64,000 bases of DNA from Bacteroidota bacterium (lineage in GTDB: Bacteria; Bacteroidota; Bacteroidia; Chitinophagales; Chitinophagaceae). The DNA is taken from positions 1-64,000 of the forward strand of contig JAUZNZ010000015.1 of the NCBI GenBank assembly GCA_030706735.1, in the 5' to 3' direction. The notes under the pieces were generated by a model. That model had not been told where the DNA came from. It did not search any database and saw nothing but the letters and a program-made list of their open reading frames with translations. The translations under genes and the position numbers were made by a program. How positions within the stretch are numbered: the stretch's first letter is position 1; each line of letters starts with the position of its first letter. Of the stretch, positions 1 to 64,000 are shown piece by piece.

Positions 1-486
1 CCTACGGATCTGCAAAATGCCGTGATAAATATTGTGGTAGGAAATGACGGCAAAGATAATGACACCTATGTGTCCATTTCGATACTTGACGATAACAAAC
101 GAACAGCAGCCTATTACGGCATCGCCGACAAAGGCAGTTACGTACAAGGGATGACTACCGGCGAATATTTCCCCGGAGACAATGAAACATTGCCCACCAA
201 GTTAGATAAATCGGAGCCTACTGGTGAGATAGATAATAGCAAATTTCCTCCGCTGCCTGTCACGAGAGAAGCCAATCTCACCGATTTCTCAAGCGGAGGT
301 TCAATATTTATAATGATAAAACCCAACGGCCACGATAAGTGGAATATAAGCAGCTTTACTGTGACATTATATTTTAACAATGATCCGGGTTCTCCGCACA
401 GAATGACATGGAATGGTTTTACGCTTGCACAGGATAGTCCTGCAAAGACATTGGAGTTCGATAAAACCTTTACTCCTATTCAATAG
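1..486 (+). CDS. Hypothetical protein, 5' end cut by window
   Basis: The reading frame is open from the first base of the window and ends with TAG at 484-486, so the true start lies upstream and the GTG at 22 is only an internal codon. The visible 161 residues are rich in Asn, Asp, Thr and Gly, with no membrane segment, and alternate short hydrophobic and polar stretches, as in a beta-sandwich surface or secreted domain. I do not recognise the family. The next gene, a lipoprotein, starts 13 bases downstream on the same strand, so the two are probably co-transcribed. Base composition is AT-rich like the rest of the first 9.4 kb. Confidence 0.6.
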   Translation, partial: PTDLQNAVINIVVGNDGKDNDTYVSISILDDNKRTAAYYGIADKGSYVQGMTTGEYFPGDNETLPTKLDKSEPTGEIDNSKFPPLPVTREANLTDFSSGGSIFIMIKPNGHDKWNISSFTVTLYFNNDPGSPHRMTWNGFTLAQDSPAKTLEFDKTFTPIQ

Positions 487-499
487 CGAAAGTTAACAT

Positions 500-1078
500 A
501 TGGTATTCAATAAGATTATATTTGCGACTATTTTGCCCATCTGCCTTTTGACCGCGTGTTCAGGAAACAATAGCTCCGGAGCAATAAAAAACAGAGATGA
601 CGGTGGCTTGGCCGGCACAAGTTCATCCGGTAATGAAGCGCATTTTTCCTGCATCATAGATGGCCAATCGGTTTCCGGCGGCGCTGCAGACCCAATGCAA
701 ATTTTCAATATCGGAAGTATAAATGACGTTGACGAGGGGCAAGAATTGCTCTTTTTCCTCAACGATGCTAAAAGCGCCGAAGCAATCCCGAATTCCGCAC
801 ATGCATTGCGGTTTTCCATCCCCTGCAAAACAGGTTCTGTAAGCTTTGGCCACGAGGAAAATGGCTGGGGTATCGAAGTGGATATCAGAGCAGATAAAGA
901 TCACCAGGCAACCTACTTTTCAGACTCTTTTACTGTAAATGTCACCAAAATCTCCTCAACCAACGCGACGGGTACTTTCTCGGGTAAATTCACTTTAAGA
1001 GAAGGGGCATATAGCAGTGGTTATAAAAAAGAAATTGAAGTTACTGATGGAAAGTTTGATGTACCCATGAAAAAATAG
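500..1078 (+). CDS. Putative lipoprotein of unknown function
   Basis: The N-terminus is a lipoprotein signal peptide: a short charged start, a hydrophobic run and the lipobox LTAC with the lipidated Cys at residue 20, followed by a Ser/Gly/Asn-rich tether. The rest (residues 50-192) is a soluble, probably beta-rich domain containing two Cys (near residues 51 and 114). It follows the partial gene at 1-486 by 13 bases and probably shares its transcript. The protein should sit on a membrane facing the periplasm or the cell surface. Its function is not recognisable; it resembles the many small Bacteroidota lipoproteins of unknown role. Confidence 0.7.
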   Translation: MVFNKIIFATILPICLLTACSGNNSSGAIKNRDDGGLAGTSSSGNEAHFSCIIDGQSVSGGAADPMQIFNIGSINDVDEGQELLFFLNDAKSAEAIPNSAHALRFSIPCKTGSVSFGHEENGWGIEVDIRADKDHQATYFSDSFTVNVTKISSTNATGTFSGKFTLREGAYSSGYKKEIEVTDGKFDVPMKK

Positions 1079-1118
1079 AAAACATGAACGCCTGACTATT
1101 TGAATAGTCCCCCAAACA

Positions 1119-1994
1119 TTACTTCAAAAAGTCATTCAGGTAGCCTAAGATTATTTTCGTTTGCATCATCACGCTCACATGTCCTTGCGAAGGAACAATA
1201 GCCAAATGCGACCTTGGCATGGGTTGCAGGTCCGCGCAAACACCACCACCCAACAATTGATATGTTTTCATCAACTCAATTTTATCCAGCCCGTCATTGT
1301 CACCCGATATAATTAATACAGGCGCAGCGATTTTCGAAATATTAGAGTCACCTACATTGAATGGAGCTTTAGCGAAGTCAAACATCTCCTTTAAGAAGTC
1401 CGACCATTTTGTCTTATCAGGCGCCACCGCATCGTATGCGGCCTTTATGGGTGTATTATCAAAAAATTCGGGTTTAAAATCTTTAAACCCGCTATTTACT
1501 ATGGGTAACCAACCAGTTGTCTTATAGGTAGAGGAAATGATCACCAACCTTCTTAAGCGTTTAGGGCTTTGTACAGCAAACTGGTAAGCTACAGAGCCGC
1601 CCATACTATATCCCGCCACATCAGCACTGTCAATTTTCAGGTAATCCATCACGCCCTCTACATCGCTTGCTAAAGTAGTAATCGATAACTTTCTCTCTGA
1701 AAAAGGGGTATGCCCATGTCCTTGCAATTCAATGGCAATTACCTTCCTGGATTTTGACAGCTCAGGGATCAATTGGCCCCAGTTCATATCGATCGTGTAG
1801 AAGGCACCGTGTATTAAAACGACAGGCCTACCCTCGCCATATACTTCGTAATAAACTTTGATGCCATTAACGGGTGCGTAACCACTGCTGGAAGGTTTGA
1901 TCTGCTGCCCGTTTGATCGGGACGCTGTCAACATTATAATTACAATCAGCAGTACTAATTTAAGTGGATTATTCGCTTTGAGTAAATTTTGCAT
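1119..1994 (-). CDS. Exported alpha/beta-hydrolase
   Basis: Residues 12-30 form a hydrophobic export signal or anchor. The body is an alpha/beta-hydrolase fold: the HG oxyanion motif near residue 62, the nucleophile elbow GYSMGG with Ser130, an acid in the ISGDND stretch, and the catalytic His in SQGH close to the C-terminus. The family includes esterases, lipases, haloperoxidase-like and C-C hydrolases; the substrate cannot be told. At 291 residues the length is normal for a single-domain member with an added signal. It lies alone on the minus strand, downstream of the ArsR/AHSA1 pair but separated by about 60 bases. Confidence 0.85.
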   Translation of the reverse strand: MQNLLKANNPLKLVLLIVIIMLTASRSNGQQIKPSSSGYAPVNGIKVYYEVYGEGRPVVLIHGAFYTIDMNWGQLIPELSKSRKVIAIELQGHGHTPFSERKLSITTLASDVEGVMDYLKIDSADVAGYSMGGSVAYQFAVQSPKRLRRLVIISSTYKTTGWLPIVNSGFKDFKPEFFDNTPIKAAYDAVAPDKTKWSDFLKEMFDFAKAPFNVGDSNISKIAAPVLIISGDNDGLDKIELMKTYQLLGGGVCADLQPMPRSHLAIVPSQGHVSVMMQTKIILGYLNDFLK

Positions 1995-2058
1995 AACGAC
2001 TTAGCATTTGTTTGAATTTTATTGACAAGACCAAGACGGAATTCCTTTCTCTCTTAAA

Positions 2059-2559
2059 TCATTTACCGGATAAAGTTGCCAACAAATTTTCCAAATTGTT
2101 CATTGACATCTTAAATCCTTCTGTGAAGCCCATTTCAATCATCTTCTCCATGCGGGCAAGGGATTCATTATAAATAGTAATACGCACTGTTGTCTTTCCG
2201 TTCTGTTCGCTAAAAGTGTAATCCCATTCAGAACCGGGCAATTCAGGGTTTTCGTCTTTGTCCGCAAAAGCATTAAACATTTTGAAATTGGTCTTTGGGC
2301 TAATTGAAATGTATTTCTGAATTGCCCAACGCTCTTGCCCTTCAGGACTTACCATCGCATAAAATCTTCGTCCACCAACCTTGAAGTCCATGAATTTTGT
2401 CTTTGACGTCCATGGTTTAGGAGCCACCCATTGGTCAAGAATTTCTGGTTTGGTAAAAGCATCCCATACCAGCGATAAGTCAGCATCAAATTCTCTCGTT
2501 ATGAATACCGTTTTTGTTGCTTTGTCTACGGTAAAATCAAATAGCAAACTGTTTGTCAT
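2059..2559 (-). CDS. SRPBCC / AHSA1-domain protein
   Basis: This 166-residue protein matches the AHSA1 (activator of Hsp90 ATPase homologue 1-like) branch of the START/SRPBCC fold: an N-terminal strand ending in REFDA, then the conserved W-D-A-F-T-K-P-E segment, the G-G-R/K-F motif after residue 60, and a long amphipathic C-terminal helix with the EGF/W-x-x-x-L-x-N-L-type ending. Such proteins bind hydrophobic ligands; no enzymatic role can be assigned. Its start codon overlaps the stop of the upstream ArsR-type gene by four bases (ATGA), so the two are translationally coupled. This regulator/AHSA1 pairing is very common in bacteria. Confidence 0.87.
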
Positions 2560-2876
2560 TTCTTCTTTTTTTTAATTGTTGATAATACTTTGTCAAGTTG
2601 ACTAAATTGAGTTTCCCAAATTTTCCTGAATTGGGCTAACCAATTGTCAAATTCTTGCATTTTTTTTGGATTAAAGTGATAATAAATTTCTCTGCCAGAA
2701 TGCTCAGGCTTGATCAATTCGCATTCCTGTAATACTTTGATATGTTTTGATACTGCTTGCCGGCTCATATCAAATTTTTCCGCCATTGCATTCGGCGTTA
2801 ATGATTGTATAGCAATTAAAGTTAAAATAGCCCTGCGTGTTGGGTCAGCTATGGCTTGGAATATGTCCTGTTTCAT
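2556..2876 (-). CDS. ArsR-family winged-helix repressor
   Basis: The 106-residue protein is a single winged helix-turn-helix domain: [10 protein letters not shown] at the N-terminus, the recognition helix [13 protein letters not shown] near residues 38-50, and a wing with REIYYHF. It lacks the paired Cys metal site of ArsR/SmtB sensors, so it belongs to the non-metal group usually paired with SRPBCC proteins. It is the first gene of a two-gene operon. Two palindromes with GCAAC arms lie in its promoter, one inside the minus-33/minus-7 spacer and one at the presumed transcription start, which predicts autorepression. Confidence 0.9.
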
Positions 2877-2894
2877 TTTTCAATATTTAATTAT

Positions 2895-2940
2895 GCAACC
2901 CATAGGTTGCAAATATATGTGCAACTTTCGAGTTGCGCAA
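2895..2940 (-). promoter_or_regulatory. ArsR-gene promoter with two operator palindromes
   Basis: On the minus strand TTG (2940-2938), a 20-base spacer and TATATTTG (2917-2910) match the Bacteroidota sigma-factor consensus. Palindrome 1, with GCAACT and AGTTGC arms and a 4-base centre, occupies 2921-2936, inside the spacer. Palindrome 2, with GCAACC and GGTTGC arms and a 4-base centre, occupies 2895-2910 and touches the minus-7 box and the expected start site. Their centres are 26 bases apart. A dimer bound at either would block polymerase. Assignment to the ArsR protein is inference from position. Confidence 0.75.
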
Positions 2941-3042
2941 ATTTATTTATGAAAATGATGATTAGCCCGGGTGGAAACAATTTCCTAAATTCAACAATAA
3001 AACGTCATCACGCCGCTGAGGAAGAAACTTCTGCTCTGCTAT

Positions 3043-4338
3043 TTGATGCTGGTTATCACATTAATATTGATAGCCTGTACTTTTATGTACCTTTCCTATT
3101 CCTCAACTACAGAGAGTCTATTGCGCGCTGATAAAAGTCTCACCACACTTAACGGCCCCTGGAAATTTACAACCGGGGATAGTAGCCAGTATGCTGAAGC
3201 CGATTACGATGACTCGCGCTGGGACACCATGTACCTTACCGCGCCGATAGGAGCACACGATGACGATGTTGGGCTTTCAGGTTATGTACCGGGTTGGGCT
3301 GCTAAAGGGTATCCCAACTATTCCGGCTATGCCTGGTACCGCTTGAAAGTTTCTGTCGACAGCTTGCCGGGAAAGAGTTTAGCTTTCGCAGCACCACCCG
3401 CTGTTGACGATGCCTATCAGCTATTTATTGGTGGGTCGCTTGCGGGGAGCATGGGCGACTTCTCTGGAGCCATTCCAAAGGTTTACAGTATTCAACCCCG
3501 CATTTTTTTGTTGCCGGACAGCTATAAAAAAGAAAAACGTATCATCATCGCCTTCCGGGTGTGGATGAGTTCAGCCAGCAGAGGCGTCGATGCGGGCGGC
3601 ATTCGTATCGCCCCAACCCTTGGAGAAAAAACTCATATCGAAAATAAATACCGATTCCAATGGGAACAAACAATAAAAGGTTATATCGTGGAAGTTGTTT
3701 GGCCGGTATTATTTCTAATGCTGGCCATAACAATATATGTACTGAATAGAGATAGCAAACCACCACACTCATGCAGATGGTTTGTGACAGCTTTGATCTT
3801 ATTGGGGATGATGCGACTTAACCAGGCCGTTTACTTCTGGTTTCATATCGAGAACAGCGCTCAGGCCGTCATCGTTGGATCTGTTATACTCAGACCATTG
3901 GTACTTGGCAGTTGGCTAATGGCCTGGTGGGAATGGTTCAACCTGCATAAACCGAAATGGCTGCCTAAGATTATTGCAGCACTTACTTTACTATTCATGG
4001 CAGCCCAATTGTTTGGAATTTCCTGGGTTTCACACGCCGCACATATCTACTTTCAAACAATGGCAGATTATATCAGGTTGTCGCTTCTGGCATTGCTGCT
4101 ATTCATAATTTTCCAGGGAATGCGTAAACAAGGCATAAAAGATCTGCTGGTATTAGTAGCAGCTTTGTTGATGTTAGTCGCCTTATTTCCAAAAGAAATA
4201 TCCGACTTGCATATTATTCCGGGCATTTGGTTTCCATACGGAGTAGGCGTATCACGTGGTCAATTTTTTTATGTGGCCTTTGTCCTTGTTATGTACGCGG
4301 TAATGATTCAGAAAAACAGAACAGTGAAAATGGCATAG
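3043..4338 (+). CDS. Membrane protein: lectin-like ectodomain plus 7TM-type region
   Basis: An N-terminal hydrophobic anchor is followed by an extracytoplasmic domain (about residues 28-190) with the pattern of a galactose-binding-like jelly roll as in GH2 N-termini: L-N-G-P-W-K-F, D-D-S-x-W and W-Y-R-L. About seven or eight membrane helices fill residues 215-425. The layout resembles 7TMR-DISM receptors, but no kinase, cyclase or other output domain follows. The start is unsure: TTG 3043 and ATG 3046 fall inside the first hydrophobic run, and the same frame stays open to 3001, encoding a basic RKK before it, so an unusual start or a lost start codon upstream is possible. Ligand and role are unknown. 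Confidence 0.7.
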   Translation: MMLVITLILIACTFMYLSYSSTTESLLRADKSLTTLNGPWKFTTGDSSQYAEADYDDSRWDTMYLTAPIGAHDDDVGLSGYVPGWAAKGYPNYSGYAWYRLKVSVDSLPGKSLAFAAPPAVDDAYQLFIGGSLAGSMGDFSGAIPKVYSIQPRIFLLPDSYKKEKRIIIAFRVWMSSASRGVDAGGIRIAPTLGEKTHIENKYRFQWEQTIKGYIVEVVWPVLFLMLAITIYVLNRDSKPPHSCRWFVTALILLGMMRLNQAVYFWFHIENSAQAVIVGSVILRPLVLGSWLMAWWEWFNLHKPKWLPKIIAALTLLFMAAQLFGISWVSHAAHIYFQTMADYIRLSLLALLLFIIFQGMRKQGIKDLLVLVAALLMLVALFPKEISDLHIIPGIWFPYGVGVSRGQFFYVAFVLVMYAVMIQKNRTVKMA

Positions 4339-4358
4339 AGGCAATTTTCCGCTACAAT

Positions 4359-5039
4359 TCAGGGATTTATCAGCCCGGCTGCGCGTGATCTGGCGACGTC
4401 CGGCATCCGATAAATATCCTCGGGGATCTTCGCGAGGGTCGATTCATGTACCTCCTCGCCGAGGCCGTAAAATCGCTGGAAGCTCATTATCAATGGCCGC
4501 CACTTGTCGGGGTCAACCCGATCGGACAAGCCATTCATCAAGATATCCGGATGAATGTGAACACGCGTCACACGCACTTCGAAACTGACGATCTTGCCAC
4601 GGGCAACATCATCGTCTTCCATGAGATCGTGTTTCGCGGCGACGACGGCTTCCATCTGTACCGGACATTCCAGGACGCGAGGCGGCACTACCGTCAATGA
4701 AGGAACGGCCGTCAGTCCTGCGGTCCCGAACTTGTTCTTCTCGTGAGTATAGCCCCTGGCTACCTTGACAGCGGGTACCGGGTTGCTGCCGGTGAGGCAT
4801 GCCAGGCGATTGACCGCCGCGACATTGTCCACCGACGGCAGGTTCAGTACGCACTGGCCGGTGCGGATCATGTTTGCCGTGGTCTTGGAGGCAGCATTCA
4901 AACCGAGGATACAACGCCAACCCAACCAAAATGCCGACGACATAGGGGCGAGATTGGCTGAGCCGTCCTCGTTTTCACTGCTAATCAACACGACGGGCGT
5001 GCCGAAATACAAAATAGATGGTTCGCTGACTTTGTGCAT
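4359..5039 (-). CDS. Flavin-reductase-like FMN-binding protein
   Basis: The 226-residue protein has the split-barrel flavin reductase pattern: an N-terminal strand with TPVVLISSENEDG, the S-S-A-F-W-L-G stretch expected to contact FMN phosphate, then T-T-A-N-M-I-R and V-L-N-L-P, and a central strand with E-C-P-V-Q-M-E-A. Members reduce flavin or use it as a cofactor in oxidoreductases; the partner enzyme is not apparent here. The gene is strikingly GC-rich compared with its AT-rich neighbours on both sides, which suggests a separate origin. It converges with the preceding membrane-protein gene (20-base gap). Confidence 0.82.
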   Translation of the reverse strand: MHKVSEPSILYFGTPVVLISSENEDGSANLAPMSSAFWLGWRCILGLNAASKTTANMIRTGQCVLNLPSVDNVAAVNRLACLTGSNPVPAVKVARGYTHEKNKFGTAGLTAVPSLTVVPPRVLECPVQMEAVVAAKHDLMEDDDVARGKIVSFEVRVTRVHIHPDILMNGLSDRVDPDKWRPLIMSFQRFYGLGEEVHESTLAKIPEDIYRMPDVARSRAAGLINP

Positions 5040-5163
5040 ATCGCCTTATTTTTAGGTGAAGTACAAAATTCACGCACATACTGCGGGAAAAAAACCCGAT
5101 TCTTGCGAACTTACATCGAAGAGTTTTCCAGCCTTATTGAGTTTCAGGCAGAAGAAAATTAAT

Positions 5164-5191
5164 GACAAAACCCGCTGCAGATCAGCGGGTT
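5164..5191 (-). terminator. Hairpin downstream of peroxiredoxin gene
   Basis: An 8-bp stem (AACCCGCT with AGCGGGTT, 5169-5176 and 5184-5191) with a 7-base loop lies about 75 bases past the stop of the minus-strand peroxiredoxin gene, followed on that strand by a short T run. An almost identical hairpin, with the same stem and a similar loop, lies at 8060-8082. Confidence 0.55.
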
Positions 5192-5266
5192 GAAATGAAT
5201 TGAAGTCCAGGCAGGACAATCATCTAATCACTTTGCGGCAGATTTTCAGCAACCCAGGCTCGCGAA

Positions 5267-5869
5267 CTATAGCCCTTTTACAATCTCCAGCGACTTTTCA
5301 ACATGGTCGGCAGGTGAAATATGATCGGTTGAAGATGAAAAGACTGCTTTAATTTTACCGTCCTTACCAATGACAAAAGTGGTTCTCGGGATGAAGCCGT
5401 GTGTCAGGTCCTGGCCACGTACATCTTTAATTCCGGGTTTTGGAGATGATATGGTCAGGCCGTATGTTGCCGCAATTTGGCCTCCGGGGTCTGACGCAAC
5501 CGGGAACTTGCCTGCACAGTAATTCGAATCGGAAGAAAATGAATTCAGTCGCTGAATATCGTCCGCAGATACACCAATAATGGTCGCTCCTGCCGCTGTA
5601 AATTTATCCTTTAGTTCAGCGAAAGTATGTGCTTCTATATCACAACCGCCGGTGTAGGCAGAAGGATAGAAATAGACCACAACGGGACCCCTGGCAAGGG
5701 CAGTTTTTAATGAAAAATTGAATGCATTGCCGGCCAGGCTAGCCTGGGCCGTAAATACAGGCGCTATGTCTCCTTTTGACAATATCTTCGGTTGGGCAAA
5801 GCCAGGCAGGGTTACCATGAATGATAAGCTGAAAATTAGAAAAATCAAGCTATAATATTTCTTGACCAT
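5267..5869 (-). CDS. Secreted peroxiredoxin (AhpC/TSA-BCP type)
   Basis: After a signal peptide ending in GFAQ (residues 1-26) comes a thioredoxin-fold peroxiredoxin domain. The active-site pattern is FYPSAYTGGC: the Thr and the peroxidatic Cys are present. A second Cys (NYCAGKF) about 50 residues later may be the resolving one, as in some BCP/PrxQ-like forms. It would reduce peroxides in the periplasm. I start it at ATG 5869 because that gives a clean signal peptide, and because the longer frame to 5908 would begin inside the promoter's minus-7 box at 5906-5913. The C-terminus is complete (DHVEKSLEIVKGL). Confidence 0.87.
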   Translation of the reverse strand: MVKKYYSLIFLIFSLSFMVTLPGFAQPKILSKGDIAPVFTAQASLAGNAFNFSLKTALARGPVVVYFYPSAYTGGCDIEAHTFAELKDKFTAAGATIIGVSADDIQRLNSFSSDSNYCAGKFPVASDPGGQIAATYGLTISSPKPGIKDVRGQDLTHGFIPRTTFVIGKDGKIKAVFSSSTDHISPADHVEKSLEIVKGL

Positions 5870-5905
5870 GACGAATTGTTTTATTTTTTTAATGGTGTCT
5901 GTTGT

Positions 5906-5934
5906 CAAATTTACAAAAGTCTGCAGAGAATCAA
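5906..5934 (-). promoter_or_regulatory. Promoter of peroxiredoxin gene
   Basis: On the minus strand TTG (5934-5932), an 18-base spacer and TAAATTTG (5913-5906) fit the Bacteroidota promoter pattern. Transcription would begin near 5900 and leave a leader of about 30 bases before ATG 5869. Confidence 0.55.
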
Positions 5935-6037
5935 CTCATCAAAATTTGGGCTTGGGGCTTTTGGCCAGAATTGTTGTCCCGGGTAGACAAAGTCCGAGCT
6001 CGTGGATATAAAGAATACATTAGTTTAGCAGCAAATA

Positions 6038-6520
6038 ATGATTATGATAAACTTGAAACTTATCTTGCCAACATCTATCTGTTTAATAACGGCTCACTGC
6101 ATAAAACTCCAGGCGCAGGACACTTATAAATATGTCCCCCAGTCAAAAGAGCTATATAGTACGATCATGCATATGGATAGCGTTTATTTTAACGCATACA
6201 ATAGTTGCGATATGCAAACCCAGGCGCGTATTTATGCCGACAATATTGAGTTTTACCACGACAATGGCGGGTTGACGACCTCAAAGCAGGAACTACTCGA
6301 TGCTATTAAGAAGAATATTTGCGGTAAGGTAACACGTGAATTGGTACCAGGTAGTATCGAAGTTTACCCCATTCCAGGATTTGGTGCAGTTGAAATGGGG
6401 CTTCACAGGTTTATAAACCATGCTGAGAGCGATTCGCGATCAAAGCCCGACAAATTTGTAGTTGTGTGGCAACACAAAGATAATCAGTGGCTAATAACCA
6501 GAGTGATCAGTTTACATTAA
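6038..6520 (+). CDS. Exported NTF2-like (DUF4440-type) protein
   Basis: The N-terminal 27 residues look like an export signal ending in LQAQ. The remainder is a short NTF2/SnoaL-like cone fold: a helix with DSVYFNAYNSCDM, then IYADNIEFYHDNGG, T-S-K-Q-E-L-L-D-A-I, and a final strand W-Q-H-K-D-N-Q-W-L-I-T-R-V-I-S. This order is typical of DUF4440 proteins, which are mostly uncharacterised. Starts at 6038 and 6044 are both ATG in frame; the first is used. A related-fold protein follows at 6747. No function beyond small-ligand binding can be suggested. Confidence 0.72.
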   Translation: MIMINLKLILPTSICLITAHCIKLQAQDTYKYVPQSKELYSTIMHMDSVYFNAYNSCDMQTQARIYADNIEFYHDNGGLTTSKQELLDAIKKNICGKVTRELVPGSIEVYPIPGFGAVEMGLHRFINHAESDSRSKPDKFVVVWQHKDNQWLITRVISLH

Positions 6521-6536
6521 CAGATTGTTGCTATGC

Positions 6537-6580
6537 AGTCCTGACAGGACAAATGTCGAACTCTTTTCAGGGTCATCTGA
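6537..6580. repeat. Degenerate tRNA 3'-end-like sequence
   Basis: Bases 6537-6549 (AGTCCTGACAGGA) are identical to 9457-9469, the acceptor and T-arm end of the tRNA-Arg(CCT) gene. A few bases later TCGAAC follows, also as in the tRNA. The later stretch with TCATCTGA recurs after the similar sequence at 8091-8130. The element looks like a decayed attachment-site or tRNA fragment. Confidence 0.4.
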
Positions 6581-6746
6581 AAAATTTCATGGCCGCCGGT
6601 TTGATAGTTGGCAGCTTGGGAAAGTAGTTGATTCTAAACAAGTTCCATATTCATTTATTCAGGAACTGCGATTCTAAAAAACTCCTAAAAAAAGATATCC
6701 TTTTGTACGGAAAACTAAAAATCATTTGTCTTACATAAAATTATTT

Positions 6747-7166
6747 ATGAAACTCTTTCTACTTTCCAGCCTGCTTTGCTGCATGGCAGTCTCTTCCAAA
6801 GCTCAAAATTCTGAGAAGCTTATCAGGGCTTATCTGCAAGGATTTGAGAATAAGGATTGGAACATGGTTGTCAGCCAGTTTGCTGATGATTTCACATTCA
6901 CGAGCCCGGCAGGAGATGATCATATTTCCGTGGCGACTTACAAACAGAAATGCTTTCCGACGAGCAAATTCTTTAAGAAAGTTGAGTTTTCCAAAATAAT
7001 GGTTCAGGGCAACAATGCATTTGCCATCTACAATATAACTACAACGGATAACAAGATCGTCCGCAATACTGAATATTATACTATCAAGAATGGCAAAATT
7101 AAATCCATTGAATGCTTTTTCGGGCCGGGGATAGGCTACCCGGGGAGCACAAAAAATTCCAAATGA
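6747..7166 (+). CDS. Exported SnoaL/NTF2-like protein
   Basis: The protein starts best at ATG 6747, which gives a standard signal peptide (MKLFLLSSLLCCMAV, cleavage after SSKAQ); the upstream TTG at 6726 in the same frame adds only seven residues. The mature part has the SnoaL-like order: I-R-A-Y-L-Q-G-F-E-N-K-D-W, F-A-D-D-F-T-F-T-S-P, and a C-terminal sheet with NTEYYTIKNGKIKSIECFFG. It shares fold, size and export with the neighbouring gene at 6038 but is not a close copy. Function unknown; probably periplasmic. Confidence 0.75.
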   Translation: MKLFLLSSLLCCMAVSSKAQNSEKLIRAYLQGFENKDWNMVVSQFADDFTFTSPAGDDHISVATYKQKCFPTSKFFKKVEFSKIMVQGNNAFAIYNITTTDNKIVRNTEYYTIKNGKIKSIECFFGPGIGYPGSTKNSK

Positions 7167-7385
7167 ATATTTTTACTGCCTCGCTGGCATCAGTATGTAA
7201 GTACCCCGTTTACCAAATAGTTTAAAATTAAGCTGTCTGTCTAATTTCAACCTGTCTGCCAATTAAGGGTACTTACAGTAGCCCTTCCCGAACAAATGAA
7301 GTTTTCCCTTGATGACTTGAAGTCAATCTTTTCGATTTTGTGATCTCAGAAATAGCTAATTTCGTACTAATTAGTTTAGTATTTT

Positions 7386-7952
7386 ATGCAGATAATAAAG
7401 AGTATCCAAAATCGTATATATGAATTGCGGGGTGAAAGGGTAATGTTGGACAGAGACTTGGCGGCCTTATATGAAACTGAAACTAAAGCTCTTAACCTCG
7501 CGGTAAAAAGGAATCTAAAGAGATTCCCATCAGATTTCATGTTTCAACTTACCAAAGAAGAATTTGAAGGTTTAAGGTTTCAAATTGAAACCTTAGAAAA
7601 ACAGGAGACTCCTTTAAGGTTGCAAAATGAAACCATAAAGAATGGCAGAGGGCAACACAGTAAATATTTGCCTTATGCTTTTACCGAACAAGGAGTGGCT
7701 ATGTTAAGTGGCATTTTGAATTCCGATAAAGCAATCACCATGAACATTGCGATCATGAGAGCTTTTGTTGAAGTGCGACGAATACTATTCCGGCAAAATG
7801 ATTTGAAAGAACAATTGAAACAAATAAAAGAAAGATTAGGTGAGCATGATGCCCAATTAAATCACATTTATGATGCAATGGAAAATCTGCTGGATGAAAA
7901 AGCGGCACAAAGAAAATGGGATGATAGAGATAGAATAGGGTTCAAGAAGTGA
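7386..7952 (+). CDS. ORF6N-domain DNA-binding protein
   Basis: Residues 8-95 match the ORF6N domain: IYELRGERVMLDRDLAALY near the start, then LNLAVKRNLKRFPSDFMFQL and the conserved LPYAFTEQGVAMLSG at about residues 98-112, followed by AITMNIAIMRAFVEVR. The C-terminal third is a charged coiled coil. ORF6N proteins come from phages and mobile elements and are thought to bind DNA; many free-standing copies occur on Bacteroidota chromosomes. Its presence fits the accessory character of this AT-rich region. A palindrome ACTAATTAGT lies about 15 bases before the start codon and could be an operator. Confidence 0.88.
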   Translation: MQIIKSIQNRIYELRGERVMLDRDLAALYETETKALNLAVKRNLKRFPSDFMFQLTKEEFEGLRFQIETLEKQETPLRLQNETIKNGRGQHSKYLPYAFTEQGVAMLSGILNSDKAITMNIAIMRAFVEVRRILFRQNDLKEQLKQIKERLGEHDAQLNHIYDAMENLLDEKAAQRKWDDRDRIGFKK

Positions 7953-8326
7953 ACAATCAAGCTCTCGCATACAACGCACAATATCCTTCCTGGAATCGAA
8001 CTATATTTCAAATTGAAACTGAAGACGTTGCACATTGATTCAAAATTGTACAAAATAAAAACCCGCTATGTATCAGCGGGTTGAGTACATGGTAGACTTG
8101 TCAGGACAAAACTCGAACCAAATTCACGATCATCTGAAGCGGCTGGCAGACATTCTGACAATCTGAAGACGCCCTTAAAGTATGTCAGTTTGGCCCACCC
8201 TTACTGTCTGGAATTACTATTCCTTTCGAAATAGGCTTGAATCTTTATAACTTATTGAAATATAATACTGTTCTGCCTGGACTAATCTATAACAAGGAGT
8301 AAAAAAATCTCAGTAATTTGCATGAT
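7953..8326. other. Non-coding stretch with hairpin and tRNA-like remnant
   Basis: No convincing gene is present in these 374 bases. A hairpin with an 8-bp stem (AACCCGCT/AGCGGGTT, 8060-8082) copies the one at 5169-5191. About ten bases on, 8092-8121 reads TGGTAG, then GTCAGGAC and CTCGAACC, which resembles the 3' end of the tRNA gene at 9453. The remainder is AT-rich spacer leading to the nucleotidyltransferase gene. Confidence 0.5.
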
Positions 8327-8617
8327 ATGTACACCCTGGCTACCATACTGGAAAAGTTGCGAAAGCATCAACCGGAGCTTCAACGGAAGTATCCTATTTC
8401 CAAGATGGGAGTATTCGGTTCTTATGCCCGTGGAGAAGCTACAAAAGATAGCGATATCGATATTGCCGTGGAACTCTCGGGACCCATGGGTTTGAATTTT
8501 GTCGCCATGGCCGATGAGATTGAAAACCTCTTTGGGATTAAAGTAGATGTCGTCCCTAAGCGTTCAATAAAGCCTGGTTACCTTCCTTACGTTGAAAAGG
8601 ACATCATCTATGTCTAG
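8327..8617 (+). CDS. MNT-type nucleotidyltransferase antitoxin
   Basis: This 96-residue protein is a minimal nucleotidyltransferase (MNT): VFGSYARGEATKDSDIDIAV carries the GSxAxG...SDxD signature with both acidic metal ligands (DSDID), and a third acid lies in IKVDVVP. In MNT/HEPN toxin-antitoxin pairs this enzyme inactivates the HEPN RNase by AMP transfer (known for MntA/HepT). ATG 8327 is preferred; TTG 8318 would add three residues. The stop overlaps the start of the HEPN gene by eight bases, the usual pair arrangement, but that partner is broken (see 8610-8916). Confidence 0.87.
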   Translation: MYTLATILEKLRKHQPELQRKYPISKMGVFGSYARGEATKDSDIDIAVELSGPMGLNFVAMADEIENLFGIKVDVVPKRSIKPGYLPYVEKDIIYV

Positions 8618-8916
8618 ACGACTGCCATCTCCTCCTCTCTTTCATTTGAGAATTTTGTCTCCAATTTTCTCGTTATTGAGGCGTGTTTATACAACATCCA
8701 GATTATTGGTGAAGCCGCAGGTCAACTTCCGGATGATATCAAGAACCGAAATAAGCAGATTCCATGGGCTTTGATAAAGGGGTGAGAAACAGGCTTATAC
8801 ATGAATATTTCGGCACAGACCTACCCGTGGTCTGGAATGTGATCATGAATGATCTTCCCTCTTTAAAGTCCTCTTTGCAGGTCATTCATAAGAACCTTTT
8901 GGAAGAAGGAAATTGA
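8610..8916 (+). pseudogene. Broken HEPN (DUF86/HepT-like) toxin gene
   Basis: A HEPN toxin partner can be read only in three frames. It starts MSRRLPSPP from ATG 8610, in the usual overlap with the MNT gene. From about 8642 the +2 frame gives FENFVSNF and NIQIIGEAAGQLPDDIKN, ending in a stop at 8783. The shift at the G run (8779-8782) then moves to the frame encoding VRNRLIHEYFG to the TGA at 8914-8916. The catalytic R-x4-H motif (RNRLIH) is intact but out of frame. The first junction has also lost some codons compared with usual DUF86 proteins. Inactivation or a sequencing error are both possible for the second shift. Confidence 0.8.
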
Positions 8917-8922
8917 GCTATT

Positions 8923-9363
8923 ATGGGATCACTAAATCTTGAACAAGTCCAGCCCTACTTGATGACAGTCATTGGGGTAATTTTAATTATTGCCTCTTTA
9001 TTAAAAAAGCCCAAGTCGGAGAGCCTAAAAATTAAAGGCGTGCGATGCGAGGGGATAATTTTCAAATTGGATTATTCCCCAGGTTCCTCTTTGGATCGTC
9101 CAACGGTAAAGGACAAAATAACCGTCCGCTTTGTAACAAATAAGCAGGAATGGATAACAGAAGATTTAGGTGCTGATTATATGATCGCATATACAGGCCA
9201 ATACAAGGAAGGAGATAAAGTTGTGGTAATTTATAACCCGGATAAGCCTTCAGATTTTATGCTCGAAACAAAGCAATCTCAAACAATTGGAAGACTTATT
9301 TTCTTTTGCGTTGGACTAATCTTTACAGGCGCAGGAATATATGAACTGTTAAGACCATCCTAG
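8923..9363 (+). CDS. DUF3592-like membrane protein
   Basis: Two membrane helices frame the protein: residues 12-27 and about 124-142. The loop between them (residues 35-120) is a small beta domain with CEGIIFKLDYS, ITVRFVT and GDKVVVIYNPDKPSDF; the last motif is typical of DUF3592, where Y-N-P-x-x-P precedes the second helix. The function of this family is unknown. The gene begins six bases after the broken HEPN gene and is the last gene before the tRNA-Arg terminator. Confidence 0.7.
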   Translation: MGSLNLEQVQPYLMTVIGVILIIASLLKKPKSESLKIKGVRCEGIIFKLDYSPGSSLDRPTVKDKITVRFVTNKQEWITEDLGADYMIAYTGQYKEGDKVVVIYNPDKPSDFMLETKQSQTIGRLIFFCVGLIFTGAGIYELLRPS

Positions 9364-9419
9364 TCAGCGACCTGAAAATTATATTCTCACTAGGTCCGAG
9401 CTTCCTGGCAGGTCAAAAC

Positions 9420-9444
9420 AAAAAAGGCCTTGACAATCAAGGCC
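9420..9444 (-). terminator. Intrinsic terminator of tRNA-Arg gene
   Basis: A perfect 8-bp stem (GGCCTTGA with TCAAGGCC; 9426-9433 and 9437-9444) with a 3-base loop is followed on the minus strand by six T. It begins nine bases past the tRNA 3' end. Confidence 0.88.
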
Positions 9445-9452
9445 AAAATTCC

Positions 9453-9527
9453 TGGTAGTCCTGACAGGAATCGAACCTGTATCAAAAGTTTAGGAAACTT
9501 CTATTCTATCCATTGAACTACAGGACC
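9453..9527 (-). tRNA. tRNA-Arg (anticodon CCT)
   Basis: The minus strand folds into a full cloverleaf. The 7-bp acceptor stem pairs GGTCCTG with CAGGACT (one G-T pair). The D arm is GTTC/GAAT, the anticodon stem GAAGT/ACTTT holds the loop TTCCTAA with anticodon CCT, and the T arm is ACAGG/CCTGT with TTCGATT in the loop. The discriminator is A, and CCA is encoded at 9455-9453. It reads the AGG arginine codon. Its 3' end faces the AT-rich accessory region, as expected if that region is an island integrated at this tRNA. Confidence 0.95.
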
Positions 9528-9608
9528 GGTAGTTGGGGCGGCAAAAATAAGGCATTTTTTTTAGCCGCCGATAATTCCTTACTTTCAATTTTCCTCAAAT
9601 CAACAACA

Positions 9609-10076
9609 ATGCAAAAACTTAACTTGTCCCGCGCGTTTACCTTCATGACGATACTGACCGCAATGGCATTTATTGCGGCGACCGCCAGGGCACAGGCTCC
9701 CCATTTCAACCATACCACCATTTTCGTGACCGACCTCAAGCGGGCCGCCGATTTCTATCAGAACGTCCTACAACTGAAGGCCATTCCCGAACCCTTCCAC
9801 GATGGTAAACACGTTTGGGTTCAGATCGCCGAGCACTCCGAATTGCATATCGTCTCGGGCGCCAAAGAGGATATCCCCCATGATATCAATATACACCTGG
9901 CATTCAGTGTGCCGGACGTCGAGGCCTTCAGCAAACGCCTCGATGAGGCCCATGTCAAATACGGCAACTGGGCCGGCACGACCAAGGCACCCCAGGTCAG
10001 GCCCGACGGCGTCAAGCAGATCTACCTGCAGGACCCCGACGGCTACTGGATCGAGATCGACGACGACAAATTCTAA
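9609..10076 (+). CDS. Exported VOC-family (glyoxalase-like) protein
   Basis: The start is ATG 9609, which opens a signal peptide (hydrophobic to about residue 26, cleavage near ARAQ). The upstream in-frame start at 9513 is unlikely because it lies inside the tRNA gene. The mature domain has the vicinal-oxygen-chelate pattern: NHTTIFVTDLKRAADFYQNV, a central E-L-H strand, H-L-A-F-S-V-P-D, and YLQDPDGYWIEI at the end. His and Glu at these sites are the expected metal ligands. Exported VOC proteins are common in Bacteroidota; the substrate is not predictable. From here on the sequence becomes GC-rich. Confidence 0.87.
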   Translation: MQKLNLSRAFTFMTILTAMAFIAATARAQAPHFNHTTIFVTDLKRAADFYQNVLQLKAIPEPFHDGKHVWVQIAEHSELHIVSGAKEDIPHDINIHLAFSVPDVEAFSKRLDEAHVKYGNWAGTTKAPQVRPDGVKQIYLQDPDGYWIEIDDDKF

Positions 10077-10085
10077 GCATAGTCC

Positions 10086-10093
10086 TATCTTTG
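10086..10093 (+). promoter_or_regulatory. Minus-7 box upstream of TPR gene
   Basis: TATCTTTG matches the Bacteroidota minus-7 consensus. Transcription would start near 10100, about 39 bases before ATG 10139. No clear TTG was seen at the minus-33 position. Confidence 0.45.
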
Positions 10094-10138
10094 CCGTCCC
10101 CATGGCGAACCTCGTCATGGGTTTCAAACTACCGGATT

Positions 10139-10789
10139 ATGAAGTTCTATAATATCATCGTCAAATACCGCCCTCAACTGGCCCTCTTCCTGCTGCTTGT
10201 CGGCATCGCGGCCAATTTCTACGGGGGCTTCTGGCCCGCCTTCCCGGCCTATTTCCTCGCCCTCATCCTGTTGTTCGGGTACTTCTTCTTCGGCCCGCTC
10301 CGCCTGATCCAGGAACACATGGAGAGCGGAAATATGGAAGAGGCCGAAAAGATCCTGAACTCCGTCAAATTTCCCAACCTGCTCTATAAGCCCATCCGCT
10401 CCGTATATTTTACCCTGAAAGGCAATATCGCCATGATGAAACAGGATTTCGACGGGGCGGAAAAGAATATGAAGAAGGGTCTCGACCTCGGCATGCCGAT
10501 GAAGGAGGCCGAAGGCGCCAGCCTCCTGCAAATGGGTATGCTGCAAATGCAGAAGAATAATATCCGCCAGGCGGAAAGCTATATTCGTCAGGCCCTCCGT
10601 AAAGGACTACCGGACAAAGAGAACCAGGCCGCCGCCTATCTGCAGCTCTGCTCGGTCATGATGACTAAACGGGAATTTCGCGCCGCAAAGGATTTCTTTC
10701 GCAAAGCCAAAGCGCTGAAGCCGACGACCCCACAGATCGTCGACCAGATCAAACAAATAGAGAAGTATATTTCCCGTATCCCGGGATAA
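10139..10789 (+). CDS. Membrane-anchored TPR protein
   Basis: Two membrane helices near the N-terminus (about residues 15-28 and 34-50) are followed by tetratricopeptide repeats from about residue 60 to 200. The Ala/Gly/Tyr positions of the repeats can be seen in NMEEAEKIL, DFDGAEKNMKKGL, NIRQAESYIRQAL and EFRAAKDFFRKA. I start at ATG 10139 because the upstream frame would overlap the promoter box at 10086-10093. A 16-codon ORF (10102-10152) in another frame overlaps the start, which may couple translation. TPR proteins of this kind are scaffolds; partners unknown. Confidence 0.75.
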   Translation: MKFYNIIVKYRPQLALFLLLVGIAANFYGGFWPAFPAYFLALILLFGYFFFGPLRLIQEHMESGNMEEAEKILNSVKFPNLLYKPIRSVYFTLKGNIAMMKQDFDGAEKNMKKGLDLGMPMKEAEGASLLQMGMLQMQKNNIRQAESYIRQALRKGLPDKENQAAAYLQLCSVMMTKREFRAAKDFFRKAKALKPTTPQIVDQIKQIEKYISRIPG

Positions 10790-10824
10790 GAGAAGGCACA
10801 ATTAACGCGCCCGGCCTGGCGGAA

Positions 10825-11211
10825 TTATCTCGACCCGGTCGACGTAACGCAATCGACCATCTGGCGGAGCGCCCGCAGCGAAAGACTATTCTTTTCCAGG
10901 AAATCAAAGCTGCCATATTGCAGGAAGATCTCTTTCGTATTCAACCCCTTTTGACTCGAGAATAAGATAACATAGACCTCCGGATGGGTGGCCCTGACTT
11001 TCTGCAGCGTATCGAGCCCATTCATCTCCCCTTCCAGGTTATAGTCCATCACGATCACCGAGGGCTGCTTGGCCAGGTCATCGAGACACGCCTCCCCGGT
11101 AGTGTAAAAGAAGAGACTGCCGCCTGCGGATTCAAGCTCCTTGGCGATTAGGTTTTGATACATGAGGTTATCTTCTACGACGAAAATAACGGGTTGTTGA
11201 TGTAATTCCAT
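10825..11211 (-). CDS. Single-domain response regulator (receiver)
   Basis: The protein is one CheY-like receiver domain with no output domain. Acidic residues stand in VVEDN near residue 14, the phosphoacceptor Asp56 in VIVMDYNL, a Ser in LFSSQKG at the switch position and the conserved Lys in DFLEKNS. It lies 213 bases downstream of the hybrid kinase gene on the same strand, so it may take phosphate from that kinase's HPt domain. As a stand-alone receiver it would act by protein contacts. Confidence 0.88.
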   Translation of the reverse strand: MELHQQPVIFVVEDNLMYQNLIAKELESAGGSLFFYTTGEACLDDLAKQPSVIVMDYNLEGEMNGLDTLQKVRATHPEVYVILFSSQKGLNTKEIFLQYGSFDFLEKNSLSLRALRQMVDCVTSTGSR

Positions 11212-11424
11212 GGTCGTGTTAATATAGTGCGGCTAAAGACCTGGAAAATAGTGCCATAAAAAAAGAGGGGTTAACTCGCTGATTTACAATAGCCGCCAGG
11301 GGCGCTCCGCGAAGGCGGATTCTCGTTTTGGGAAGGATTCGTACAGAATTGGGAAAATAAGAGCGCTTTTTGAAGAATTGTTCACCGGTATGGGGTTCAT
11401 GGTCAATGTGTTAGAAATACACTA

Positions 11425-13914
11425 CTATTCCTCCCCTACTTCCGCCTTTAGCTGAACAATGCATGCGTCGATCACGTCACCGACCTGCTTCACCAGGGCC
11501 GGGATCTCCTCAACGGACTGTTTTTGACGGGCATTCATTTCAACCGTCCGGATCTCCTGGCGAATCGACTTGATTCCCATGGAATCCACGGTCGATTTCA
11601 GTTTATGCGCCGTTTTTCCTACCTGGTCCCAGTTTTCCGCCTCGACGGCCACGATCAGCTCCTTCATGTTCTGAGGAACCGTTTCAATAAAAAGACTTAC
11701 CATTTTTTTTATGAAGCCTTCATCTCCGCCCGATACCGATCGTACCATGGAGAGGTCATAAAGTTTATCATTGGATGGGATCATGCCTATATGATTTTTG
11801 GTTGCTATGGGTGAATTTGAACGGGTTCGGTCGACCTCTACCGGCGATGAATGCATGACGAGGTTGCGCTGAATAACCCGGAATAAGTTGTCTTCGTCAA
11901 ATGGCTTGGCGAGATAGTCGTTCATGCCTGCCGCCAGGTATTTTTCGCTGTCCCCCTTCAGGGCATTGGCAGTAAGTGCGATGATCGGAATGCAGGCCTT
12001 CACCGGATCGGGCAGTTTGCGGATACGCTGCGTGGCTTCGATGCCATCCATTTCCGGCATCTGCACGTCCATCAGGATACAATCGAAAGAATCTTTGTTC
12101 AGCAGCTCGATGGCCTCTCTCCCATTGGCGGCGATCGCCACTTCAAAGTCCCAGGATTCCAGGATATGCCGCGCCAGGTATTGGTTCAATTCCACGTCTT
12201 CGGCCACGAGCACCTTCCGGGGCCCGAGGCTCTTGAAATCGATCTCTTCCGTTTCCTCCTCCGCCTCTTCCATGGTCTCGACGCTGATCTGGTAAGGAAT
12301 ACGGATGATAAAAGCAGAACCCTTGCCTTCCGTGCTCTGCACCAGCAATTCACCTTGCTGCATTTCGACCATATTCTTGCAGATGGTCAGGCCCAGGCCC
12401 GTACCGCCGAACTTGCGCGAGATGGTTGCATCGGCCTGTTCGAAAGGCTCAAAGATCGTCCAGATGCGTGATTCGCTGATGCCGATGCCCGTATCGCTGA
12501 TGACGATCTCGACCAGCACGGTATCCTCCTCCCGTTCCCTGATGCACGTGGTGATATTGATATGACCCTTCTCGGTAAATTTTAGTGCATTGCTCAGGAT
12601 ATTGTTCAATACCTGGCTGAGCCGGTAAGGGTCGCCCACGACGACGAGGTCGCCCGGGATAGAGTTCTGGAATATGAGACCGAGCTCTTTCTCTTCGGCC
12701 TTGTATATGAATGATTGGGTCGTCGTGGCGATCTTATCCACGATCTTGAAGGCGATCTTTTCCAATTGCAGCTTGCCGGCCACGATCTTTTCCAGGTCGA
12801 GGATGTCGTTCACGATGACCAGCAGATTGCCGGCCGCCTCCTGGATCAACTTCAGGTAATTGCGCTGCTGATCGGCGAGCTTCGTCTTGCTCAGCAGGCT
12901 GGCGATACCCAATATGCCGTTCATCGGGGTCCGTATCTCATGGCTCATATGCGCCAGGAAAGCCTCTTTCGCCCTGGCCACTTCATCGGTCAGGTCTTTT
13001 GCGAACCGCAATTCCTTCTCTATCTTGATCCTTTCCGTAACATCCTGCGAGAATCCGATCACATAGGGTTCGAGACCCGGCTCCTCGACGCGATAGTTCC
13101 GGTATAGCAGATAGATCTTGTCCCCTTCCTTGTTAATGACGCAAAAAACGCCTCCGACGGTATTGTTTTCATTTTGTATGGCCCGAATGTACTCGTCTTC
13201 GAACCGGGAACGATGATCTTCCGGAATGAAGTCCTGGATCTTACGGCCGATCATTTCCTCTTCAATATATCCAAGGGTCTTGCAGATCTCGGGGTTGACC
13301 GCCAGCAATCTGCCGCTCATGTCATGGGTGCAGATCAGGGCCTGGCTATAATTGAACAGGTCGCGGTACCGCTTCTCGCTGATCCGGATCTGTTCTTCAA
13401 ATTCCTTTCTTTCGGTAATATTCACCGCATAGATAATGACCCACTGCACTTCGCCCTGTTCGTCCAGCACGGGATGCACTTTGCGGAGGTAGTATTTCAC
13501 CTTGCCGTTCTGGGTGCGTGTCTCCTCCTCCCATTCCACCATCTGGCGCGTTCTTAATACCCGTTCGAAGGTCTGCCTCCTGGCCCTCGCGATCATATCG
13601 CCCCGGCCGGCATGCCGGCAGAACTCCTCATTGGTCTTGCCGATCATCCAACGCCGAAGCTCAGGATCCACGATGGCGCTCGGATTCACAAACAGGTAAC
13701 GGTAATCTTTGTCTGCAACGATGATGTCGGCGGGGGTCCTGTTCAGGATCTCTTCGAAAAAAAAGAGTTGCTCGGGTAATGATTTGGACGCGATCTCGGC
13801 CGCGAGCGGAAAGGGAGAATTCTTTTCGGCCAACAAGCGTTCGGCCTCCCGGCGTGCTGCTTTTTCGGCTTCCAGTTGTTCTCTGAGGTTCGCTAGTTCT
13901 TCTTGCCAATTCAT
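11425..13914 (-). CDS. Hybrid sensor histidine kinase (PAS-PAS-HisKA-HATPase-REC-HPt)
   Basis: The 829-residue protein has no membrane segment and appears cytosolic. Order: coiled coil (1-35), PAS (about 50-165), second PAS (about 180-295), HisKA with MSHEIRTP and phospho-acceptor His325, HATPase with the N box NNILSNALKF and G boxes DTGIGI and GGTGLGL (about 430-545), a receiver with MDVQMPEMDG (about 570-690), and a C-terminal HPt domain with AHKLKS. It is an ArcB/BarA-like multistep phosphorelay kinase. It follows the sigma-54 regulator gene by 31 bases, so the pair is surely one operon. Confidence 0.95.
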   Translation of the reverse strand: MNWQEELANLREQLEAEKAARREAERLLAEKNSPFPLAAEIASKSLPEQLFFFEEILNRTPADIIVADKDYRYLFVNPSAIVDPELRRWMIGKTNEEFCRHAGRGDMIARARRQTFERVLRTRQMVEWEEETRTQNGKVKYYLRKVHPVLDEQGEVQWVIIYAVNITERKEFEEQIRISEKRYRDLFNYSQALICTHDMSGRLLAVNPEICKTLGYIEEEMIGRKIQDFIPEDHRSRFEDEYIRAIQNENNTVGGVFCVINKEGDKIYLLYRNYRVEEPGLEPYVIGFSQDVTERIKIEKELRFAKDLTDEVARAKEAFLAHMSHEIRTPMNGILGIASLLSKTKLADQQRNYLKLIQEAAGNLLVIVNDILDLEKIVAGKLQLEKIAFKIVDKIATTTQSFIYKAEEKELGLIFQNSIPGDLVVVGDPYRLSQVLNNILSNALKFTEKGHINITTCIREREEDTVLVEIVISDTGIGISESRIWTIFEPFEQADATISRKFGGTGLGLTICKNMVEMQQGELLVQSTEGKGSAFIIRIPYQISVETMEEAEEETEEIDFKSLGPRKVLVAEDVELNQYLARHILESWDFEVAIAANGREAIELLNKDSFDCILMDVQMPEMDGIEATQRIRKLPDPVKACIPIIALTANALKGDSEKYLAAGMNDYLAKPFDEDNLFRVIQRNLVMHSSPVEVDRTRSNSPIATKNHIGMIPSNDKLYDLSMVRSVSGGDEGFIKKMVSLFIETVPQNMKELIVAVEAENWDQVGKTAHKLKSTVDSMGIKSIRQEIRTVEMNARQKQSVEEIPALVKQVGDVIDACIVQLKAEVGEE

Positions 13915-13945
13915 GCCGGCTGATTACTTACGTATAGGATTAAGG

Positions 13946-15307
13946 TTATTTCATCTTCAACTCTCCGTTCTGGATCATGCGGTAGAGCGTGGATTTGCCG
14001 ACATCCAGCTTCTTGGCGACCAACAGGACGTCCTGGTCATATTTATCCAGGTAATGCTGGAGGATCTGTATCTCGAATTCCTTCAGCGTCATTTCCCGAT
14101 TCAGCAGATCGGCAATGCTGGCCGTGGTGTTCAATGTAATATGCTCGGCCTGGATCGTTTCTTCATCGGCCATGACCGCGGCAAGTTCCACGATGGATTT
14201 CAATTCGCGCACATTGCCCGGGAAAGGGTACTGTACCAGCTTTTGCTGCGCTTCCGGCGAAAAGGTCTTTTTCTCCAGCTTATTCTCCTTACAAAATCCG
14301 TCGATAAAATGTTTAGCCAGGATCAAAATATCATTCCCGCGCTCGCGCAGTGGCGGCAGCAGGATCGGGAGTCCGATCAAACGGTAATACAGGTCTTCCC
14401 GGAAGGTCTTGTTCTTCACCTCTTCAAGCAGGTTCTTATGCGTCGCAACAATGATCCGCGCATCGATCTTCGTCACCGCATTGCTCCCGATCCGTGTGAT
14501 CTCCTTCTCCTGCAAAACCCGCAATAGCTTGGCCTGCAGATTGATATCCAATTCCCCGATCTCGTCCAGGAACAGGGTGCCTTTGTCCGCCTCTTCAAAT
14601 TTCCCAATCCGCCTGGTGACGGCGCCGGTGAATGCCCCTTTTTCATGTCCAAATAACTCGCTCTCGATCAGGTCTTTAGGAATTGCGGCCACGTTCACGG
14701 CCACGAAGGGCATCTTATGGCGGTCGGAATTATAGTGAATAGACTTGGCGATCATTTCCTTACCCGAACCCGTCTCCCCTGTTACCGACACGGTAATATT
14801 CGTTTTGGCCGCTTTTTCGATAAGGGAAAAGACTTTCAGGATGGATTCGCTCTTGCCGAGAATGATCTGCGAAAAATCGTATTTGCGGCTTACCTGGGTC
14901 TTCAGGGTCTCCACCTCCTGCTTCAGGTTGCTGATCTCGCGCAGATGCAGGATGCTGTTCCAGAGCCGGTCCTTGGTATCGTCGTCCTTTACGATATAGT
15001 CGAACGCTCCGTTCTTGAGCAGGTTGATGGCCGTGGCCACGTCCTCCTGGCCGGAGATCACGATCACCCGGATATCGGGATTGGTCTCCCTGATCTTTTT
15101 TAGAACCTCCGCCCCATCGCAATCAGGAAGGGAATAGTCCAGGGTCACCACATCGGGGGCCTCATGGAGCTGCGCAAAAAAATCGCGGGGGGACTCGAAT
15201 CGTTTGACTTCGTATTCGGGGTTGAGGGAGAGATAGTGCTGGAGCATGGAACCGTACCAGACATCGTCTTCCACGATGAATACTTTAAAAGATTGGTGGC
15301 TTTTCAT
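13946..15307 (-). CDS. Sigma-54-dependent response regulator (NtrC family)
   Basis: Domains in order: receiver with phosphoacceptor Asp57 (VTLDYSLPD), a linker helix, the AAA+ domain with Walker A GETGSGKE (177-184), the sigma-54 contact loop GAFTGA (224-229) and Walker B GTLFLDEIGE (243-252), an arginine-finger region LPPLRERGNDI, and a C-terminal Fis-type HTH ending in VGKSTLYRMIQNGEL. It should activate RpoN promoters when phosphorylated. First gene of an operon with the hybrid kinase and probably the small receiver. Targets are unknown; I found no clear sigma-54 promoter nearby. Confidence 0.95.
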   Translation of the reverse strand: MKSHQSFKVFIVEDDVWYGSMLQHYLSLNPEYEVKRFESPRDFFAQLHEAPDVVTLDYSLPDCDGAEVLKKIRETNPDIRVIVISGQEDVATAINLLKNGAFDYIVKDDDTKDRLWNSILHLREISNLKQEVETLKTQVSRKYDFSQIILGKSESILKVFSLIEKAAKTNITVSVTGETGSGKEMIAKSIHYNSDRHKMPFVAVNVAAIPKDLIESELFGHEKGAFTGAVTRRIGKFEEADKGTLFLDEIGELDINLQAKLLRVLQEKEITRIGSNAVTKIDARIIVATHKNLLEEVKNKTFREDLYYRLIGLPILLPPLRERGNDILILAKHFIDGFCKENKLEKKTFSPEAQQKLVQYPFPGNVRELKSIVELAAVMADEETIQAEHITLNTTASIADLLNREMTLKEFEIQILQHYLDKYDQDVLLVAKKLDVGKSTLYRMIQNGELKMK

Positions 15308-15531
15308 ATATGCGTTTATATAGGATATAGATTTAACGTAGAATCCGGCATTTTATTCCCAGATCAAGACAAATTCCAATTATCGCGTATTCGATTCCCA
15401 AAATAGCCTTTTTTTTGAGCAGATTATAGTGTTATAAGCTTATTTTTTTATACCCCGCCAGGCTCGAATAAGTCACCAAAATAACCCATTTTGGCCCCCG
15501 AAACCCTCCAAAAGCCTTGCCCGAACATTCT

Positions 15532-15539
15532 TACCTTTG
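15532..15539 (+). promoter_or_regulatory. Minus-7 box just before helicase-nuclease gene
   Basis: TACCTTTG stands five bases before ATG 15544. If used, it would give a transcript with almost no leader. It also argues against the upstream in-frame start at 15517. Confidence 0.45.
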
Positions 15540-15543
15540 CGTT

Positions 15544-18500
15544 ATGTCCATCAACCGGGAAAGACTTCAGGAGCATTTTCGGGAGGAATACAATAAATTG
15601 AACGAGCAGCAACGCCTTGCCGTCGATACGACGGAAGGTCCTGTTATGGTGATCGCCGGCCCCGGAACCGGCAAGACCCAGATCCTCGCGGCCCGCATCG
15701 GAAAGATCCTGCTGGAGACGGACGTTTTCCCACAGAATATCCTCTGCCTGACGTATACGGACGCAGGCGCGATCGCGATGAGACGCCGGCTCCTGTCCTT
15801 CATCGGGCCGGATGCCTATAAGGTCAATATCCACACGTTTCACTCTTTCTGCCATGACCTGATCCAGGAAAATCTGCAGCTGTTTGAAAAGAGCACCCTC
15901 GATCCCATTTCCGACCTGGAAAGGATCCGGTATTTCACCCAGCTGATCGACAAATTTCCCAAGAACCATCCCCTTAAACGCTACCGGGGCGACGTCTATT
16001 TCGAGATGGGGAATCTCCAACAGTTGTTTTCCACCATGAAAAGGGAGGGTTGGACACCCGATTTCATCAATGCCAGGATCGACGAATACCTTGCCGACCT
16101 GCCGAACCGGGACGGTTACACGGCTAAACGGGCCACGGGAGTGTATAAGAAAGGGGACCTCCGCACCGACAAGATCGCCGAAGAGACCGAACGGATGGAA
16201 AAGTTGCGGGCCGCGGTCGGGGAATTCATTCCCTTCCAGGAGTTGATGCGCAGCCATAACCGCTACGATTTCGACGACATGATCAATTGGGTCATTCGGG
16301 CATTCGATGAGAACAAGGCCCTGCTTAGCAGCTACCAGGAGCGTTATCAATACATCCTGGTGGACGAATACCAGGATACCAGCGGCAGCCAGAACCGCCT
16401 GATCGCCATGCTCATCGGGTATTGGGAGCAGCCGAATGTGTTCGTGGTCGGCGACGACGACCAAAGTATTTATCGGTTCCAGGGCGCCAATGTAGAGAAC
16501 ATGCAGGGTTTCGCCGATACCTACGCCAGGGACCTGCTGAAGGTCGTATTGACCAACAATTACCGGAGCACCCAGCCGATCCTCGATGTCTCCATGACGT
16601 TGATCGACCGGAATGCCGGAAGGCTGGTCAGGCAAATGCCCGGACTGTCGAAGCAGCTGGTATCCAGTCATCCCGTGACCAGCCGCTATCACCATCCGCC
16701 GGCCATCCGCGAGTACCGCACGGCCCGGGAGGAAATGACGGCCATCACCCTGCAGATCGAATCGCTGCTCGCTGGCGGCACGCCGCCGGGAAGGATCGCG
16801 GTCATTTATAAAGAGAATAAATATGGGGAGGAACTCGCCCGCTATTTCCAGTTGAAGAATATGCCCGCCTTCAGCAAACGCAGCGTTGACCTCCTCCGGA
16901 TCCCGTTTGCGCAAAAGATCATCTTATTGTTACGCTATCTCGCCGCTGAGCACGATATTCCCTATGGGGGCGATGAGATGCTCTTCGAGATCCTTCACTT
17001 CGATTTTTTCGGCATTCCGCCCATCGAGATCGCCAAATTATCGGTGGAAGTGGCGGAAAGGCAATTCAGCGAACAGCGCACGTCCCTTCGACGTCTGCTG
17101 CATGAAAGGTCCGACCGGCCTGCCCGCGATCTATTTGACACCGGTCTGCCGGAGGGCATGAAAAGGGCCAGCCGCGCCCTCGAAAGATTGATCGGGGACG
17201 TGCCGAATGTCACCCTGCAAACCTTGTTCGAACACTGCATCCGCCATGCGGGGATCCTGACCAGCATCATGAACAGCCCGGAAAAGATCTGGCTGATGCA
17301 GGTGCTCACGGCGCTGTTCGAGTTTGTCAAAGAAGAGACCAGACGAAACCCCGACCTTAACCTCGACAAGCTCGTGCAGATGTTCGACCAGATGAAGGCC
17401 AATGATATCCCCATCCCGGTCATCCAGGTCACCGGCAGCGAGGCGGCTGTAAACCTGCTGACTGCCCATGGGTCCAAGGGACTGGAGTTCGAGACGGTCT
17501 TCCTCGCGGGATGCAATGCCTCGGTATGGGAGAAGAAGAGGAAGCCCGGCGGAGGATATAAATACCCCGACACGCTATTCACTTCCCCATCAGGGACAAA
17601 TGCCGAAACGGCCCTGCCGCCAAAGGACCGGTCGGGCGATGACGAAGAACTGCGCCGCCTTTTCTATGTGGCGCTCACCCGCGCCGAACAACATGTGTTC
17701 ATTTCCTATGCCCGATTCGGCGAAGATGGGAAGAAGGAACTGGAGCCCTCGATGTTCATCGCCGAGATCCTGGATCGTCACGCCTTGCCTGTCGAAAGGA
17801 TCCTCCTGGACCCGCTGGCCATGGCGGAGTTCGAAGCCCTGCCCTTCAGTGAGCGGATCGCCCCGGAGATTGCCGCGGCAGAGGAAAATTTCATTTCCCG
17901 CATGCTGGACAAGTTCGTGATGAATGTCACCGCGCTCAACAATTATCTCAAATGCCCGCTCGAGTTCTATTACAAGAACCTTATCCGCATCCCTTCCCCG
18001 AAGAACGAGGCGACAGAGTTCGGCTCCGCGGCGCATTTCGCGCTGCAGCGGCTCTTCGAAAAGATGAAGGCCCATGCCGAAGAGCAGTTCCCCGCAAAAG
18101 AGGAGCTCCTGCAGGATTTTCAATGGTATATGCACCGTCACCGGGAAAGCTTCACCAGGGAGGCTTTCGCCCGCAGGATGGAATACGGATTGGACGTACT
18201 CGGAAACTACTATGACAAATATGTCGGCAGGTGGAATAAGATCGTGGCCGTGGAGAGAAATATCAGGCAGGTGATGGTACGGGGCGTTCCCCTAAAAGGC
18301 AAACTGGACAAGCTCGAGTTCCAGGGGAAGGAAGTCAATGTGGTCGATTATAAGACCGGGGACGTGGAAAAAGCCAGGGAGAAGCTGCGTCCGCCCGATC
18401 CCGGAGAGCCGGAGGACCATGGCGGGGATTATTGGCGACAGGCCGTTTTTTATAAGATCCTGGTCGACAATTATGAGCAGAAGGACTGGAAGGTGACGAG

Positions 18501-18732
18501 CACGGAATTCGATTTTATCGAACCGGATAAGAAGAAGGAGTACCAGAAAGTGAAGATCCTGATCACGCCGGAAGATATCGATGCCGTGACCCGTCAGGTC
18601 GTCGATACCTGGAAGAGGATCCAGCTCCGCGAATTCTATACCGGTTGCGGACGGCCGGACTGTCATTGGTGCAATTTCGTGAAGACCAATCGCCTGGAGG
18701 TCGCCCTGCATGAGATCGCCGAGGAAGAATAA
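15544..18732 (+). CDS. UvrD/PcrA-like helicase fused to Fe-S PD-(D/E)XK nuclease
   Basis: A 1062-residue SF1A helicase: Walker A AGPGTGKT (39-46), Walker B ILVDEYQDTSG, motif III GDDDQSIYRFQGA, and late motifs with LTAHGSKGLEFETVF and LFYVALTRAEQ. The C-terminal 260 residues form a RecB-type nuclease with Asp922 (GKLDKLE) and DYKTG (Asp935, Lys937). Cys804 before the nuclease and Cys1035, Cys1040 and Cys1043 after it have the spacing of the Fe-S staple of AddB/AdnA nucleases. It should unwind and cut DNA ends in repair. The ATG fits the promoter box 5 bases upstream. Confidence 0.92.
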   Translation: MSINRERLQEHFREEYNKLNEQQRLAVDTTEGPVMVIAGPGTGKTQILAARIGKILLETDVFPQNILCLTYTDAGAIAMRRRLLSFIGPDAYKVNIHTFHSFCHDLIQENLQLFEKSTLDPISDLERIRYFTQLIDKFPKNHPLKRYRGDVYFEMGNLQQLFSTMKREGWTPDFINARIDEYLADLPNRDGYTAKRATGVYKKGDLRTDKIAEETERMEKLRAAVGEFIPFQELMRSHNRYDFDDMINWVIRAFDENKALLSSYQERYQYILVDEYQDTSGSQNRLIAMLIGYWEQPNVFVVGDDDQSIYRFQGANVENMQGFADTYARDLLKVVLTNNYRSTQPILDVSMTLIDRNAGRLVRQMPGLSKQLVSSHPVTSRYHHPPAIREYRTAREEMTAITLQIESLLAGGTPPGRIAVIYKENKYGEELARYFQLKNMPAFSKRSVDLLRIPFAQKIILLLRYLAAEHDIPYGGDEMLFEILHFDFFGIPPIEIAKLSVEVAERQFSEQRTSLRRLLHERSDRPARDLFDTGLPEGMKRASRALERLIGDVPNVTLQTLFEHCIRHAGILTSIMNSPEKIWLMQVLTALFEFVKEETRRNPDLNLDKLVQMFDQMKANDIPIPVIQVTGSEAAVNLLTAHGSKGLEFETVFLAGCNASVWEKKRKPGGGYKYPDTLFTSPSGTNAETALPPKDRSGDDEELRRLFYVALTRAEQHVFISYARFGEDGKKELEPSMFIAEILDRHALPVERILLDPLAMAEFEALPFSERIAPEIAAAEENFISRMLDKFVMNVTALNNYLKCPLEFYYKNLIRIPSPKNEATEFGSAAHFALQRLFEKMKAHAEEQFPAKEELLQDFQWYMHRHRESFTREAFARRMEYGLDVLGNYYDKYVGRWNKIVAVERNIRQVMVRGVPLKGKLDKLEFQGKEVNVVDYKTGDVEKAREKLRPPDPGEPEDHGGDYWRQAVFYKILVDNYEQKDWKVTSTEFDFIEPDKKKEYQKVKILITPEDIDAVTRQVVDTWKRIQLREFYTGCGRPDCHWCNFVKTNRLEVALHEIAEEE

Positions 18733-18755
18733 CAAATCTTTACCATAGAACCTCC

Positions 18756-18763
18756 TAAGTTTG
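18756..18763 (+). promoter_or_regulatory. Minus-7 box upstream of lipoprotein gene
   Basis: TAAGTTTG matches TAnnTTTG and lies 26 bases before ATG 18790. No convincing minus-33 element was seen. Confidence 0.4.
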
Positions 18764-18789
18764 CACATTATATTCGACAAGCCCCCAGC

Positions 18790-20232
18790 ATGAAGATCAA
18801 CAATGGCCTGCTGTCTCTCCTTTCTGTTTTCCTCCTCCTCGCCGGCACTACCCAGTATTCCGGTTGCGCCAATATTGTCCCTCCGCTGGGCGGACCCAGG
18901 GATAGCATTCCTCCCAAGCTCCTGCTGGCGGTTCCGCATGACGCCGTTCACCATTTCACCGGCAATAGGATCGTATTGAATTTCGACGAGTATATCGATT
19001 CCAAGGATTTACAAAGCAACCTCATCGTGTCGCCCGTGCCGAAGAAAGATCCCATTGTCGACGCCCATCTGCGCACCATAACCATCCGCCTGAAAGATAC
19101 GCTGCAACCCAACACGACCTATGCCTTCTATTTCGGCAGGGGGATCAGGGATTATAATGAAGGCAATGTGCTCCGCAATTTCACGTATGTCTTCACCACC
19201 GGGGACTACATCGATTCGGCCGAGCTTTCCGGCAATGTCATCGTGGCGTCTACGGGTAAGCCGGACAGCACCCTGATCGTCATGCTGCACCGGAAACTGG
19301 ATGATTCGGCGGTCGTTAAGGACCGGCCCCGATACACCGCCCGCCTGGATAGCCTGGGCCATTTTCATTTCCGCTATCTGGAACCCGGCCGCTATGCCCT
19401 GTATGCCCTCAAGGATGAAGGAGGCAGCCTGCGCTACCTGTCTCCCGGCCAGCTGTTCGGCTTTGCCGATGCCCCGGTCGACGTCGGGAGTCCCCATGAG
19501 GAGATCACCCTATATGCCTATGCGGAGAAAGAAGAGGTGAAGAGCAATAAGGGTTCGGGCGGCGCCAAGAGCGGATCGAGATCTTCCGCGAAGGACAAAG
19601 AAAAAGACAAGAGGCTGCCCTTTACCACGAATATCTCTGCGGGGCAGTTCGACGTGCTGGATACCCTGCATTTTCAATTCGAAACCCCCCTGCAGGTCTT
19701 TGATTCGACGAAGATCCGCCTCACCGATGAAGACTTCAAGGACATCGATCCCGGCCAATACCATTTCGTCAGGGATTCGACGAACAGGCTTTTCACCCTG
19801 CTCTATCTCATGCCCTGGCCTACCGATACCAAATACTCTTTCATCCTGGCCAGGGACTTCGCCGTTGATTCCATTGGCAGACACCTGCTGAAGGTCGACA
19901 CCATCAGCTTTCATACGAAAAAAGAGACGGAATACGGTGAGGTCAGGATCCGCATCTCCCGCCTGGATCTGTCGAAGAACCCCGTCCTGCAGTTCGTGCA
20001 GGGAGGCACGGTGAAGCATGCCTATCCTTTCCAGCGAAGAAGGGAGTTCCAGACCTCGCTCTTTCCGCCGGGGGATTATGAGCTCCGTATCCTCTACGAT
20101 GACAACCGGAACGGAGTCTGGGATCCGGGCGAATTCTTCGGCAAGCATCGTCAGCCTGAGATCATCCGGACCATCCTGCCCAAATTCACCGTAAAGGCAA
20201 ATTGGGATAATGACAAGGATATTGCTTTGTGA
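18790..20232 (+). CDS. Lipoprotein with bacterial Ig-like (Big_5-type) domain
   Basis: The signal peptide ends in a lipobox (YSGC, Cys26). Right after it NIVPPLGGPRDSIPPKL is the hallmark start of a widespread Bacteroidota lipoprotein family that carries an N-terminal Ig-like Big_5 domain (about residues 35-135, with FDEYID and PNTTYAFYFG). A middle transthyretin-like segment contains LEPGRYALYALKD. A Lys/Ser-rich linker (about 250-275) leads to a second Ig-like half, and the end has DDNRNGVWDPGEF. The role is unknown, probably cell-envelope related. recR follows 15 bases later. Confidence 0.82.
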   Translation: MKINNGLLSLLSVFLLLAGTTQYSGCANIVPPLGGPRDSIPPKLLLAVPHDAVHHFTGNRIVLNFDEYIDSKDLQSNLIVSPVPKKDPIVDAHLRTITIRLKDTLQPNTTYAFYFGRGIRDYNEGNVLRNFTYVFTTGDYIDSAELSGNVIVASTGKPDSTLIVMLHRKLDDSAVVKDRPRYTARLDSLGHFHFRYLEPGRYALYALKDEGGSLRYLSPGQLFGFADAPVDVGSPHEEITLYAYAEKEEVKSNKGSGGAKSGSRSSAKDKEKDKRLPFTTNISAGQFDVLDTLHFQFETPLQVFDSTKIRLTDEDFKDIDPGQYHFVRDSTNRLFTLLYLMPWPTDTKYSFILARDFAVDSIGRHLLKVDTISFHTKKETEYGEVRIRISRLDLSKNPVLQFVQGGTVKHAYPFQRRREFQTSLFPPGDYELRILYDDNRNGVWDPGEFFGKHRQPEIIRTILPKFTVKANWDNDKDIAL

Positions 20233-20235
20233 TCG

Positions 20236-20243
20236 TATCTTTG
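20236..20243 (+). promoter_or_regulatory. Minus-7 box directly before recR
   Basis: TATCTTTG ends four bases before ATG 20248. It overlaps the 3' end of the upstream gene region, and would produce a nearly leaderless recR transcript. Confidence 0.4.
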
Positions 20244-20247
20244 CCCC

Positions 20248-20868
20248 ATGCAATTTTCCTCCGAATTACTGGAATCCGCGGTTCAGGAATTCTCCCGCCT
20301 GCCGGGCATCGGGAAGAAGACCGCGCTTCGGCTGGTCCTGCATTTGCTGAAGATGGACGCGTCGGCGGTCCAGGGCTTCGGCGAGACGCTGATCCGGATG
20401 CGTCAGGAGATCAAATTTTGCCAACGCTGTTATAATGTGGCCGATGCGGATATCTGTTCGATCTGTTCGAACTCGATGCGAAAACAAGAGCTGATCTGCG
20501 TGGTCGAAAGCATCCGGGAAGTGATCGCGATCGAAAGCACCCAGCAATACAATGGCACCTATCACGTACTGGGAGGGGTGATCTCTCCGCTGGATGGGAT
20601 CGGCCCCGACCAACTGAACATCGAGGGGCTGGTCAACCGGGTGCAAAAAGAGGACGTCCAGGAACTGATCTTCGCGCTTAATCCCAATATCCAGGGAGAT
20701 ACGACGATCTACTATATCCAAAAGAAATTGCATGGCCTCGGCGTCAAAGTGACCACGATCGCCCGCGGCATCGCCTTCGGCGGCGAACTGGAATATGCCG
20801 ATGAAATGACCCTTGCCCGTTCGATCACCAACCGGCAGCCGGTAGAGAGCTATGTGATGAACCGGTAG
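20248..20868 (+). CDS. recR: Recombination mediator RecR
   Basis: The 206-residue protein has all RecR parts: the helix-hairpin-helix LPGIGKKTALRLVLHLL near residue 20, the four-Cys zinc finger (CQRCYNVAD...CSICSN, about 57-75), a Toprim domain starting LICVVESIREV with the acid, and the C-terminal Walker-B-like end. It works with RecO/RecF to load RecA on SSB-coated DNA. The length is normal (about 200). Preceded at once by a TATCTTTG box, so it can be expressed independently of the lipoprotein gene upstream. Confidence 0.96.
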   Translation: MQFSSELLESAVQEFSRLPGIGKKTALRLVLHLLKMDASAVQGFGETLIRMRQEIKFCQRCYNVADADICSICSNSMRKQELICVVESIREVIAIESTQQYNGTYHVLGGVISPLDGIGPDQLNIEGLVNRVQKEDVQELIFALNPNIQGDTTIYYIQKKLHGLGVKVTTIARGIAFGGELEYADEMTLARSITNRQPVESYVMNR

Positions 20869-20877
20869 CATCCCCTC

Positions 20878-20908
20878 TTGACGATCTGGATCTTTGTCCG
20901 TATATTTG
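20878..20908 (+). promoter_or_regulatory. Promoter of the split metH operon
   Basis: TTG (20878-20880), a 20-base spacer and TATATTTG (20901-20908) match the Bacteroidota consensus well. The resulting transcript has a leader of about 230 bases before metH part 1. Confidence 0.65.
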
Positions 20909-21143
20909 CACCCAGGTAGCAGGCGGATTTGTTTATTGTTCAGCCTGCTCCGGATAGAGTCGCCCCAGGGGCTTCGGAAAAACTGAACTAATAAACGTTT
21001 GAAATAATCTTTCTTCCTGATCCCGGCAGCCATTGTGCCCGGTTATCGATCTCCCCGGTTATTTCCCTCGTTATCGGCAGTTTAGGAAATTTTTTCCCTC
21101 CCGGGACGTTTATCCCTATTCAAAAACGTTCAATTTCAGCATT
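20909..21143 (+). other. Long untranslated leader before metH
   Basis: No ATG occurs between the promoter and the metH start, and no gene is visible. The stretch is rich in short GC hairpins (for instance around 20930-20965 and 21023-21060). Metabolite sensing would make sense for a methionine synthase, but I could not match the conserved cores of SAM-I, SAM-II, SAH or cobalamin riboswitches. Left as an unexplained leader. Confidence 0.4.
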
Positions 21144-22160
21144 ATGAGTACGATCCAGGACTGCCTCAAACATCGCATTCTCATCATTGACGGAGCTATG
21201 GGCACCATGATCCAGCGGCACAAGCCCACCGAAGCGGTCTATCGCGGAGAGCGGTTCAAAGACTGGCATACGGATGTGAAGAATAACAGCGATATCCTGA
21301 ACCTGACCCAGCCGGCGATCATCGGCGGGATCCACCGGGAATACCTTGAGGCGGGGGCCGATATCATCGAAACAAACACCTTTGCATCCACCTCGATCCC
21401 GCAGTCTGACTACGGTTTGGAGCCGTATGTAACCGAAATGGCCCTGGCGGGCGCCCGGCTGGCCCGCGAGGCGGCGGACGAATACACGAAAAAGGATCCG
21501 TCCAGACCACGCTTTGTGGCAGGCGCTATCGGGCCTATGAATAAGACGCTGTCCCTCTCGCCGGATGTCAACAATCCGGGATTCCGGTCAGTCACCTTCG
21601 ACGAGGTCGCCAATGCTTACTATGAGGAGGTTGCCGCGTTGGTGGAGGGAAAGGTGGATCTCCTGCTGATCGAAACCATTTTCGATACGCTGAACGCCAA
21701 GGCCGCCATCTACGCGATCAAAAAATATTTCCGGGACACCGGGAAAAAGGAGCTGCCCATCATGATCAGCGGGACCATTACCGATGCGAGCGGCAGAACC
21801 CTGAGCGGCCAGACCCTCGAAGCATTTTATGTCTCGGTTGCGCACGCTCGCCCCCTGAGCGTCGGCCTGAACTGCGCCCTGGGCGCCGCCGAGATGCGCT
21901 CCCATATCGAAGAACTGAGCCAGATTGCCGCCTGCTATACTTCCGCCTATCCCAATGCCGGTCTCCCCAATGCGATGGGCGAGTATGACGAACAACCGGA
22001 GCAGACGGCGCATTTTATCGAGGAATGGGCGGCCAACGGCTGGGTAAATATCGTTGGCGGCTGCTGCGGCACCACGCCCGACCATATCCGGCATATCGCA
22101 CAACACGTCGCGTCGATCGCGCCGAGGACCTTGCCGGTAATGGAATCGGAATTAATCTAA
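21144..22160 (+). CDS. metH: Methionine synthase, homocysteine-binding part (split MetH)
   Basis: This 338-residue protein equals the N-terminal module of cobalamin-dependent methionine synthase. It opens with [11 protein letters not shown], has E-T-N-T-F near residue 75, and carries the zinc site: Cys in LNCALG and the paired Cys in GGCCGT near the end. It binds and activates homocysteine. The rest of the enzyme is the next gene, which starts two bases after this stop. ATG 21144 gives the standard N-terminus; the upstream frame to 21033 has no family match. Such splitting is usual in Bacteroidota. Confidence 0.93.
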
Positions 22161-22161
22161 C

Positions 22162-24912
22162 ATGATGTCATCTACCACAACCATACGACCCTTTCTCCGG
22201 CTCGCCGGCCTGGAACCCCTGATCGTGCGACCGGAAATGAATTTTGTGAATATCGGCGAACGTACCAACGTGACCGGCTCCAAGAAATTCGCACGTCTCA
22301 TCCGCGACAACAAATATGAAGAGGCCCTCAGCGTGGCCCGCCAGCAGGTCGAGAACGGCGCGCAGATCCTCGACGTGAACATGGACGACGCCTTGCTGGA
22401 GGGAGAAAAAGCGATGCAAACCTTCCTCAACCTCCTGCAATCCGAACCCGATATTGCGAAGATCCCCGTCATGATCGACTCCTCGAAGTTCTCGATCATC
22501 GAGGCCGGTTTGAAATGCGTGCAGGGGAAATGCATCGTGAATTCCATTTCCATGAAGGAGGGTGAGGACAAATTCATCGAGCAGGCCATTATCTGCAAGA
22601 GCTACGGAGCCGCCGTCATCGTCATGGCCTTCGACGAAAGCGGTCAGGCTGACACCTTGCGGAAGAAAGTAGATATCAGCGAAAGAGCATACAAGATCCT
22701 GACGGAACGGGTCGGCTTCGACCCGCAGGATATTATCTTCGACCCGAATATCTTCGCCATCGCGACCGGCATCGAAGAGCATAATAATTATGCCGTCGAC
22801 TTTATCGAGGCGATCAAGGAGATCAAACAGAAGATGCCGCTGACCCGCATCAGCGGCGGCGTCAGCAATATGTCCTTCTCCTTCCGCGGCAATGAGACTG
22901 TACGCGAAGCGATGCATAGCGTCTTCTTATATCATGCCATCCGGGCGGGTATGGATATGGGCATCGTGAATGCCGGACAACTCGTCGTCTATGACGAGAT
23001 CGAGCCCAACCTGCGGAAGCTGTGCGAGGACGTCATCCTCAATCGCGACCCGGAAGGCACCGACAAGCTGCTTGCCTTTGCCGAGACGGTCAAGGCGAAG
23101 GGCAAGGCCGAAGTGAAGGATGAGGCCTGGCGCAAGGGTACCGTGGAAGCTCGTCTTTCGCATTCCCTCGTGAATGGCATAACGGATTATATCGACGCAG
23201 ATACGGAAGAAGCAAGGCAAAAATATCCGAAGCCGCTCGACGTGATCGAAGGGCCGCTTATGGCCGGCATGAATATCGTAGGGGATCTGTTCGGGAGCGG
23301 CAAAATGTTCCTGCCCCAGGTCGTGAAGAGCGCACGCGTCATGAAAAAATCCGTCGCCGTGCTCACTCCCTATATTGAAGCGGAGAAAGAGCAACGTCGA
23401 CAAGCGCACCTCGCCGCGGGGACCAACAACTCCGAAGCGGCCGGCGCGCCGAAGATCCTGCTGGCCACCGTAAAGGGGGACGTGCACGACATCGGCAAGA
23501 ATATCGTCGGCGTCGTACTGGGCTGCAATGGCTATGATATCATCGACCTGGGGGTCATGGTGCCAACGGACAAGATCCTCGAGACGGCCAGACGCGAGAA
23601 GGTCGACATCATCGGCCTCAGCGGACTGATCACGCCCTCGCTCGACGAAATGGTGCATGTGGCCAGGGAAATGAAAAGACAGGACTTCGAACTGCCGCTG
23701 CTGATCGGCGGCGCCACCACCTCACGCATGCATACCGCCGTCAAGATCGCTCCGGAGTTTTCGAAAGGGGTCGTGCACGTATTGGACGCCTCGCGCAGCG
23801 TGACCGTAGTGGGGTCGCTGCTGAACAAGGATCAAAAGGCAGCCTTCCTGCAAGGCATCGGAACGGAGTACCAACGGCTGAAGGAGGATTTTGCGAACAA
23901 GAAGACAGCCAAGCAATACCTGAGCTTTGCCGCCGCACAGGAGAATAAAGTAAAGATCAATTGGGATAGCTTCAAACCGGTGCCTCCGACCTTTACGGGC
24001 ACCAGGGCCTTCGATGGATACGACCTGTGCGAGATCGCGGAGTTCATCGACTGGGGTCCCTTCTTCATCGCCTGGGAACTGCACGGCAAATTCCCGCAGA
24101 TCCTGACCGATGAGAAGGTGGGCGTCGAAGCGACACGCCTGTATAACGACGCCAGGGCCCTGTTGGATAAGATCATCAAAGAGAAATGGCTGACTGCCCG
24201 CGCCGTGATCGGCTTCTGGCCCGCCAATTCGGACGGCAAGGACACCGTGTGGGTGGATACGGCGGCAGGAAATACACGCGCCGACGCGCCGGTACGAGAA
24301 GGCACCCGCCTGGAATTCCTCCGCCAGCAGGTCAAAAAGGCTCCCGGCCAACCGAATATGTCCCTCAGCGACTTCATCCTGCCTGCCGAAAAAGGCAAGC
24401 GCGACCATATCGGCGCCTTTGCCGTGACCATGCAAGGCATCGAGGAACATATCAAACGCTTCGAAGCCCATTTCGACGACTATAACAAGATCATGCTGCA
24501 GGCCCTGGCCGACCGTCTGGCCGAAGCCTTCACGGAACTGCTCCACGCACGCGTGCGCAAGGAGTTCTGGGCCTATGCCGGGGAAGAGCACCTGAGCAAT
24601 GATCAATTGATCCGGGAAGAGTACCTGGGTATTCGTCCGGCGCCCGGCTATCCGGCCTGTCCCGACCATACGGAAAAACGAAAGCTGTTCACCATGCTTG
24701 ACGCTACGCGCCAAACAGGCATCGTGCTGACCGAATCGCTGGCCATGTTCCCGGCTTCTTCCGTATCGGGCTGGTATTTCGCCAATCCGGAAAGCAAGTA
24801 CTTCGGCGTGGGCAAGATCGAAAAGGACCAGGTGGAAGACTATGCCCGTCGCAAGGGCATGCCGCTCGAAGAAGTAGAACGGTGGCTTCGTCCCGTACTG
24901 GAATATGATTGA
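22162..24912 (+). CDS. metH: Methionine synthase, folate/cobalamin/activation part (split MetH)
   Basis: The 916-residue protein carries the other MetH modules. A pterin-binding barrel starts with [17 protein letters not shown]; a cobalamin cap and Rossmann domain follow, with the base-off motif [10 protein letters not shown] (D-x-H-x-x-G) at about residue 440. A C-terminal SAM-binding activation domain contains the [12 protein letters not shown] signature, with [15 protein letters not shown] near the end. It transfers methyl from 5-methyl-tetrahydrofolate through cobalamin to homocysteine held by the upstream partner. The genes are two bases apart, assuring co-expression in fixed ratio. Confidence 0.95.
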
Positions 24913-24962
24913 TTTTGATTAATTTTGCGTGTCAATCCAATTTCTATTATCGTTAACTGTAT

Positions 24963-25778
24963 ATGAGAAGTTTATGTAGGTGGCTGCGGACGAGTGCGGG
25001 AGTGGCCGTGTTGATCGCCCTGATCCCTTTCGTTTCTCCGGCCCAACAAAAGCCGGCTCCGAAGAGCGAATGGTATTTCTCCTGGGGATACAATACGGAA
25101 TGGTACACTCATACGAGCATCCATATCTCCCAACCTTCCCTGGGCAACGACTACACGTTTATGCATGTCCGCGGGGTCGACCATCGCGGCTGGGATGAAG
25201 GTCTTTTCAGCGAGGCGCTTTCGATCCCTCAATACAATTACCGGTTGGGAACTATCTTCAATGAGGCAAAGGGCCTGGGGTTCGAGATCAACTTCGATCA
25301 TACCAAGTTCATTTTTGCCGATCAGTATGTCCGGATAAAAGGCGTCCTCGACAATCATCCGGTGGACAGCGCCATTGCCTTTAACGAACAGAACGGCTTC
25401 TACTACTTTCTCAATAACGGCGCTAATTTCCTGCTCTTCAATGTGGTCAAACGGAAGCATCTGACCATGACCCGGGATGAAAAGATCAAGCTCGATCTGT
25501 TCGGCAAGGCCGGCATCGGTCCCGTCATCCCCCACGTGCAGAATAGCCTGTTCGGCCATCCAAACGACCAGGGCTTTCAGTTTGGCGGATGGAACATCGG
25601 ACTCGAAGGCACGATGCGCGCAACCTTCTTCAATACCGTCTATCTGGAATTCTGTAACAAGCTGGACTACGCGCGCTATTCCGGGCTCGAGATCTACAAA
25701 GGCAAGGCGCACCAGGCATTCGGCACGTATGAATGGATCCTCAACCTCGGGGTCAGCATTCCTGGCAAGAAAAGATAG
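24963..25778 (+). CDS. Predicted outer-membrane beta-barrel protein
   Basis: A signal peptide (hydrophobic residues 12-25, cleavage near SPAQQ) precedes about 245 residues of alternating polar and aromatic strands, with many Tyr, Phe, Trp and Gly and a C-terminus of the type W-I-L-N-L-G-V-S-I. That is the pattern of a small outer-membrane barrel. I do not recognise a named family. A TAATTTTG box at 24920-24927 lies about 35 bases upstream, so it has its own promoter after metH. It converges with the LOG-family gene, leaving a four-base gap. Confidence 0.68.
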   Translation: MRSLCRWLRTSAGVAVLIALIPFVSPAQQKPAPKSEWYFSWGYNTEWYTHTSIHISQPSLGNDYTFMHVRGVDHRGWDEGLFSEALSIPQYNYRLGTIFNEAKGLGFEINFDHTKFIFADQYVRIKGVLDNHPVDSAIAFNEQNGFYYFLNNGANFLLFNVVKRKHLTMTRDEKIKLDLFGKAGIGPVIPHVQNSLFGHPNDQGFQFGGWNIGLEGTMRATFFNTVYLEFCNKLDYARYSGLEIYKGKAHQAFGTYEWILNLGVSIPGKKR

Positions 25779-25782
25779 CTTT

Positions 25783-26568
25783 TTATGCAACATTCGCCGA
25801 AACGGCAACCCCGGGCCGTTTTTCCATCAACCACCAACGACGCCGGCGCGGCTGTACCTGGTAGTTCTTGCTGATAAAGGTTTGAATATGCTCCATCGCA
25901 TCGCTGACGCTATCCGTAAGCAGGACCAGCGACAGGTCCTCTCTGGAGATCGTTCCCTGCTCAGCGAGATATTCCATATACTCCCAAAGTTCGCGGTAGA
26001 ATGCTTTGCCGAACAGGACGATAGGAAACCGGATCAGAGTCTTGGTCTGCACCAGGGTAAGCGTCTCGAAGAATTCATCCATCGTCCCGAAGCCGCCGGG
26101 CATGATGATGAAGGCATAGGAATATTTGATCATCAGTACCTTTCTGACAAAGAAATGGTCGAAGGTGATCGAGGTCTGCGTATACGGATTGGGTTTTTGC
26201 TCGAAGGGGAGCTTGATATTGCAGCCTACGGATGCGCCGTTCCGTTCGAAGGCGCCCCGGTTGGCCGCTTCCATGATGCCTGGTCCCCCGCCCGTCATGG
26301 TCGTAAAACCCATGCCCGCGATCTGCCTGCCGAATTCCCTCGCAGACTGGTAGTCGGGATGATCCTCCTTGAAACGTGCCGAGCCAAAAACGGTAATGCA
26401 GGGGCCGACGAAGTGCAACGTCCGGAACCCCCTCATGAATTCAAGGAAGACCTTGAACGCAAAGCCCAGTTCGTATCCCCGGCTCCTTGGACCTTCGAGG
26501 TATAGTGGTTCTTTGGCGGGGATGATCCTGCCCGGGTTGGGAGCAGGGGTCTTGTCCGGATTTTCCAT
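25783..26568 (-). CDS. LOG-family Rossmann protein (TIGR00730)
   Basis: Residues 55-230 match the lysine-decarboxylase-like LOG fold: ITVFGSARF, MTGGGPGIMEAANRGAF and the hallmark PGGFGTMDEFFETLTLVQT. Family members with this signature are nucleoside-5'-monophosphate phosphoribohydrolases; the plant and some bacterial ones release cytokinin bases, but most bacterial roles are unproven. An N-terminal extension of about 50 residues and a basic C-terminal tail (RRRRWW) exceed the minimal fold. It is divergent from the exonuclease III gene, sharing a 29-base intergenic space. Confidence 0.88.
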   Translation of the reverse strand: MENPDKTPAPNPGRIIPAKEPLYLEGPRSRGYELGFAFKVFLEFMRGFRTLHFVGPCITVFGSARFKEDHPDYQSAREFGRQIAGMGFTTMTGGGPGIMEAANRGAFERNGASVGCNIKLPFEQKPNPYTQTSITFDHFFVRKVLMIKYSYAFIIMPGGFGTMDEFFETLTLVQTKTLIRFPIVLFGKAFYRELWEYMEYLAEQGTISREDLSLVLLTDSVSDAMEHIQTFISKNYQVQPRRRRWWLMEKRPGVAVSANVA

Positions 26569-26597
26569 AATTTAGCGAATTTAATGCAATCTCCTCT

Positions 26598-27373
26598 ATG
26601 TCCTCACTGCGTATTGCGAGCTATAATGTGAACGGCATCCGCGCCGCCATGAACAAAGGCCTCCTCGACTGGCTCAGGACAGATCCCGCCGATATAGTGT
26701 GCTTCCAGGAGACCAAGGCGCATAGAGAAAATGTCGATCACAAACAATTCACCGACCTGGGTTATCATGATTATTGGTTCTCCGCACAGAAGAAAGGGTA
26801 CAGCGGCGTGGCCGTTCTTACCCGGGTCAAACCCGACCAGGTGGAATTGGGCACCGGTCATAAGACCAGTGATGACGAGGGCCGGGTCATTCAACTCGAT
26901 TTCGGCGATATCCGCCTGATCAATGCGTATTTCCCCTCAGGCACGACGGGCGATGAACGCCAGACATTCAAATATCCTGGCTGGATGAATTTTTCGCCTA
27001 CCTGGAAGACCTGAGAAAAAAGAGGCCAAATCTCATCCTCTGCGGAGATTATAATATTGCGCATAAAGAGATCGACATCCACGATCCGAAAGGCAATAAG
27101 AATTCTTCCGGCTTCCTGCCCGATGAGCGCGCCTGGATGGATAAATTCATCGAACAGGGCTGGATCGACACGTTCCGGCACATGAACCCTGAGCCGCACC
27201 GATATTCCTGGTGGAGCCAGCGATTCCCCTCGGTTCGCCTGCAGAACAAGGGCTGGCGGATCGACTACATTAACGTGACGTCTCCGCTAAAAGAACGCCT
27301 GGTACGTGCGGACATCCATCATGATGTCAAACAAAGCGATCATTGCCCCGTGTATCTGGAGATGAGGAGGTAA
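26598..27373 (+). pseudogene. xth: Exodeoxyribonuclease III with one frameshift
   Basis: The N-terminal part (26598 to about 26977) reads MSSLRIASYNVNGIRAAM, then the catalytic Glu in CFQETKA, GYSGVAVLT and the INAYFPSG loop. The frame then stops at 27012-27014. From base 26978 the next frame continues the family exactly: WLDEFFAYLEDL, then CGDYNIAH with the metal-site Asp and Asn, FLPDERAWMD, RIDYINVT, and KQSDHCPVYLEM with the catalytic Asp-His. One base is missing after 26977, in a CC that should be three long. All active-site residues are kept, so a sequencing error or a very recent mutation is likely. Confidence 0.87.
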
Positions 27374-27382
27374 CCCCCGAAT

Positions 27383-29761
27383 ATGGAAGCACTCATTATA
27401 CTTCTTTTCATCGTCCTGATCACGCCGATCATCCTGATCCTGTCCTTTCAATATAAGACCATGCGCCGTTTCGACCGTCTCGAAGAGGACATCGGCCAAT
27501 TGAACGATCGGATCGCCGCGCAATCCATGCGTTCCGCCGGCGCGCCCACGCAACCCAGCCCCCCTGCTCTGGTTCAGCCGCCGGCACCGCCTCCTGCGAC
27601 CAGGCCTCCCGTCGAGACCGAGCCCTTCATTCGACGTGTTCCGGTTCCTCCGCCTCATCCGGCCCCTCCGGCCGCCCCTCCGCCTCCCCCACCCCCTCCT
27701 CCTGCGGCGCCAGCGCCCCCTCCCGCGCCAGAACTACCTCGCGACCACAGCGCGGCACGCCAGGACCTGGAAAAATTCATCGGCGAGAACCTGGTAAGCA
27801 AGATCGGCATCGCGATCCTGGTCCTGGCCATCGGCTTCTTTGTAAAATATGCCATCGATAACGATTGGATCGGGCCCGTAGGCCGCGTGGGTATCGGCCT
27901 GCTATCCGGGGGGATACTCGTCGGCGTCGCGCACCGTCTACGCAATAGCTACTCAGCCTTCTCTTCCGTACTGGTAGGCGGAGGCCTCGCCATTTTTTAT
28001 TTTTCCATCGCCCTCGCCTACCACCAATACCATCTATTCGGACAATCGACCGCCTTCGTGATCATGGTCGTCATCACGGCATTCGCCGTGATCCTCTCCC
28101 TGCTCTATGGCCGGCAGGAACTGGCCGTCATCGCACTGGTCGGCGGTTTTGCCGCGCCCTTCCTGGTAAGCAACGGAAGCGGCAACTATCGCGCCCTGTT
28201 CAGCTACCTGCTGATCCTCAATACCGGCCTGCTCGTGATCGCCTATTATAAAACCTGGCGCCTGATGAATCTGCTGGCCTTCGTCTTCACGACGATCCTC
28301 TTCGCGAGCTGGCTCGCCACCTTGCCGGATGATACGTCAGCAGCCACCTATTCAGGCGGATTCCTGTTTGCGACCGCTTTTTACGTGCTGTTCTTCTTCA
28401 TCAATATTGCCTTTACGATAAGAAAAGGCCGGCGCTTCATCGCTTCCGATTTCGGCATCCTGCTGGCCAATACCTGCTGCTATTTTGCGGCAGGGCTCTA
28501 TCTGATCACGGAAATGGAATGGTCGCCATACCGGGGATTGTTTAGCGCCTCCATGGGCATTTTCAATCTGGCCGGATCGTATTTTCTTTTCCGCAGGAAG
28601 ACGGTCGATACAAATATCCTTTACCTGCTGGTCGGCATCACCCTCAGCTTCGTTTCGCTGACCGCCCCCATCCAATTGCACGGGCACGCGATCACCTTGT
28701 TCTGGGCTTCGGAAATGGTCCTCTTGTATTGGCTCTCCCGCAAATCCGGCATCCGCATTATTCGCGCTGCGGCCTATCTCGTAGGATTTGCGATGCTCTG
28801 CAGCCTGGTCATGGACTGGGTTAACGTGTACGGGACCGCATCGGATCCCCTGCCCATTGTCTTCAACAAGGGTTTGATGACAACCCTCTTTGCCGCAAGC
28901 TGTTGCTTTGCATTGTTCCTGCTGCAAGGGCAGGGAGAAGGCCCGGATCCTTCCGCGAAGCATCGGATGGCACGGTACCTCTCCCTCGTGACGGGCAGCG
29001 TGTTGTTCTTCTTCGGCGGCGCCCTGGAGATCGAGCACCAGTTCAGTTTTTATTTCCCGGGCACCGAGCTCTATGCGCTATACCTGGTGCTTTATGGCTT
29101 TGCACTCCTGTTCCTGATCACGCTGATCGCCGACCGTCGCTGGTTTCGCACCCGTTCCTATACCGATTGGGTACTGGCCGGCTGCCTGGTCGTCTATCTT
29201 GTGCTGGTAGCGGAGGCATACCAGGTCCAGGCGGCGATCCTGGAAGCCGGTAAGTATCACGCCCATTTTATCGCGCACTGGGCCGCCTCCCTGGTGATCG
29301 TCTGCATGTTCCTCCGGTTGGTCGTACGCATGCGCACCGGAAAAACCAGGCCCTATCCTTCCCCCTCCGTGGTCAGCAGCTGGATGGGGATCTTTGCGGT
29401 GATCTTCCTCAGCGTGGAGGCGCATCTGCTGATCAACAGCTTGTTCTATTGCAAGACTACGGGATTGGACCGGATCGGGCATATCTATGTCAGGACGGGC
29501 CTCCCGATCCTTTGGGGGCTTTGCTCGTTTGCGTTCATGTGGATCGGAATGGCCTATAAGTTCAAGCCCCTTCGCGTCCTGTCGCTCGTCATTTTTTCGA
29601 TCACGTTGCTGAAATTGTTCCTGTTCGACATCCGGGACATACCCGTTGCCGGAAAGATCGCCGCCTTCTTCTGCCTGGGCGTCTTGTTGCTTGTCGTTTC
29701 CTTCATGTACCAGCGACTCAAAAAAATTATTATCGAAGATGAAGAAAGGAAGAATAAATAG
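27383..29761 (+). CDS. DUF2339 multi-spanning membrane protein
   Basis: An N-terminal membrane helix (about residues 3-20) and a short coiled segment lead into a Pro/Ala-rich linker (residues 53-115) containing a run of nine prolines. Next comes the conserved DUF2339 entry, EKFIGENLVSKIGIAILVLAIGFFVKYAID, and about 20 more membrane helices. The family has no known function; it is often found beside DUF3999, as here. The start of the DUF3999 gene overlaps this stop by 23 bases. The first gene of an apparent run with 29739 and 30995. Confidence 0.9.
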   Translation: MEALIILLFIVLITPIILILSFQYKTMRRFDRLEEDIGQLNDRIAAQSMRSAGAPTQPSPPALVQPPAPPPATRPPVETEPFIRRVPVPPPHPAPPAAPPPPPPPPPAAPAPPPAPELPRDHSAARQDLEKFIGENLVSKIGIAILVLAIGFFVKYAIDNDWIGPVGRVGIGLLSGGILVGVAHRLRNSYSAFSSVLVGGGLAIFYFSIALAYHQYHLFGQSTAFVIMVVITAFAVILSLLYGRQELAVIALVGGFAAPFLVSNGSGNYRALFSYLLILNTGLLVIAYYKTWRLMNLLAFVFTTILFASWLATLPDDTSAATYSGGFLFATAFYVLFFFINIAFTIRKGRRFIASDFGILLANTCCYFAAGLYLITEMEWSPYRGLFSASMGIFNLAGSYFLFRRKTVDTNILYLLVGITLSFVSLTAPIQLHGHAITLFWASEMVLLYWLSRKSGIRIIRAAAYLVGFAMLCSLVMDWVNVYGTASDPLPIVFNKGLMTTLFAASCCFALFLLQGQGEGPDPSAKHRMARYLSLVTGSVLFFFGGALEIEHQFSFYFPGTELYALYLVLYGFALLFLITLIADRRWFRTRSYTDWVLAGCLVVYLVLVAEAYQVQAAILEAGKYHAHFIAHWAASLVIVCMFLRLVVRMRTGKTRPYPSPSVVSSWMGIFAVIFLSVEAHLLINSLFYCKTTGLDRIGHIYVRTGLPILWGLCSFAFMWIGMAYKFKPLRVLSLVIFSITLLKLFLFDIRDIPVAGKIAAFFCLGVLLLVVSFMYQRLKKIIIEDEERKNK

Positions 29762-30998
29762 CCCGACCATCCTTTGCCTGGTCTCTGTAGCCTGCCTGGC
29801 CTCCGCAACCTGCCTGGCCCAGTCCCCGCCCCAGTCGTCGTTCCCGCCCGATTCGTTTGCCTACTGGTCGGCGCTCGATACGGTCCGGCAGGCGGGCTTT
29901 TATCGCATTACCCTGACCCCGGAGCTGGTTGCCAAATGCCGGGAAGATCTTTCCGACCTGCGTATCGCCGACAAGGACGGAAAGTTCATGCCCTATGTGC
30001 TGCGAAGCGACCTGCCCGTATTCACCGCAGAGAATTTCATCGATTTCCCGATATTGTCGAATGAAAAGTTGAAAGATAGTTCGACTGAAATAGTGATCGC
30101 CAACCGGTCGACGGCCGGTCTTGACCATCTGCTGCTGATCATTAAGAACAGCAGCGTCTATCGCACGGCCATCCTGAGCGGCAGTGATGACCGGGAGAAA
30201 TGGTTCGTCATCCGCGAACATATCGTGCTGGAGCAGGCGGGCAGCGACACCGCCGACCATTATGTGCAGGCCATTTCCTTCCCGTCCAGCACCTATCGCT
30301 TTTTCAAGCTGATCCTCGACGACAAAGGCCTTCTGCCCGTCAATATCCTCAGGGCGGGGATCACGACCCGGCATTCGATCAATGGCAGATACCTCGGCGT
30401 CCCCTTCCCCGCCCTCATACAAAACGACAGCACGAACAGGCACAGTTATATTACTCTGCAATATCGGGACCATTACCGTATCGATAGGCTGGAACTGATC
30501 CTGAAGGGACCCGCCCTGTTCAAGCGTCATGCCATAGTGTACGACAACGGGAGCCAGGACCGCCGGCAACTTGCGGAGACCGATCTGACGCCCGGTAATA
30601 CGACCCTGTCCATTCCTTCGGTGAAGACCAATAGCCTGACTCTGGAGATCGCCAATGGGGATGATAAGCCGCTCATCGTCGAAGCGGTCAGGACGGCTGA
30701 ATTGGATCAATACCTGCTCACCTATCTGCAACCCGGCGCAGGCTATGGCTTGATGGCAGGTTTTGCCCATGCCATGGCGCCGGACTACGACCTCAGGTAT
30801 TTTGCGGACAGCCTGGGCCGGGATCCGCATGAACTGGGCTCCGGGCCCTTGCAACCGATTGTTCGTAGCTTCGCCGGGAGACCGGCGCCAACGGACCATC
30901 GCGCATTCATGCTTTGGATCATCCTCGGTGTCGTTCTCTTACTGCTCACGTATCTCAGTCTTAACATGGCTAAAGCCATTACTGGTAAAAAACAATGA
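29739..30998 (+). CDS. DUF3999-family exported protein
   Basis: The start is ATG 29739, inside the end of the DUF2339 gene; it gives a signal peptide (hydrophobic 10-27, ending CLAQ). About 370 extracytoplasmic residues follow, with two jelly-roll-like segments: DREKWFVIREHIVL and SSTYRFFKLIL resemble discoidin-type folds. A single C-terminal membrane helix (AFMLWIILGVVLLLLTYL) and a short basic tail close the protein. This is the DUF3999 layout. Together with DUF2339 it probably forms an envelope complex of unknown role. Confidence 0.82.
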   Translation: MKKGRINSPTILCLVSVACLASATCLAQSPPQSSFPPDSFAYWSALDTVRQAGFYRITLTPELVAKCREDLSDLRIADKDGKFMPYVLRSDLPVFTAENFIDFPILSNEKLKDSSTEIVIANRSTAGLDHLLLIIKNSSVYRTAILSGSDDREKWFVIREHIVLEQAGSDTADHYVQAISFPSSTYRFFKLILDDKGLLPVNILRAGITTRHSINGRYLGVPFPALIQNDSTNRHSYITLQYRDHYRIDRLELILKGPALFKRHAIVYDNGSQDRRQLAETDLTPGNTTLSIPSVKTNSLTLEIANGDDKPLIVEAVRTAELDQYLLTYLQPGAGYGLMAGFAHAMAPDYDLRYFADSLGRDPHELGSGPLQPIVRSFAGRPAPTDHRAFMLWIILGVVLLLLTYLSLNMAKAITGKKQ

Positions 30999-31309
30999 TC
31001 GTCTGCAATTTCACCATCAAAGTACAGGACCGGCTTGCCGACCAATGGCTCGACTGGGCCTTACGGGAGCATATTCCCGCGATACTATCCACCGGGCTGT
31101 TCGAAGGCTATCGCATACACCGGCTGCTTGATCAGGACGAATCGGAAGGACCAACTTTCGTACTGCAGTTGCACGCTTCATCGCTTGACGAATATCAACA
31201 TTACAGGGAGCGGTTCGCCCCGGCGCTGCAACAGGATGCCCTGAACAAATGGGGAGCAGGCTTCATCGCATTCCGAACGGTCATGGAATTGATCAGCCCT
31301 CCCGGATGA
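30995..31309 (+). CDS. DUF4286-family protein
   Basis: A 104-residue soluble protein with the DUF4286 pattern: MIVCNFTIKV at the start, then D-Q-W-L-D-W-x-x-x-E-H-I-P, F-V-L-Q-L-H-A, and R-F-A-P-A-L at the end. The size and order fit a ferredoxin-like fold; the role is unknown. It overlaps the DUF3999 stop by four bases (ATGA), so translation is coupled. The following 273 bases to the HU gene contain no gene, only the HU promoter near the end. Confidence 0.83.
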   Translation: MIVCNFTIKVQDRLADQWLDWALREHIPAILSTGLFEGYRIHRLLDQDESEGPTFVLQLHASSLDEYQHYRERFAPALQQDALNKWGAGFIAFRTVMELISPPG

Positions 31310-31525
31310 TCACCGTTCGTCGCGGCTTGTGCAGTAATTGTGGAAAAGACAACCCCCGACTGGCAAGGATTTCAGCCTTCCGCTCGCGAAATAGGCCACA
31401 GACGCGGGTTTCGGCCCTACCTTCGGCAAAAGGCCCTCGTGATCTTATGATCGACTTGTCGTATAATCCTTGTCCCATGCGGCTTATAGGGCCTCCGGCC
31501 ATCCTTAAAAAGCGTTAAAAAAATT

Positions 31526-31554
31526 TTGTCGGATGCAAAAAGCGGGTATATTTG
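31526..31554 (+). promoter_or_regulatory. Promoter of HU gene
   Basis: TTG (31526-31528), an 18-base spacer and TATATTTG (31547-31554) match the Bacteroidota consensus. The leader is about 22 bases long and AT-rich, as expected for a highly expressed gene. Confidence 0.65.
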
Positions 31555-31582
31555 TTACTGCTAATTACAAAAAAATTACACT

Positions 31583-31852
31583 ATGAACAAAGCTGAATTA
31601 ATCACTAAGATTGCCGATGATGCAGGTATTACAAAGACTCAGGCAAACTCCACCCTGGATTCATTTGTCGAAGCCGTTACCAAAACGCTGAAAGGCGGCG
31701 GTAAGGTTACGCTGGTTGGCTTCGGGACTTTTTCCGTGTCGAAGAGGGCTGCCCGCAATGGTCGCAATCCTCAGACCGGCGCCGTTATCAAGATCAAGGC
31801 GAAGAAAGTTGCCAAGTTCAAGGCCGGAAAAGAGTTGTCGGCAAAATTATAA
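31583..31852 (+). CDS. hup: HU-type histone-like DNA-binding protein
   Basis: The 89-residue protein is a full-length HU/IHF-like subunit: MNKAELITKIADDAGITK at the start, V-T-L-V-G-F-G-T-F in the middle, the DNA-contacting arm RNGRNPQTGAVIKI, and a basic C-terminus with PAFKAGKEL-like KFKAGKELSAKL. It bends and compacts DNA as a dimer. It has its own strong promoter, and a hairpin at 31893-31936 terminates the transcript. Confidence 0.95.
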   Translation: MNKAELITKIADDAGITKTQANSTLDSFVEAVTKTLKGGGKVTLVGFGTFSVSKRAARNGRNPQTGAVIKIKAKKVAKFKAGKELSAKL

Positions 31853-31868
31853 TGCTAGGACATTCGAA

Positions 31869-31936
31869 GGACGCCGGCGGCGTCCTGATCCCAAAGCTCC
31901 GCTACCAGGATAAGTCCTACGGTACCGGAGCTTTTT
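31869..31936 (+). terminator. Hairpins and terminator after HU gene
   Basis: A small hairpin, GGACGCC with GGCGTCC, lies at 31869-31885. A larger one follows: AAGCTCCG (31895-31902) pairs with CGGAGCTT (31926-31933), with further inner pairs, and ends in five T. The second is a convincing intrinsic terminator for the HU transcript. Confidence 0.72.
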
Positions 31937-31980
31937 ATACCATCTGCCACAAATATTTTACCACCGATTAAATTTATTTT

Positions 31981-32094
31981 ATGGGAAGAGGAGATAAGAA
32001 GACGAAGAAGGGAAAGATTTTCAAAGGCTCGTTCGGCAAGAGTCGTCCCGCGAAACCCGCCAAAAAATCCGCTGCAAAAAAGGAGAAGAAGTAA
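31981..32094 (+). CDS. 30S ribosomal protein bTHX
   Basis: A 37-codon ORF begins MGRGDKKTKKGKIFKGSFG and continues with SRPAK and a Lys/Ala-rich end. This is the conserved pattern of bTHX (Thx), the small very basic protein inserted in the head of the 30S subunit in Thermus and found widely in Bacteroidota. The gene is short and easily missed. An A/T-rich stretch directly upstream (31951-31980) serves as leader. It converges with pdxH, leaving four bases between stops. Confidence 0.88.
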   Translation: MGRGDKKTKKGKIFKGSFGKSRPAKPAKKSAAKKEKK

Positions 32095-32098
32095 ACGA

Positions 32099-32749
32099 TC
32101 AGGGCGCCAGCCTCGAGACCTTCCAGGTCCCATTCTTCTGCAACAGGTACAGGATGCGGTCATGGAGACGACTGGGCCTTCCCTGCCAGAACTCGATATG
32201 CGTAGGCCTGACCCGGTAACCACCCCAATGCGGAGGCCGTTCGATCATACCGCCTGAAAAACGTTCCCGCATCTTTCTTTCGTTCTCTTCCAGCCAGTTC
32301 CGGTTTTCGATCACCTCGCTCTGCGGAGAGGCCCAGGCCCCGATGCGGCTGCCTTCGGGACGACTGTGAAAGTATTCGTCATTTTCCTGATCGCTAACGG
32401 AAACCGTAAGCCCGCTGATACGAACCTGGCGTTCCAGCTCCTTCCAGAAAAAGACCAGGCAGGCCCTCGGGTTGGTCAGCAATTCCTGGCCCTTCGCACT
32501 TTGATAGTTGGTAAAAAAAATAAATCCTTTCTCATCGAATCCCCTCAACAGGACAATGCGGGCGTCAGGCATGCCATCGGCCGATGCGGTGGCCAGCGTC
32601 ATCGCATTCGCTTCCTCGATGCCGGAAGCAATGGCTTCTCCCCACCACTTCGCGAATTGCGGGATAGGATCGGCGTGGACATCGTCCTCAGACAGGGATT
32701 GTAGCCTATATTCTTTGCGGATGCCGGCGATATCGTACGTGTCGCTCAT
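32099..32749 (-). CDS. pdxH: Pyridoxamine 5'-phosphate oxidase
   Basis: The 216-residue protein matches PdxH along its length: IRKEY near the N-terminus, P-I-P-Q-F-x-x-W, A-M-T-L-A-T, the FMN-contact stretch ARIVLLRGFDEKGFIFFTNY, VFFWKELERQVRISG, and the C-terminal substrate-binding end with WQGRPSRLHDR and W-x-x-x-R-L-A-P. It oxidises pyridoxine or pyridoxamine phosphate to pyridoxal phosphate with FMN. It follows the coiled-coil gene by 20 bases on the same strand. Confidence 0.96.
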   Translation of the reverse strand: MSDTYDIAGIRKEYRLQSLSEDDVHADPIPQFAKWWGEAIASGIEEANAMTLATASADGMPDARIVLLRGFDEKGFIFFTNYQSAKGQELLTNPRACLVFFWKELERQVRISGLTVSVSDQENDEYFHSRPEGSRIGAWASPQSEVIENRNWLEENERKMRERFSGGMIERPPHWGGYRVRPTHIEFWQGRPSRLHDRILYLLQKNGTWKVSRLAP

Positions 32750-32769
32750 GTCCCAAAGTTACCGAATTC

Positions 32770-33864
32770 TTATCCATTGGGATGATCGGGGTCGGAGGTT
32801 TGCCCCGTAACCCTGGCCAGCAGGGCTTCCATGTCGCTGACCCGGCGCAGCTGACTCTCTATTTTCTTATTGTGCTCGGAGATCTCCTGCAGGTCGCGGT
32901 TCAGTTCTTCGAGGAAGGCGCAGCGCTTTTGGAACTGCAGTCGTTGGAAGTTGGCCTCTTTCAGCTTCTCTTCCGTATCAGCCAGTATGCGCGTGAGCCG
33001 CTGGTTCTCTTCGCGCAAGGAGGTCTGGCGAAGCTTGATCTCGTCGTGTTCCTTGCCCATTTTAAAATAGGCGTTCTGGAGCTCTTCAAAATCGGGGCCC
33101 CTCTTAACAGGCTGCATCAGGTGCGCCTGGAGCTTCTGTATCTTCTCCTGCAAAACACTGTATTCTTCATAAGCCTTGTCCAGACGAAGGCTCATTTCTT
33201 CCGCCAGTTTCTGCTGATGCCGCAGATAGTTGATCTCGCTCTCTTTTTCGGCGATCATCTGCTCAGAAACCCTCAACTGCTCATTCAACTGGGAATTATG
33301 CAGCTGCAATTCCTGGTTCTTCTTTTCCGCCTCCCCGAGGAGTTCGATATTTTGCAACAGGCGATGGATGCTTGAATTGTGCTCGACCAGCCTTTCCTGC
33401 GCGCTCCGGAGCTGGGTGAGATAGTCGTTGGTGGGACTGGCCGCCGCCGCTTCTGCCTCGGGATCGGGGCGCTGCAATTCTTCGAGCTGACGGCTCGTAT
33501 CATCCAATTTATTCCGCAGGTCTTCCAGGTCGGCGCGAAGATCTTCCGCCTCCTTGCGTGACTCCTCCAGCTCCATGTGGAGGATCTGCTCATTGCCTTC
33601 CAGTTCATTCAGGCGTTCGCGCAATTGTTGCTGCGACCGTTCCTGCATATCCATGTCGTTGTAATACTTCAGCTTCCAATTGTCATTTTCGTTGATGCCG
33701 GTAGCGGGAGTATGGTCGCTGATCCGGAGTTGCTTTTTGGAATTCCAGACAAAAAGAATGGTGAAGCCGAGAACGAGCGCTCCAAGCTCACAAATGATAA
33801 ATACGGGAAGGTCCATAGCCAGTTGAAATCCCAATATCAAGTTCAAGTTGTTTAAGGTATTCAT
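32770..33864 (-). CDS. Membrane-anchored coiled-coil protein
   Basis: One hydrophobic segment (about residues 18-41) anchors the N-terminus, followed by a short polar stretch and then almost continuous heptad-patterned coiled coil from about residue 70 to 350, rich in Glu, Gln, Leu and Arg, broken near residue 135 by a Pro/Ala segment. A second start at Met17 is possible. No enzymatic motif is seen. The protein could be an envelope or cell-shape scaffold; this is only inferred from structure. Gene order with pyrH and the ribosomal operon upstream gives no strong hint. Confidence 0.7.
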   Translation of the reverse strand: MNTLNNLNLILGFQLAMDLPVFIICELGALVLGFTILFVWNSKKQLRISDHTPATGINENDNWKLKYYNDMDMQERSQQQLRERLNELEGNEQILHMELEESRKEAEDLRADLEDLRNKLDDTSRQLEELQRPDPEAEAAAASPTNDYLTQLRSAQERLVEHNSSIHRLLQNIELLGEAEKKNQELQLHNSQLNEQLRVSEQMIAEKESEINYLRHQQKLAEEMSLRLDKAYEEYSVLQEKIQKLQAHLMQPVKRGPDFEELQNAYFKMGKEHDEIKLRQTSLREENQRLTRILADTEEKLKEANFQRLQFQKRCAFLEELNRDLQEISEHNKKIESQLRRVSDMEALLARVTGQTSDPDHPNG

Positions 33865-34034
33865 AACGGTTCGGAAGGGGTTTAGTGCCTGACGAATACA
33901 GTATGGCTTTCCGGGATGGATAATAGAGATCAGGGATGTTTTTCAAGGGATCAAAAGAGGAGGGGAGGCAGTGACAAGACTGCGGGGTGAGCGATCAGTC
34001 GCGTAAAATACTATGTTTCTGTGGGATATGCAAA

Positions 34035-34754
34035 TTAATCTTTTACCAGGGTGCCCACTTTTTCACCGGAGACCACCTTCAGGAGATTGCCCGGTTTATT
34101 CATGTCAAAAACGATGATAGGCAATTGATTCTCCATGCATAAGGTGAAGGCCGTCATGTCCATGACCCGGAGGTTCCGGGTGATGCATTCCTGGAAAGTG
34201 ATGCGTTCGAATTTTTCGGCCTTGGGATCCTTTTCCGGGTCCGCGGTATAGATGCCATCCACGCGCGTGCCCTTCAGGATCACCTCCGCATTGATCTCGA
34301 TGGCCCGGAGCGATCCGGCCGTATCGGTCGTAAAATAGGGATTCCCCGTACCTGCGCCGAAGATGACCACACGACCCTTTTCCACATGGCGGATGGCCCG
34401 GCGACGTATATAGGGTTCCGCGATCTGCTCCATTTTGATGGCGCTCTGCAGCCTGGTATACACGCCGATCTTTTCCAGCCCCGCCTGCATGGCCATGCCA
34501 TTGATCACCGTAGCCAGCATCCCCATATAATCGCCATGTGCCCGTTCTATTCCCGTTTCGGCCTCGTTCGCGCCGCGATAAATATTACCGCCCCCGATCA
34601 CGATCGCCACCTGCACTTTCTGATCGACAATGCTCTTGATATCTTTTGCATACTGCGCGATGACCGAATTGTCGAAACCAAAGCTCTTGTCCCCCATTAA
34701 TGCCTCTCCGGACAATTTGAGCAAGATACGCTTGTAGCTAGGCTGCATGTTCAA
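34035..34754 (-). CDS. pyrH: UMP kinase
   Basis: The 239-residue protein is a bacterial hexameric UMP kinase of the amino-acid-kinase fold: [13 protein letters not shown] at the N-terminus, [22 protein letters not shown], and [12 protein letters not shown]. It phosphorylates UMP to UDP with ATP, and is typically feedback-inhibited by UTP. It is the last gene of the rplM-rpsI-rpsB-tsf-pyrH run, the standard bacterial order; frr, which often follows, is not next here. Confidence 0.96.
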
Positions 34755-34879
34755 TGTATAAGTTCAACGTTGTGCAAAGAAAGCATTTTTTTCATATACA
34801 TAGCCCCCGCATTCAAAAAACAAGCCCTCCCGGCAAAATTTTCGCGGAAGGGCCTGCATGTATTAGCGTATGGATTATC

Positions 34880-35728
34880 CTATCCCAACTGCACCCGGCG
34901 GAAGAGGGTGACCTTCACTTCGCTGTCAACAGCCTTGAGGTAATCGGAAACCGTCTTGGAGGAGTCCTTTACGAAAGGCTGTGCGGCAAGTGTATTTTCT
35001 TTAAAGAAAGCATTGAGCTTGCCGACGGCGATCTTGTCGATCATCTCGTCCGGCTTGCCCGCCATCTTGGGGTCATTGCGGATCTGCTCGGTAACGATCG
35101 CTTTTTCACGCGCGATCGTCTCGGCCGGAACCGAGTCGGCATCGACAGCCACCGGATTCATGGCTGCGATCTGCATGGCAATATCCCTTCCGGCTTCGAG
35201 CACGGCAGGGCTGTTCTTGCTCAGACCGACCAATACGCCCATCCGGTAAGCGCCATGGATATAGGCGGCGACGCCGGTGGCGTCCACCCTTTCAAATCGG
35301 GTCAGCTGCACCTTTTCGCCGATCTTGGCGACCTGGTCGTTGATCTTATCTGAAATGGAAGCGCCGTCCAGCTTTGCGGCCAGCAGCTCGTCCAGGGAAT
35401 GAACATTGTTTTTCAGCGCAACGTCCATGATGCTCCTGGCAAACGCGACGAAATCCGCATTCTTGGCGACAAAATCCGTTTCACAGGCCAGCGTGGTGAT
35501 CAAACCGGTCTTATTATCGGGCGTCGTCGTGGCGATGATCACGCCTTCCTTTGCTTCGCGGTCGCTGCGCAGAGCGGCTACCTTCTGCCCTTTCTTGCGC
35601 AGATAATCGATGGCCTTTTCAAAATCGCCATCACTCTCCACCAATGCCTTCCGGCAATCCATCATCCCCGCGCCGGTGGTCTGGCGCAATTTGTTGATAT
35701 CTGCTGCTGTTATCGTTGCAGTTGACAT
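34880..35728 (-). CDS. tsf: Translation elongation factor Ts
   Basis: The N-terminal UBA-like part has ITAADINKLRQTTGAGMMDC and KALVESDGDFEKAIDYLRKKG, the usual EF-Ts start. The TDFV motif that contacts EF-Tu follows (ACETDFVAKN), and the C-terminal dimerisation region ends in VTLFRRVQLG. EF-Ts recycles EF-Tu-GDP. The start is taken at the second Met (35728) because MSTATITAADI resembles the family; ATG 35734 adds two residues. It lies 44 bases after rpsB. Confidence 0.96.
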   Translation of the reverse strand: MSTATITAADINKLRQTTGAGMMDCRKALVESDGDFEKAIDYLRKKGQKVAALRSDREAKEGVIIATTTPDNKTGLITTLACETDFVAKNADFVAFARSIMDVALKNNVHSLDELLAAKLDGASISDKINDQVAKIGEKVQLTRFERVDATGVAAYIHGAYRMGVLVGLSKNSPAVLEAGRDIAMQIAAMNPVAVDADSVPAETIAREKAIVTEQIRNDPKMAGKPDEMIDKIAVGKLNAFFKENTLAAQPFVKDSSKTVSDYLKAVDSEVKVTLFRRVQLG

Positions 35729-35772
35729 ATTCATTGACTTTTTACAGTTTTAAAATACCCTACATCGGGCTC

Positions 35773-36642
35773 CTACCTCGCCCCCGTACGTCTGGCCGTA
35801 TTGGGCATCCTGCGTTTAGGCTGGCTGGTGCCTTTCACTTTCTCACCCCTTGCACGGGATGCTTCTCCCTCTGCCTCCGCCTGTAAGCGGGCCGCCTTCC
35901 GTTCATTCTCATCGGTACCCGATTCTTCGACCTCATCATCCTTCGCGGCTTGTCTTTCGGCCAGGCCTTCGGCGATCGCGGCCGTAACATACCCGGCAAT
36001 GATCGCAATGGATTTCGTGGCGTCGTCATTGGCAGGGATCGCAAAATCCACTTTATTGGGATCGCAATTGGTATCGACCATGCCGAAAGTCATGACCCCG
36101 AGACGCCTGGCTTCTGCCAGCGCAATATGCTCGTGTCCGATATCGACGATGAACAGCGCGGCGGGAACACGGCCCAGCTGCGCAATACCGCCCAATACCT
36201 TTTCCATCTTATCCTTATCGCGGGCCAGCGTGAGACGTTCCTTCTTCGTGATGCTGTCAAACGTGCCGTCATTGAGCATTTTGTCGATGCTGAGCATCTT
36301 CTTTACGCTCTTGCGGACCGTGTTGAAATTGGTGAGCATGCCGCCCAGCCAGCGTTCGGTCACGAAGGGCATGTTCACTTTCTTGGCGCATTCGGTCACG
36401 ATCTCTTTCGCCTGTTTCTTGGTGCCGACGAACATGATCTTTTTGCCGCTCTTGGCGATCTGTTTCAAGGCCGCCGCAGCCTCCTGGAGACTTTCCGTGG
36501 TCTTGTTCAGGTCGATGATGTGAATGCCTTTCTTCTCGGCGAATATATAGGGCAGCATCTTGGGGTTCCACTTCTTACGCAGGTGACCGAAATGAACACC
36601 GGCTTCGAGGAGTTGCTGTTGTAATGAAGTGTTATTTTCCAT
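35773..36642 (-). CDS. rpsB: 30S ribosomal protein uS2
   Basis: Clear uS2: [19 protein letters not shown] at the start, [32 protein letters not shown], and [19 protein letters not shown]. The 289-residue length exceeds the about 235-250 of most uS2 because of a charged, disordered C-terminal extension of about 55 residues (Glu/Lys/Arg-rich, ending RRTGAR), seen in several Bacteroidota. It sits in the conserved ribosomal operon between rpsI and tsf. Confidence 0.97.
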
Positions 36643-36670
36643 TTTTTGTTTTTTGAGCCTCTGTCGAGCC

Positions 36671-36690
36671 GCAAGCTATAAGCTGCAAGC
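36671..36690. repeat. Short AGCTGCAAGC-type dispersed repeat
   Basis: The rpsI-rpsB gap holds GCAAGCTATAAGCTGCAAGC. The last ten bases (AGCTGCAAGC) recur at 56936-56945, between tetR and paaE, in an intergenic palindrome. Such AGCTTGTAGCTTGCAG-like units are common dispersed repeats in this phylum; the role is unknown. Confidence 0.4.
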
Positions 36691-36726
36691 CTCACATAGG
36701 ACTTATAAATAGTAATGATCTTTTCT

Positions 36727-37116
36727 TTAACGTTTGCTGAACTGGTAGCTTCTCCTGGCCTTCTTGCGACCGGGCTTCTTACGCTCAACAGAACGCGGGT
36801 CGCGACGCAGCAGACCGGCAGCCTTCAGGGCCGGACGCCATTCCGGATTGACTTCCAGCAGCGCGCGGGCAATGCCCAACTTGGCCGCCTCTGCCTGACC
36901 TTTCATGCCTCCGCCGGTGGCATTGATCTTTACGTCATATTTGTCGCCTTGCTCGATCGCCTTAAAAGGCATCTCCACCTGGTTCTGTAAGTAGACCAGG
37001 GAGAAATAATCCTTGTAATCCTTATCATTGATAATGATCTTGCCTTCCCCTTTACTCAGGAATACCCTTGTAACGGCTTCTTTACGGCGACCAACTGCAT
37101 TCTTTTGCTTTTCCAT
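36727..37116 (-). CDS. rpsI: 30S ribosomal protein uS9
   Basis: The 129-residue protein is a typical uS9: N-terminal GRRKEAVTRVFL, then the central GGGMKGQAEAAKLGIARALLE, and the basic tail ERKKPGRKKARRSYQFSKR whose final Lys-Arg reaches the decoding centre tRNA. Gene order rplM-rpsI (12-base gap) is universal in bacteria. Confidence 0.97.
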   Translation of the reverse strand: MEKQKNAVGRRKEAVTRVFLSKGEGKIIINDKDYKDYFSLVYLQNQVEMPFKAIEQGDKYDVKINATGGGMKGQAEAAKLGIARALLEVNPEWRPALKAAGLLRRDPRSVERKKPGRKKARRSYQFSKR

Positions 37117-37128
37117 GGTTCTGAATGA

Positions 37129-37572
37129 TTAGAAAGTGAGTGTTTTAGGTTGCTGAGCGCCATGGGGATGCTTGTCGCCGGCATACACAAATAATTTCTT
37201 GAACATCTTGCGGCCAAGACGGTTCTTCGGCAACATGCCCTTGACGGCCCTTTCAATCACCGCCTCGGGACGGCGCTTCAGCAGGCTCTTGGCTGCTTCT
37301 TCCTTTTTGCCGCCCGGATACCCGGAAAAATTGATATAGATCTTGTCTTCCAGCTTGTCGCCGGTGAAAATGACCTTATCCGCATTGATGAAGACGATAA
37401 AATCGCCACAGTCGGCATGGGGCGTGTAATAGGCCTTGTTCTTGCCCCGAAGGATCGCAGCGATCCGGGAGCACACGCGTCCGACGGTTTGATTAGTACC
37501 GTCCACGACATACCAGTCGCGCTTCACGGTAGCCTCATTCGCGTGTTTGGTGGTGAAATGTAATTTGCTCAT
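37129..37572 (-). CDS. rplM: 50S ribosomal protein uL13
   Basis: A normal-length uL13 (147 residues): [45 protein letters not shown] and the C-terminal [20 protein letters not shown]-type block. First gene of the translation operon; a TACCTTTG promoter box and a strong hairpin in the leader lie upstream (37577-37663). Confidence 0.97.
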
Positions 37573-37576
37573 TTTC

Positions 37577-37663
37577 TTGTTGTTTTAATTAAGCGGCCGC
37601 TATCCCGGCCACATGAAAATTAATTGGACGGCAAAGGTAGGACGAATGCGGCCCAAGTTCCAA
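37577..37663 (-). promoter_or_regulatory. rplM operon promoter and structured leader
   Basis: On the minus strand, TTG at 37663-37661, a 21-base spacer and TACCTTTG at 37639-37632 form a promoter. The 50-base leader that follows can fold: AATTAA and TTAATT close an outer stem, and GGCCG/CGGCC an inner one, with the loop around 37600-37606. This is a candidate autoregulatory target for a ribosomal protein, by analogy only. Confidence 0.5.
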
Positions 37664-37819
37664 GAAAAAGAGGGGTTATTTTGGAGGACTATCTGCAATT
37701 AATTGATTTTCAATTAAAATTTCGCTCATTTGCGAAATCCCAGGCCCCGTTCCGCCTCATTCCCGACCTACGCCGGCAGACCGGCCCCGAGGAAAAGAAA
37801 AAACGGCTAAATTACAGCC

Positions 37820-38428
37820 ATGTCATCGCTTACACACGCCCTGGGGCGCAGCCAGTTCGGCAACCCCGCCAACAAAGGCAACCTGATCCCGCTGGAAGAG
37901 GCCTATTCCCTCCTTAATGAATGGGTCCCCAATGAACGCCTGCATCTGCACATGCAGCAGGTAGCCGCGGTGATGAAGGCCTGGGCGCTGGAGAAGGAAG
38001 GCGCCGACGAACAGACCGCACGCATGTGGGAGCTGGCCGGTCTTCTGCACGACGCCGACTGGGAAAAATATCCCACGGAACACTGCCGGGTCATTATCGA
38101 AAAGCTGGAAGAAATGAACGTCGATCCGGATCTGATCCACTGCATCGCCTCGCATGGACCTCGTTATTTTGGCGTGGAGCCCGTGAGCAACATGGATAAA
38201 ATGATCTATGTATTCGATGAATTGTCCGGCTTCATACATGCTGCCGCCCTGATCCGCCCCACACGCTATGAGGGCATGGACGTGAAGAGCGTACTGAAGA
38301 AGTTGAAGACGCCGTCCTTTGCGGCACAGGTTAGCCGGGACGATATCCATGATGCGATCAGCCGCATCGACCACAGTCTGGAAGAGATCATCACGTTTAT
38401 CATCGAGCACCAGAAGAATGTGCTGTGA
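37820..38428 (+). CDS. HD-domain hydrolase
   Basis: The protein carries an HD-superfamily phosphohydrolase core: the first His in RLHLHMQQV, the HD pair in LLHDADWEKYP (about residue 75), a later SHG and an Asp in M-I-Y-V-F-D-E-L-S-G. It resembles the HDIG-type hydrolases encoded on many Bacteroidota chromosomes, active on nucleotides or phosphate esters; the substrate is not predictable. ATG 37820 follows the divergent rplM promoter by about 150 bases. Confidence 0.83.
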   Translation: MSSLTHALGRSQFGNPANKGNLIPLEEAYSLLNEWVPNERLHLHMQQVAAVMKAWALEKEGADEQTARMWELAGLLHDADWEKYPTEHCRVIIEKLEEMNVDPDLIHCIASHGPRYFGVEPVSNMDKMIYVFDELSGFIHAAALIRPTRYEGMDVKSVLKKLKTPSFAAQVSRDDIHDAISRIDHSLEEIITFIIEHQKNVL

Positions 38429-38465
38429 ACCGGTCTGCAGCCGCCGTCATCATCATCCTGCCCTT

Positions 38466-41411
38466 TCATCTCCTGCCTACTAATATGCCTGTCTGGGCGC
38501 TCTGTTGCCTGAAGACGAGCTTCAGCACGTAATATCCTGTCGACAGCGACGATATACGCAGGGGCAGCCGGCTTATCGGCAGGCTGTGGGGGCCGGCGGC
38601 CTGATCACCCAATTCGGTAGTGGCCAGCACCTGGCCCTGGAAATTCATCACGGCCAGCGAGGCCTTTCCATAGCCGGGCAATTGATAGGAGATCGTTCCA
38701 TCCCCGCCGGTCAGGGGATTGGGATAGACCGCGATATGCAGGGCGTTCGGGTCGTTATTGATATTGAGTACCGGGGTCGTAACCGTATTGGTCAGGTTCT
38801 TGCTGACATACACGCGATACTCACCGGCGGCGAGGTTAAAGCTCTGTGAGCTGCCTGTTGTCGTAAAGGGCTCGCCCGTAAAATAATTATACCAGGTGCC
38901 CGAGGTGGGGAAGGTTATGCTGCCGGAATTCGGCGCCACGTCGAAATTGCCGATAACGGCGACACTCAGGCTATCGGTGCTGACCTGCAAGCTCTTGACT
39001 GCACCGTTCAGTGAGTAGACCAATCCCGAAGCGGCCGGGCTCGCCAGCCCCGGATAGAGGTTCCGGAGTTTAAGCATCGCCGCATACACGTCGTGCAAGG
39101 CCTGTCTTGCAGGGTTCTTCAGGTAATCCCACCGGATCGGCTTTGGCGTAAGACGACAGGAACCGGAGGGGTCTACCGTGCCATTCGTACACCAGTTTAT
39201 CGAATAATCAAACCCCAGCTCGCCAAATTCCGTTAGCATCTTAGGCCCCGGGGCCATTGCCCAGAAGGCGGTGGTCATCGCATCCCGCTTCAAAGCCGTC
39301 GCCGTGTCTTTGTCCGAATACCCCGATCCGTTCCCGTTCCCGTACTGCTCATTGTTATACATCAGGCGTTCATCGTCATGACTTTCCTGGTAGACGATAT
39401 TATTGGGCACTGCCCATCCAAGCGCAGAATAGATGATGGGGCTCAGATCCCAGGTCGCGCCGCCGGGCGAGGTCGTGCCGTAACCCATCGAAGCCTGGTT
39501 CCAGGACGTGTTCAGATCGACGCCCCACAATAACATGCCCGTTGCGGCTTCTACCTTTTGTTCGCTTTGATCCGCGAACATCTCCAGGATACAGTAACTG
39601 TTCGATGATGCGGCTTGCATCTGGTTATAGATGGTATCCCAGATCGCGACGCGGCTTGCGTCATAGTTCCCCCAGGCGCCCACGTTACAATTGTTGCCCG
39701 TCGCATCGCAGGTCTTGGTCTGTGTGAACCCTTTCGCCAGATCCCAACGATATCCGTCGACGTGATAATTGGTCAGCCAATAGTTGATCACGCGCTGTGT
39801 GAAGGTCTTTGTGGCCGCGCTCTCATGGTTAAACTGGTATCCCACGTTAAAAGCGTGCGTCGGGTAGGGATTGAACCAGGGATTATTGGCGGCAGGTACG
39901 CCCAAAGCGCCGTTCCAGTACATCTGTACCATCGGCGAACTGCCAAAGGAGTGATTCATCACCATATCCATGATCACCGCCATGCCCTGTTGATGGCAGG
40001 CGTCCACGAACTGTTTGACGGCGGTCGCGGTTCCATACACTTTTTCGGGTGCAAAATAGAAATTAGGGTTATAGCCCCAGCTATTCGAACCCTCGAAATT
40101 CGTAAAGGGCTCGACCTCGACCGCATTCACCCCGAGATGCTTCAGGTAACTCAGGGTATCGATCAGGGCCTGCCAGTTGCCCGCATTAGTGAAGTCGCTT
40201 AGCCAAAGCTCATAGATCAGCAGGTTCTTCTTGTCCGGCCGCTGAAAATTGGTGACCTGCCAGTTGTACGGCGTCTGATGGGTTTGAAGCACGCTGGCCA
40301 GCGTGCCCGCGGCACCGGCCGGGAAAGGCTTCAGACCGGGATACGTCGACGAGGGAATGCCCGGATCCACATTCTTGTCCAGCACCTTTTCGGTGTTATA
40401 ATCCGCGAGCACCAACGAATCGTCGATCACATATTGATAGGCATACTCCGTTCCGGGTGTCAGTCCGCCGATCGTCAGCCAGAAATAATTGCTGTCCGGC
40501 GTCTCATTCATCTGGTATTTCGTCTGCTGTGTCCAATTGTTAAAATCGCCGACTACCACGATCTTATGTTTCTGCGGCGCATACAGCACCAGGGTCGCCG
40601 AGCTGTCTCCGGCGGGATAATTGATCCCTTCCTTCGCGCCGGCAGGGATCGGCGCGATGGTCACCGCGCCCGAGACGAAGAAGTTGAGCGTGTCGGACAC
40701 GTAGGTTCCCGGGCCGTTGTCGGCAACACCGACCAGCTGCTGATTGCCTGCTGTCGTGATGGGAAGAACGCGTGCGACAGAATCCGACGCGGCCGCCGAG
40801 GCCGCCAGCACTCCATTCAGGTAAAGGTTCAGCGTAGCGGGCTGATTGCTCAGGAACTTCGCCGCGATCGAATCGCCGACCTTCTTATTGATCGGCTCCA
40901 ATACCGGGTTATATTTAGGTTGAGACGGCGGCAGGGCGAACCGCACGGCCAGGCTGAGGGTATAGACCTGTACATACATGTCGCCGCCATCGCTGTTGCG
41001 CTGGGCCAATGAGCCGCTTCCGTTGCGAAAGAGGATAGCGATACGCAGGATCTGTTCGCCGGGCGGCACACCATAGTACGCGCGGATGTTGGGGATCGTA
41101 AAAGAGTATTTGTTGCTGCCAAGATAGATCGCCTGGAGAGCGGCGTTCGGCTGGTTGAAATTTTGGTTGAACTTTACATACCGCCAATTGCCCGGGCCTG
41201 TACTCAGGTTAGTGATCACGCCTGTGTGCACATACACATCACTGGTATTCGCATAATTGAGCAGGCCCTGGTTGCCCTTCGTACAATCCACGGTGATCGT
41301 AACCGCCGATGTATCGACGGGGAAGGCCGGGCTCGTGGTCAATTCCTGTGCATGCAGTCCCTGCGCTATCAGCAGCAACCCACCCAGTGCAAAGCAAATC
41401 TTCTTCATCAT
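38466..41411 (-). CDS. Secreted GH13 alpha-amylase with T9SS sorting domain
   Basis: A signal peptide (ending HAQ, residue 22) precedes a Bacteroidota N-terminal beta domain (25-250), a CBM48/Ig-like domain with VVVGDFNNW (about 260-340), and a GH13 barrel (about 395-790). The catalytic residues are Asp557 (VDGYRWD), Glu610 (YCILEMF) and Asp678 (ESHDDE), with DMVMNH as region I. The C-terminal 80 residues, starting IAVYPNPL, are a type A T9SS sorting domain. It should be exported to the surface or medium to cut alpha-glucans. Last gene of the Sus-type operon; the gap to the SusF-like gene is 48 bases. Confidence 0.94.
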   Translation of the reverse strand: MMKKICFALGGLLLIAQGLHAQELTTSPAFPVDTSAVTITVDCTKGNQGLLNYANTSDVYVHTGVITNLSTGPGNWRYVKFNQNFNQPNAALQAIYLGSNKYSFTIPNIRAYYGVPPGEQILRIAILFRNGSGSLAQRNSDGGDMYVQVYTLSLAVRFALPPSQPKYNPVLEPINKKVGDSIAAKFLSNQPATLNLYLNGVLAASAAASDSVARVLPITTAGNQQLVGVADNGPGTYVSDTLNFFVSGAVTIAPIPAGAKEGINYPAGDSSATLVLYAPQKHKIVVVGDFNNWTQQTKYQMNETPDSNYFWLTIGGLTPGTEYAYQYVIDDSLVLADYNTEKVLDKNVDPGIPSSTYPGLKPFPAGAAGTLASVLQTHQTPYNWQVTNFQRPDKKNLLIYELWLSDFTNAGNWQALIDTLSYLKHLGVNAVEVEPFTNFEGSNSWGYNPNFYFAPEKVYGTATAVKQFVDACHQQGMAVIMDMVMNHSFGSSPMVQMYWNGALGVPAANNPWFNPYPTHAFNVGYQFNHESAATKTFTQRVINYWLTNYHVDGYRWDLAKGFTQTKTCDATGNNCNVGAWGNYDASRVAIWDTIYNQMQAASSNSYCILEMFADQSEQKVEAATGMLLWGVDLNTSWNQASMGYGTTSPGGATWDLSPIIYSALGWAVPNNIVYQESHDDERLMYNNEQYGNGNGSGYSDKDTATALKRDAMTTAFWAMAPGPKMLTEFGELGFDYSINWCTNGTVDPSGSCRLTPKPIRWDYLKNPARQALHDVYAAMLKLRNLYPGLASPAASGLVYSLNGAVKSLQVSTDSLSVAVIGNFDVAPNSGSITFPTSGTWYNYFTGEPFTTTGSSQSFNLAAGEYRVYVSKNLTNTVTTPVLNINNDPNALHIAVYPNPLTGGDGTISYQLPGYGKASLAVMNFQGQVLATTELGDQAAGPHSLPISRLPLRISSLSTGYYVLKLVFRQQSAQTGILVGRR

Positions 41412-41459
41412 GTTGACCTCCAGACGAATTAGGGGAACCCAAAATTGTATTCTTACGGC

Positions 41460-42950
41460 CTATGGTCCCGTCACGGTAAAGCTCATCGTTAAAAAATTCA
41501 CGTCGATCACGTAGCTCCCGGTTGCCGCCGGAGCCGGCGTATTCGAGCCGGGCACCGCGCCGTCCACCAGCAGGGTTGTACCAGCGGTCGCCGTTCCATC
41601 CGTCGATCCGCCAAACTTATGGCCCCAATCCCCATTCAGCGGGAGGAACAAATATGACTTTCCGGTGGTCAAAGGTATGGTGATCTGGAATTCCGCATTG
41701 CTGACCTGTGTGAATTGTTGCGAAGGGACGGGCACCGGATTGTTCCACTGGCCCGCCGTTGCATCGCCGACGATGTACAGATTCGCCGGCACGGGTGTTC
41801 CGGCATATGGCGTCACGGTATAGGTGTTTGTCTGGAAGTTGACGACGACCTCATAAAGTCCTGTTGCTCCCGGCGCGGGGGTGTTCGATCCTGGCACAGC
41901 GCCGTCTGCCAGCAGTGTACCGCCACCCGATCCCGTCCCATCGGTCGAGCCGCCGAACTTATGGCCCCAATCGCCGTTCACGGGCAGGAAAAGATAGCTC
42001 TTGCCGGCTGTCAGGTTGAGAATGATGCCGAAGGAGACCGCATTGATCTTCGTAAACTGCTGCAAAGGCGTCGGAACAGGATTGTTCCATTGACCGGCCG
42101 TGGCATCGCCGACGATATACAGGGCCGCCGGCGCAGCGACATAGGTCGTCAAATTGATCGTCACCGCGGGAGACATGGTCAGTACCGTGGAATAACCGCC
42201 AACATACCCAACGATGCGGAACTCCACGTTCTTTGTCGTCCCGCCGATCACGCCGGCTGCGATGGCCGCCGTATTCAGGTCATTGACATCGATCGCATCG
42301 CCGAGCGAGGTGCCCAGCTGCCAGGCCTGCGGATGCTGAAACGTTCCGCCGACGGTATCCATTTGCAGGACATAGTCGATCGTCTTGTTGCCGTAGGTGC
42401 TCGGATTCCACGTAAAGGAGATCGCGTTATTGGTGGCGTTGCTGATCTGGAGGACAAGCGGAGCGGTCGAAGAGGCGTTCAGCTTGATCGGCACCGCGTA
42501 CGGCGTCGCATTGACGGTCAGGACATTCGACTTGTACTGCTCGTTATTGTTTGCATACGAAGACGTGATGCGCACATCCAGGGTATATGCCTTCCCGGCG
42601 GAAAAGCCGAAATTGGCCAGAAGGCTGTTGAATTGATTCCCGGTAAAGGAGTAGCTAAGCGGACCATTTACCGTTACCGTTGCCTCGTGAGCGAAATTCC
42701 TGCCCGTCGAATCAAGCTCAATGACAAATTTCTGGTGGAGGGAATCGGTGCCGTACTTCGGATTGCTCCAGCTGAGCGTAAGCACGTTGTTGGAGGAATC
42801 GGCCGGGCCGGGGGCGACCGTCGTCGTCGAGCTCTTCAATACGGGTGCGCTCCCGTTCGCATAGTAAGCATTCGACTCCTTCTTGCATGCGGTAAACAGC
42901 ACCGGGCACAGGAGCAGGGCCGCAACAAGGGTTCTTAAACTATTTTTCAT
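41460..42950 (-). CDS. SusE/SusF-like glucan-binding lipoprotein, two C-terminal repeats
   Basis: A lipoprotein signal ends in LFTAC (Cys21). The N-terminal 250 residues hold two Ig-like segments of the SusE type, with V-L-T-L-S-W-S-N-P-K-Y. The C-terminal 220 residues are two tandem copies of about 105 residues, each with YIVGDATAGQWNNPVP, SYLFLP-NGDWGHKFGGSTDGT and DGAVPGSNTPAP. They belong to the SusE/F starch-binding (CBM) type; the conserved Trp and aromatic residues are the likely sugar contacts. Sits in the outer membrane with SusCD. One more copy of the module is in the neighbouring gene. Confidence 0.88.
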   Translation of the reverse strand: MKNSLRTLVAALLLCPVLFTACKKESNAYYANGSAPVLKSSTTTVAPGPADSSNNVLTLSWSNPKYGTDSLHQKFVIELDSTGRNFAHEATVTVNGPLSYSFTGNQFNSLLANFGFSAGKAYTLDVRITSSYANNNEQYKSNVLTVNATPYAVPIKLNASSTAPLVLQISNATNNAISFTWNPSTYGNKTIDYVLQMDTVGGTFQHPQAWQLGTSLGDAIDVNDLNTAAIAAGVIGGTTKNVEFRIVGYVGGYSTVLTMSPAVTINLTTYVAAPAALYIVGDATAGQWNNPVPTPLQQFTKINAVSFGIILNLTAGKSYLFLPVNGDWGHKFGGSTDGTGSGGGTLLADGAVPGSNTPAPGATGLYEVVVNFQTNTYTVTPYAGTPVPANLYIVGDATAGQWNNPVPVPSQQFTQVSNAEFQITIPLTTGKSYLFLPLNGDWGHKFGGSTDGTATAGTTLLVDGAVPGSNTPAPAATGSYVIDVNFLTMSFTVTGP

Positions 42951-42984
42951 AACCTTTTTTTAGAATTGATGATTGCATGCTATG

Positions 42985-43845
42985 TTATTGCGGGGTGACC
43001 GTATATTTCCCCGTTTGGAAGTTCACGTCGATCGTGTAGGTGCCGCTCGCACCCGGCGCCGGCGTATTCGCACCCGGCACCTTACCGTCCACGAGCAACG
43101 CGCCCGGCGCTGTTGTTCCATCGGTAGAACCGCCATACTTATGGCTCCAATCCCCGTTGTCGACCGGAATAAACAAATACGATTTGCCACCCGTGAGCGC
43201 GATCGTGATCTTAAACTCCGTAGAGCTGACTTTAGTGAATTGCTGGCTGGCCAGATTCGGGCTGTTATCCCATTGCGGACTTTCCGGCGTCGCATCCCCG
43301 ATCAGGAAGAGCGTACCCGAGGACGGGGGCGGAACGGCCGGCGGGGGAGAAAAAGGAGTGACGGAAAACGTCATGACGCTGGAGAACAGCGGAGCGGCCA
43401 GCGCGCTCGCAGACGTATAGGGTTGAATAAAGGACTCCACCCGCACCAGAACGGTATGTTTCTGATCCGCCTTCAGCAGCATGCCATTGCTGAACAAAGC
43501 ATTCAGCTCGGCAACCGTGAAGGTCTTGCTGAGATCCGGGCTGATCGACACCGCCGCATAATGGCTGCTGTTGAAACTGGGTGTCGTATCGAACTGAATA
43601 TAATATGTCACGTTCATGGAGCTGACCCCCGTGTTGAACTGGTAGTTCGGGTTCGTCCAGGTAAAGGTCACCGCAGTGGCCGTGGTGTCGGTGGAGGGCA
43701 GCGGAATGGAATCCGACAGGGAAGCCTTCAGCACGGGAGCCGTTCCTCCGGTAAAGTATACCTTGGCTTCATCCTTCTTGCAGGAGGCCAGCAGGAGCAG
43801 GCCCGGCGCAGCAATGAGGAGGAATGTTCTTATCAAGCGTTTCAT
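42985..43845 (-). CDS. SusE-like glucan-binding lipoprotein
   Basis: Lipobox LLASC (Cys22) and a SusE N-terminal domain with TAVTFTWTNPNYQFN (about residues 58-72). After a Pro/Ser-rich hinge (FSPPPAVPPPSS) comes one binding module with LFLIGDATPESPQWDN, SYLFIPVDNGDWSHKYGG and KVPGANTPAPGA, closely related to the two tandem modules of the next gene. It should help hold alpha-glucan at the surface. The gap to SusD is 29 bases and to the next gene 34, within one operon. Confidence 0.88.
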   Translation of the reverse strand: MKRLIRTFLLIAAPGLLLLASCKKDEAKVYFTGGTAPVLKASLSDSIPLPSTDTTATAVTFTWTNPNYQFNTGVSSMNVTYYIQFDTTPSFNSSHYAAVSISPDLSKTFTVAELNALFSNGMLLKADQKHTVLVRVESFIQPYTSASALAAPLFSSVMTFSVTPFSPPPAVPPPSSGTLFLIGDATPESPQWDNSPNLASQQFTKVSSTEFKITIALTGGKSYLFIPVDNGDWSHKYGGSTDGTTAPGALLVDGKVPGANTPAPGASGTYTIDVNFQTGKYTVTPQ

Positions 43846-43874
43846 AATGATCGATTATTTTGAGTATTCAATGT

Positions 43875-45470
43875 TTAATAGCCCTTGTTTTGGATCAGGT
43901 TCGGGTTGGCGGCCAGGTCGACAGAAGGCAGTGGGAAGACGTTAAAGTGGCCATCCACATTGGTTCCCGAGGATACGCCACCCTTCCAGGGCCAGAGGTA
44001 GCTGTTGCCCGTGAACAATCCGTAGCGGATCAGGTCGGTCCGCCGGAAACATTCCCAATACAATTCCCGGCCCCGTTCATTCAGCACATCCTGCAGCGTC
44101 AGGCTGGTCACGTCGCCATTGGCATTGCCATACGCCCGTTCGCGCAGCTTGTTGATGTAGGTGATGGCTTGAGCCTGCGAACCGCCCGTGCCGCCCCGAA
44201 GCACTGCTTCGGCATAGATCAGGTATTGCTCGGCAAGACGGAAAAGAGGAAAATCGGTGGAGGCATAGACGCTGGCATTCGTCGGGGTCGTGCCGTTCGA
44301 ATTCACGTTCTGGAACTTGGTCACGGCATATCCGTTGGTAAAGGTCGCGATGCTGTTGATGGTCTCGGACTGTCCATTGGTATAGAACAGCGCCCGCTTG
44401 TCCGTGGAGCCGGTCACATCGGGGAACAGGCTGGGGATGGTGGATGTAACGCGGTTGCCGCCCCATCCTCCGCCCGGCACGCCATAGTTGGCGGGGGTCA
44501 TGGAGCCGCCGATGGAGGCGTTGATGATAAAGGTGGTACCGCCATAGTTCTGCGTATGCTGCCCGTCATAGGCGATCGACAGGATCTGCTCGGTATTGTT
44601 TGTGTTATTGTCCGCCAGGAAGAGGTTGCGATAGTTAGGCAGCAGCACATAGCCCGCGTTGATCACCTTGGAGGAATAGGTGATCGCATCCGTATAGCGG
44701 CCATTGCCCGTACCCAGATAGACCTCGGCATTCAGGTACAATCTCGCCAACAAGGCCCAAACAGCGGCCTGATCCGCGCGTCCATATTCGTTCTGTTTTG
44801 CCGCCACCATCGCATTGGTCTTGTCGAGGTCGAGCAATTCACCCTCGACATAGGCAAAGAGCTTGGTACGATCCGTCTGGGGCGGTAGGAAGCTGGCCCC
44901 GATCGGGCTCTTCTCCGTCGTGAACGGCGGATTGGCAAACAGATCCATCAGCACCCAGTACTGGAAGGCACGGAGGAACCTCGCCTCTGCCCGGAACTGC
45001 TTGATCGTGGTCTGATCGGCGGCGGCGAAAGCGCCGAGGTTCGCATCGGCGGTATTGATGATAAAAGAATTGGCGACCGTGATCTGGTACAGGCACCGGC
45101 TGTACAGGCCGTCCAGGATCACATTCCCCGAGGTCCAGTTCATATTGTGGAAATCGGGCACGCCCGGGTCGTTCCAGGCGCATACGGCCTCGTCGGTGCT
45201 CAGTTCCTGGGCGTCCCAGAGCAGGCGCACAAAATCGGAAGTGCCGGCGTCGATGCCGCCAAGATCTGAAGCGCCGGAACCATTGCTGCTGGTCAGCGCG
45301 TAGGCGCCGTACACCTTGGCAAGCGCCTGCTTGCAGCCGGCCACCGTGCTGTATACATTGGCCGCCGTCGTGGAATTGATGGGGTTGCGGTTGAGGTCCT
45401 TTGTGCAAGCGCTCAACAGGGTCACTACCGATACCGCCATGCTCCCTATTTTAAACAAATCCTTTTTCAT
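43875..45470 (-). CDS. susD: SusD/RagB-family outer-membrane lipoprotein
   Basis: A 531-residue SusD-like protein: lipobox LLSAC (Cys22) then TKDLNRNP, a helical TPR core with AEARFLRAFQYWVLMDLF, the W-A-L-L-A-R-L-Y-L-N-A-E-V-Y-L-G motif, and the C-terminal RERAYGN and LNERGRELYWECFRRTDLIRYG signature. It forms the lid on the SusC channel and binds the polysaccharide. Co-transcribed with SusC (27-base gap). The name is by family; the glucan specificity is inferred from the amylase and SusE-like genes. Confidence 0.94.
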   Translation of the reverse strand: MKKDLFKIGSMAVSVVTLLSACTKDLNRNPINSTTAANVYSTVAGCKQALAKVYGAYALTSSNGSGASDLGGIDAGTSDFVRLLWDAQELSTDEAVCAWNDPGVPDFHNMNWTSGNVILDGLYSRCLYQITVANSFIINTADANLGAFAAADQTTIKQFRAEARFLRAFQYWVLMDLFANPPFTTEKSPIGASFLPPQTDRTKLFAYVEGELLDLDKTNAMVAAKQNEYGRADQAAVWALLARLYLNAEVYLGTGNGRYTDAITYSSKVINAGYVLLPNYRNLFLADNNTNNTEQILSIAYDGQHTQNYGGTTFIINASIGGSMTPANYGVPGGGWGGNRVTSTIPSLFPDVTGSTDKRALFYTNGQSETINSIATFTNGYAVTKFQNVNSNGTTPTNASVYASTDFPLFRLAEQYLIYAEAVLRGGTGGSQAQAITYINKLRERAYGNANGDVTSLTLQDVLNERGRELYWECFRRTDLIRYGLFTGNSYLWPWKGGVSSGTNVDGHFNVFPLPSVDLAANPNLIQNKGY

Positions 45471-45497
45471 ATCTGGTAATTTGAATAGTATTGTTAA

Positions 45498-48400
45498 TTA
45501 GAACCCAATGTTTACGCCCAGCGTATAGGTTCTGGGCCTGGGATAAATATTGTTGTCGATACCCCCATAGATCTCCGGATCGAGACCCGAATACTTGGTG
45601 ATGACGAACACATTCTGGCAGTTCAGGTTCAGATTCAAACGAGCCTTGCCGTCCCATATCTTGCCTACATAATAATTTACGCTGAGGTTGTCCATTTTGA
45701 CAAAGCTCCCGTTCTCCACATAGAAGTCAGAAAAATACTGGTTGTTGATAAAGTTCGACTTCGTATAGGAGGTCAGCGTGTTCTCCAGGAAGTTGCTCGG
45801 GTTGAGGATCGATCGTTGCACCGCCACGTTCGCCGCTACGTTGTTATAGACATAGTTGCCGAAATTGGCGCGGAGGACCGTCTTGAACTCCCAGGACTTG
45901 ATCTTGACGCCGGTGCTGAACCCTACGATATACGGGGCGAAGGGTGACTTGTAGTGATAAGCGTCGGGAGAGCTCGGCGGCGGCGAGATCTGGCCGTCGC
46001 GGTTGCGATCCACATACAACCCTTCGATCGGCATGCCTGATTTGGGATCATATACCTGTTGAAGGACAAAGAAAGAGAAGGGCGTATATCCGACCGTTTG
46101 CATCTGGATCGTGTTCCCGGTACCGCCGGAAATATTGCCCGCGGCATCGCCGAAGAAGCCCGGCTGGTTGCCGCCATTGGTCAACTGTTTGACCTTGATG
46201 TCCTCGTAGGTGAAATTGAAATTGACATCCCAGGTAAGGTTCGGGGTCTTGACCGGCGTGGTGTTCAGGTTGAACTCGAAGCCCTTGCTGATCATGTCGC
46301 CGATATTGATCGTAGCCTGGTTCGAAAAGTTGGTCGCGTCGGGGATAAAGACCAGGTTTTGAAGCTTGGTGATGTCCTTATAATAATAGTCCATCGTACC
46401 CGTTATCCGGTTGCCGAATAAACCGAAGTCCAGGCCGATATCCGTTGAGGCCGTCTGCTCCCATTGCAGGTTGGCCACAAATGGGGCCGGCGTATACATA
46501 TAATAGTAGGTATTGCCAAACTCGTACTGGCTGCCGTTCTGGCTAAGCGAATAGGTCGGCAGATAACTGTAGTTGCCGATCCCGTCCTGGTTGCCCACGA
46601 TCCCATAGCTGCCGCGAAGTTTCAGGTCGGTGAGAAAATTGACATTCTTCAGGAAGTTCTCCTGGTTGAGGCGCCAGGCCAGGGCGACGGCGGGGAAAGT
46701 TCCCCAACGGTCGTTGGGCGCGAAGCGGGAGGATCCGTCCGTACGCAGGGAGGCCGTCAGGATATATTTGTCGGCAAATTCGTAGATCACGCGGCCGAAA
46801 TAGGAGAGCAAGGTATTCTGTTGAATGCCGAAGGGATACAGCGGCGCGCTTGCCGGGATCGTGTCCCCTTTGGAATCGAAATGGGCGTAATTGTTCGTCG
46901 TAATCTTATTGTCATAATATCCATAGCCCGCCATGGCGCTTACCGTGCTTCGGATGGAAGGAATGCTCTTCGAATAGTCCAGCTTGAACTCCAGCACGCG
47001 ATAATCCAGCGAGGTCTTGTATTGGGTGTTATATCCGTGGTTGCTCGTCGTCGTCCAGGCTTGTGCCGCATTGCCGGGCTCGTTGATGGTGCCCGAGCCG
47101 TCCGCCTTGTCGAGGCCCAGGTTCAGGTTGGCATGCAGGTCCGGGAAAAAATGCAGCTTATAATCGATCACCGCGTTGCCGAATAGCCTTTTCACCGAGG
47201 CCACATCCTTCTTTTGGTTGAGCAAGGCGACGGGATTGCGATTCGAATTCACATTGGGGATGCCCGGTGAGGATTCCCACTCGAAATAATCCCCATAGGG
47301 ACTGCCCTTCTTGTAAGGTGATTGGGTCGGGTCGAAGGTCACCGCATTGCCGATGGCGCTCTGGTTGCCGAATCGCGGGGTAGCGATCGCGCCTGTCGCG
47401 TTGATATCGATCCGCAGGTGATCGTCCAGGAGGTGTGGGCTGAGGCTGATGGCGGCGGAATGGCGCTGAAGCATGTCTGTCTTCAGGATGCCCTGCTGGT
47501 TCAGATAGCCATAAGAAATACGGTAAGGCATGAGGCTGCCGACGGAACCGGTCATGCTGATGTTGCTGCTGCTGAATATGGCCTGGCGATAGATCAGATC
47601 CTGCCAGTTGGTATTGGCTGTTCCCAGCATCGCCTTTTGCGCCGCCGTGCCGTTGGCGTTGACATAGGTCCGGAACTGGTCGGCGCTCAAAACGCTTTCC
47701 TTTTTAGCCAGGGTTTGATCCCCCAGCGCCGTATTGAAATTGAATTGGGGAGGCCCGCTCTTCCCTTTCTTTGTCGTGATCATGATGACCCCACTTGCCG
47801 CGCGGGAACCGTAAATGGCCGAGGCGGCCGCATCCTTCAACACGGTAAAGCTTTCAATGTCGTTGGGGTTGACCAGGTCCAGGTCATTGGCGATGCCGGG
47901 TATGCCGCTGCCGCTAAGCGGGAGCCCGTCGATCACGATCAACGGGTCGTTATTGCCGCTGAGCGAGGCCAGGCCGCGAATACGGATCGTACTGCCGGCG
48001 CCGGGCGAGCCTCCGTTCGGTGTGACGTTGACGCCCGCCAGCTTACCCGCGATCAGTTGATCCGGGGAAGTAATGGCGCCCGTCTGGAAATCTTTTGTGC
48101 CCACCGTGGCGATAGATCCGGTCAGGTCCTTCTTCTTCGCCGTACCATAGCCGATCACCACGACATCGGTGAGTGATACGTTGGAGGCCGTCAGCGTGAC
48201 CGCCATCACGGTTCCTTCCACGGGTATCTCACGGGTGGTAAATCCTATGGACGAAAAGAACAGGCTTCTCGTGCCCGGGGCGACGGTGATGCGGAACTCC
48301 CCTTTGTCGTCGGTAGTGGTTCCTCTTTGTGATCCAGTGGGCACTACCGATATCCCCCTCAACGGGCTGCCATCTCTGGAGTCCGTGACTTTTCCGGTGA

Positions 48401-48506
48401 TCACTTTGTTTTGTGCTGTTGCAGGAATGCCCAGAAGAGCGGTTAGGCATACCAGTAAGGCCGGGTAAAGGACGCCCGTCCTGGCAAGCAATCTTTTCTT
48501 TCTCAT
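45498..48506 (-). CDS. susC: SusC/RagA TonB-dependent outer-membrane transporter
   Basis: A signal peptide (ends ATAQ), a CarboxypepD_reg-like domain (about 33-110, VITGKVTDSRDGSPLRGISV), the TonB-box region DVVVIGYGTAKKKDLTGS, a plug with DPLIVIDGLPL and YGSRAASGVIMITTKKG, and a 700-residue barrel ending in YTLGVNIGF. The 1002-residue length fits the family. It imports oligosaccharides with SusD using TonB energy. First structural gene after a pair of palindromes that a Nudix-type regulator may bind. Confidence 0.96.
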   Translation of the reverse strand: MRKKRLLARTGVLYPALLVCLTALLGIPATAQNKVITGKVTDSRDGSPLRGISVVPTGSQRGTTTDDKGEFRITVAPGTRSLFFSSIGFTTREIPVEGTVMAVTLTASNVSLTDVVVIGYGTAKKKDLTGSIATVGTKDFQTGAITSPDQLIAGKLAGVNVTPNGGSPGAGSTIRIRGLASLSGNNDPLIVIDGLPLSGSGIPGIANDLDLVNPNDIESFTVLKDAAASAIYGSRAASGVIMITTKKGKSGPPQFNFNTALGDQTLAKKESVLSADQFRTYVNANGTAAQKAMLGTANTNWQDLIYRQAIFSSSNISMTGSVGSLMPYRISYGYLNQQGILKTDMLQRHSAAISLSPHLLDDHLRIDINATGAIATPRFGNQSAIGNAVTFDPTQSPYKKGSPYGDYFEWESSPGIPNVNSNRNPVALLNQKKDVASVKRLFGNAVIDYKLHFFPDLHANLNLGLDKADGSGTINEPGNAAQAWTTTSNHGYNTQYKTSLDYRVLEFKLDYSKSIPSIRSTVSAMAGYGYYDNKITTNNYAHFDSKGDTIPASAPLYPFGIQQNTLLSYFGRVIYEFADKYILTASLRTDGSSRFAPNDRWGTFPAVALAWRLNQENFLKNVNFLTDLKLRGSYGIVGNQDGIGNYSYLPTYSLSQNGSQYEFGNTYYYMYTPAPFVANLQWEQTASTDIGLDFGLFGNRITGTMDYYYKDITKLQNLVFIPDATNFSNQATINIGDMISKGFEFNLNTTPVKTPNLTWDVNFNFTYEDIKVKQLTNGGNQPGFFGDAAGNISGGTGNTIQMQTVGYTPFSFFVLQQVYDPKSGMPIEGLYVDRNRDGQISPPPSSPDAYHYKSPFAPYIVGFSTGVKIKSWEFKTVLRANFGNYVYNNVAANVAVQRSILNPSNFLENTLTSYTKSNFINNQYFSDFYVENGSFVKMDNLSVNYYVGKIWDGKARLNLNLNCQNVFVITKYSGLDPEIYGGIDNNIYPRPRTYTLGVNIGF

Positions 48507-48534
48507 ATACCCTCGTTAATTTTGATTGTTACAG

Positions 48535-48575
48535 TGTGTATAATTTACACAATCTTAATGTGTAAATTATACACA
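48535..48575 (-). promoter_or_regulatory. Twin palindromic operators before the sus operon
   Basis: Two 17-base sites, 48535-48551 and 48559-48575, each have TGTGTA and TACACA arms around a 5-base AT centre, and are exact reverse complements of each other. Their centres are 24 bases apart (a little over two helical turns). A weak promoter (TTG, 19 bases, TAAATATTG, 48575-48606) lies just upstream on the minus strand, so bound regulator would cover the start site. The regulator gene at 48650-49387 ends 75 bases away. Confidence 0.75.
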
Positions 48576-48649
48576 ATATTTAGGAAAATTTTTGATTTTT
48601 CCAATTTTCAGCAAAAGATTTCTATATTAAATTTTAGCAGGGACGCCGA

Positions 48650-49387
48650 TCAGAAATCGATCCCGAACCATTTCTTCCTCTCTTTCTTTTTGTACTTATC
48701 ATAGTTGAAGCGGTACAATTTGCCGGGACGGTGCGGAACGTCCGTCTCCAGTTCGCCGGTATCCTCCAACAGGTCCATCGAAAAGAATTTCTTGCGGAAG
48801 TTCCGCCGGTCGAGCTTGACGTCCAGGATGGCTTCGTAAAGATTTTGCAACTCCCTCAGCGAGAATTGTTTGGGTAAAAGGCTAAAGCCCAGGGGGTGCT
48901 CCTGGATACGGCGCTGCAGCCATTCATAGCAAACCATCAGGATCGTTTTATGGTCGAAGGCCATTTCGGAGATCGTGGTCACGCGGTGCCAGTGCACTTC
49001 ATTCGCCAGGATCTTCAATTTGTGGTGCTCGATATTGACCAGGGAGGCATACGCGATGGTGACCACCCTGCCCGCCGGGTGGCGGCCGATCTGGCCAAAG
49101 CTCCTTACCTGCTCCAGGTACACGTCATCCATCCCGGTACGTTCCCGCAGGATGCGATAGGCGGCCTGATCCAGATCCTCATGGTTGTGTACCAGGTCGC
49201 CCAGCAGGGAAAATTTATCCTCGAACCCCTCCAGGTCGGACTTGATCAGCAGCACCTTCAATTCGTTATCGTCAAAACCGAAGATCACGCAATCGACGGA
49301 AATGCCGATAATCCCATCGCTTTCCAGCTGCTTGAGGATGGTTGAAACATTCTTATGGCTGCTTGCCGACGGTGTTTTAAGGTCCAT
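48650..49387 (-). CDS. Nudix-fold transcriptional regulator (NrtR/AraR-like)
   Basis: The N-terminal 150 residues are a Nudix domain, but the Nudix box is degenerate: where EAAxREL-EETG is expected it reads AAYRILRERTGM, losing two of the acidic metal ligands, so hydrolysis is unlikely and the domain may bind a sugar or nucleotide effector. The C-terminal 90 residues are a winged helix with SLRELQNLYEAIL and DRRNFRKKFFSM, as in NrtR and Bacteroidota AraR. It stands directly upstream of susC on the same strand and is the best candidate to bind the paired palindromes there. Confidence 0.88.
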   Translation of the reverse strand: MDLKTPSASSHKNVSTILKQLESDGIIGISVDCVIFGFDDNELKVLLIKSDLEGFEDKFSLLGDLVHNHEDLDQAAYRILRERTGMDDVYLEQVRSFGQIGRHPAGRVVTIAYASLVNIEHHKLKILANEVHWHRVTTISEMAFDHKTILMVCYEWLQRRIQEHPLGFSLLPKQFSLRELQNLYEAILDVKLDRRNFRKKFFSMDLLEDTGELETDVPHRPGKLYRFNYDKYKKKERKKWFGIDF

Positions 49388-49521
49388 ACAAGTACGAATT
49401 TAATATACTGCTGAAATTTATTCTGTACTATTTTTATCCATTCCTTGCCGGCCTGCTCCCGGAGGCAAAATTCCTGGCAGGCGGATCGATTCACTTATTT
49501 TTACCGTATCAAAACCCAGCT

Positions 49522-51696
49522 ATGTATTCCGCCGATCAGACCCAACGACTTCAGAAGCAGACCGCAGCCCTGCTGACCCGCGCCCGGAGCGGATCTCTCG
49601 CCGTCAAGGACCTGGAAAAGTTGCGTGAAGCCCTGCGATTCCACGAGTATCGCTATGCCATCATGAACGATCCCCTGATCTCCGACTTCGAGTACGATAC
49701 ATTATATAAGGAGCTCGAAAAGGTCGAGTCCGCACATCCTGAATTGGTGGACGCCTCCTCGCCCACGCAACGGGTCGCCAAGGGGTTGACCAAAGACTTT
49801 CCCACCGTGCAGCACCTGGTTCCGATGCTATCCCTGGAGAATTCCTACAACGCCGAAGACCTGCTCGACTGGGACCGCAAAGCCAGGGAGCTGTCGGACC
49901 TCAATGAACTGGAGTACTGCGTGGAGCCGAAATTCGACGGGGCCAGCATCTCCCTGATCTATGAAGACGATCTGCTCCTGCGCGGAGTGACGCGCGGGGA
50001 TGGCGTGGCAGGAGACGAGATCACGACCAATATCCGGCAGATCAGGTCGGTGCCCCTGAAGGCCGCTTTTTCGCAGTATGGCATCCACCTGATCGAGATC
50101 CGCGGAGAAGTGCTGATGAATAAAGACAATTTTGCCAAATACAATGAACAGCTGGCGAAAGAGGGTCAGGCGCCATTGGCCAATCCACGCAATGCCGCAG
50201 CCGGGTCGCTTCGCATCAAGGATCCGAGGGAGGTCAGCCGACGCAATCTCGAAGCTTTTCTCTATCACGTGAGCTATTTCACGACGATTGACGGCTGGCA
50301 AATGGCGGACGGTCATCTTTCCGCCACCTCCGCCTCCCCTGCGGCCTCCGGTAAACGCAAAGCCGCGGCAGGAGAGATCCACAAAGCCTTGCAGACCCAC
50401 AGCGGCTCACTCAAAATGCTCTGGGACCTCGGATTTCGCAGCCCGCAAAAAGAACGACGCCTATTGAAGGGCATCCGGGAAGTGATCGACTACTGCGAAG
50501 CATTCGAAAAAGGGCGCGATGGCCTCCCCTATGAGATCGATGGCATGGTGATCAAAGTGAATGATATCGCCTTGCAGGATAAGATGGGCATGACGACTCA
50601 CCATCCCCGCTGGGCCATCGCTTTCAAATTCAAGGCCCGCCAGGCCACCAGCACGTTACGTAAGGTCGAATTTCAGGTAGGCCGCACCGGCAGCATTACT
50701 CCGGTCGGAAAGATCGACCCCGTCCCGCTTAGCGGCGTGACCATCAGTTCCGTGTCCCTGTTCAATGAAGAGGTTGTTCGCGAAAAGGATCTTCGTATCG
50801 GCGACCGGGTACTGGTAGAGCGTGCGGGAGACGTCATCCCGTACATCGTCAAGCCGCTTGCCGAGTTGCGCACGGGAAAGGAAACGCCGATCGTATTCCC
50901 AAGGAAATGTCCGGTCTGCAAGCATGATCTGGTCAAGCCCGAGGGGGAGGCCGTATGGCGTTGCATGAATATCAATTGTGAAGCGCAGGTCGTGGAACGG
51001 ATCATCCACTTTGCCAGCAAGGACGCAATGGATATCCGCAGTTTCGGAGACGCTAACGTTCGCAAGTTCTTCGACCTCGGATATCTTAGGAATATTCCGG
51101 GCATCTATACACTGCCCTATGACAAGATCAGGGAACTGGAAGGCTATGGCGAAAAGAGCGTCGCCAACTTGCAGTCGGCTATCGAGACCTCGAGACATCA
51201 GCCCCTGCACCGCCTGATCTATGGCCTCGGCATTCGCTATGTAGGTGAAACGACGGCAAAGATCCTGGCCGCGGCAGTATCCAACCTTTCCGAATTCGCG
51301 GACTATTCCATGGAAGACCTGCAAAACCTGGAGGACGTCGGGCCCAAAGTAGGGGCCAGCGTGTACGAATTCTTCCACGACAAGGACAATCTGAAATTGC
51401 TCGACCAACTGAAGTCATTGGGCCTCAACCTGACCAGTCACCGGTCGGCCGCTCCTACCGGAGGCAACCTCGATGGGCAAACGTTCCTTTTCACGGGTAC
51501 CCTGCAACGCCTGAAACGCGCTGAAGCGGAAGAAATGGTCGAAAAGAACGGCGGCAAGTTACTGAGCGGCGTTAGCAGCAAGCTCAACTACCTGATCGTG
51601 GGTGAAGACGCCGGCAGCAAGCTGGAGAAAGCCAGGAAAATCCCCTCGATCCGCATCCTCACCGAGGACGAATTCCTCAAGCTGGTCGAAGACTGA
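49522..51696 (+). CDS. ligA: NAD-dependent DNA ligase
   Basis: The adenylation domain contains the motif KFDGA with Lys137 as the AMP-accepting residue; then an OB fold, a four-Cys zinc finger (CPVC...CMNINC), helix-hairpin-helix repeats and a C-terminal BRCT domain from about residue 645 (LDGQTFLFTGTL). The 724-residue length is slightly above usual because of an Ala/Ser/Lys-rich insertion near residues 265-285. It seals nicks in replication and repair. An essential gene; intact here. Confidence 0.96.
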   Translation: MYSADQTQRLQKQTAALLTRARSGSLAVKDLEKLREALRFHEYRYAIMNDPLISDFEYDTLYKELEKVESAHPELVDASSPTQRVAKGLTKDFPTVQHLVPMLSLENSYNAEDLLDWDRKARELSDLNELEYCVEPKFDGASISLIYEDDLLLRGVTRGDGVAGDEITTNIRQIRSVPLKAAFSQYGIHLIEIRGEVLMNKDNFAKYNEQLAKEGQAPLANPRNAAAGSLRIKDPREVSRRNLEAFLYHVSYFTTIDGWQMADGHLSATSASPAASGKRKAAAGEIHKALQTHSGSLKMLWDLGFRSPQKERRLLKGIREVIDYCEAFEKGRDGLPYEIDGMVIKVNDIALQDKMGMTTHHPRWAIAFKFKARQATSTLRKVEFQVGRTGSITPVGKIDPVPLSGVTISSVSLFNEEVVREKDLRIGDRVLVERAGDVIPYIVKPLAELRTGKETPIVFPRKCPVCKHDLVKPEGEAVWRCMNINCEAQVVERIIHFASKDAMDIRSFGDANVRKFFDLGYLRNIPGIYTLPYDKIRELEGYGEKSVANLQSAIETSRHQPLHRLIYGLGIRYVGETTAKILAAAVSNLSEFADYSMEDLQNLEDVGPKVGASVYEFFHDKDNLKLLDQLKSLGLNLTSHRSAAPTGGNLDGQTFLFTGTLQRLKRAEAEEMVEKNGGKLLSGVSSKLNYLIVGEDAGSKLEKARKIPSIRILTEDEFLKLVED

Positions 51697-51824
51697 GGCG
51701 CCCGGACCGAGACGGAAAAATCCGTTGAAACCCGCCGCTTTCGGGCCTCCGAACATATAATAATATTTTCTTACGTTACTGGAAATTCGAAAATCTTTTC
51801 CGTAACTTTAAAAAAATTGTAGGC

Positions 51825-52388
51825 ATGATTAGAAAACTCACCGGCGAAGTGTGGAAACCTTTGCAGTTTCCCGGCTGGAAACAACTCCGAAAAAAATACG
51901 CACTATCCTCACTGGGTCGCGTAGCCAGTTACTCAGAGGATATCGTGGCCGATGGCAAGTTGCTCAACGGCAGCCTTACAACCGGCTACAAAACGCTTAA
52001 CCTGCATCGCCCGGGTAATAACGGCACCCTGTACATCCACCGGGAGATCGCAAGACTCTTCCTTTCGAAAGGATCCGCCAGGCACAAATACGTGATTCAC
52101 GTAAACCACAACAAACTGGACAATGCCGCCAAAAACCTGAAATGGGCAAGCCTCGAAGAGATGATCGGTCATCAGCAAAAGAGTCCCGCCAAGATCGCCT
52201 ACAAGAAGGTGCAGGCCAACCGTACCGTCGGACTGAAACTGACCGCCGGCCAGGTTAAGACCATCAAGAAGACCCTGTCGAGCAAGAACCGTCAACTCAC
52301 CATCAAGCGCCTGGCCGAAAAATACAAGGTCAGCGAAATGACCATGTACCGCATCAAGAGCGGCGAAAACTGGGGAAGGATCAAATAG
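51825..52388 (+). CDS. NUMOD4/HNH protein with C-terminal HTH
   Basis: The N-terminus has the NUMOD4 pattern (VWKPLQFPGW, then YALSSLGRVASY), followed by an HNH_3-like segment: HREIARLF, VIHVNHNKLDNAAKNLKWAS. The C-terminal 55 residues are a helix-turn-helix with TIKRLAEKYKVSEMTMYRI. This is the modular plan of phage and intron-borne homing endonucleases, but no intron, intein or phage gene is near. Possibly a free-standing nuclease or a domesticated DNA-binding protein. The HNH catalytic set appears partly preserved (His in VNHN). Confidence 0.83.
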   Translation: MIRKLTGEVWKPLQFPGWKQLRKKYALSSLGRVASYSEDIVADGKLLNGSLTTGYKTLNLHRPGNNGTLYIHREIARLFLSKGSARHKYVIHVNHNKLDNAAKNLKWASLEEMIGHQQKSPAKIAYKKVQANRTVGLKLTAGQVKTIKKTLSSKNRQLTIKRLAEKYKVSEMTMYRIKSGENWGRIK

Positions 52389-52420
52389 CATCGCCGGCAC
52401 CCGTGTCAAGCTTCGAATTC

Positions 52421-53083
52421 ATGTTGCAATCTTCTACGCTCCGTTTCCTTACCAACCTCAAAAAGAACAATAACAAACCCTGGTTCGAATCCAACAAGAA
52501 TGCTTACCTGCTTGCCAGGCAGGATATGGAAGGCTGTGTGCAAAAGCTGATCGACGGCCTCGGAAAGTCGGATCCGGCCATCGCCGCACTCAAAGCAAAG
52601 GATTGCCTATTCCGCATTTACCGGGACGTTCGATTTTCCAAGGATAAAACGCCATATAAGGTCAGCCTGAGCGCCGCATTCAACAGACAGGGAAAGAATG
52701 CGCCCGGCGCCGGCTTTTATTTTCATTGCGAGCCCGGCAATAATATGGTCGGAGGCGGCATGTGGATGCCGACGCCCGAAGAGCTGGCCGGGATCCGCCA
52801 GGAGATAGACTACAATTTCGACGAATGGAAAAAGATCATCGGCCGGCCGGCCTTCCGACGGCTGTTCCCCGACGGCATTGAAGGAGGCGAAGTGCTATCA
52901 CGGCTGCCAAAGGGCTACGAAGAGCAAAACCCAGCCATCGGATTCCTGAAGATGAAGAGTTTTGTCGTCACCCGCACCCTCACCGATGCCGACATGGTAT
53001 CCGGATCCCTGGTCAAAAAGGTGCTTGAAACGTTTGAAACGATGAAGGAATTTACCGCCTTCCTGAACAGGGCCGTCGAATAA
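52421..53083 (+). CDS. DUF2461-family protein
   Basis: Family features: LRFLTNLKKNNNKPWFESNK at the start, then FRIYRDVRFSKDKTPYK, GFYFHCEPG and GGGMWMPTPEEL. These are the signature blocks of DUF2461 (also TIGR02453). The function is unknown. ATG 52421 gives a start near the conserved block; the GTG at 52403 would add six residues. The gene converges with dapA, with 66 bases between stops. Confidence 0.88.
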   Translation: MLQSSTLRFLTNLKKNNNKPWFESNKNAYLLARQDMEGCVQKLIDGLGKSDPAIAALKAKDCLFRIYRDVRFSKDKTPYKVSLSAAFNRQGKNAPGAGFYFHCEPGNNMVGGGMWMPTPEELAGIRQEIDYNFDEWKKIIGRPAFRRLFPDGIEGGEVLSRLPKGYEEQNPAIGFLKMKSFVVTRTLTDADMVSGSLVKKVLETFETMKEFTAFLNRAVE

Positions 53084-53149
53084 TTGCCTACATTTTCCGA
53101 CGCCAGGCCGCATCGCGGTCCTCCGCTGCCCGGATGGAATACGCGCCGG

Positions 53150-54100
53150 TCATGACAAGGCGGGCTGGTAGACGGGGAGTTCCTCCTCCGCTGCCGGTGA
53201 TGCCACCGGAGAAGCCGCGGGCTGCGCATGAAAGGCCTCGAGGCCTGCGTCCAGCCTTTGCTTCAGAAGGTCTGAAATTTCCACCAGGGGCAAGCGGGCC
53301 TCGGGCGATTGCAGGACCCCCGCCTTGTACAAACAATACTTTATCGGCGTCGGATTGGGCTCTTCGAACAACAAGGGAATGAACGCCGCCAGCTTTTTCC
53401 ATTTTTCCAGCGCGGCGCGATGGTCGTTGGCGCGTACCAGGCGATAGATATCGACAAAGAGCCCCGTGTGCAGGTTGGCCGACGCCAGGATCCCCCCATC
53501 TCCTCCATGCACCAGCGTGGTATAAAAAAGAATGTCCTCTCCCGTTAATATCGAGAAATCCTCGTGGGGTCGATTGAGCAGCAGTTGAAGCGTTTGGTCC
53601 AGGTTGCCGCTGCAATCCTTGATGCCGACGATATTCCGGCACTCCGACAACCGATGTATCGTCGCATTCTCCATATTCCTGCCCGTGCGGTAGGGGATAT
53701 TATACATGACGATATTCAGATCGGTGGCTTCCGAGATCCTGCGAAAGTGTTCCGTGATACCGCGTTGGTCCGGGCGGTTATAATACGGACTGACGGACAG
53801 GATGCCCTGGACGCGATATTTTTCGGCCATTTTCAATTGCTTCACCAGTTTGGTCGTATGGTTCCCGCCGAGGCCCACATAGACGGGCACCCGGCCTTCG
53901 TTGTATTCCATCGTCTTGTCCAGGATCGATTCGAATTCCTCCTCTGAAACGGTCGGACTTTCGCCGGTGGTACCCAGGGGGATCAGCCCGGAAATGGCTT
54001 TCGTGGTATAATGATCGATCAGCTCCCTGTAGGAGGCAAAATCGACCTCGTCGTTTCGGAATGGGGTGACCAACGGTATCCAAATGCCTTCGAGTCTCAT
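53150..54100 (-). CDS. dapA: 4-hydroxy-tetrahydrodipicolinate synthase
   Basis: A TIM-barrel aldolase of the DapA class: PLVTPF, the phosphate-type loop PLGTTGESPTV, the catalytic Tyr in YNIPYRTGRN, and the Schiff-base Lys in IVGIKDCSGN. It condenses pyruvate with aspartate semialdehyde, the first step of the lysine/diaminopimelate branch. A 25-residue Ala/Pro-rich tail at the C-terminus is added. It starts four bases after the asd stop, so it is translated with its substrate-making enzyme and falls under the asd leader. Confidence 0.94.
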   Translation of the reverse strand: MRLEGIWIPLVTPFRNDEVDFASYRELIDHYTTKAISGLIPLGTTGESPTVSEEEFESILDKTMEYNEGRVPVYVGLGGNHTTKLVKQLKMAEKYRVQGILSVSPYYNRPDQRGITEHFRRISEATDLNIVMYNIPYRTGRNMENATIHRLSECRNIVGIKDCSGNLDQTLQLLLNRPHEDFSILTGEDILFYTTLVHGGDGGILASANLHTGLFVDIYRLVRANDHRAALEKWKKLAAFIPLLFEEPNPTPIKYCLYKAGVLQSPEARLPLVEISDLLKQRLDAGLEAFHAQPAASPVASPAAEEELPVYQPALS

Positions 54101-54104
54101 ATTC

Positions 54105-55094
54105 TTATATCAGTTTATGTTTGTTCAGGTATTCAGCGATCTGCACCGCATTCGTGGCGGCGCCTTTCCGCAGGTTATCGCTGACGACCCACATGTTCAG
54201 CGTTCTGGGCTGCGTCTCATCCCTCCGCAACCTGCCGACAAAGACCTCGTCACGTTCATGCGCGTCCTTGGGCATCGGGTATTGCTGTGTGGCAGGATCA
54301 TCCACCACGACCACGCCGGGCGTTTTGCAGAGCAACGCTCTCACCTCTTCCAGATCAAATTCCTTTTCAAATTCGACATTCACCGATTCGCTATGGCCGC
54401 CGATGACCGGGATCCTCACGGTAGTTGCCGTCACCCGGATGGAATCGTCGCGCATGATCTTCCTGGTCTCATTGACCATTTTCATTTCCTCTTTGGTATA
54501 GCCATTATCGAGGAATACGTCGATCTGCGGGATCGCATTCATGTCGATAGGATACTTGTAGGCCATCTCGCCCTTCACGCCCTGCCGCTCGTTCATGAGC
54601 TGGGTAACCGCCTTGACGCCTGTGCCGGTCACGCTTTGGTAGGTCGAGACCACGATCCGCCGCACCTTATATTGCCTGTGCAGCGCATTCAGGGCCACCA
54701 CCATCTGGATCGTAGAGCAATTGGGATTGGCGATGATCTTGTCCTCCTTTCCAAGTACATCCGCATTCAACTCCGGCACGACCAGCTTCTTCGTCGGATC
54801 CATCCTCCATGCCGACGAGTTGTCGATAACGGTGACGCCTGCCGCCGCAAACTTCGGAGCCCACTCAAGGGAGGTGCTACCCCCAGCCGAGAACAGGGCA
54901 ATCGCCGGCCTGGCAGCGATCGCATCGGTAGCGCTGACCACCTTATATTTCTTGCCTTTAAACTCCACCTCCTTGCCGACGGACCGTTCCGATGCGACCG
55001 GAAACAACTCCGTTACGGGAAAATTCCTTTCTGCCAGTACCTGTAACATTTTAGTGCCTACGAGCCCGGTGGCGCCTACGACTGCAACTTTCAT
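54105..55094 (-). CDS. asd: Aspartate-semialdehyde dehydrogenase
   Basis: The N-terminal NADP site is VAVVGATGLVGTKML. The catalytic Cys is in ANPNCSTIQMV, and His in IGGHSESVNVEF; FSAGGSTS and the K-x-x-x-R loop are also present. It reduces aspartyl phosphate to aspartate semialdehyde, the branch metabolite for lysine, threonine and methionine. Followed by dapA, so here chiefly feeding lysine and cell-wall DAP. A short ORF and an intrinsic terminator (55131-55248) precede it on the same transcript, suggesting attenuation. Confidence 0.96.
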   Translation of the reverse strand: MKVAVVGATGLVGTKMLQVLAERNFPVTELFPVASERSVGKEVEFKGKKYKVVSATDAIAARPAIALFSAGGSTSLEWAPKFAAAGVTVIDNSSAWRMDPTKKLVVPELNADVLGKEDKIIANPNCSTIQMVVALNALHRQYKVRRIVVSTYQSVTGTGVKAVTQLMNERQGVKGEMAYKYPIDMNAIPQIDVFLDNGYTKEEMKMVNETRKIMRDDSIRVTATTVRIPVIGGHSESVNVEFEKEFDLEEVRALLCKTPGVVVVDDPATQQYPMPKDAHERDEVFVGRLRRDETQPRTLNMWVVSDNLRKGAATNAVQIAEYLNKHKLI

Positions 55095-55130
55095 TGTTGT
55101 GCTTTTTGAGATTTATCTGGTTAACGTTAA

Positions 55131-55158
55131 CAAAAAAGCCTCCCCGTTTGGGAAGGCT
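55131..55158 (-). terminator. Intrinsic terminator inside asd leader (attenuator)
   Basis: On the minus strand a 9-bp stem (AGCCTTCCC with GGGGAGGCT, one G-T pair) with loop AAAC is followed by six T. It lies between the short leader ORF and asd, 36 bases before the asd start, so read-through is needed for expression. Its 5' arm (GCCTTCC) can pair instead with GGAAGGT at the end of the leader ORF, which would prevent termination. Confidence 0.85.
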
Positions 55159-55182
55159 CTATTATCTTGGGATACAAAACAA

Positions 55183-55248
55183 TCAATCACCTTCCTCTTG
55201 CGGGGACTGCTTCTTGACTTGCTTCGTATTGAACATATTCATGGTCAT
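55183..55248 (-). CDS. Candidate asd-dapA leader peptide (21 aa)
   Basis: A 21-codon ORF, MTMNMFNTKQVKKQSPQEEG plus Asp, starts about eight bases after a consensus promoter and ends 24 bases before the terminator. It contains three Met, two Thr and three Lys, the end products reached through aspartate semialdehyde. Its last codons (GAG GAA GGT) form the segment that can pair with the terminator's 5' arm. A ribosome stalled at the Lys pair (codons 12-13) would leave this segment free; one that reaches the stop would cover it. Too short to judge by homology; supported by position and competing structures. Confidence 0.65.
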   Translation of the reverse strand: MTMNMFNTKQVKKQSPQEEGD

Positions 55249-55255
55249 TGCCGCA

Positions 55256-55285
55256 CAAAAATAAGTATAAAACAAAATATTCCAA
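55256..55285 (-). promoter_or_regulatory. Promoter of asd-dapA leader transcript
   Basis: On the minus strand TTG (55285-55283), a 19-base spacer and TATTTTTG (55263-55256) match the Bacteroidota consensus exactly. The predicted start is close to 55250, only a few bases before the short ORF. Confidence 0.75.
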
Positions 55286-55327
55286 ATTTATTTGCAAAAT
55301 AATGCCGCGGCAGCGGGCCTCCGCCAA

Positions 55328-56251
55328 TCAGCGCAGCTCGATATCGAAGTTCACCAGATCGACGAACTGCCGTATCCTTCCATCAATGTCCTCCTTGCTT
55401 ATCTCCTTCAGCCGCGTAGGGCCGAATTTCTCCACGCAGAAGGAGGCCATGGCTGATCCGACGATGATCGCCGTTTTCATATTTTCGAAGGAGACGTCCC
55501 GGGTATGCGCGATATAGCCGATGAACCCGCCGGCAAACGTATCTCCGGCCCCGGTCGGGTCGAATACGTCCTCCAGGGGAAGGGCGGGCGCCACGAAGAC
55601 CTTATCGCCATGAAAAAGCAGGGCGCCATGCTCCCCCTTCTTGATGATGACGTATTTCGGGCCCATTTTCTGGATGTCTTTCGCCGCCTTGACGAGGGAA
55701 TATTGACCGCTGAGCTGCCTGGCCTCGCTGTCATTTACCATGAGCACGTCGATCATCGTCAGCGCATGTCGCAGGTCATCCAGGGCCGTGTCCATCCAAA
55801 AGTTCATCGTGTCGAGGACGCTGAGCTTCGGCCGCTCTTTCAATTGCTTCATCACGCTGATCTGAAGGGCCGGAACCCCGTTCCCGAGCATCAGGAATTC
55901 GCTGCCCTGGTAGCTGTCCGGCAACACCGGATCGAAATCCGCCAGCACATTCAGGTCCGTCACGAGGGTATCGCGGGAATTCATGTCCATATGGTACTTA
56001 CCGCTCCAAAAGAACGACTTCTTGTCCGCCACCTTCTTCACGCCTTCCATGTTCACGCCGCGGCGCTCGAGGTCTGCCAGTTCTTCATCGGTGAAGTCAT
56101 ACCCCACGATGGATACCTGATTGATCGGCTGCACGAAATTGCTCGCCGCATAAGCGGCATAAACGGCCGCGCCTCCCACGATCCAATCGGTCTTCCCGAA
56201 GGGCGTTTCTATGGCGTCATGGGCCATCGAACCTACGATGATCAGTGACAT
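55328..56251 (-). CDS. PfkB-family carbohydrate kinase
   Basis: The ribokinase-fold signature is present: MSLIIVGSMAHDAIETPFG at the start, VGGAAVYAAYAA, and near the C-terminus FDPTGAGDTFAGGFIGYIA with the catalytic Asp and anion hole. The substrate may be a sugar or nucleoside; PfkB members with this N-terminus are often annotated as ribokinase or adenosine-kinase-like. ATG 56251 is preferred over the longer frame to 56281, which starts in a stretch without family similarity. It is divergent from the tetR gene. Confidence 0.86.
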   Translation of the reverse strand: MSLIIVGSMAHDAIETPFGKTDWIVGGAAVYAAYAASNFVQPINQVSIVGYDFTDEELADLERRGVNMEGVKKVADKKSFFWSGKYHMDMNSRDTLVTDLNVLADFDPVLPDSYQGSEFLMLGNGVPALQISVMKQLKERPKLSVLDTMNFWMDTALDDLRHALTMIDVLMVNDSEARQLSGQYSLVKAAKDIQKMGPKYVIIKKGEHGALLFHGDKVFVAPALPLEDVFDPTGAGDTFAGGFIGYIAHTRDVSFENMKTAIIVGSAMASFCVEKFGPTRLKEISKEDIDGRIRQFVDLVNFDIELR

Positions 56252-56307
56252 AGCGTGTTTTTTTGTGACAAAACCGTGCAAACCTACACGAAATTTTTCA
56301 TTAAGCG

Positions 56308-56338
56308 AACTAACACCCGTTAGTTTGAATTATCTTTG
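56308..56338 (+). promoter_or_regulatory. tetR operator and promoter
   Basis: A perfect palindrome with arms AACTAAC and GTTAGTT around ACCC (56308-56325) lies five bases before a TATCTTTG minus-7 box (56331-56338) and nine bases before the tetR ATG thereafter. It overlaps the minus-33 region, so binding would repress. The same 16-base core stands before paaA (60393-60408). Confidence 0.78.
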
Positions 56339-56346
56339 TTTCCCGT

Positions 56347-56937
56347 ATGGCAAAGATCCAAAGCAGGAAGAACAGCACCAAGAAAGAAGTGATCATCGAG
56401 AAGGCCTCCAGGCTTTTCCGTGAGAAGGGCTTCGGGGCTGCCTCCATGCGCGACCTGGCCGAACATGTAGGCGTGGAGGCCGCCAGCCTCTATAATCACA
56501 TTCAATCCAAGTCGGAGATCCTTCAGACCATTTGCTTCAAGGTGGCGAATGAGTTCATGTCGAACCTCGAAGCGGTCGAGTCCAGCAACCAGTCGACGCT
56601 GAAGAAAATGGAGGCGATCATCCGCCTGCACATCCGCATGATGCTGGACCAATATGAATTTGTATTCATCGCCGACCATGAATGGCGCCACCTGCCCGAA
56701 CCCTACCTGTCGAATTTCCTGAACCAGCGCAGGAGCTATCGCAAACGTCTCGGCGATATCGTCGAGGAGGGTATCGCGAAGGGCGAGATGAAGCCGATCG
56801 ATCCGTATGTGGCGGTGCTGACCATCCTTTCGGCCGTCAGCGGCATTGATTCCTGGCAGCGCTCGCGAAAGAGCACAAGCGCCGAAACGTTGGAGGCGAA
56901 TATGGTCAGGTACCTGATCGAGGGACTGAAAAAATAG
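56347..56937 (+). CDS. TetR-family regulator of phenylacetate genes (PaaR-like)
   Basis: The N-terminal HTH is clear: VIIEKASRLFREKGFGAASM, LAEHVGVEAASLYNHI with the recognition helix near residues 38-48. The C-terminal ligand domain (60-196) is helical and has no recognisable signature. In Bacteroidota and other groups, TetR-type PaaR repressors of the paa genes respond to phenylacetyl-CoA; that role is inferred here from location before paaE and from the shared palindrome upstream of this gene and of paaA. Likely autoregulated. Confidence 0.86.
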   Translation: MAKIQSRKNSTKKEVIIEKASRLFREKGFGAASMRDLAEHVGVEAASLYNHIQSKSEILQTICFKVANEFMSNLEAVESSNQSTLKKMEAIIRLHIRMMLDQYEFVFIADHEWRHLPEPYLSNFLNQRRSYRKRLGDIVEEGIAKGEMKPIDPYVAVLTILSAVSGIDSWQRSRKSTSAETLEANMVRYLIEGLKK

Positions 56938-56957
56938 CTGCAAGCTTGTAGCAAAAA

Positions 56958-58088
56958 ATGAAGCACTTCCGAAAATTACAGGTAAGCGACGTCCGCCGGG
57001 AAACCCCCGAATGCGTATCCATTGCCTTTGCCATCCCCCCCGAATGGGAAGAAGAGTTTCTATTCAGGCAAGGCCAGAATATCACCATCCGCACCCGGAT
57101 CGGCGACGAAGAGATCCGCCGTTCCTATTCCATCTGCAGCAGCCCCCTCGACAACGAATTGCGGATCGCCGTCAAACAGGTTCCGAAGGGCCGTTTCTCC
57201 GGCTTCGCCAATGAACGCCTGACCAAGGGACAAGAGTTGGACGTACTGCCCCCGACCGGACGCTTCTATACCGAACTGAACCCTGCTCAGGCAAAGAACT
57301 ACCTCGCTTTTGCGGCGGGCAGCGGCATCACGCCGGTATTGTCCCTGATCAAGACCACGCTCGCTACCGAGCCCGGGAGCCAATTCACGCTCGTCTATGG
57401 CAACCGGCACCGCGCGTCGATCATCTTCAGGGAACAGCTGGAAGCCCTGAAGGACCGTTACATGGATCGTTTTATTTTGCATCATGTCCTTAGCCGCGAA
57501 ACGGCCGATACGCCAGTCAACCAGGGAAGGATCGACCCCGAAAAATGTGCACAGCTTTGCGAAAAGCTGATCGACCTCTCCTCCATGGATGAGGTCTTCC
57601 TCTGCGGCCCGGAGAAAATGATCTTTTCGGTAAAGGAATGGCTGGAACAGCAGGGCATCGATAAGAAGAAGATCCATTTCGAACTGTTCAATACCTTGGC
57701 GGGCAGACCCGCGGAGACCGTCGCAGCATCCCCACCCGGGAAACCCGGGGGGACCGCAAACCCGCCGGAGGCCGGGAGATCGGGGGCGACGGGCAAACCC
57801 GCGGGCCGTGCGAAGGTCAGCATCAGACTAGACGGCGTCAGCTTCGATTTTGACCTGGACTATGACGGGGAGCCGATCCTTGACGCGGCATTGCGCCAGG
57901 GGGCGGACCTGCCCTTCGCCTGCAAAGGAGGTGTTTGCTGCACCTGCCGGGCGCGCCTGGTCGAAGGGAAAGTAGATATGGAAGTCAACTACGCCCTGGA
58001 AGAAGAAGAACTGGCAAGAGGCTTTATCCTGACTTGCCAGTCCCATCCCAGAACGGAAAAAGTAGTTATAGATTTCGATGCCAGGTAA
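56958..58088 (+). CDS. paaE: Phenylacetyl-CoA epoxidase reductase subunit
   Basis: An FNR-like reductase (residues 1-235: RRSYSICSSP for FAD, FAAGSGITPVLSLIK for NADPH, VFLCGPEKMI) fused to a C-terminal 2Fe-2S ferredoxin (about 285-376) with CKGGVCCTC and a later Cys. It passes electrons from NADPH to the PaaABC oxygenase. The linker between domains (about 240-285) is unusually long and rich in Gly, Pro and Ala. It starts 20 bases after tetR on the same strand, but the other paa genes are 2.4 kb further on. Confidence 0.93.
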   Translation: MKHFRKLQVSDVRRETPECVSIAFAIPPEWEEEFLFRQGQNITIRTRIGDEEIRRSYSICSSPLDNELRIAVKQVPKGRFSGFANERLTKGQELDVLPPTGRFYTELNPAQAKNYLAFAAGSGITPVLSLIKTTLATEPGSQFTLVYGNRHRASIIFREQLEALKDRYMDRFILHHVLSRETADTPVNQGRIDPEKCAQLCEKLIDLSSMDEVFLCGPEKMIFSVKEWLEQQGIDKKKIHFELFNTLAGRPAETVAASPPGKPGGTANPPEAGRSGATGKPAGRAKVSIRLDGVSFDFDLDYDGEPILDAALRQGADLPFACKGGVCCTCRARLVEGKVDMEVNYALEEEELARGFILTCQSHPRTEKVVIDFDAR

Positions 58089-58125
58089 GGTTTCCGCGGA
58101 CCCGCGGCCCTGCCGGCAATAGAGA

Positions 58126-58740
58126 CTAACGCCAGCGCATGTCGTTCAGGCCGCCCAACGCATAGGGGTTGCCCATGATGGCATAAACAATGCTGGTTAA
58201 GATCATGGCGATTACGATAAATACGACGATGACTACCAGGGCTGTCACCAGCAGGTAACCGATATGTTTGTCCTCAGGCGTCTTCTTCATCACGGGAATG
58301 CCCAGGTAAAAAAGGTAGATGCCGTACAATCCCAGGATGCTCAGGATGCTTAAACCGGGAAGGATCATGAATATTCCGGCGACCCAGGATGCCGTGCTGG
58401 AGTAGCCGACCAGCTGGGCGGAACGGCCAATGTTTTTCTCAGAGCCAAAACTCGGGGCAAGCGCATCGACGATATACGTGCATACATAATAAGTGAGGAT
58501 CGAACTGACAAAGCTTGTTATGCCCTTGGTCAATCCCCATTCTATGCTCCCGATACGCACAAATCCCACGTTCACACCAATCACTCCCCAACCGATGAAC
58601 GTGGCGATGGCAGGGATCAGCGACATCGGGAGGACATATTTTCCCAGCAGGGACCCGGGTGATTCCGTTTCCATGCTGATGACCCCCCATTCCGCAGCAG
58701 GCGTTAACAGAATGTTTTTAGCGCGAGTAATAATAGACAT
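58126..58740 (-). CDS. Yip1-family membrane protein
   Basis: A 204-residue protein with about five membrane helices. It starts with AKNILLTPAAEWGVI, typical of bacterial Yip1-domain proteins (conserved I-L-x-P-x-x-W), followed by L-G-x-Y-V-L-P and a Y-x-x-x-x-x-x-I-P region (LFYLGIPVMKKTPEDK). The role in bacteria is unknown. It and the next gene lie on the opposite strand inside the phenylacetate cluster. Confidence 0.85.
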   Translation of the reverse strand: MSIITRAKNILLTPAAEWGVISMETESPGSLLGKYVLPMSLIPAIATFIGWGVIGVNVGFVRIGSIEWGLTKGITSFVSSILTYYVCTYIVDALAPSFGSEKNIGRSAQLVGYSSTASWVAGIFMILPGLSILSILGLYGIYLFYLGIPVMKKTPEDKHIGYLLVTALVVIVVFIVIAMILTSIVYAIMGNPYALGGLNDMRWR

Positions 58741-58891
58741 ATCGTTAGAATTTAGTTAAATCCTAAGATATACTTTCCAATCGGCCAATCCAATATTTCA
58801 CAATAAATCATATGAACATTCGATGTACATACGCCAAAATCCCCTGAAAGGGTGAGCCGTTCCATGCCCAGACGAGCCTGACCCGGCGAGC

Positions 58892-60358
58892 TCATAACAC
58901 CAGGGTGGCGATCGAATGGGGAAGGCTCGTTACGTCCGCCGCCTTGCCCGCGATCCATAATTTATAGGGTATCCTCTTGCCGGTCTGGTTCATGACGATC
59001 ACGACCAGTTTCCCATCCTCATTACGGAAAGCGGTCGTTAAAAAAGGACTTCGGCTCGCCGCGCTGCTTATCCTCCTGGCGCCTGGCCGGATGAACCTGG
59101 AGAAATGACCGATATAGTAATAAGCGTTCGTATAGATCAGTTGACCGGTGCGCGTAATGGCATGGACCGGTGCAAAACAAAAATTCCCGACATGATTGGG
59201 ACCCCCCGCTTCATCCAGCAGCACATTCCAGTCCGTCCAGCCCACACTCCCATGATTGAGGTCCTGGATCATCGACCGGCCGTAGCGTTCCCCCAGGTTC
59301 CAGTTATGAATGCTGTCCATATTGAACGGACCATTGCATCCCTCGGTAAACAAGAGGTTCTTATCCGGGAAGGCTTCATGCACCCGGCCCACATTCTCGA
59401 ATACCTGGGTACCCCCGCTCCAATCCTCATACCAATGGAACCCCACTCCCCAGGCATATTTGGCCGCCTCCGGGTCGCTCAGGATCGTATTGGCCTGTTG
59501 ATAGATCAGGTCCCGGTTATGATCCCAAACGATGATCTTCTTATCTCCCAATCCCCCCTTCTGAAGAGTCGGGCCCAGGTAATTCTTTAGAAAATCCCGT
59601 TCGTCTTCCGCGGTATAGACGCAGGACTCCCAGGTCTGGGTCGCCATCGGTTCATTTTGTATCGTAGTGCCCCAGATGGGGATGCCGGCATCCTCATAGG
59701 CCTTGATGAATTTTACATAATAGTCCGCCCAGGTTTGGTAGTAGGCCGGCTTGAGCTTGCCGCCATGCAGCATCTGATTGTTCGTTTTCATCCAACCCGG
59801 AGGGCTCCAGGGGCTGCAAAACAGCGTTAGCTTCCCCCCCGCCGCCGCGATGGCCTGCTTGATCAGGGGGATCCTGAATTTTTGATCATGATCGATGCTG
59901 AAGGTCTTTAGACTGCTGTCCTGGTCGGCAACATAGGTATAGCTTGCAGAGGAAAAATCACAGCTGTGGATGCTGGTGCGGCCAAGCGTATAGCCGATCC
60001 CCTTCTCCGGGTCATAATAGGCGGTCAGCAGTTCCTGCTGTTTGTCCTTCGGCAATTTGGCGAAGGTCTCTGCCGCGGCATCGGTCAATGCCCCTCCGAC
60101 GCCCAGGAAGGTTTGAAAGCGATGGCTCGGGTCCACGAACACGCAGACGTCCGTCTCAGGCGGCTGCGGGAGGTCGGTAAAGGTCAGCGTGTCCGTCGGG
60201 CTGAGCCGCAGGGCACTGCTGTCTGCCGTGGTATAGACCAGCAATTTCTTTCCTTCGACAGAGAACGGTTCCGGCGGAGCGGAAGCATTCTCCTGGTTCT
60301 CCGGCCGGCCACAGGCGGCAAAAAGGAAGACCGTTCCGGCAAGCAAAAGTTTTTTCAT
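58892..60358 (-). CDS. Lipoprotein glycoside hydrolase family 30
   Basis: Lipobox FAAC (Cys16). The (beta/alpha)8 barrel with its side beta domain has GH30 hallmarks: FLGVGGALTDAAAETFA, RTSIHSCDFSS, FCSPWSPPGWMK, the acid/base Glu236 in IQNEPMATQTWESC and the nucleophile Glu339 in LLFTEGC. GH30 enzymes cut beta-linked substrates such as glucosylceramide, beta-1,6-glucan or xylan; the subfamily is not certain, but the motifs resemble GH30_1/3 rather than xylanases. It sits divergent from paaA and has no known link with phenylacetate. Exported and probably surface-bound. Confidence 0.9.
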   Translation of the reverse strand: MKKLLLAGTVFLFAACGRPENQENASAPPEPFSVEGKKLLVYTTADSSALRLSPTDTLTFTDLPQPPETDVCVFVDPSHRFQTFLGVGGALTDAAAETFAKLPKDKQQELLTAYYDPEKGIGYTLGRTSIHSCDFSSASYTYVADQDSSLKTFSIDHDQKFRIPLIKQAIAAAGGKLTLFCSPWSPPGWMKTNNQMLHGGKLKPAYYQTWADYYVKFIKAYEDAGIPIWGTTIQNEPMATQTWESCVYTAEDERDFLKNYLGPTLQKGGLGDKKIIVWDHNRDLIYQQANTILSDPEAAKYAWGVGFHWYEDWSGGTQVFENVGRVHEAFPDKNLLFTEGCNGPFNMDSIHNWNLGERYGRSMIQDLNHGSVGWTDWNVLLDEAGGPNHVGNFCFAPVHAITRTGQLIYTNAYYYIGHFSRFIRPGARRISSAASRSPFLTTAFRNEDGKLVVIVMNQTGKRIPYKLWIAGKAADVTSLPHSIATLVL

Positions 60359-60392
60359 GCTACTAATATCCTAATTTTTAATGTACCGCAAC

Positions 60393-60434
60393 ACTAACAC
60401 CCGTTAGTTTTTGTCCAAAAATCGACTATCTTTG
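60393..60434 (+). promoter_or_regulatory. paaA operator and promoter box
   Basis: The palindrome ACTAAC-ACCC-GTTAGT (60393-60408) is identical in its 16-base core to the one before the tetR gene. TATCTTTG (60427-60434) is the minus-7 box, 21 bases before paaA ATG 60456. The palindrome occupies the expected minus-33 site. Confidence 0.78.
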
Positions 60435-60455
60435 ATCATCAAAATCAGATAACCT

Positions 60456-61397
60456 ATGTCTGTGCAGGAATTGGAAAAGATCTTCCAGGATCGCATCGAT
60501 AGCGAGATCCGCATCGAGCCCAGGGACTGGATGCCCGACGCCTATCGCAAGACGCTCATTCGTCAGATCTCCCAGCACGCCCACAGCGAGATCGTCGGTA
60601 TGCTGCCGGAGGCCAACTGGATCACCAGGGCGCCATCCCTGCGGAGAAAGGCCACCCTCATCGCCAAGGTGCAGGACGAGGCCGGTCATGGTCTGTATCT
60701 CTATTCGGCGGCAGAGACGCTGAACATCAGCCGCGAAGAAATGATCGCTCAGCTGCACAGCGGCAAGGCCAAATATTCCTCGATCTTCAATTATCCGACC
60801 CTCACCTGGGCCGACATGGGCGCCATCGGCTGGCTGGTGGACGGCGCCGCCATCATGAACCAGGTTCCGCTTTGCCGGGCCTCGTACGGCCCCTATGCCC
60901 GTGCCATGGTCCGTATCTGCAAGGAAGAGAGTTTTCACCAGCGCCAGGGTTTCGAGATCCTCCTGACGCTAAGCCGCGGCAGCGCCGACCAACGCCGGAT
61001 GTGCCAGGACGCCATTAACCGCTGGTGGTGGCCCTCCGTCATGATGTTCGGCCCCAACGACGAGTCGTCGCCGCATTCGGCACAGAGCATGGCCTGGAAG
61101 ATCAAGCGATTCAGCAATGACGAGCTTCGCCAGCGCTTTGTCGACATTTGCGCGGAACAGGTGAAGCTGCTCGGCATGACCCTGCCCGATCCGGAATTGT
61201 CATGGAATGAAGAAAAACAACATTACGATTTCGGAGCCATCGATTGGGACGAATTTTGGAATGTCGTCAACGGCAACGGGCCTTGCAACAAGGAACGCCT
61301 GGCCGCAAGGGTGCAGGCACATGAGGATGGCGCCTGGGTGCGCGAAGCGGCCCTGGCCTATGCCGGGAAAAAAAGGCAGGAGAAGGACGCCGCCTGA
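60456..61397 (+). CDS. paaA: 1,2-phenylacetyl-CoA epoxidase, catalytic subunit
   Basis: A 313-residue ferritin-fold di-iron protein. Two helix motifs with E-x-x-H ([15 protein letters not shown] and [14 protein letters not shown]), together with the Glu residues preceding each, provide the metal ligands; [15 protein letters not shown] is also typical. It epoxidises the ring of phenylacetyl-CoA using oxygen and electrons from PaaE. First gene of an operon with paaB, C, D, paaG and paaI, and preceded by a TetR-type operator. Confidence 0.96.
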
Positions 61398-61425
61398 ATC
61401 TCACCACTATTTCAATCGCCGAACT

Positions 61426-61713
61426 ATGTCACAAGAACGCTGGCCACTTTGGGAAGTTTTCATCCGCAGCAAGCAGGGCCTGGATCACAAGCACGCCGGC
61501 AGCCTGCACGCCGCCGACGCAAAAATGGCCATCGAGAACGCCCGCGATGTCTACACGCGCCGGATGGAAGGCGTCAGCATCTGGGTCGTCGAGAGCAGGC
61601 ATATCCATGCCACGAATCCCGATGAGGCCGCATCCTTGTACGATCCCGCTAACGATAAGGTCTATCGCCACCCTACCTTCTACGATCTCCCCGATGAATT
61701 GAAACATATGTAA
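61426..61713 (+). CDS. paaB: Phenylacetyl-CoA epoxidase subunit B
   Basis: A 95-residue protein matching PaaB in length and sequence: LWEVFIRSKQGLDHKHAGSL, then HAADAKMAIENARDVYTRR and VSIWVVES. It forms a complex with PaaA and PaaC as a structural subunit. The start is ATG 61426, 28 bases after paaA; the same frame stays open upstream to 61207 but overlaps paaA and shows no similarity. The stop is immediately followed by the ATG of paaC. Confidence 0.95.
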   Translation: MSQERWPLWEVFIRSKQGLDHKHAGSLHAADAKMAIENARDVYTRRMEGVSIWVVESRHIHATNPDEAASLYDPANDKVYRHPTFYDLPDELKHM

Positions 61714-62508
61714 ATGCAAACCAGGCAAGCCCTCATCGATTATACCCTTCATCTGGCCGACAACGCCCTGATCCTGGGACACCGCAACAGCGAATGGACG
61801 GGACATGGCCCCATCCTCGAACAGGATATCGCCCTGTCCAATATCGCCCTGGACCTGATCGGCCAGGCGAGGCTATTCTATCAATATGCTGCCCTCCTGA
61901 TAAACAAAACGCCCGCTGCCGACCCCACGAGCCCGCTTAATCACGGCACAGCGGTCACCGAGGACAGCCTGGCCTACCTTCGCGATGCCTGGGATTTTAA
62001 GAATTGCCTGCTATGTGAACAGACCAACGGCGACTGGGGGAAGACCGTGCTGAGGCAATTCTATTTCAGCGCCTATCAGTTCTATCTTTATGGCGAAATG
62101 CAGAAAGGGAAGGATGCTACCTTGGCCGCCATTGCCGAAAAAGCCTTAAAAGAGGTCACCTACCATCTCCGCTGGAGCAGTGAATGGGTCATCCGCCTGG
62201 GTGACGGCACCGCAGAAAGCCATGCCCGCATGGAAAAAGCGGTTGGCGAATTGTCCAGGCTCACTGCCGAACTGTTCCTGCCTGCTCAGTATGAACGATC
62301 TTTGGCAGAGGCAGGGCTGGCCGTCGATCTCCTTCCCCTGCGATCCCGCTGGGAGCAACGGGTCCGGGAGGTCTTTGAAATGGCGACGCTGTCCGGAGGA
62401 GCCGGAATGCTCACCGGGGGAAAAGAAGGACGCCATACGGAGCACCTGGGCTACCTGCTTGCCGAAATGCAATTTCTTCAACGGGCTTATCCCGGATGTG
62501 AATGGTAG
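61714..62508 (+). CDS. paaC: Phenylacetyl-CoA epoxidase subunit C
   Basis: The 264-residue helical protein has the PaaC pattern: L-A-D-N-A-L-I-L-G-H-R-N-S-E-W, GPILEQDIALSNIALDLIGQAR, F-Y-F-S-A-Y-Q, KEVTYHLRWSSEWVIRLGDGT and R-H-T-E-H-L-G-Y-L-L-A-E-M. It is the non-catalytic partner of PaaA in the oxygenase. Its ATG directly abuts the paaB stop, and its stop overlaps the paaD start. Confidence 0.95.
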   Translation: MQTRQALIDYTLHLADNALILGHRNSEWTGHGPILEQDIALSNIALDLIGQARLFYQYAALLINKTPAADPTSPLNHGTAVTEDSLAYLRDAWDFKNCLLCEQTNGDWGKTVLRQFYFSAYQFYLYGEMQKGKDATLAAIAEKALKEVTYHLRWSSEWVIRLGDGTAESHARMEKAVGELSRLTAELFLPAQYERSLAEAGLAVDLLPLRSRWEQRVREVFEMATLSGGAGMLTGGKEGRHTEHLGYLLAEMQFLQRAYPGCEW

Positions 62509-63023
62509 ATCGTGAAACCAAGGTTATTGTGATGAACGCAACGACAGATAAAATATGGTCCCTCCTCGAAGAGGTGACTGATCCGGAGGTTCCCGTACTC
62601 TCGGTGATCGACCTGGGGATCGTGCGGGATGTCAAGGTGGTGGATAAGGCCGTGGAGGTCGTCATCACGCCTACCTATAGCGGCTGTCCCGCCATGGACG
62701 TGATCGCCATGACCATCCGGATGACGCTCTTGCAGGAGGGATACGGGCCGGTGAAGGTTAGCACCGTGCTGTCGCCCGCATGGACCACGGAATGGATGAC
62801 CGAACGGGGCAAAGAGAAGTTGCGCGCATTCGGCATCGCCCCGCCCACGCCCCTGCAGCAGGTATGCCATACGCAATTATTCCACCGGGATGAGGCGATA
62901 GCCTGTCCCCGCTGCGGTTCGTACCATACCCGGATGATCAGCGAGTTCGGCAGCACCGCCTGCAAGGCGCTCTACCGATGCGAGGACTGCCGGGAACCCT
63001 TCGATTATTTTAAGTGCCATTAA
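62502..63023 (+). CDS. paaD: Phenylacetate pathway Fe-S assembly protein PaaD
   Basis: An N-terminal DUF59/MIP18-like domain (L-L-E-E-V-T-D-P-E-V-P-V-L-S-V-I-D-L-G-I and GCPAMDVI) is joined to a C-terminal four-Cys zinc ribbon (CPRCGS and CEDCREPF). PaaD is needed for epoxidase function, probably for iron-centre assembly. ATG 62502 overlaps the paaC stop; an in-frame ATG at 62532 is an alternative start. Length fits the family (about 165). Confidence 0.93.
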   Translation: MVDRETKVIVMNATTDKIWSLLEEVTDPEVPVLSVIDLGIVRDVKVVDKAVEVVITPTYSGCPAMDVIAMTIRMTLLQEGYGPVKVSTVLSPAWTTEWMTERGKEKLRAFGIAPPTPLQQVCHTQLFHRDEAIACPRCGSYHTRMISEFGSTACKALYRCEDCREPFDYFKCH

Positions 63024-63041
63024 TCCCTTTAACGCGTAGTT

Positions 63042-63818
63042 ATGTCTTCCATCCTCCTGTCCATACAAAACAACGTCGCCTTCATTACGCTCAACCGTCC
63101 CGACAAACTGAATGCATTTAACGGGGAAATGTCCCTGCTCCTCCAGGGCAAGCTGGATGAATGCGCCAGCCTCCATGAGGTGCGTGCCGTCCATCTCAGC
63201 GGCGCCGGCAAAGGCTTCAGCGCCGGGCAGGATCTGGCCGAAGTCGTCGATCCCGCTGGGCCCGGACTGGAGAAGATACTCTCCGAATACTATAATCCGA
63301 TCGTCACGCGCATCCGCAATATGCCGAAGCCGGTGCTGGCAGCGGTCGGCGGAGTGGCAGCAGGCGCCGGCGCCAATATCGCCCTCTGCTGCGACATCGT
63401 CGTGGCCTCGCAGTCGGCCTCGTTCCTGCAGGCCTTCTCGAAGATCGGATTGATCCCCGACAGCGGGGGGACCTGGTTCCTGCCCCGCCTGGTAGGCTGG
63501 CAAAAGGCTTCCGCGCTGGCGATGCTGGGAGAGCGGATCAGTGCGGCCGAAGCCGAACGCATCGGTATGATCTACAAGGTCTATCCCGACGATGAATTGT
63601 CCGGCGCCTCCATGGCCCTGGCCGCAGGCCTCGCCCAAATGCCGACGAAGGCGCTGGGATTGATCAAACACGCCCTCAACGCCTCGTTCACCAATTCCCT
63701 GGAAGCGCAATTGGCGTTGGAAGACACGCTCCAACAGCGGGCCGGTTCCACCAGGGACTATCGTGAAGGAGTGAAGGCCTTTATGGAAAAGAGGCTACCC
63801 ACGTTTACGGGGGAATGA
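63042..63818 (+). CDS. paaG: Ring-epoxide isomerase, PaaG-type enoyl-CoA hydratase
   Basis: A crotonase-fold protein: FITLNRPDKLNAF, GKGFSAGQDLAEV, GVAAGAGANIALCCDIVVAS with the oxyanion-hole glycines, and SKIGLIPDSGGTWFLPRLVG, which is characteristic of PaaG. The Asp in LIPDSGGT is the expected catalytic residue of the isomerase. PaaG turns the ring epoxide into the seven-membered oxepin-CoA. Location right after paaD supports the name. Confidence 0.92.
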   Translation: MSSILLSIQNNVAFITLNRPDKLNAFNGEMSLLLQGKLDECASLHEVRAVHLSGAGKGFSAGQDLAEVVDPAGPGLEKILSEYYNPIVTRIRNMPKPVLAAVGGVAAGAGANIALCCDIVVASQSASFLQAFSKIGLIPDSGGTWFLPRLVGWQKASALAMLGERISAAEAERIGMIYKVYPDDELSGASMALAAGLAQMPTKALGLIKHALNASFTNSLEAQLALEDTLQQRAGSTRDYREGVKAFMEKRLPTFTGE

Positions 63819-63879
63819 TCGCCGGGCCCCGGGCCCAGGCCCCCGGCTCCGATCCCGGTCAATGATAAAAATTTGCCCA

Positions 63880-64000
63880 ATGGATAATAAGGTCACCCGC
63901 ATCATCGATGCCATGACGGAGAAGGATCTCTTCAGCCGGTGGCTGGGGATCGAGAGGCTGGAAGAACGGGAAGGATATTGCCGGCTTCGCATGACCGTCC
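63880..64000 (+). CDS. paaI: PaaI-type thioesterase, 3' end beyond window
   Basis: The first 40 residues, DNKVTRIIDAMTEKDLFSRW and LGIERLEERE with G-Y-C-R-L-R, match the N-terminus of hotdog-fold PaaI thioesterases, which clear dead-end CoA intermediates of the pathway. The gene runs off the window. ATG 63880 is chosen; an in-frame ATG at 63862 would add six residues. It follows paaG by 61 bases. Confidence 0.78.
   Translation, partial: MDNKVTRIIDAMTEKDLFSRWLGIERLEEREGYCRLRMTV

Follow-up and report, generated by a model that had tools for sequence, protein, structure and literature searches.

The asd and dapA genes of the window, i.e. the whole 64,000-nucleotide stretch of Bacteroidota DNA analysed here, are preceded by a short leader that is very probably a ribosome-mediated transcription attenuator of the his/trp/thr type, with its action in the cell predicted from comparison of relatives and from RNA folding. 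The element sits on the minus strand between a sugar-kinase-like gene and asd and is composed as follows.

56281-55328: sugar-kinase-like gene, on the other side of the leader from asd (weak NCBIfam kinase matches, none above cut-off)
55256-55286, minus strand: promoter-like pair, TTTG (55286-55283), a 19-nt spacer and TATTTTTG (55263-55256), read from the sequence
55183-55248, minus strand: leader ORF MTMNMFNTKQVKKQSPQEEGD with stop codon TGA at 55185-55183, read from the sequence; such an ORF is present in 100 of 100 chosen copies
55219-55229, minus strand: region 1, within the ORF, partner of region 3 (leader fold; covarying helix)
55210-55215, minus strand: Lys-Lys codons 12-13 (AAG AAG), near the last stall codons predicted by footprint folding to leave region 2 free
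55201-55206, minus strand: region 2a, TCCCCG (codons 15-16), a potential pairing partner of CGGGGA in the terminator 3′ arm (sequence, fold)
55189-55195, minus strand: region 2, GGAAGGT, the antiterminator arm, which pairs with GCCTTCC of the terminator 5′ arm (fold, arm swapping)
55172-55182, minus strand: region 3, partner of region 1 (leader fold)
55150-55160, minus strand: region 4, the terminator 5′ arm AGAGCCTTCCC (terminator scan, sequence)
55132-55145, minus strand: region 5, the terminator 3′ arm GGGGAGGC with six T (terminator scan, sequence)
54105-55094, minus strand: asd, aspartate-semialdehyde dehydrogenase (NCBIfam TIGR01296 asd_B above cut-off, equivalog)
53150-54100, minus strand: dapA, 4-hydroxy-tetrahydrodipicolinate synthase, 4 nt 3′ of asd (NCBIfam TIGR00674 above cut-off, equivalog)

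An earlier reading made from the sequence alone (hereafter the sequence-only reading) had described a consensus promoter, a 21-codon ORF and a terminator before asd. The TTTG-N19-TATTTTTG pair (55286-55256) is present and fits the Bacteroidota promoter consensus; the pair was not in the output of a sigma-70 scan of the window. Its downstream box ends 7 nt 5′ of the leader ATG, and the RNA would start at this ATG or a few nucleotides before it. The ORF at 55248-55183 has 21 codons followed by TGA, with three Met (start included), two Thr and three Lys as had been read. The terminator and its six T were likewise borne out, with a stem AGAGCCTTCCC/GGGGAGGCTTT for which the terminator scan gives 11 pairs instead of the nine proposed. 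Between terminator and asd, at 55121-55132, lies a perfect 12-bp palindrome GTTAACGTTAAC, possibly an operator or a product of chance.

Relatives were collected by an asd search in which the best 80 of at least 589 loci were retained, Chitinophagaceae, Flavihumibacter and Niastella among them; these names put the window in Bacteroidota. Upstream regions of 35 of the 80 were read, 13 further regions were read later and a hairpin scan was run on the upstream regions of all 80. The element was found in 23 of these best 80 of at least 589 loci. The 23 loci and the window were aligned without structure (24 rows), and a covariance model was then built. No convincing match to this model was obtained in the remaining 57 of the best 80 of at least 589 loci: the best match among them (32.8 bits) lay on the opposite strand, far from asd, and the one match adjoining asd (L075, 23.6 bits) fell at the terminator of the upstream gene.

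The model matched 31 of the 33 genomes of the genus, including 18 of 18 of good quality. Within the family, 264 of 394 sampled genomes matched at E ≤ 1e-3, in 81 of 101 genera, with a best E above 1e-6 in 37 of the 264; the other 130 of the 394 gave no match. Outside the family, matches at E ≤ 1e-3 (109 of 298 in the order, 112 of 395 in the class) exceed the true spread, because weak matches (about 33-52 bits) are often something other than such leaders. The weak matches L130, L132, L133, L136, L204, L225, L227 and L228 were rejected as leaders of the asd/dapA kind, and L240 and L241 were discarded since, by eye, they follow the end of a small-ribosomal-protein-like gene. In a sample of the phylum, 12 of 296 genomes matched at 1e-5, all 12 inside the class; two of these matches were false, one lay before thrA and one before a trpE-like gene.

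Genes behind the element were tallied in two sets. Among 59 fetched matches, a non-random choice of second hits or spread-out best hits, 46 lay before asd, five before dapA, three before hisG, one at a contig end and four, all weak, elsewhere. Among 40 more, which were second hits in the family or top hits outside it, 21 lay before asd, nine before dapA, four before hisG and six before neither; of these six, one preceded thrA (NCBIfam above cut-off) and another a trpE-like gene, whose top NCBIfam match, to anthranilate synthase component I, stayed below cut-off. The 15 asd leaders found outside the family (L209-L220, L222-L224; two identical) came from four further families of its class; they were diverged and mostly Lys/Met-rich, e.g. 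MMIKKIKCAKKLFR. A chosen set of 100 copies was then aligned (A2; 96 rows distinct, near-copies remaining). Left out of A2 were the hisG leaders L131, L134 and L135, the contig-end match L140, the non-leaders L130, L132, L133 and L136, and twelve duplicates or part-duplicates. In this chosen set the next gene, on the same strand, is asd in 95 copies and dapA in 5.

The sequence-only reading had named a conserved short ORF and conserved alternative helices in relatives as the checks to be made. All 100 chosen copies carry an in-frame ATG opening an ORF of 14-23 amino acids, with a core [M/I/K]-K-H-T-K-x-T-K-K. Lys is the best-conserved residue; among 95 distinct ORFs, the two positions of the last Lys pair are occupied by Lys 78 and 88 times, respectively, with both AAA and AAG in use. 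The codon just before this pair (+4) is Thr in 45 of the 95, written with four different codons, and Ile in 22. Entropy at codon positions 1, 2 and 3 was 0.51, 0.88 and 1.15 bits, a gradient from which the ORF appears to be translated. Met, Ile, Thr and Lys together accounted for a fraction of 0.69 of codons 2-13; base-shuffled ORFs gave 0.38, and the two alternative frames gave 0.20 and 0.29. Met and Thr exceeded the base-shuffled expectation (z of 20 and 11, values which overstate independence as the 95 ORFs are related), and Asn, whose codons are equally A-rich, fell below it. The promoter pair TTTG-N17-21-TAnnTTYG was found in 76 of 96 distinct upstream regions (mean of 0.25 in shuffles), with its -7 box mostly 6-9 nt 5′ of the leader ATG; the ORF therefore probably begins almost at the 5′ end of the RNA. 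As in systems of the his/trp/thr type, a short ORF thus lies between promoter and gene, and an intrinsic terminator precedes the structural gene.

Folding of the whole window leader gave a structure better than all of 200 shuffles (z = -4.4), consisting of a helix 55229-55219 : 55182-55172 (helix 1:3) followed by the terminator. With folding confined to the stretch between codon 14 and the last base of the 3′ arm, the antiterminator was the minimum free energy structure (z = -4.6, equalled by 0 of 200 shuffles); in it, TCCCCG:CGGGGA encloses GGAAGGT:GCCTTCC. The two computed folds therefore compete for the same arms. The pairing of GGAAGGT (55195-55189) with GCCTTCC and that of TCCCCG (55206-55201) with CGGGGA had been pointed out in the sequence-only reading and were recovered here; helix 1:3, which reads CATACAAA/TTTGTATG in relatives, was absent from it.

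In the 24-row alignment, helices 1:3 and 4:5 formed in 86% of cells, compared with 79% in shuffles, and two-sided changes were seen at 14 of 16 pairs (shuffle mean 6.5; 0 of 500 shuffles reached 14). Five measures of covariation were applied to these two helices; on four of them 0 of 500 shuffles equalled the real value, and on the fifth 1 of 500 did. RNAalifold predicted the terminator alone on the plain 24-row alignment, and helix 1:3 was for this reason identified manually from the pairing of alignment columns. For helix 2:4, a count of paired columns in the plain alignment yielded no signal, 253 of 500 shuffles being paired equally well, probably owing to a nearly constant arm and to register shifts. 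The mutually exclusive antiterminator helix of his/trp/thr-type systems was found through pairing energies of own and swapped arms. Own arms outpaired swapped arms for 1:3, 2:4 and 4:5 in 53 and in 25 non-redundant copies (0 of 500 permutations), and upon thinning to 12 very divergent copies 1, 24 and 0 of 500 permutations matched, respectively. The alternative pairing is thus conserved in relatives. In one copy (L018:2831-2952) another set of arms, GGGGC (region 2), GCCCC (region 4) and GGGGC (region 5), replaces GGAAGG/CCTTCC, and helix 2:4 comprises five pairs.

The effect of ribosome position was computed by blocking a 30-nt footprint at a given codon and taking the probability of upstream pairing by region 4 at a stage when region 5 has yet to be transcribed. 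Averaged over the 100 copies, a ribosome placed at Lys-Lys gave a probability of 0.92, one placed at the stop codon 0.28, and ribosome-free RNA 0.75; the corresponding values for the window were 0.94, 0.30 and 0.44. Following shuffling of the segment between footprint and region 4, it was 0.55 at Lys-Lys and 0.45 at the stop, so that the difference between the two positions is 0.64 for real and 0.10 for shuffled copies. The real difference exceeded the mean of the copy's own ten shuffles in 98 of 100 copies and all ten in 68. In a codon-by-codon scan of the 28 short ORFs (stop at +9 in 27), the probability had fallen to about half at the first codon past Lys-Lys; in the 72 long ORFs this happened at the second codon past it. 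In both groups the value was low at the next codon, which places the drop one to three codons behind the Lys pair. In the computation, then, a stalled ribosome frees the antiterminator arm and one that completes the ORF covers it, as in the his/trp/thr type.

The sequence-only reading had held that a ribosome stalled at the Lys-Lys codons would free GGAAGGT and that one at the stop codon would cover it, and the footprint folding agrees. Along the leader ORF of the window, a ribosome stalled anywhere in the stretch N M F N T K Q V K K Q (codons 4-14) gave 0.87-0.94, but stalls at codons 2-3 (Thr, Met) gave 0.16-0.17, which means no predicted read-through. For free RNA the model is ambiguous: helix 1:3 had a mean probability of 0.79 and region 4 paired upstream with 0.75, so that this helix would not clearly enforce termination when the leader goes untranslated. 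At full length the equilibrium fold favoured the terminator in every state (mean 0.80-0.89; window 0.97-1.00); the choice must therefore be kinetic, made during growth of the RNA.

The proposed course of events is as follows. Transcription would begin at or just 5′ of the leader ATG, and a ribosome would trail RNA polymerase through the 21-codon ORF with its Lys, Thr and Met codons. When the charged tRNA is short, the ribosome would stall somewhere from about codon 4 to Lys-Lys, covering region 1 and leaving region 2 free; GGAAGGT could then pair with the newly made region 4, no terminator would form and asd-dapA would be transcribed. A ribosome that reaches the stop codon would cover region 2, upon which regions 4 and 5 would form the terminator and transcription would end.

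The hairpin might instead merely terminate an upstream transcript, of a small gene or RNA, with asd starting by itself downstream. Such an arrangement is what flavobacterial asd loci suggest by eye (e.g. L072), where the hairpin comes after the end of the upstream gene and a TAnnTTTG-like box lies behind it. In the window, however, just 37 nt separate the T run from asd, without such a box, and all 100 chosen copies precede asd or dapA on the same strand. Also against an upstream terminator, the ORF codons track the downstream gene, with Lys for dapA and His for hisG, and the antiterminator arms fit each other better than swapped arms. We accept an upstream-gene terminator in the flavobacterial asd loci; for the window we rejected it as very improbable. 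In the flavobacterial loci L067, L069, L072, L075, L077 and L079 the hairpin before asd follows, by eye, the end of the upstream gene, and a promoter-like box behind it is visible in some; a leader ORF was looked for by eye in these six and none was seen.

Direct binding of lysine or some other metabolite by a riboswitch, in which the ORF would have no role, would equally place a conserved folded leader in front of a lysine gene. Against this, no Rfam lysine riboswitch or T-box was found up to E 5 in window positions 54000-56500, the conserved core is a reading frame with synonymous variation, no conserved non-coding pocket was seen by eye in the 24-row alignment, and leaders of hisG, trpE-like and thrA genes share the layout with other codons. 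We rejected the riboswitch as extremely improbable. At the gathering cut-off no Rfam family was found in the window stretch or in 20 loci; Phe_leader (RF01859) scored 26.1 bits in the window (gathering cut-off 55, E 0.17), i.e. below cut-off. The L box (lysine riboswitch) has no reading frame; the asd leader differs from it in having one and in giving no match to the Rfam lysine riboswitch. RNA-level control of lysine genes is what the attenuator proposed here would have in common with the L box (PMC1262725, in the portion available).

The sensed amino acid was approached by comparing leaders of the two genes. dapA serves the lysine branch only and asd serves all branches. Fourteen dapA leaders were compared with 10 asd leaders from ten of the same fourteen genomes, four genera only. 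In codons 2-13, Lys was equal (0.36 in dapA and 0.38 in asd leaders, respectively), Met was 0.006 against 0.125 and Thr 0.095 against 0.183, and Ile went the reverse way, 0.095 against 0.025. Thr stands at codon +4 in 10 of 10 compared asd leaders and in 0 of 14 dapA leaders; the asd leader of the window has Val there, like most dapA leaders. Because dapA belongs to the lysine branch only and asd to all branches, the Met and Thr shifts fit a retuned sensing; the Ile shift does not, and speaks against Ile as a signal for asd. In this enrichment of Lys, Thr and Met and in its gene-specific shifts, the leaders carry regulatory codons of pathway products, as leaders of the his/trp/thr type do.

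His/trp-type attenuation for aspartate-family amino acids was the proposal of the sequence-only reading, and the comparative tests support it; as to the signal, we infer from the codons that it is lysine, with threonine and methionine. That one leader integrates shortage of lysine, threonine and methionine for Asd, and that the copy before a separate dapA was retuned to lysine alone, stands at about an even chance. An attenuator that senses lysine alone, with the Thr, Met and Ile codons serving RNA pairing or base composition, is a tenable reading of somewhat less than even probability. It agrees with Lys being best conserved and standing as Lys-Lys at the switch point, with a Thr at codon +1 that lies within helix 1:3 and is retained in most dapA leaders, with Ile being kept in dapA leaders, and with Val in the window leader where other asd leaders have Thr; moreover, A-rich starts yield K, N, T, I and M by chance. 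It is opposed by Met and Thr lying above the base-shuffled expectation and Asn below it, by Thr at +4 in the compared asd leaders and none of the dapA leaders, and by the fall of Met from asd to dapA leaders, the latter two within four genera only.

Among enterobacterial leaders, hisL, trpL and thrL share with the asd leader a short ORF with codons for the product amino acid and a choice between antiterminator and terminator set by ribosome position. The asd leader would differ from these in its genes (asd/dapA), its signal (Lys with Thr/Met), its phylum, its near-leaderless start with a promoter of Bacteroidota type, and the position of helix 1:3, which closes 3′ of the stop codon. asd of Escherichia coli, the same gene as that of the window, is controlled by lysine, threonine and methionine; it was reportedly the subject of work by Haziza, Stragier and Patte in 1982.

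A literature search, in which subscription journals were thinly covered, yielded no title that refers to leader peptides in connection with asd, dapA or lysine. The nearest published idea found concerns SEP5 of Sinorhizobium meliloti: this sORF is translated, contains six Thr and three Lys codons and lies in the 5′-UTR of an 'aspartate dehydrogenase' gene, and its authors suggest it as a possible leader peptide (PMC10117765, available part). Unlike the asd leader, SEP5 belongs to another phylum and is said to be conserved in Sinorhizobium only, and a terminator or alternative structures are not given in the available text (PMC10117765). In Flavobacterium psychrophilum, of the same phylum as the window, strong clues were reported for leader-peptide attenuation before amino-acid operons, and hisG and pheA are named there among the conserved 5′ elements that lack an Rfam match; 'asd' is absent from the main text as available (PMC9723704). 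5′-UTR sORFs reminiscent of leader peptides were also described for Bacteroides thetaiotaomicron (PMC7366714, available part). Going by what could be seen of these two reports, attenuation in the phylum is therefore not new as such, and little of it is annotated there, as far as could be seen. In the available portion of a 2005 study, lysine is placed under the L box and threonine, histidine and phenylalanine under attenuators (PMC1262725), and RNA-level lysine control is usually ascribed to the L-box riboswitch (PMC1262725).

If the interpretation is correct, leader-peptide attenuation would govern the lysine/threonine/methionine/isoleucine branch point across much of one Bacteroidota family, and also in no fewer than four further families of the class. 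A leader that integrates shortage of several of these amino acids would provide a leader-peptide attenuator for lysine and a molecular form of multivalent asd control in Bacteroidota. The asd/dapA pair would then be a natural experiment in the retuning of regulatory codons once a leader has come to serve another gene.

Parallel leaders were found before other amino-acid genes. The seven hisG leaders have four or five His codons each; leaders of trpE-like genes in other genomes of the class or family contain Trp-Trp (L205) or Trp-Trp-Trp (L242; by eye), and a thrA leader in another genome (L236, G669) reads STIIITIIITT by eye. Taken with the Lys leaders, these parallel leaders with His, Trp and Thr/Ile codons point to attenuation as a general control of amino-acid genes in the phylum.

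Two further loci in the window's own genome were noted by eye. At L231, a His-rich leader MNSQRQHHHQHFFLPQG (HHHQH) and a terminator-like hairpin lie directly before hisG, a layout which resembles that of the asd leader. At L235, a frame ending in TTTITTGTTR-stop precedes a bifunctional aspartate kinase/homoserine dehydrogenase gene, whose identity was scored on part of the gene only; the end of this frame overlaps a hairpin followed by T, and it is a likely Thr/Ile leader.
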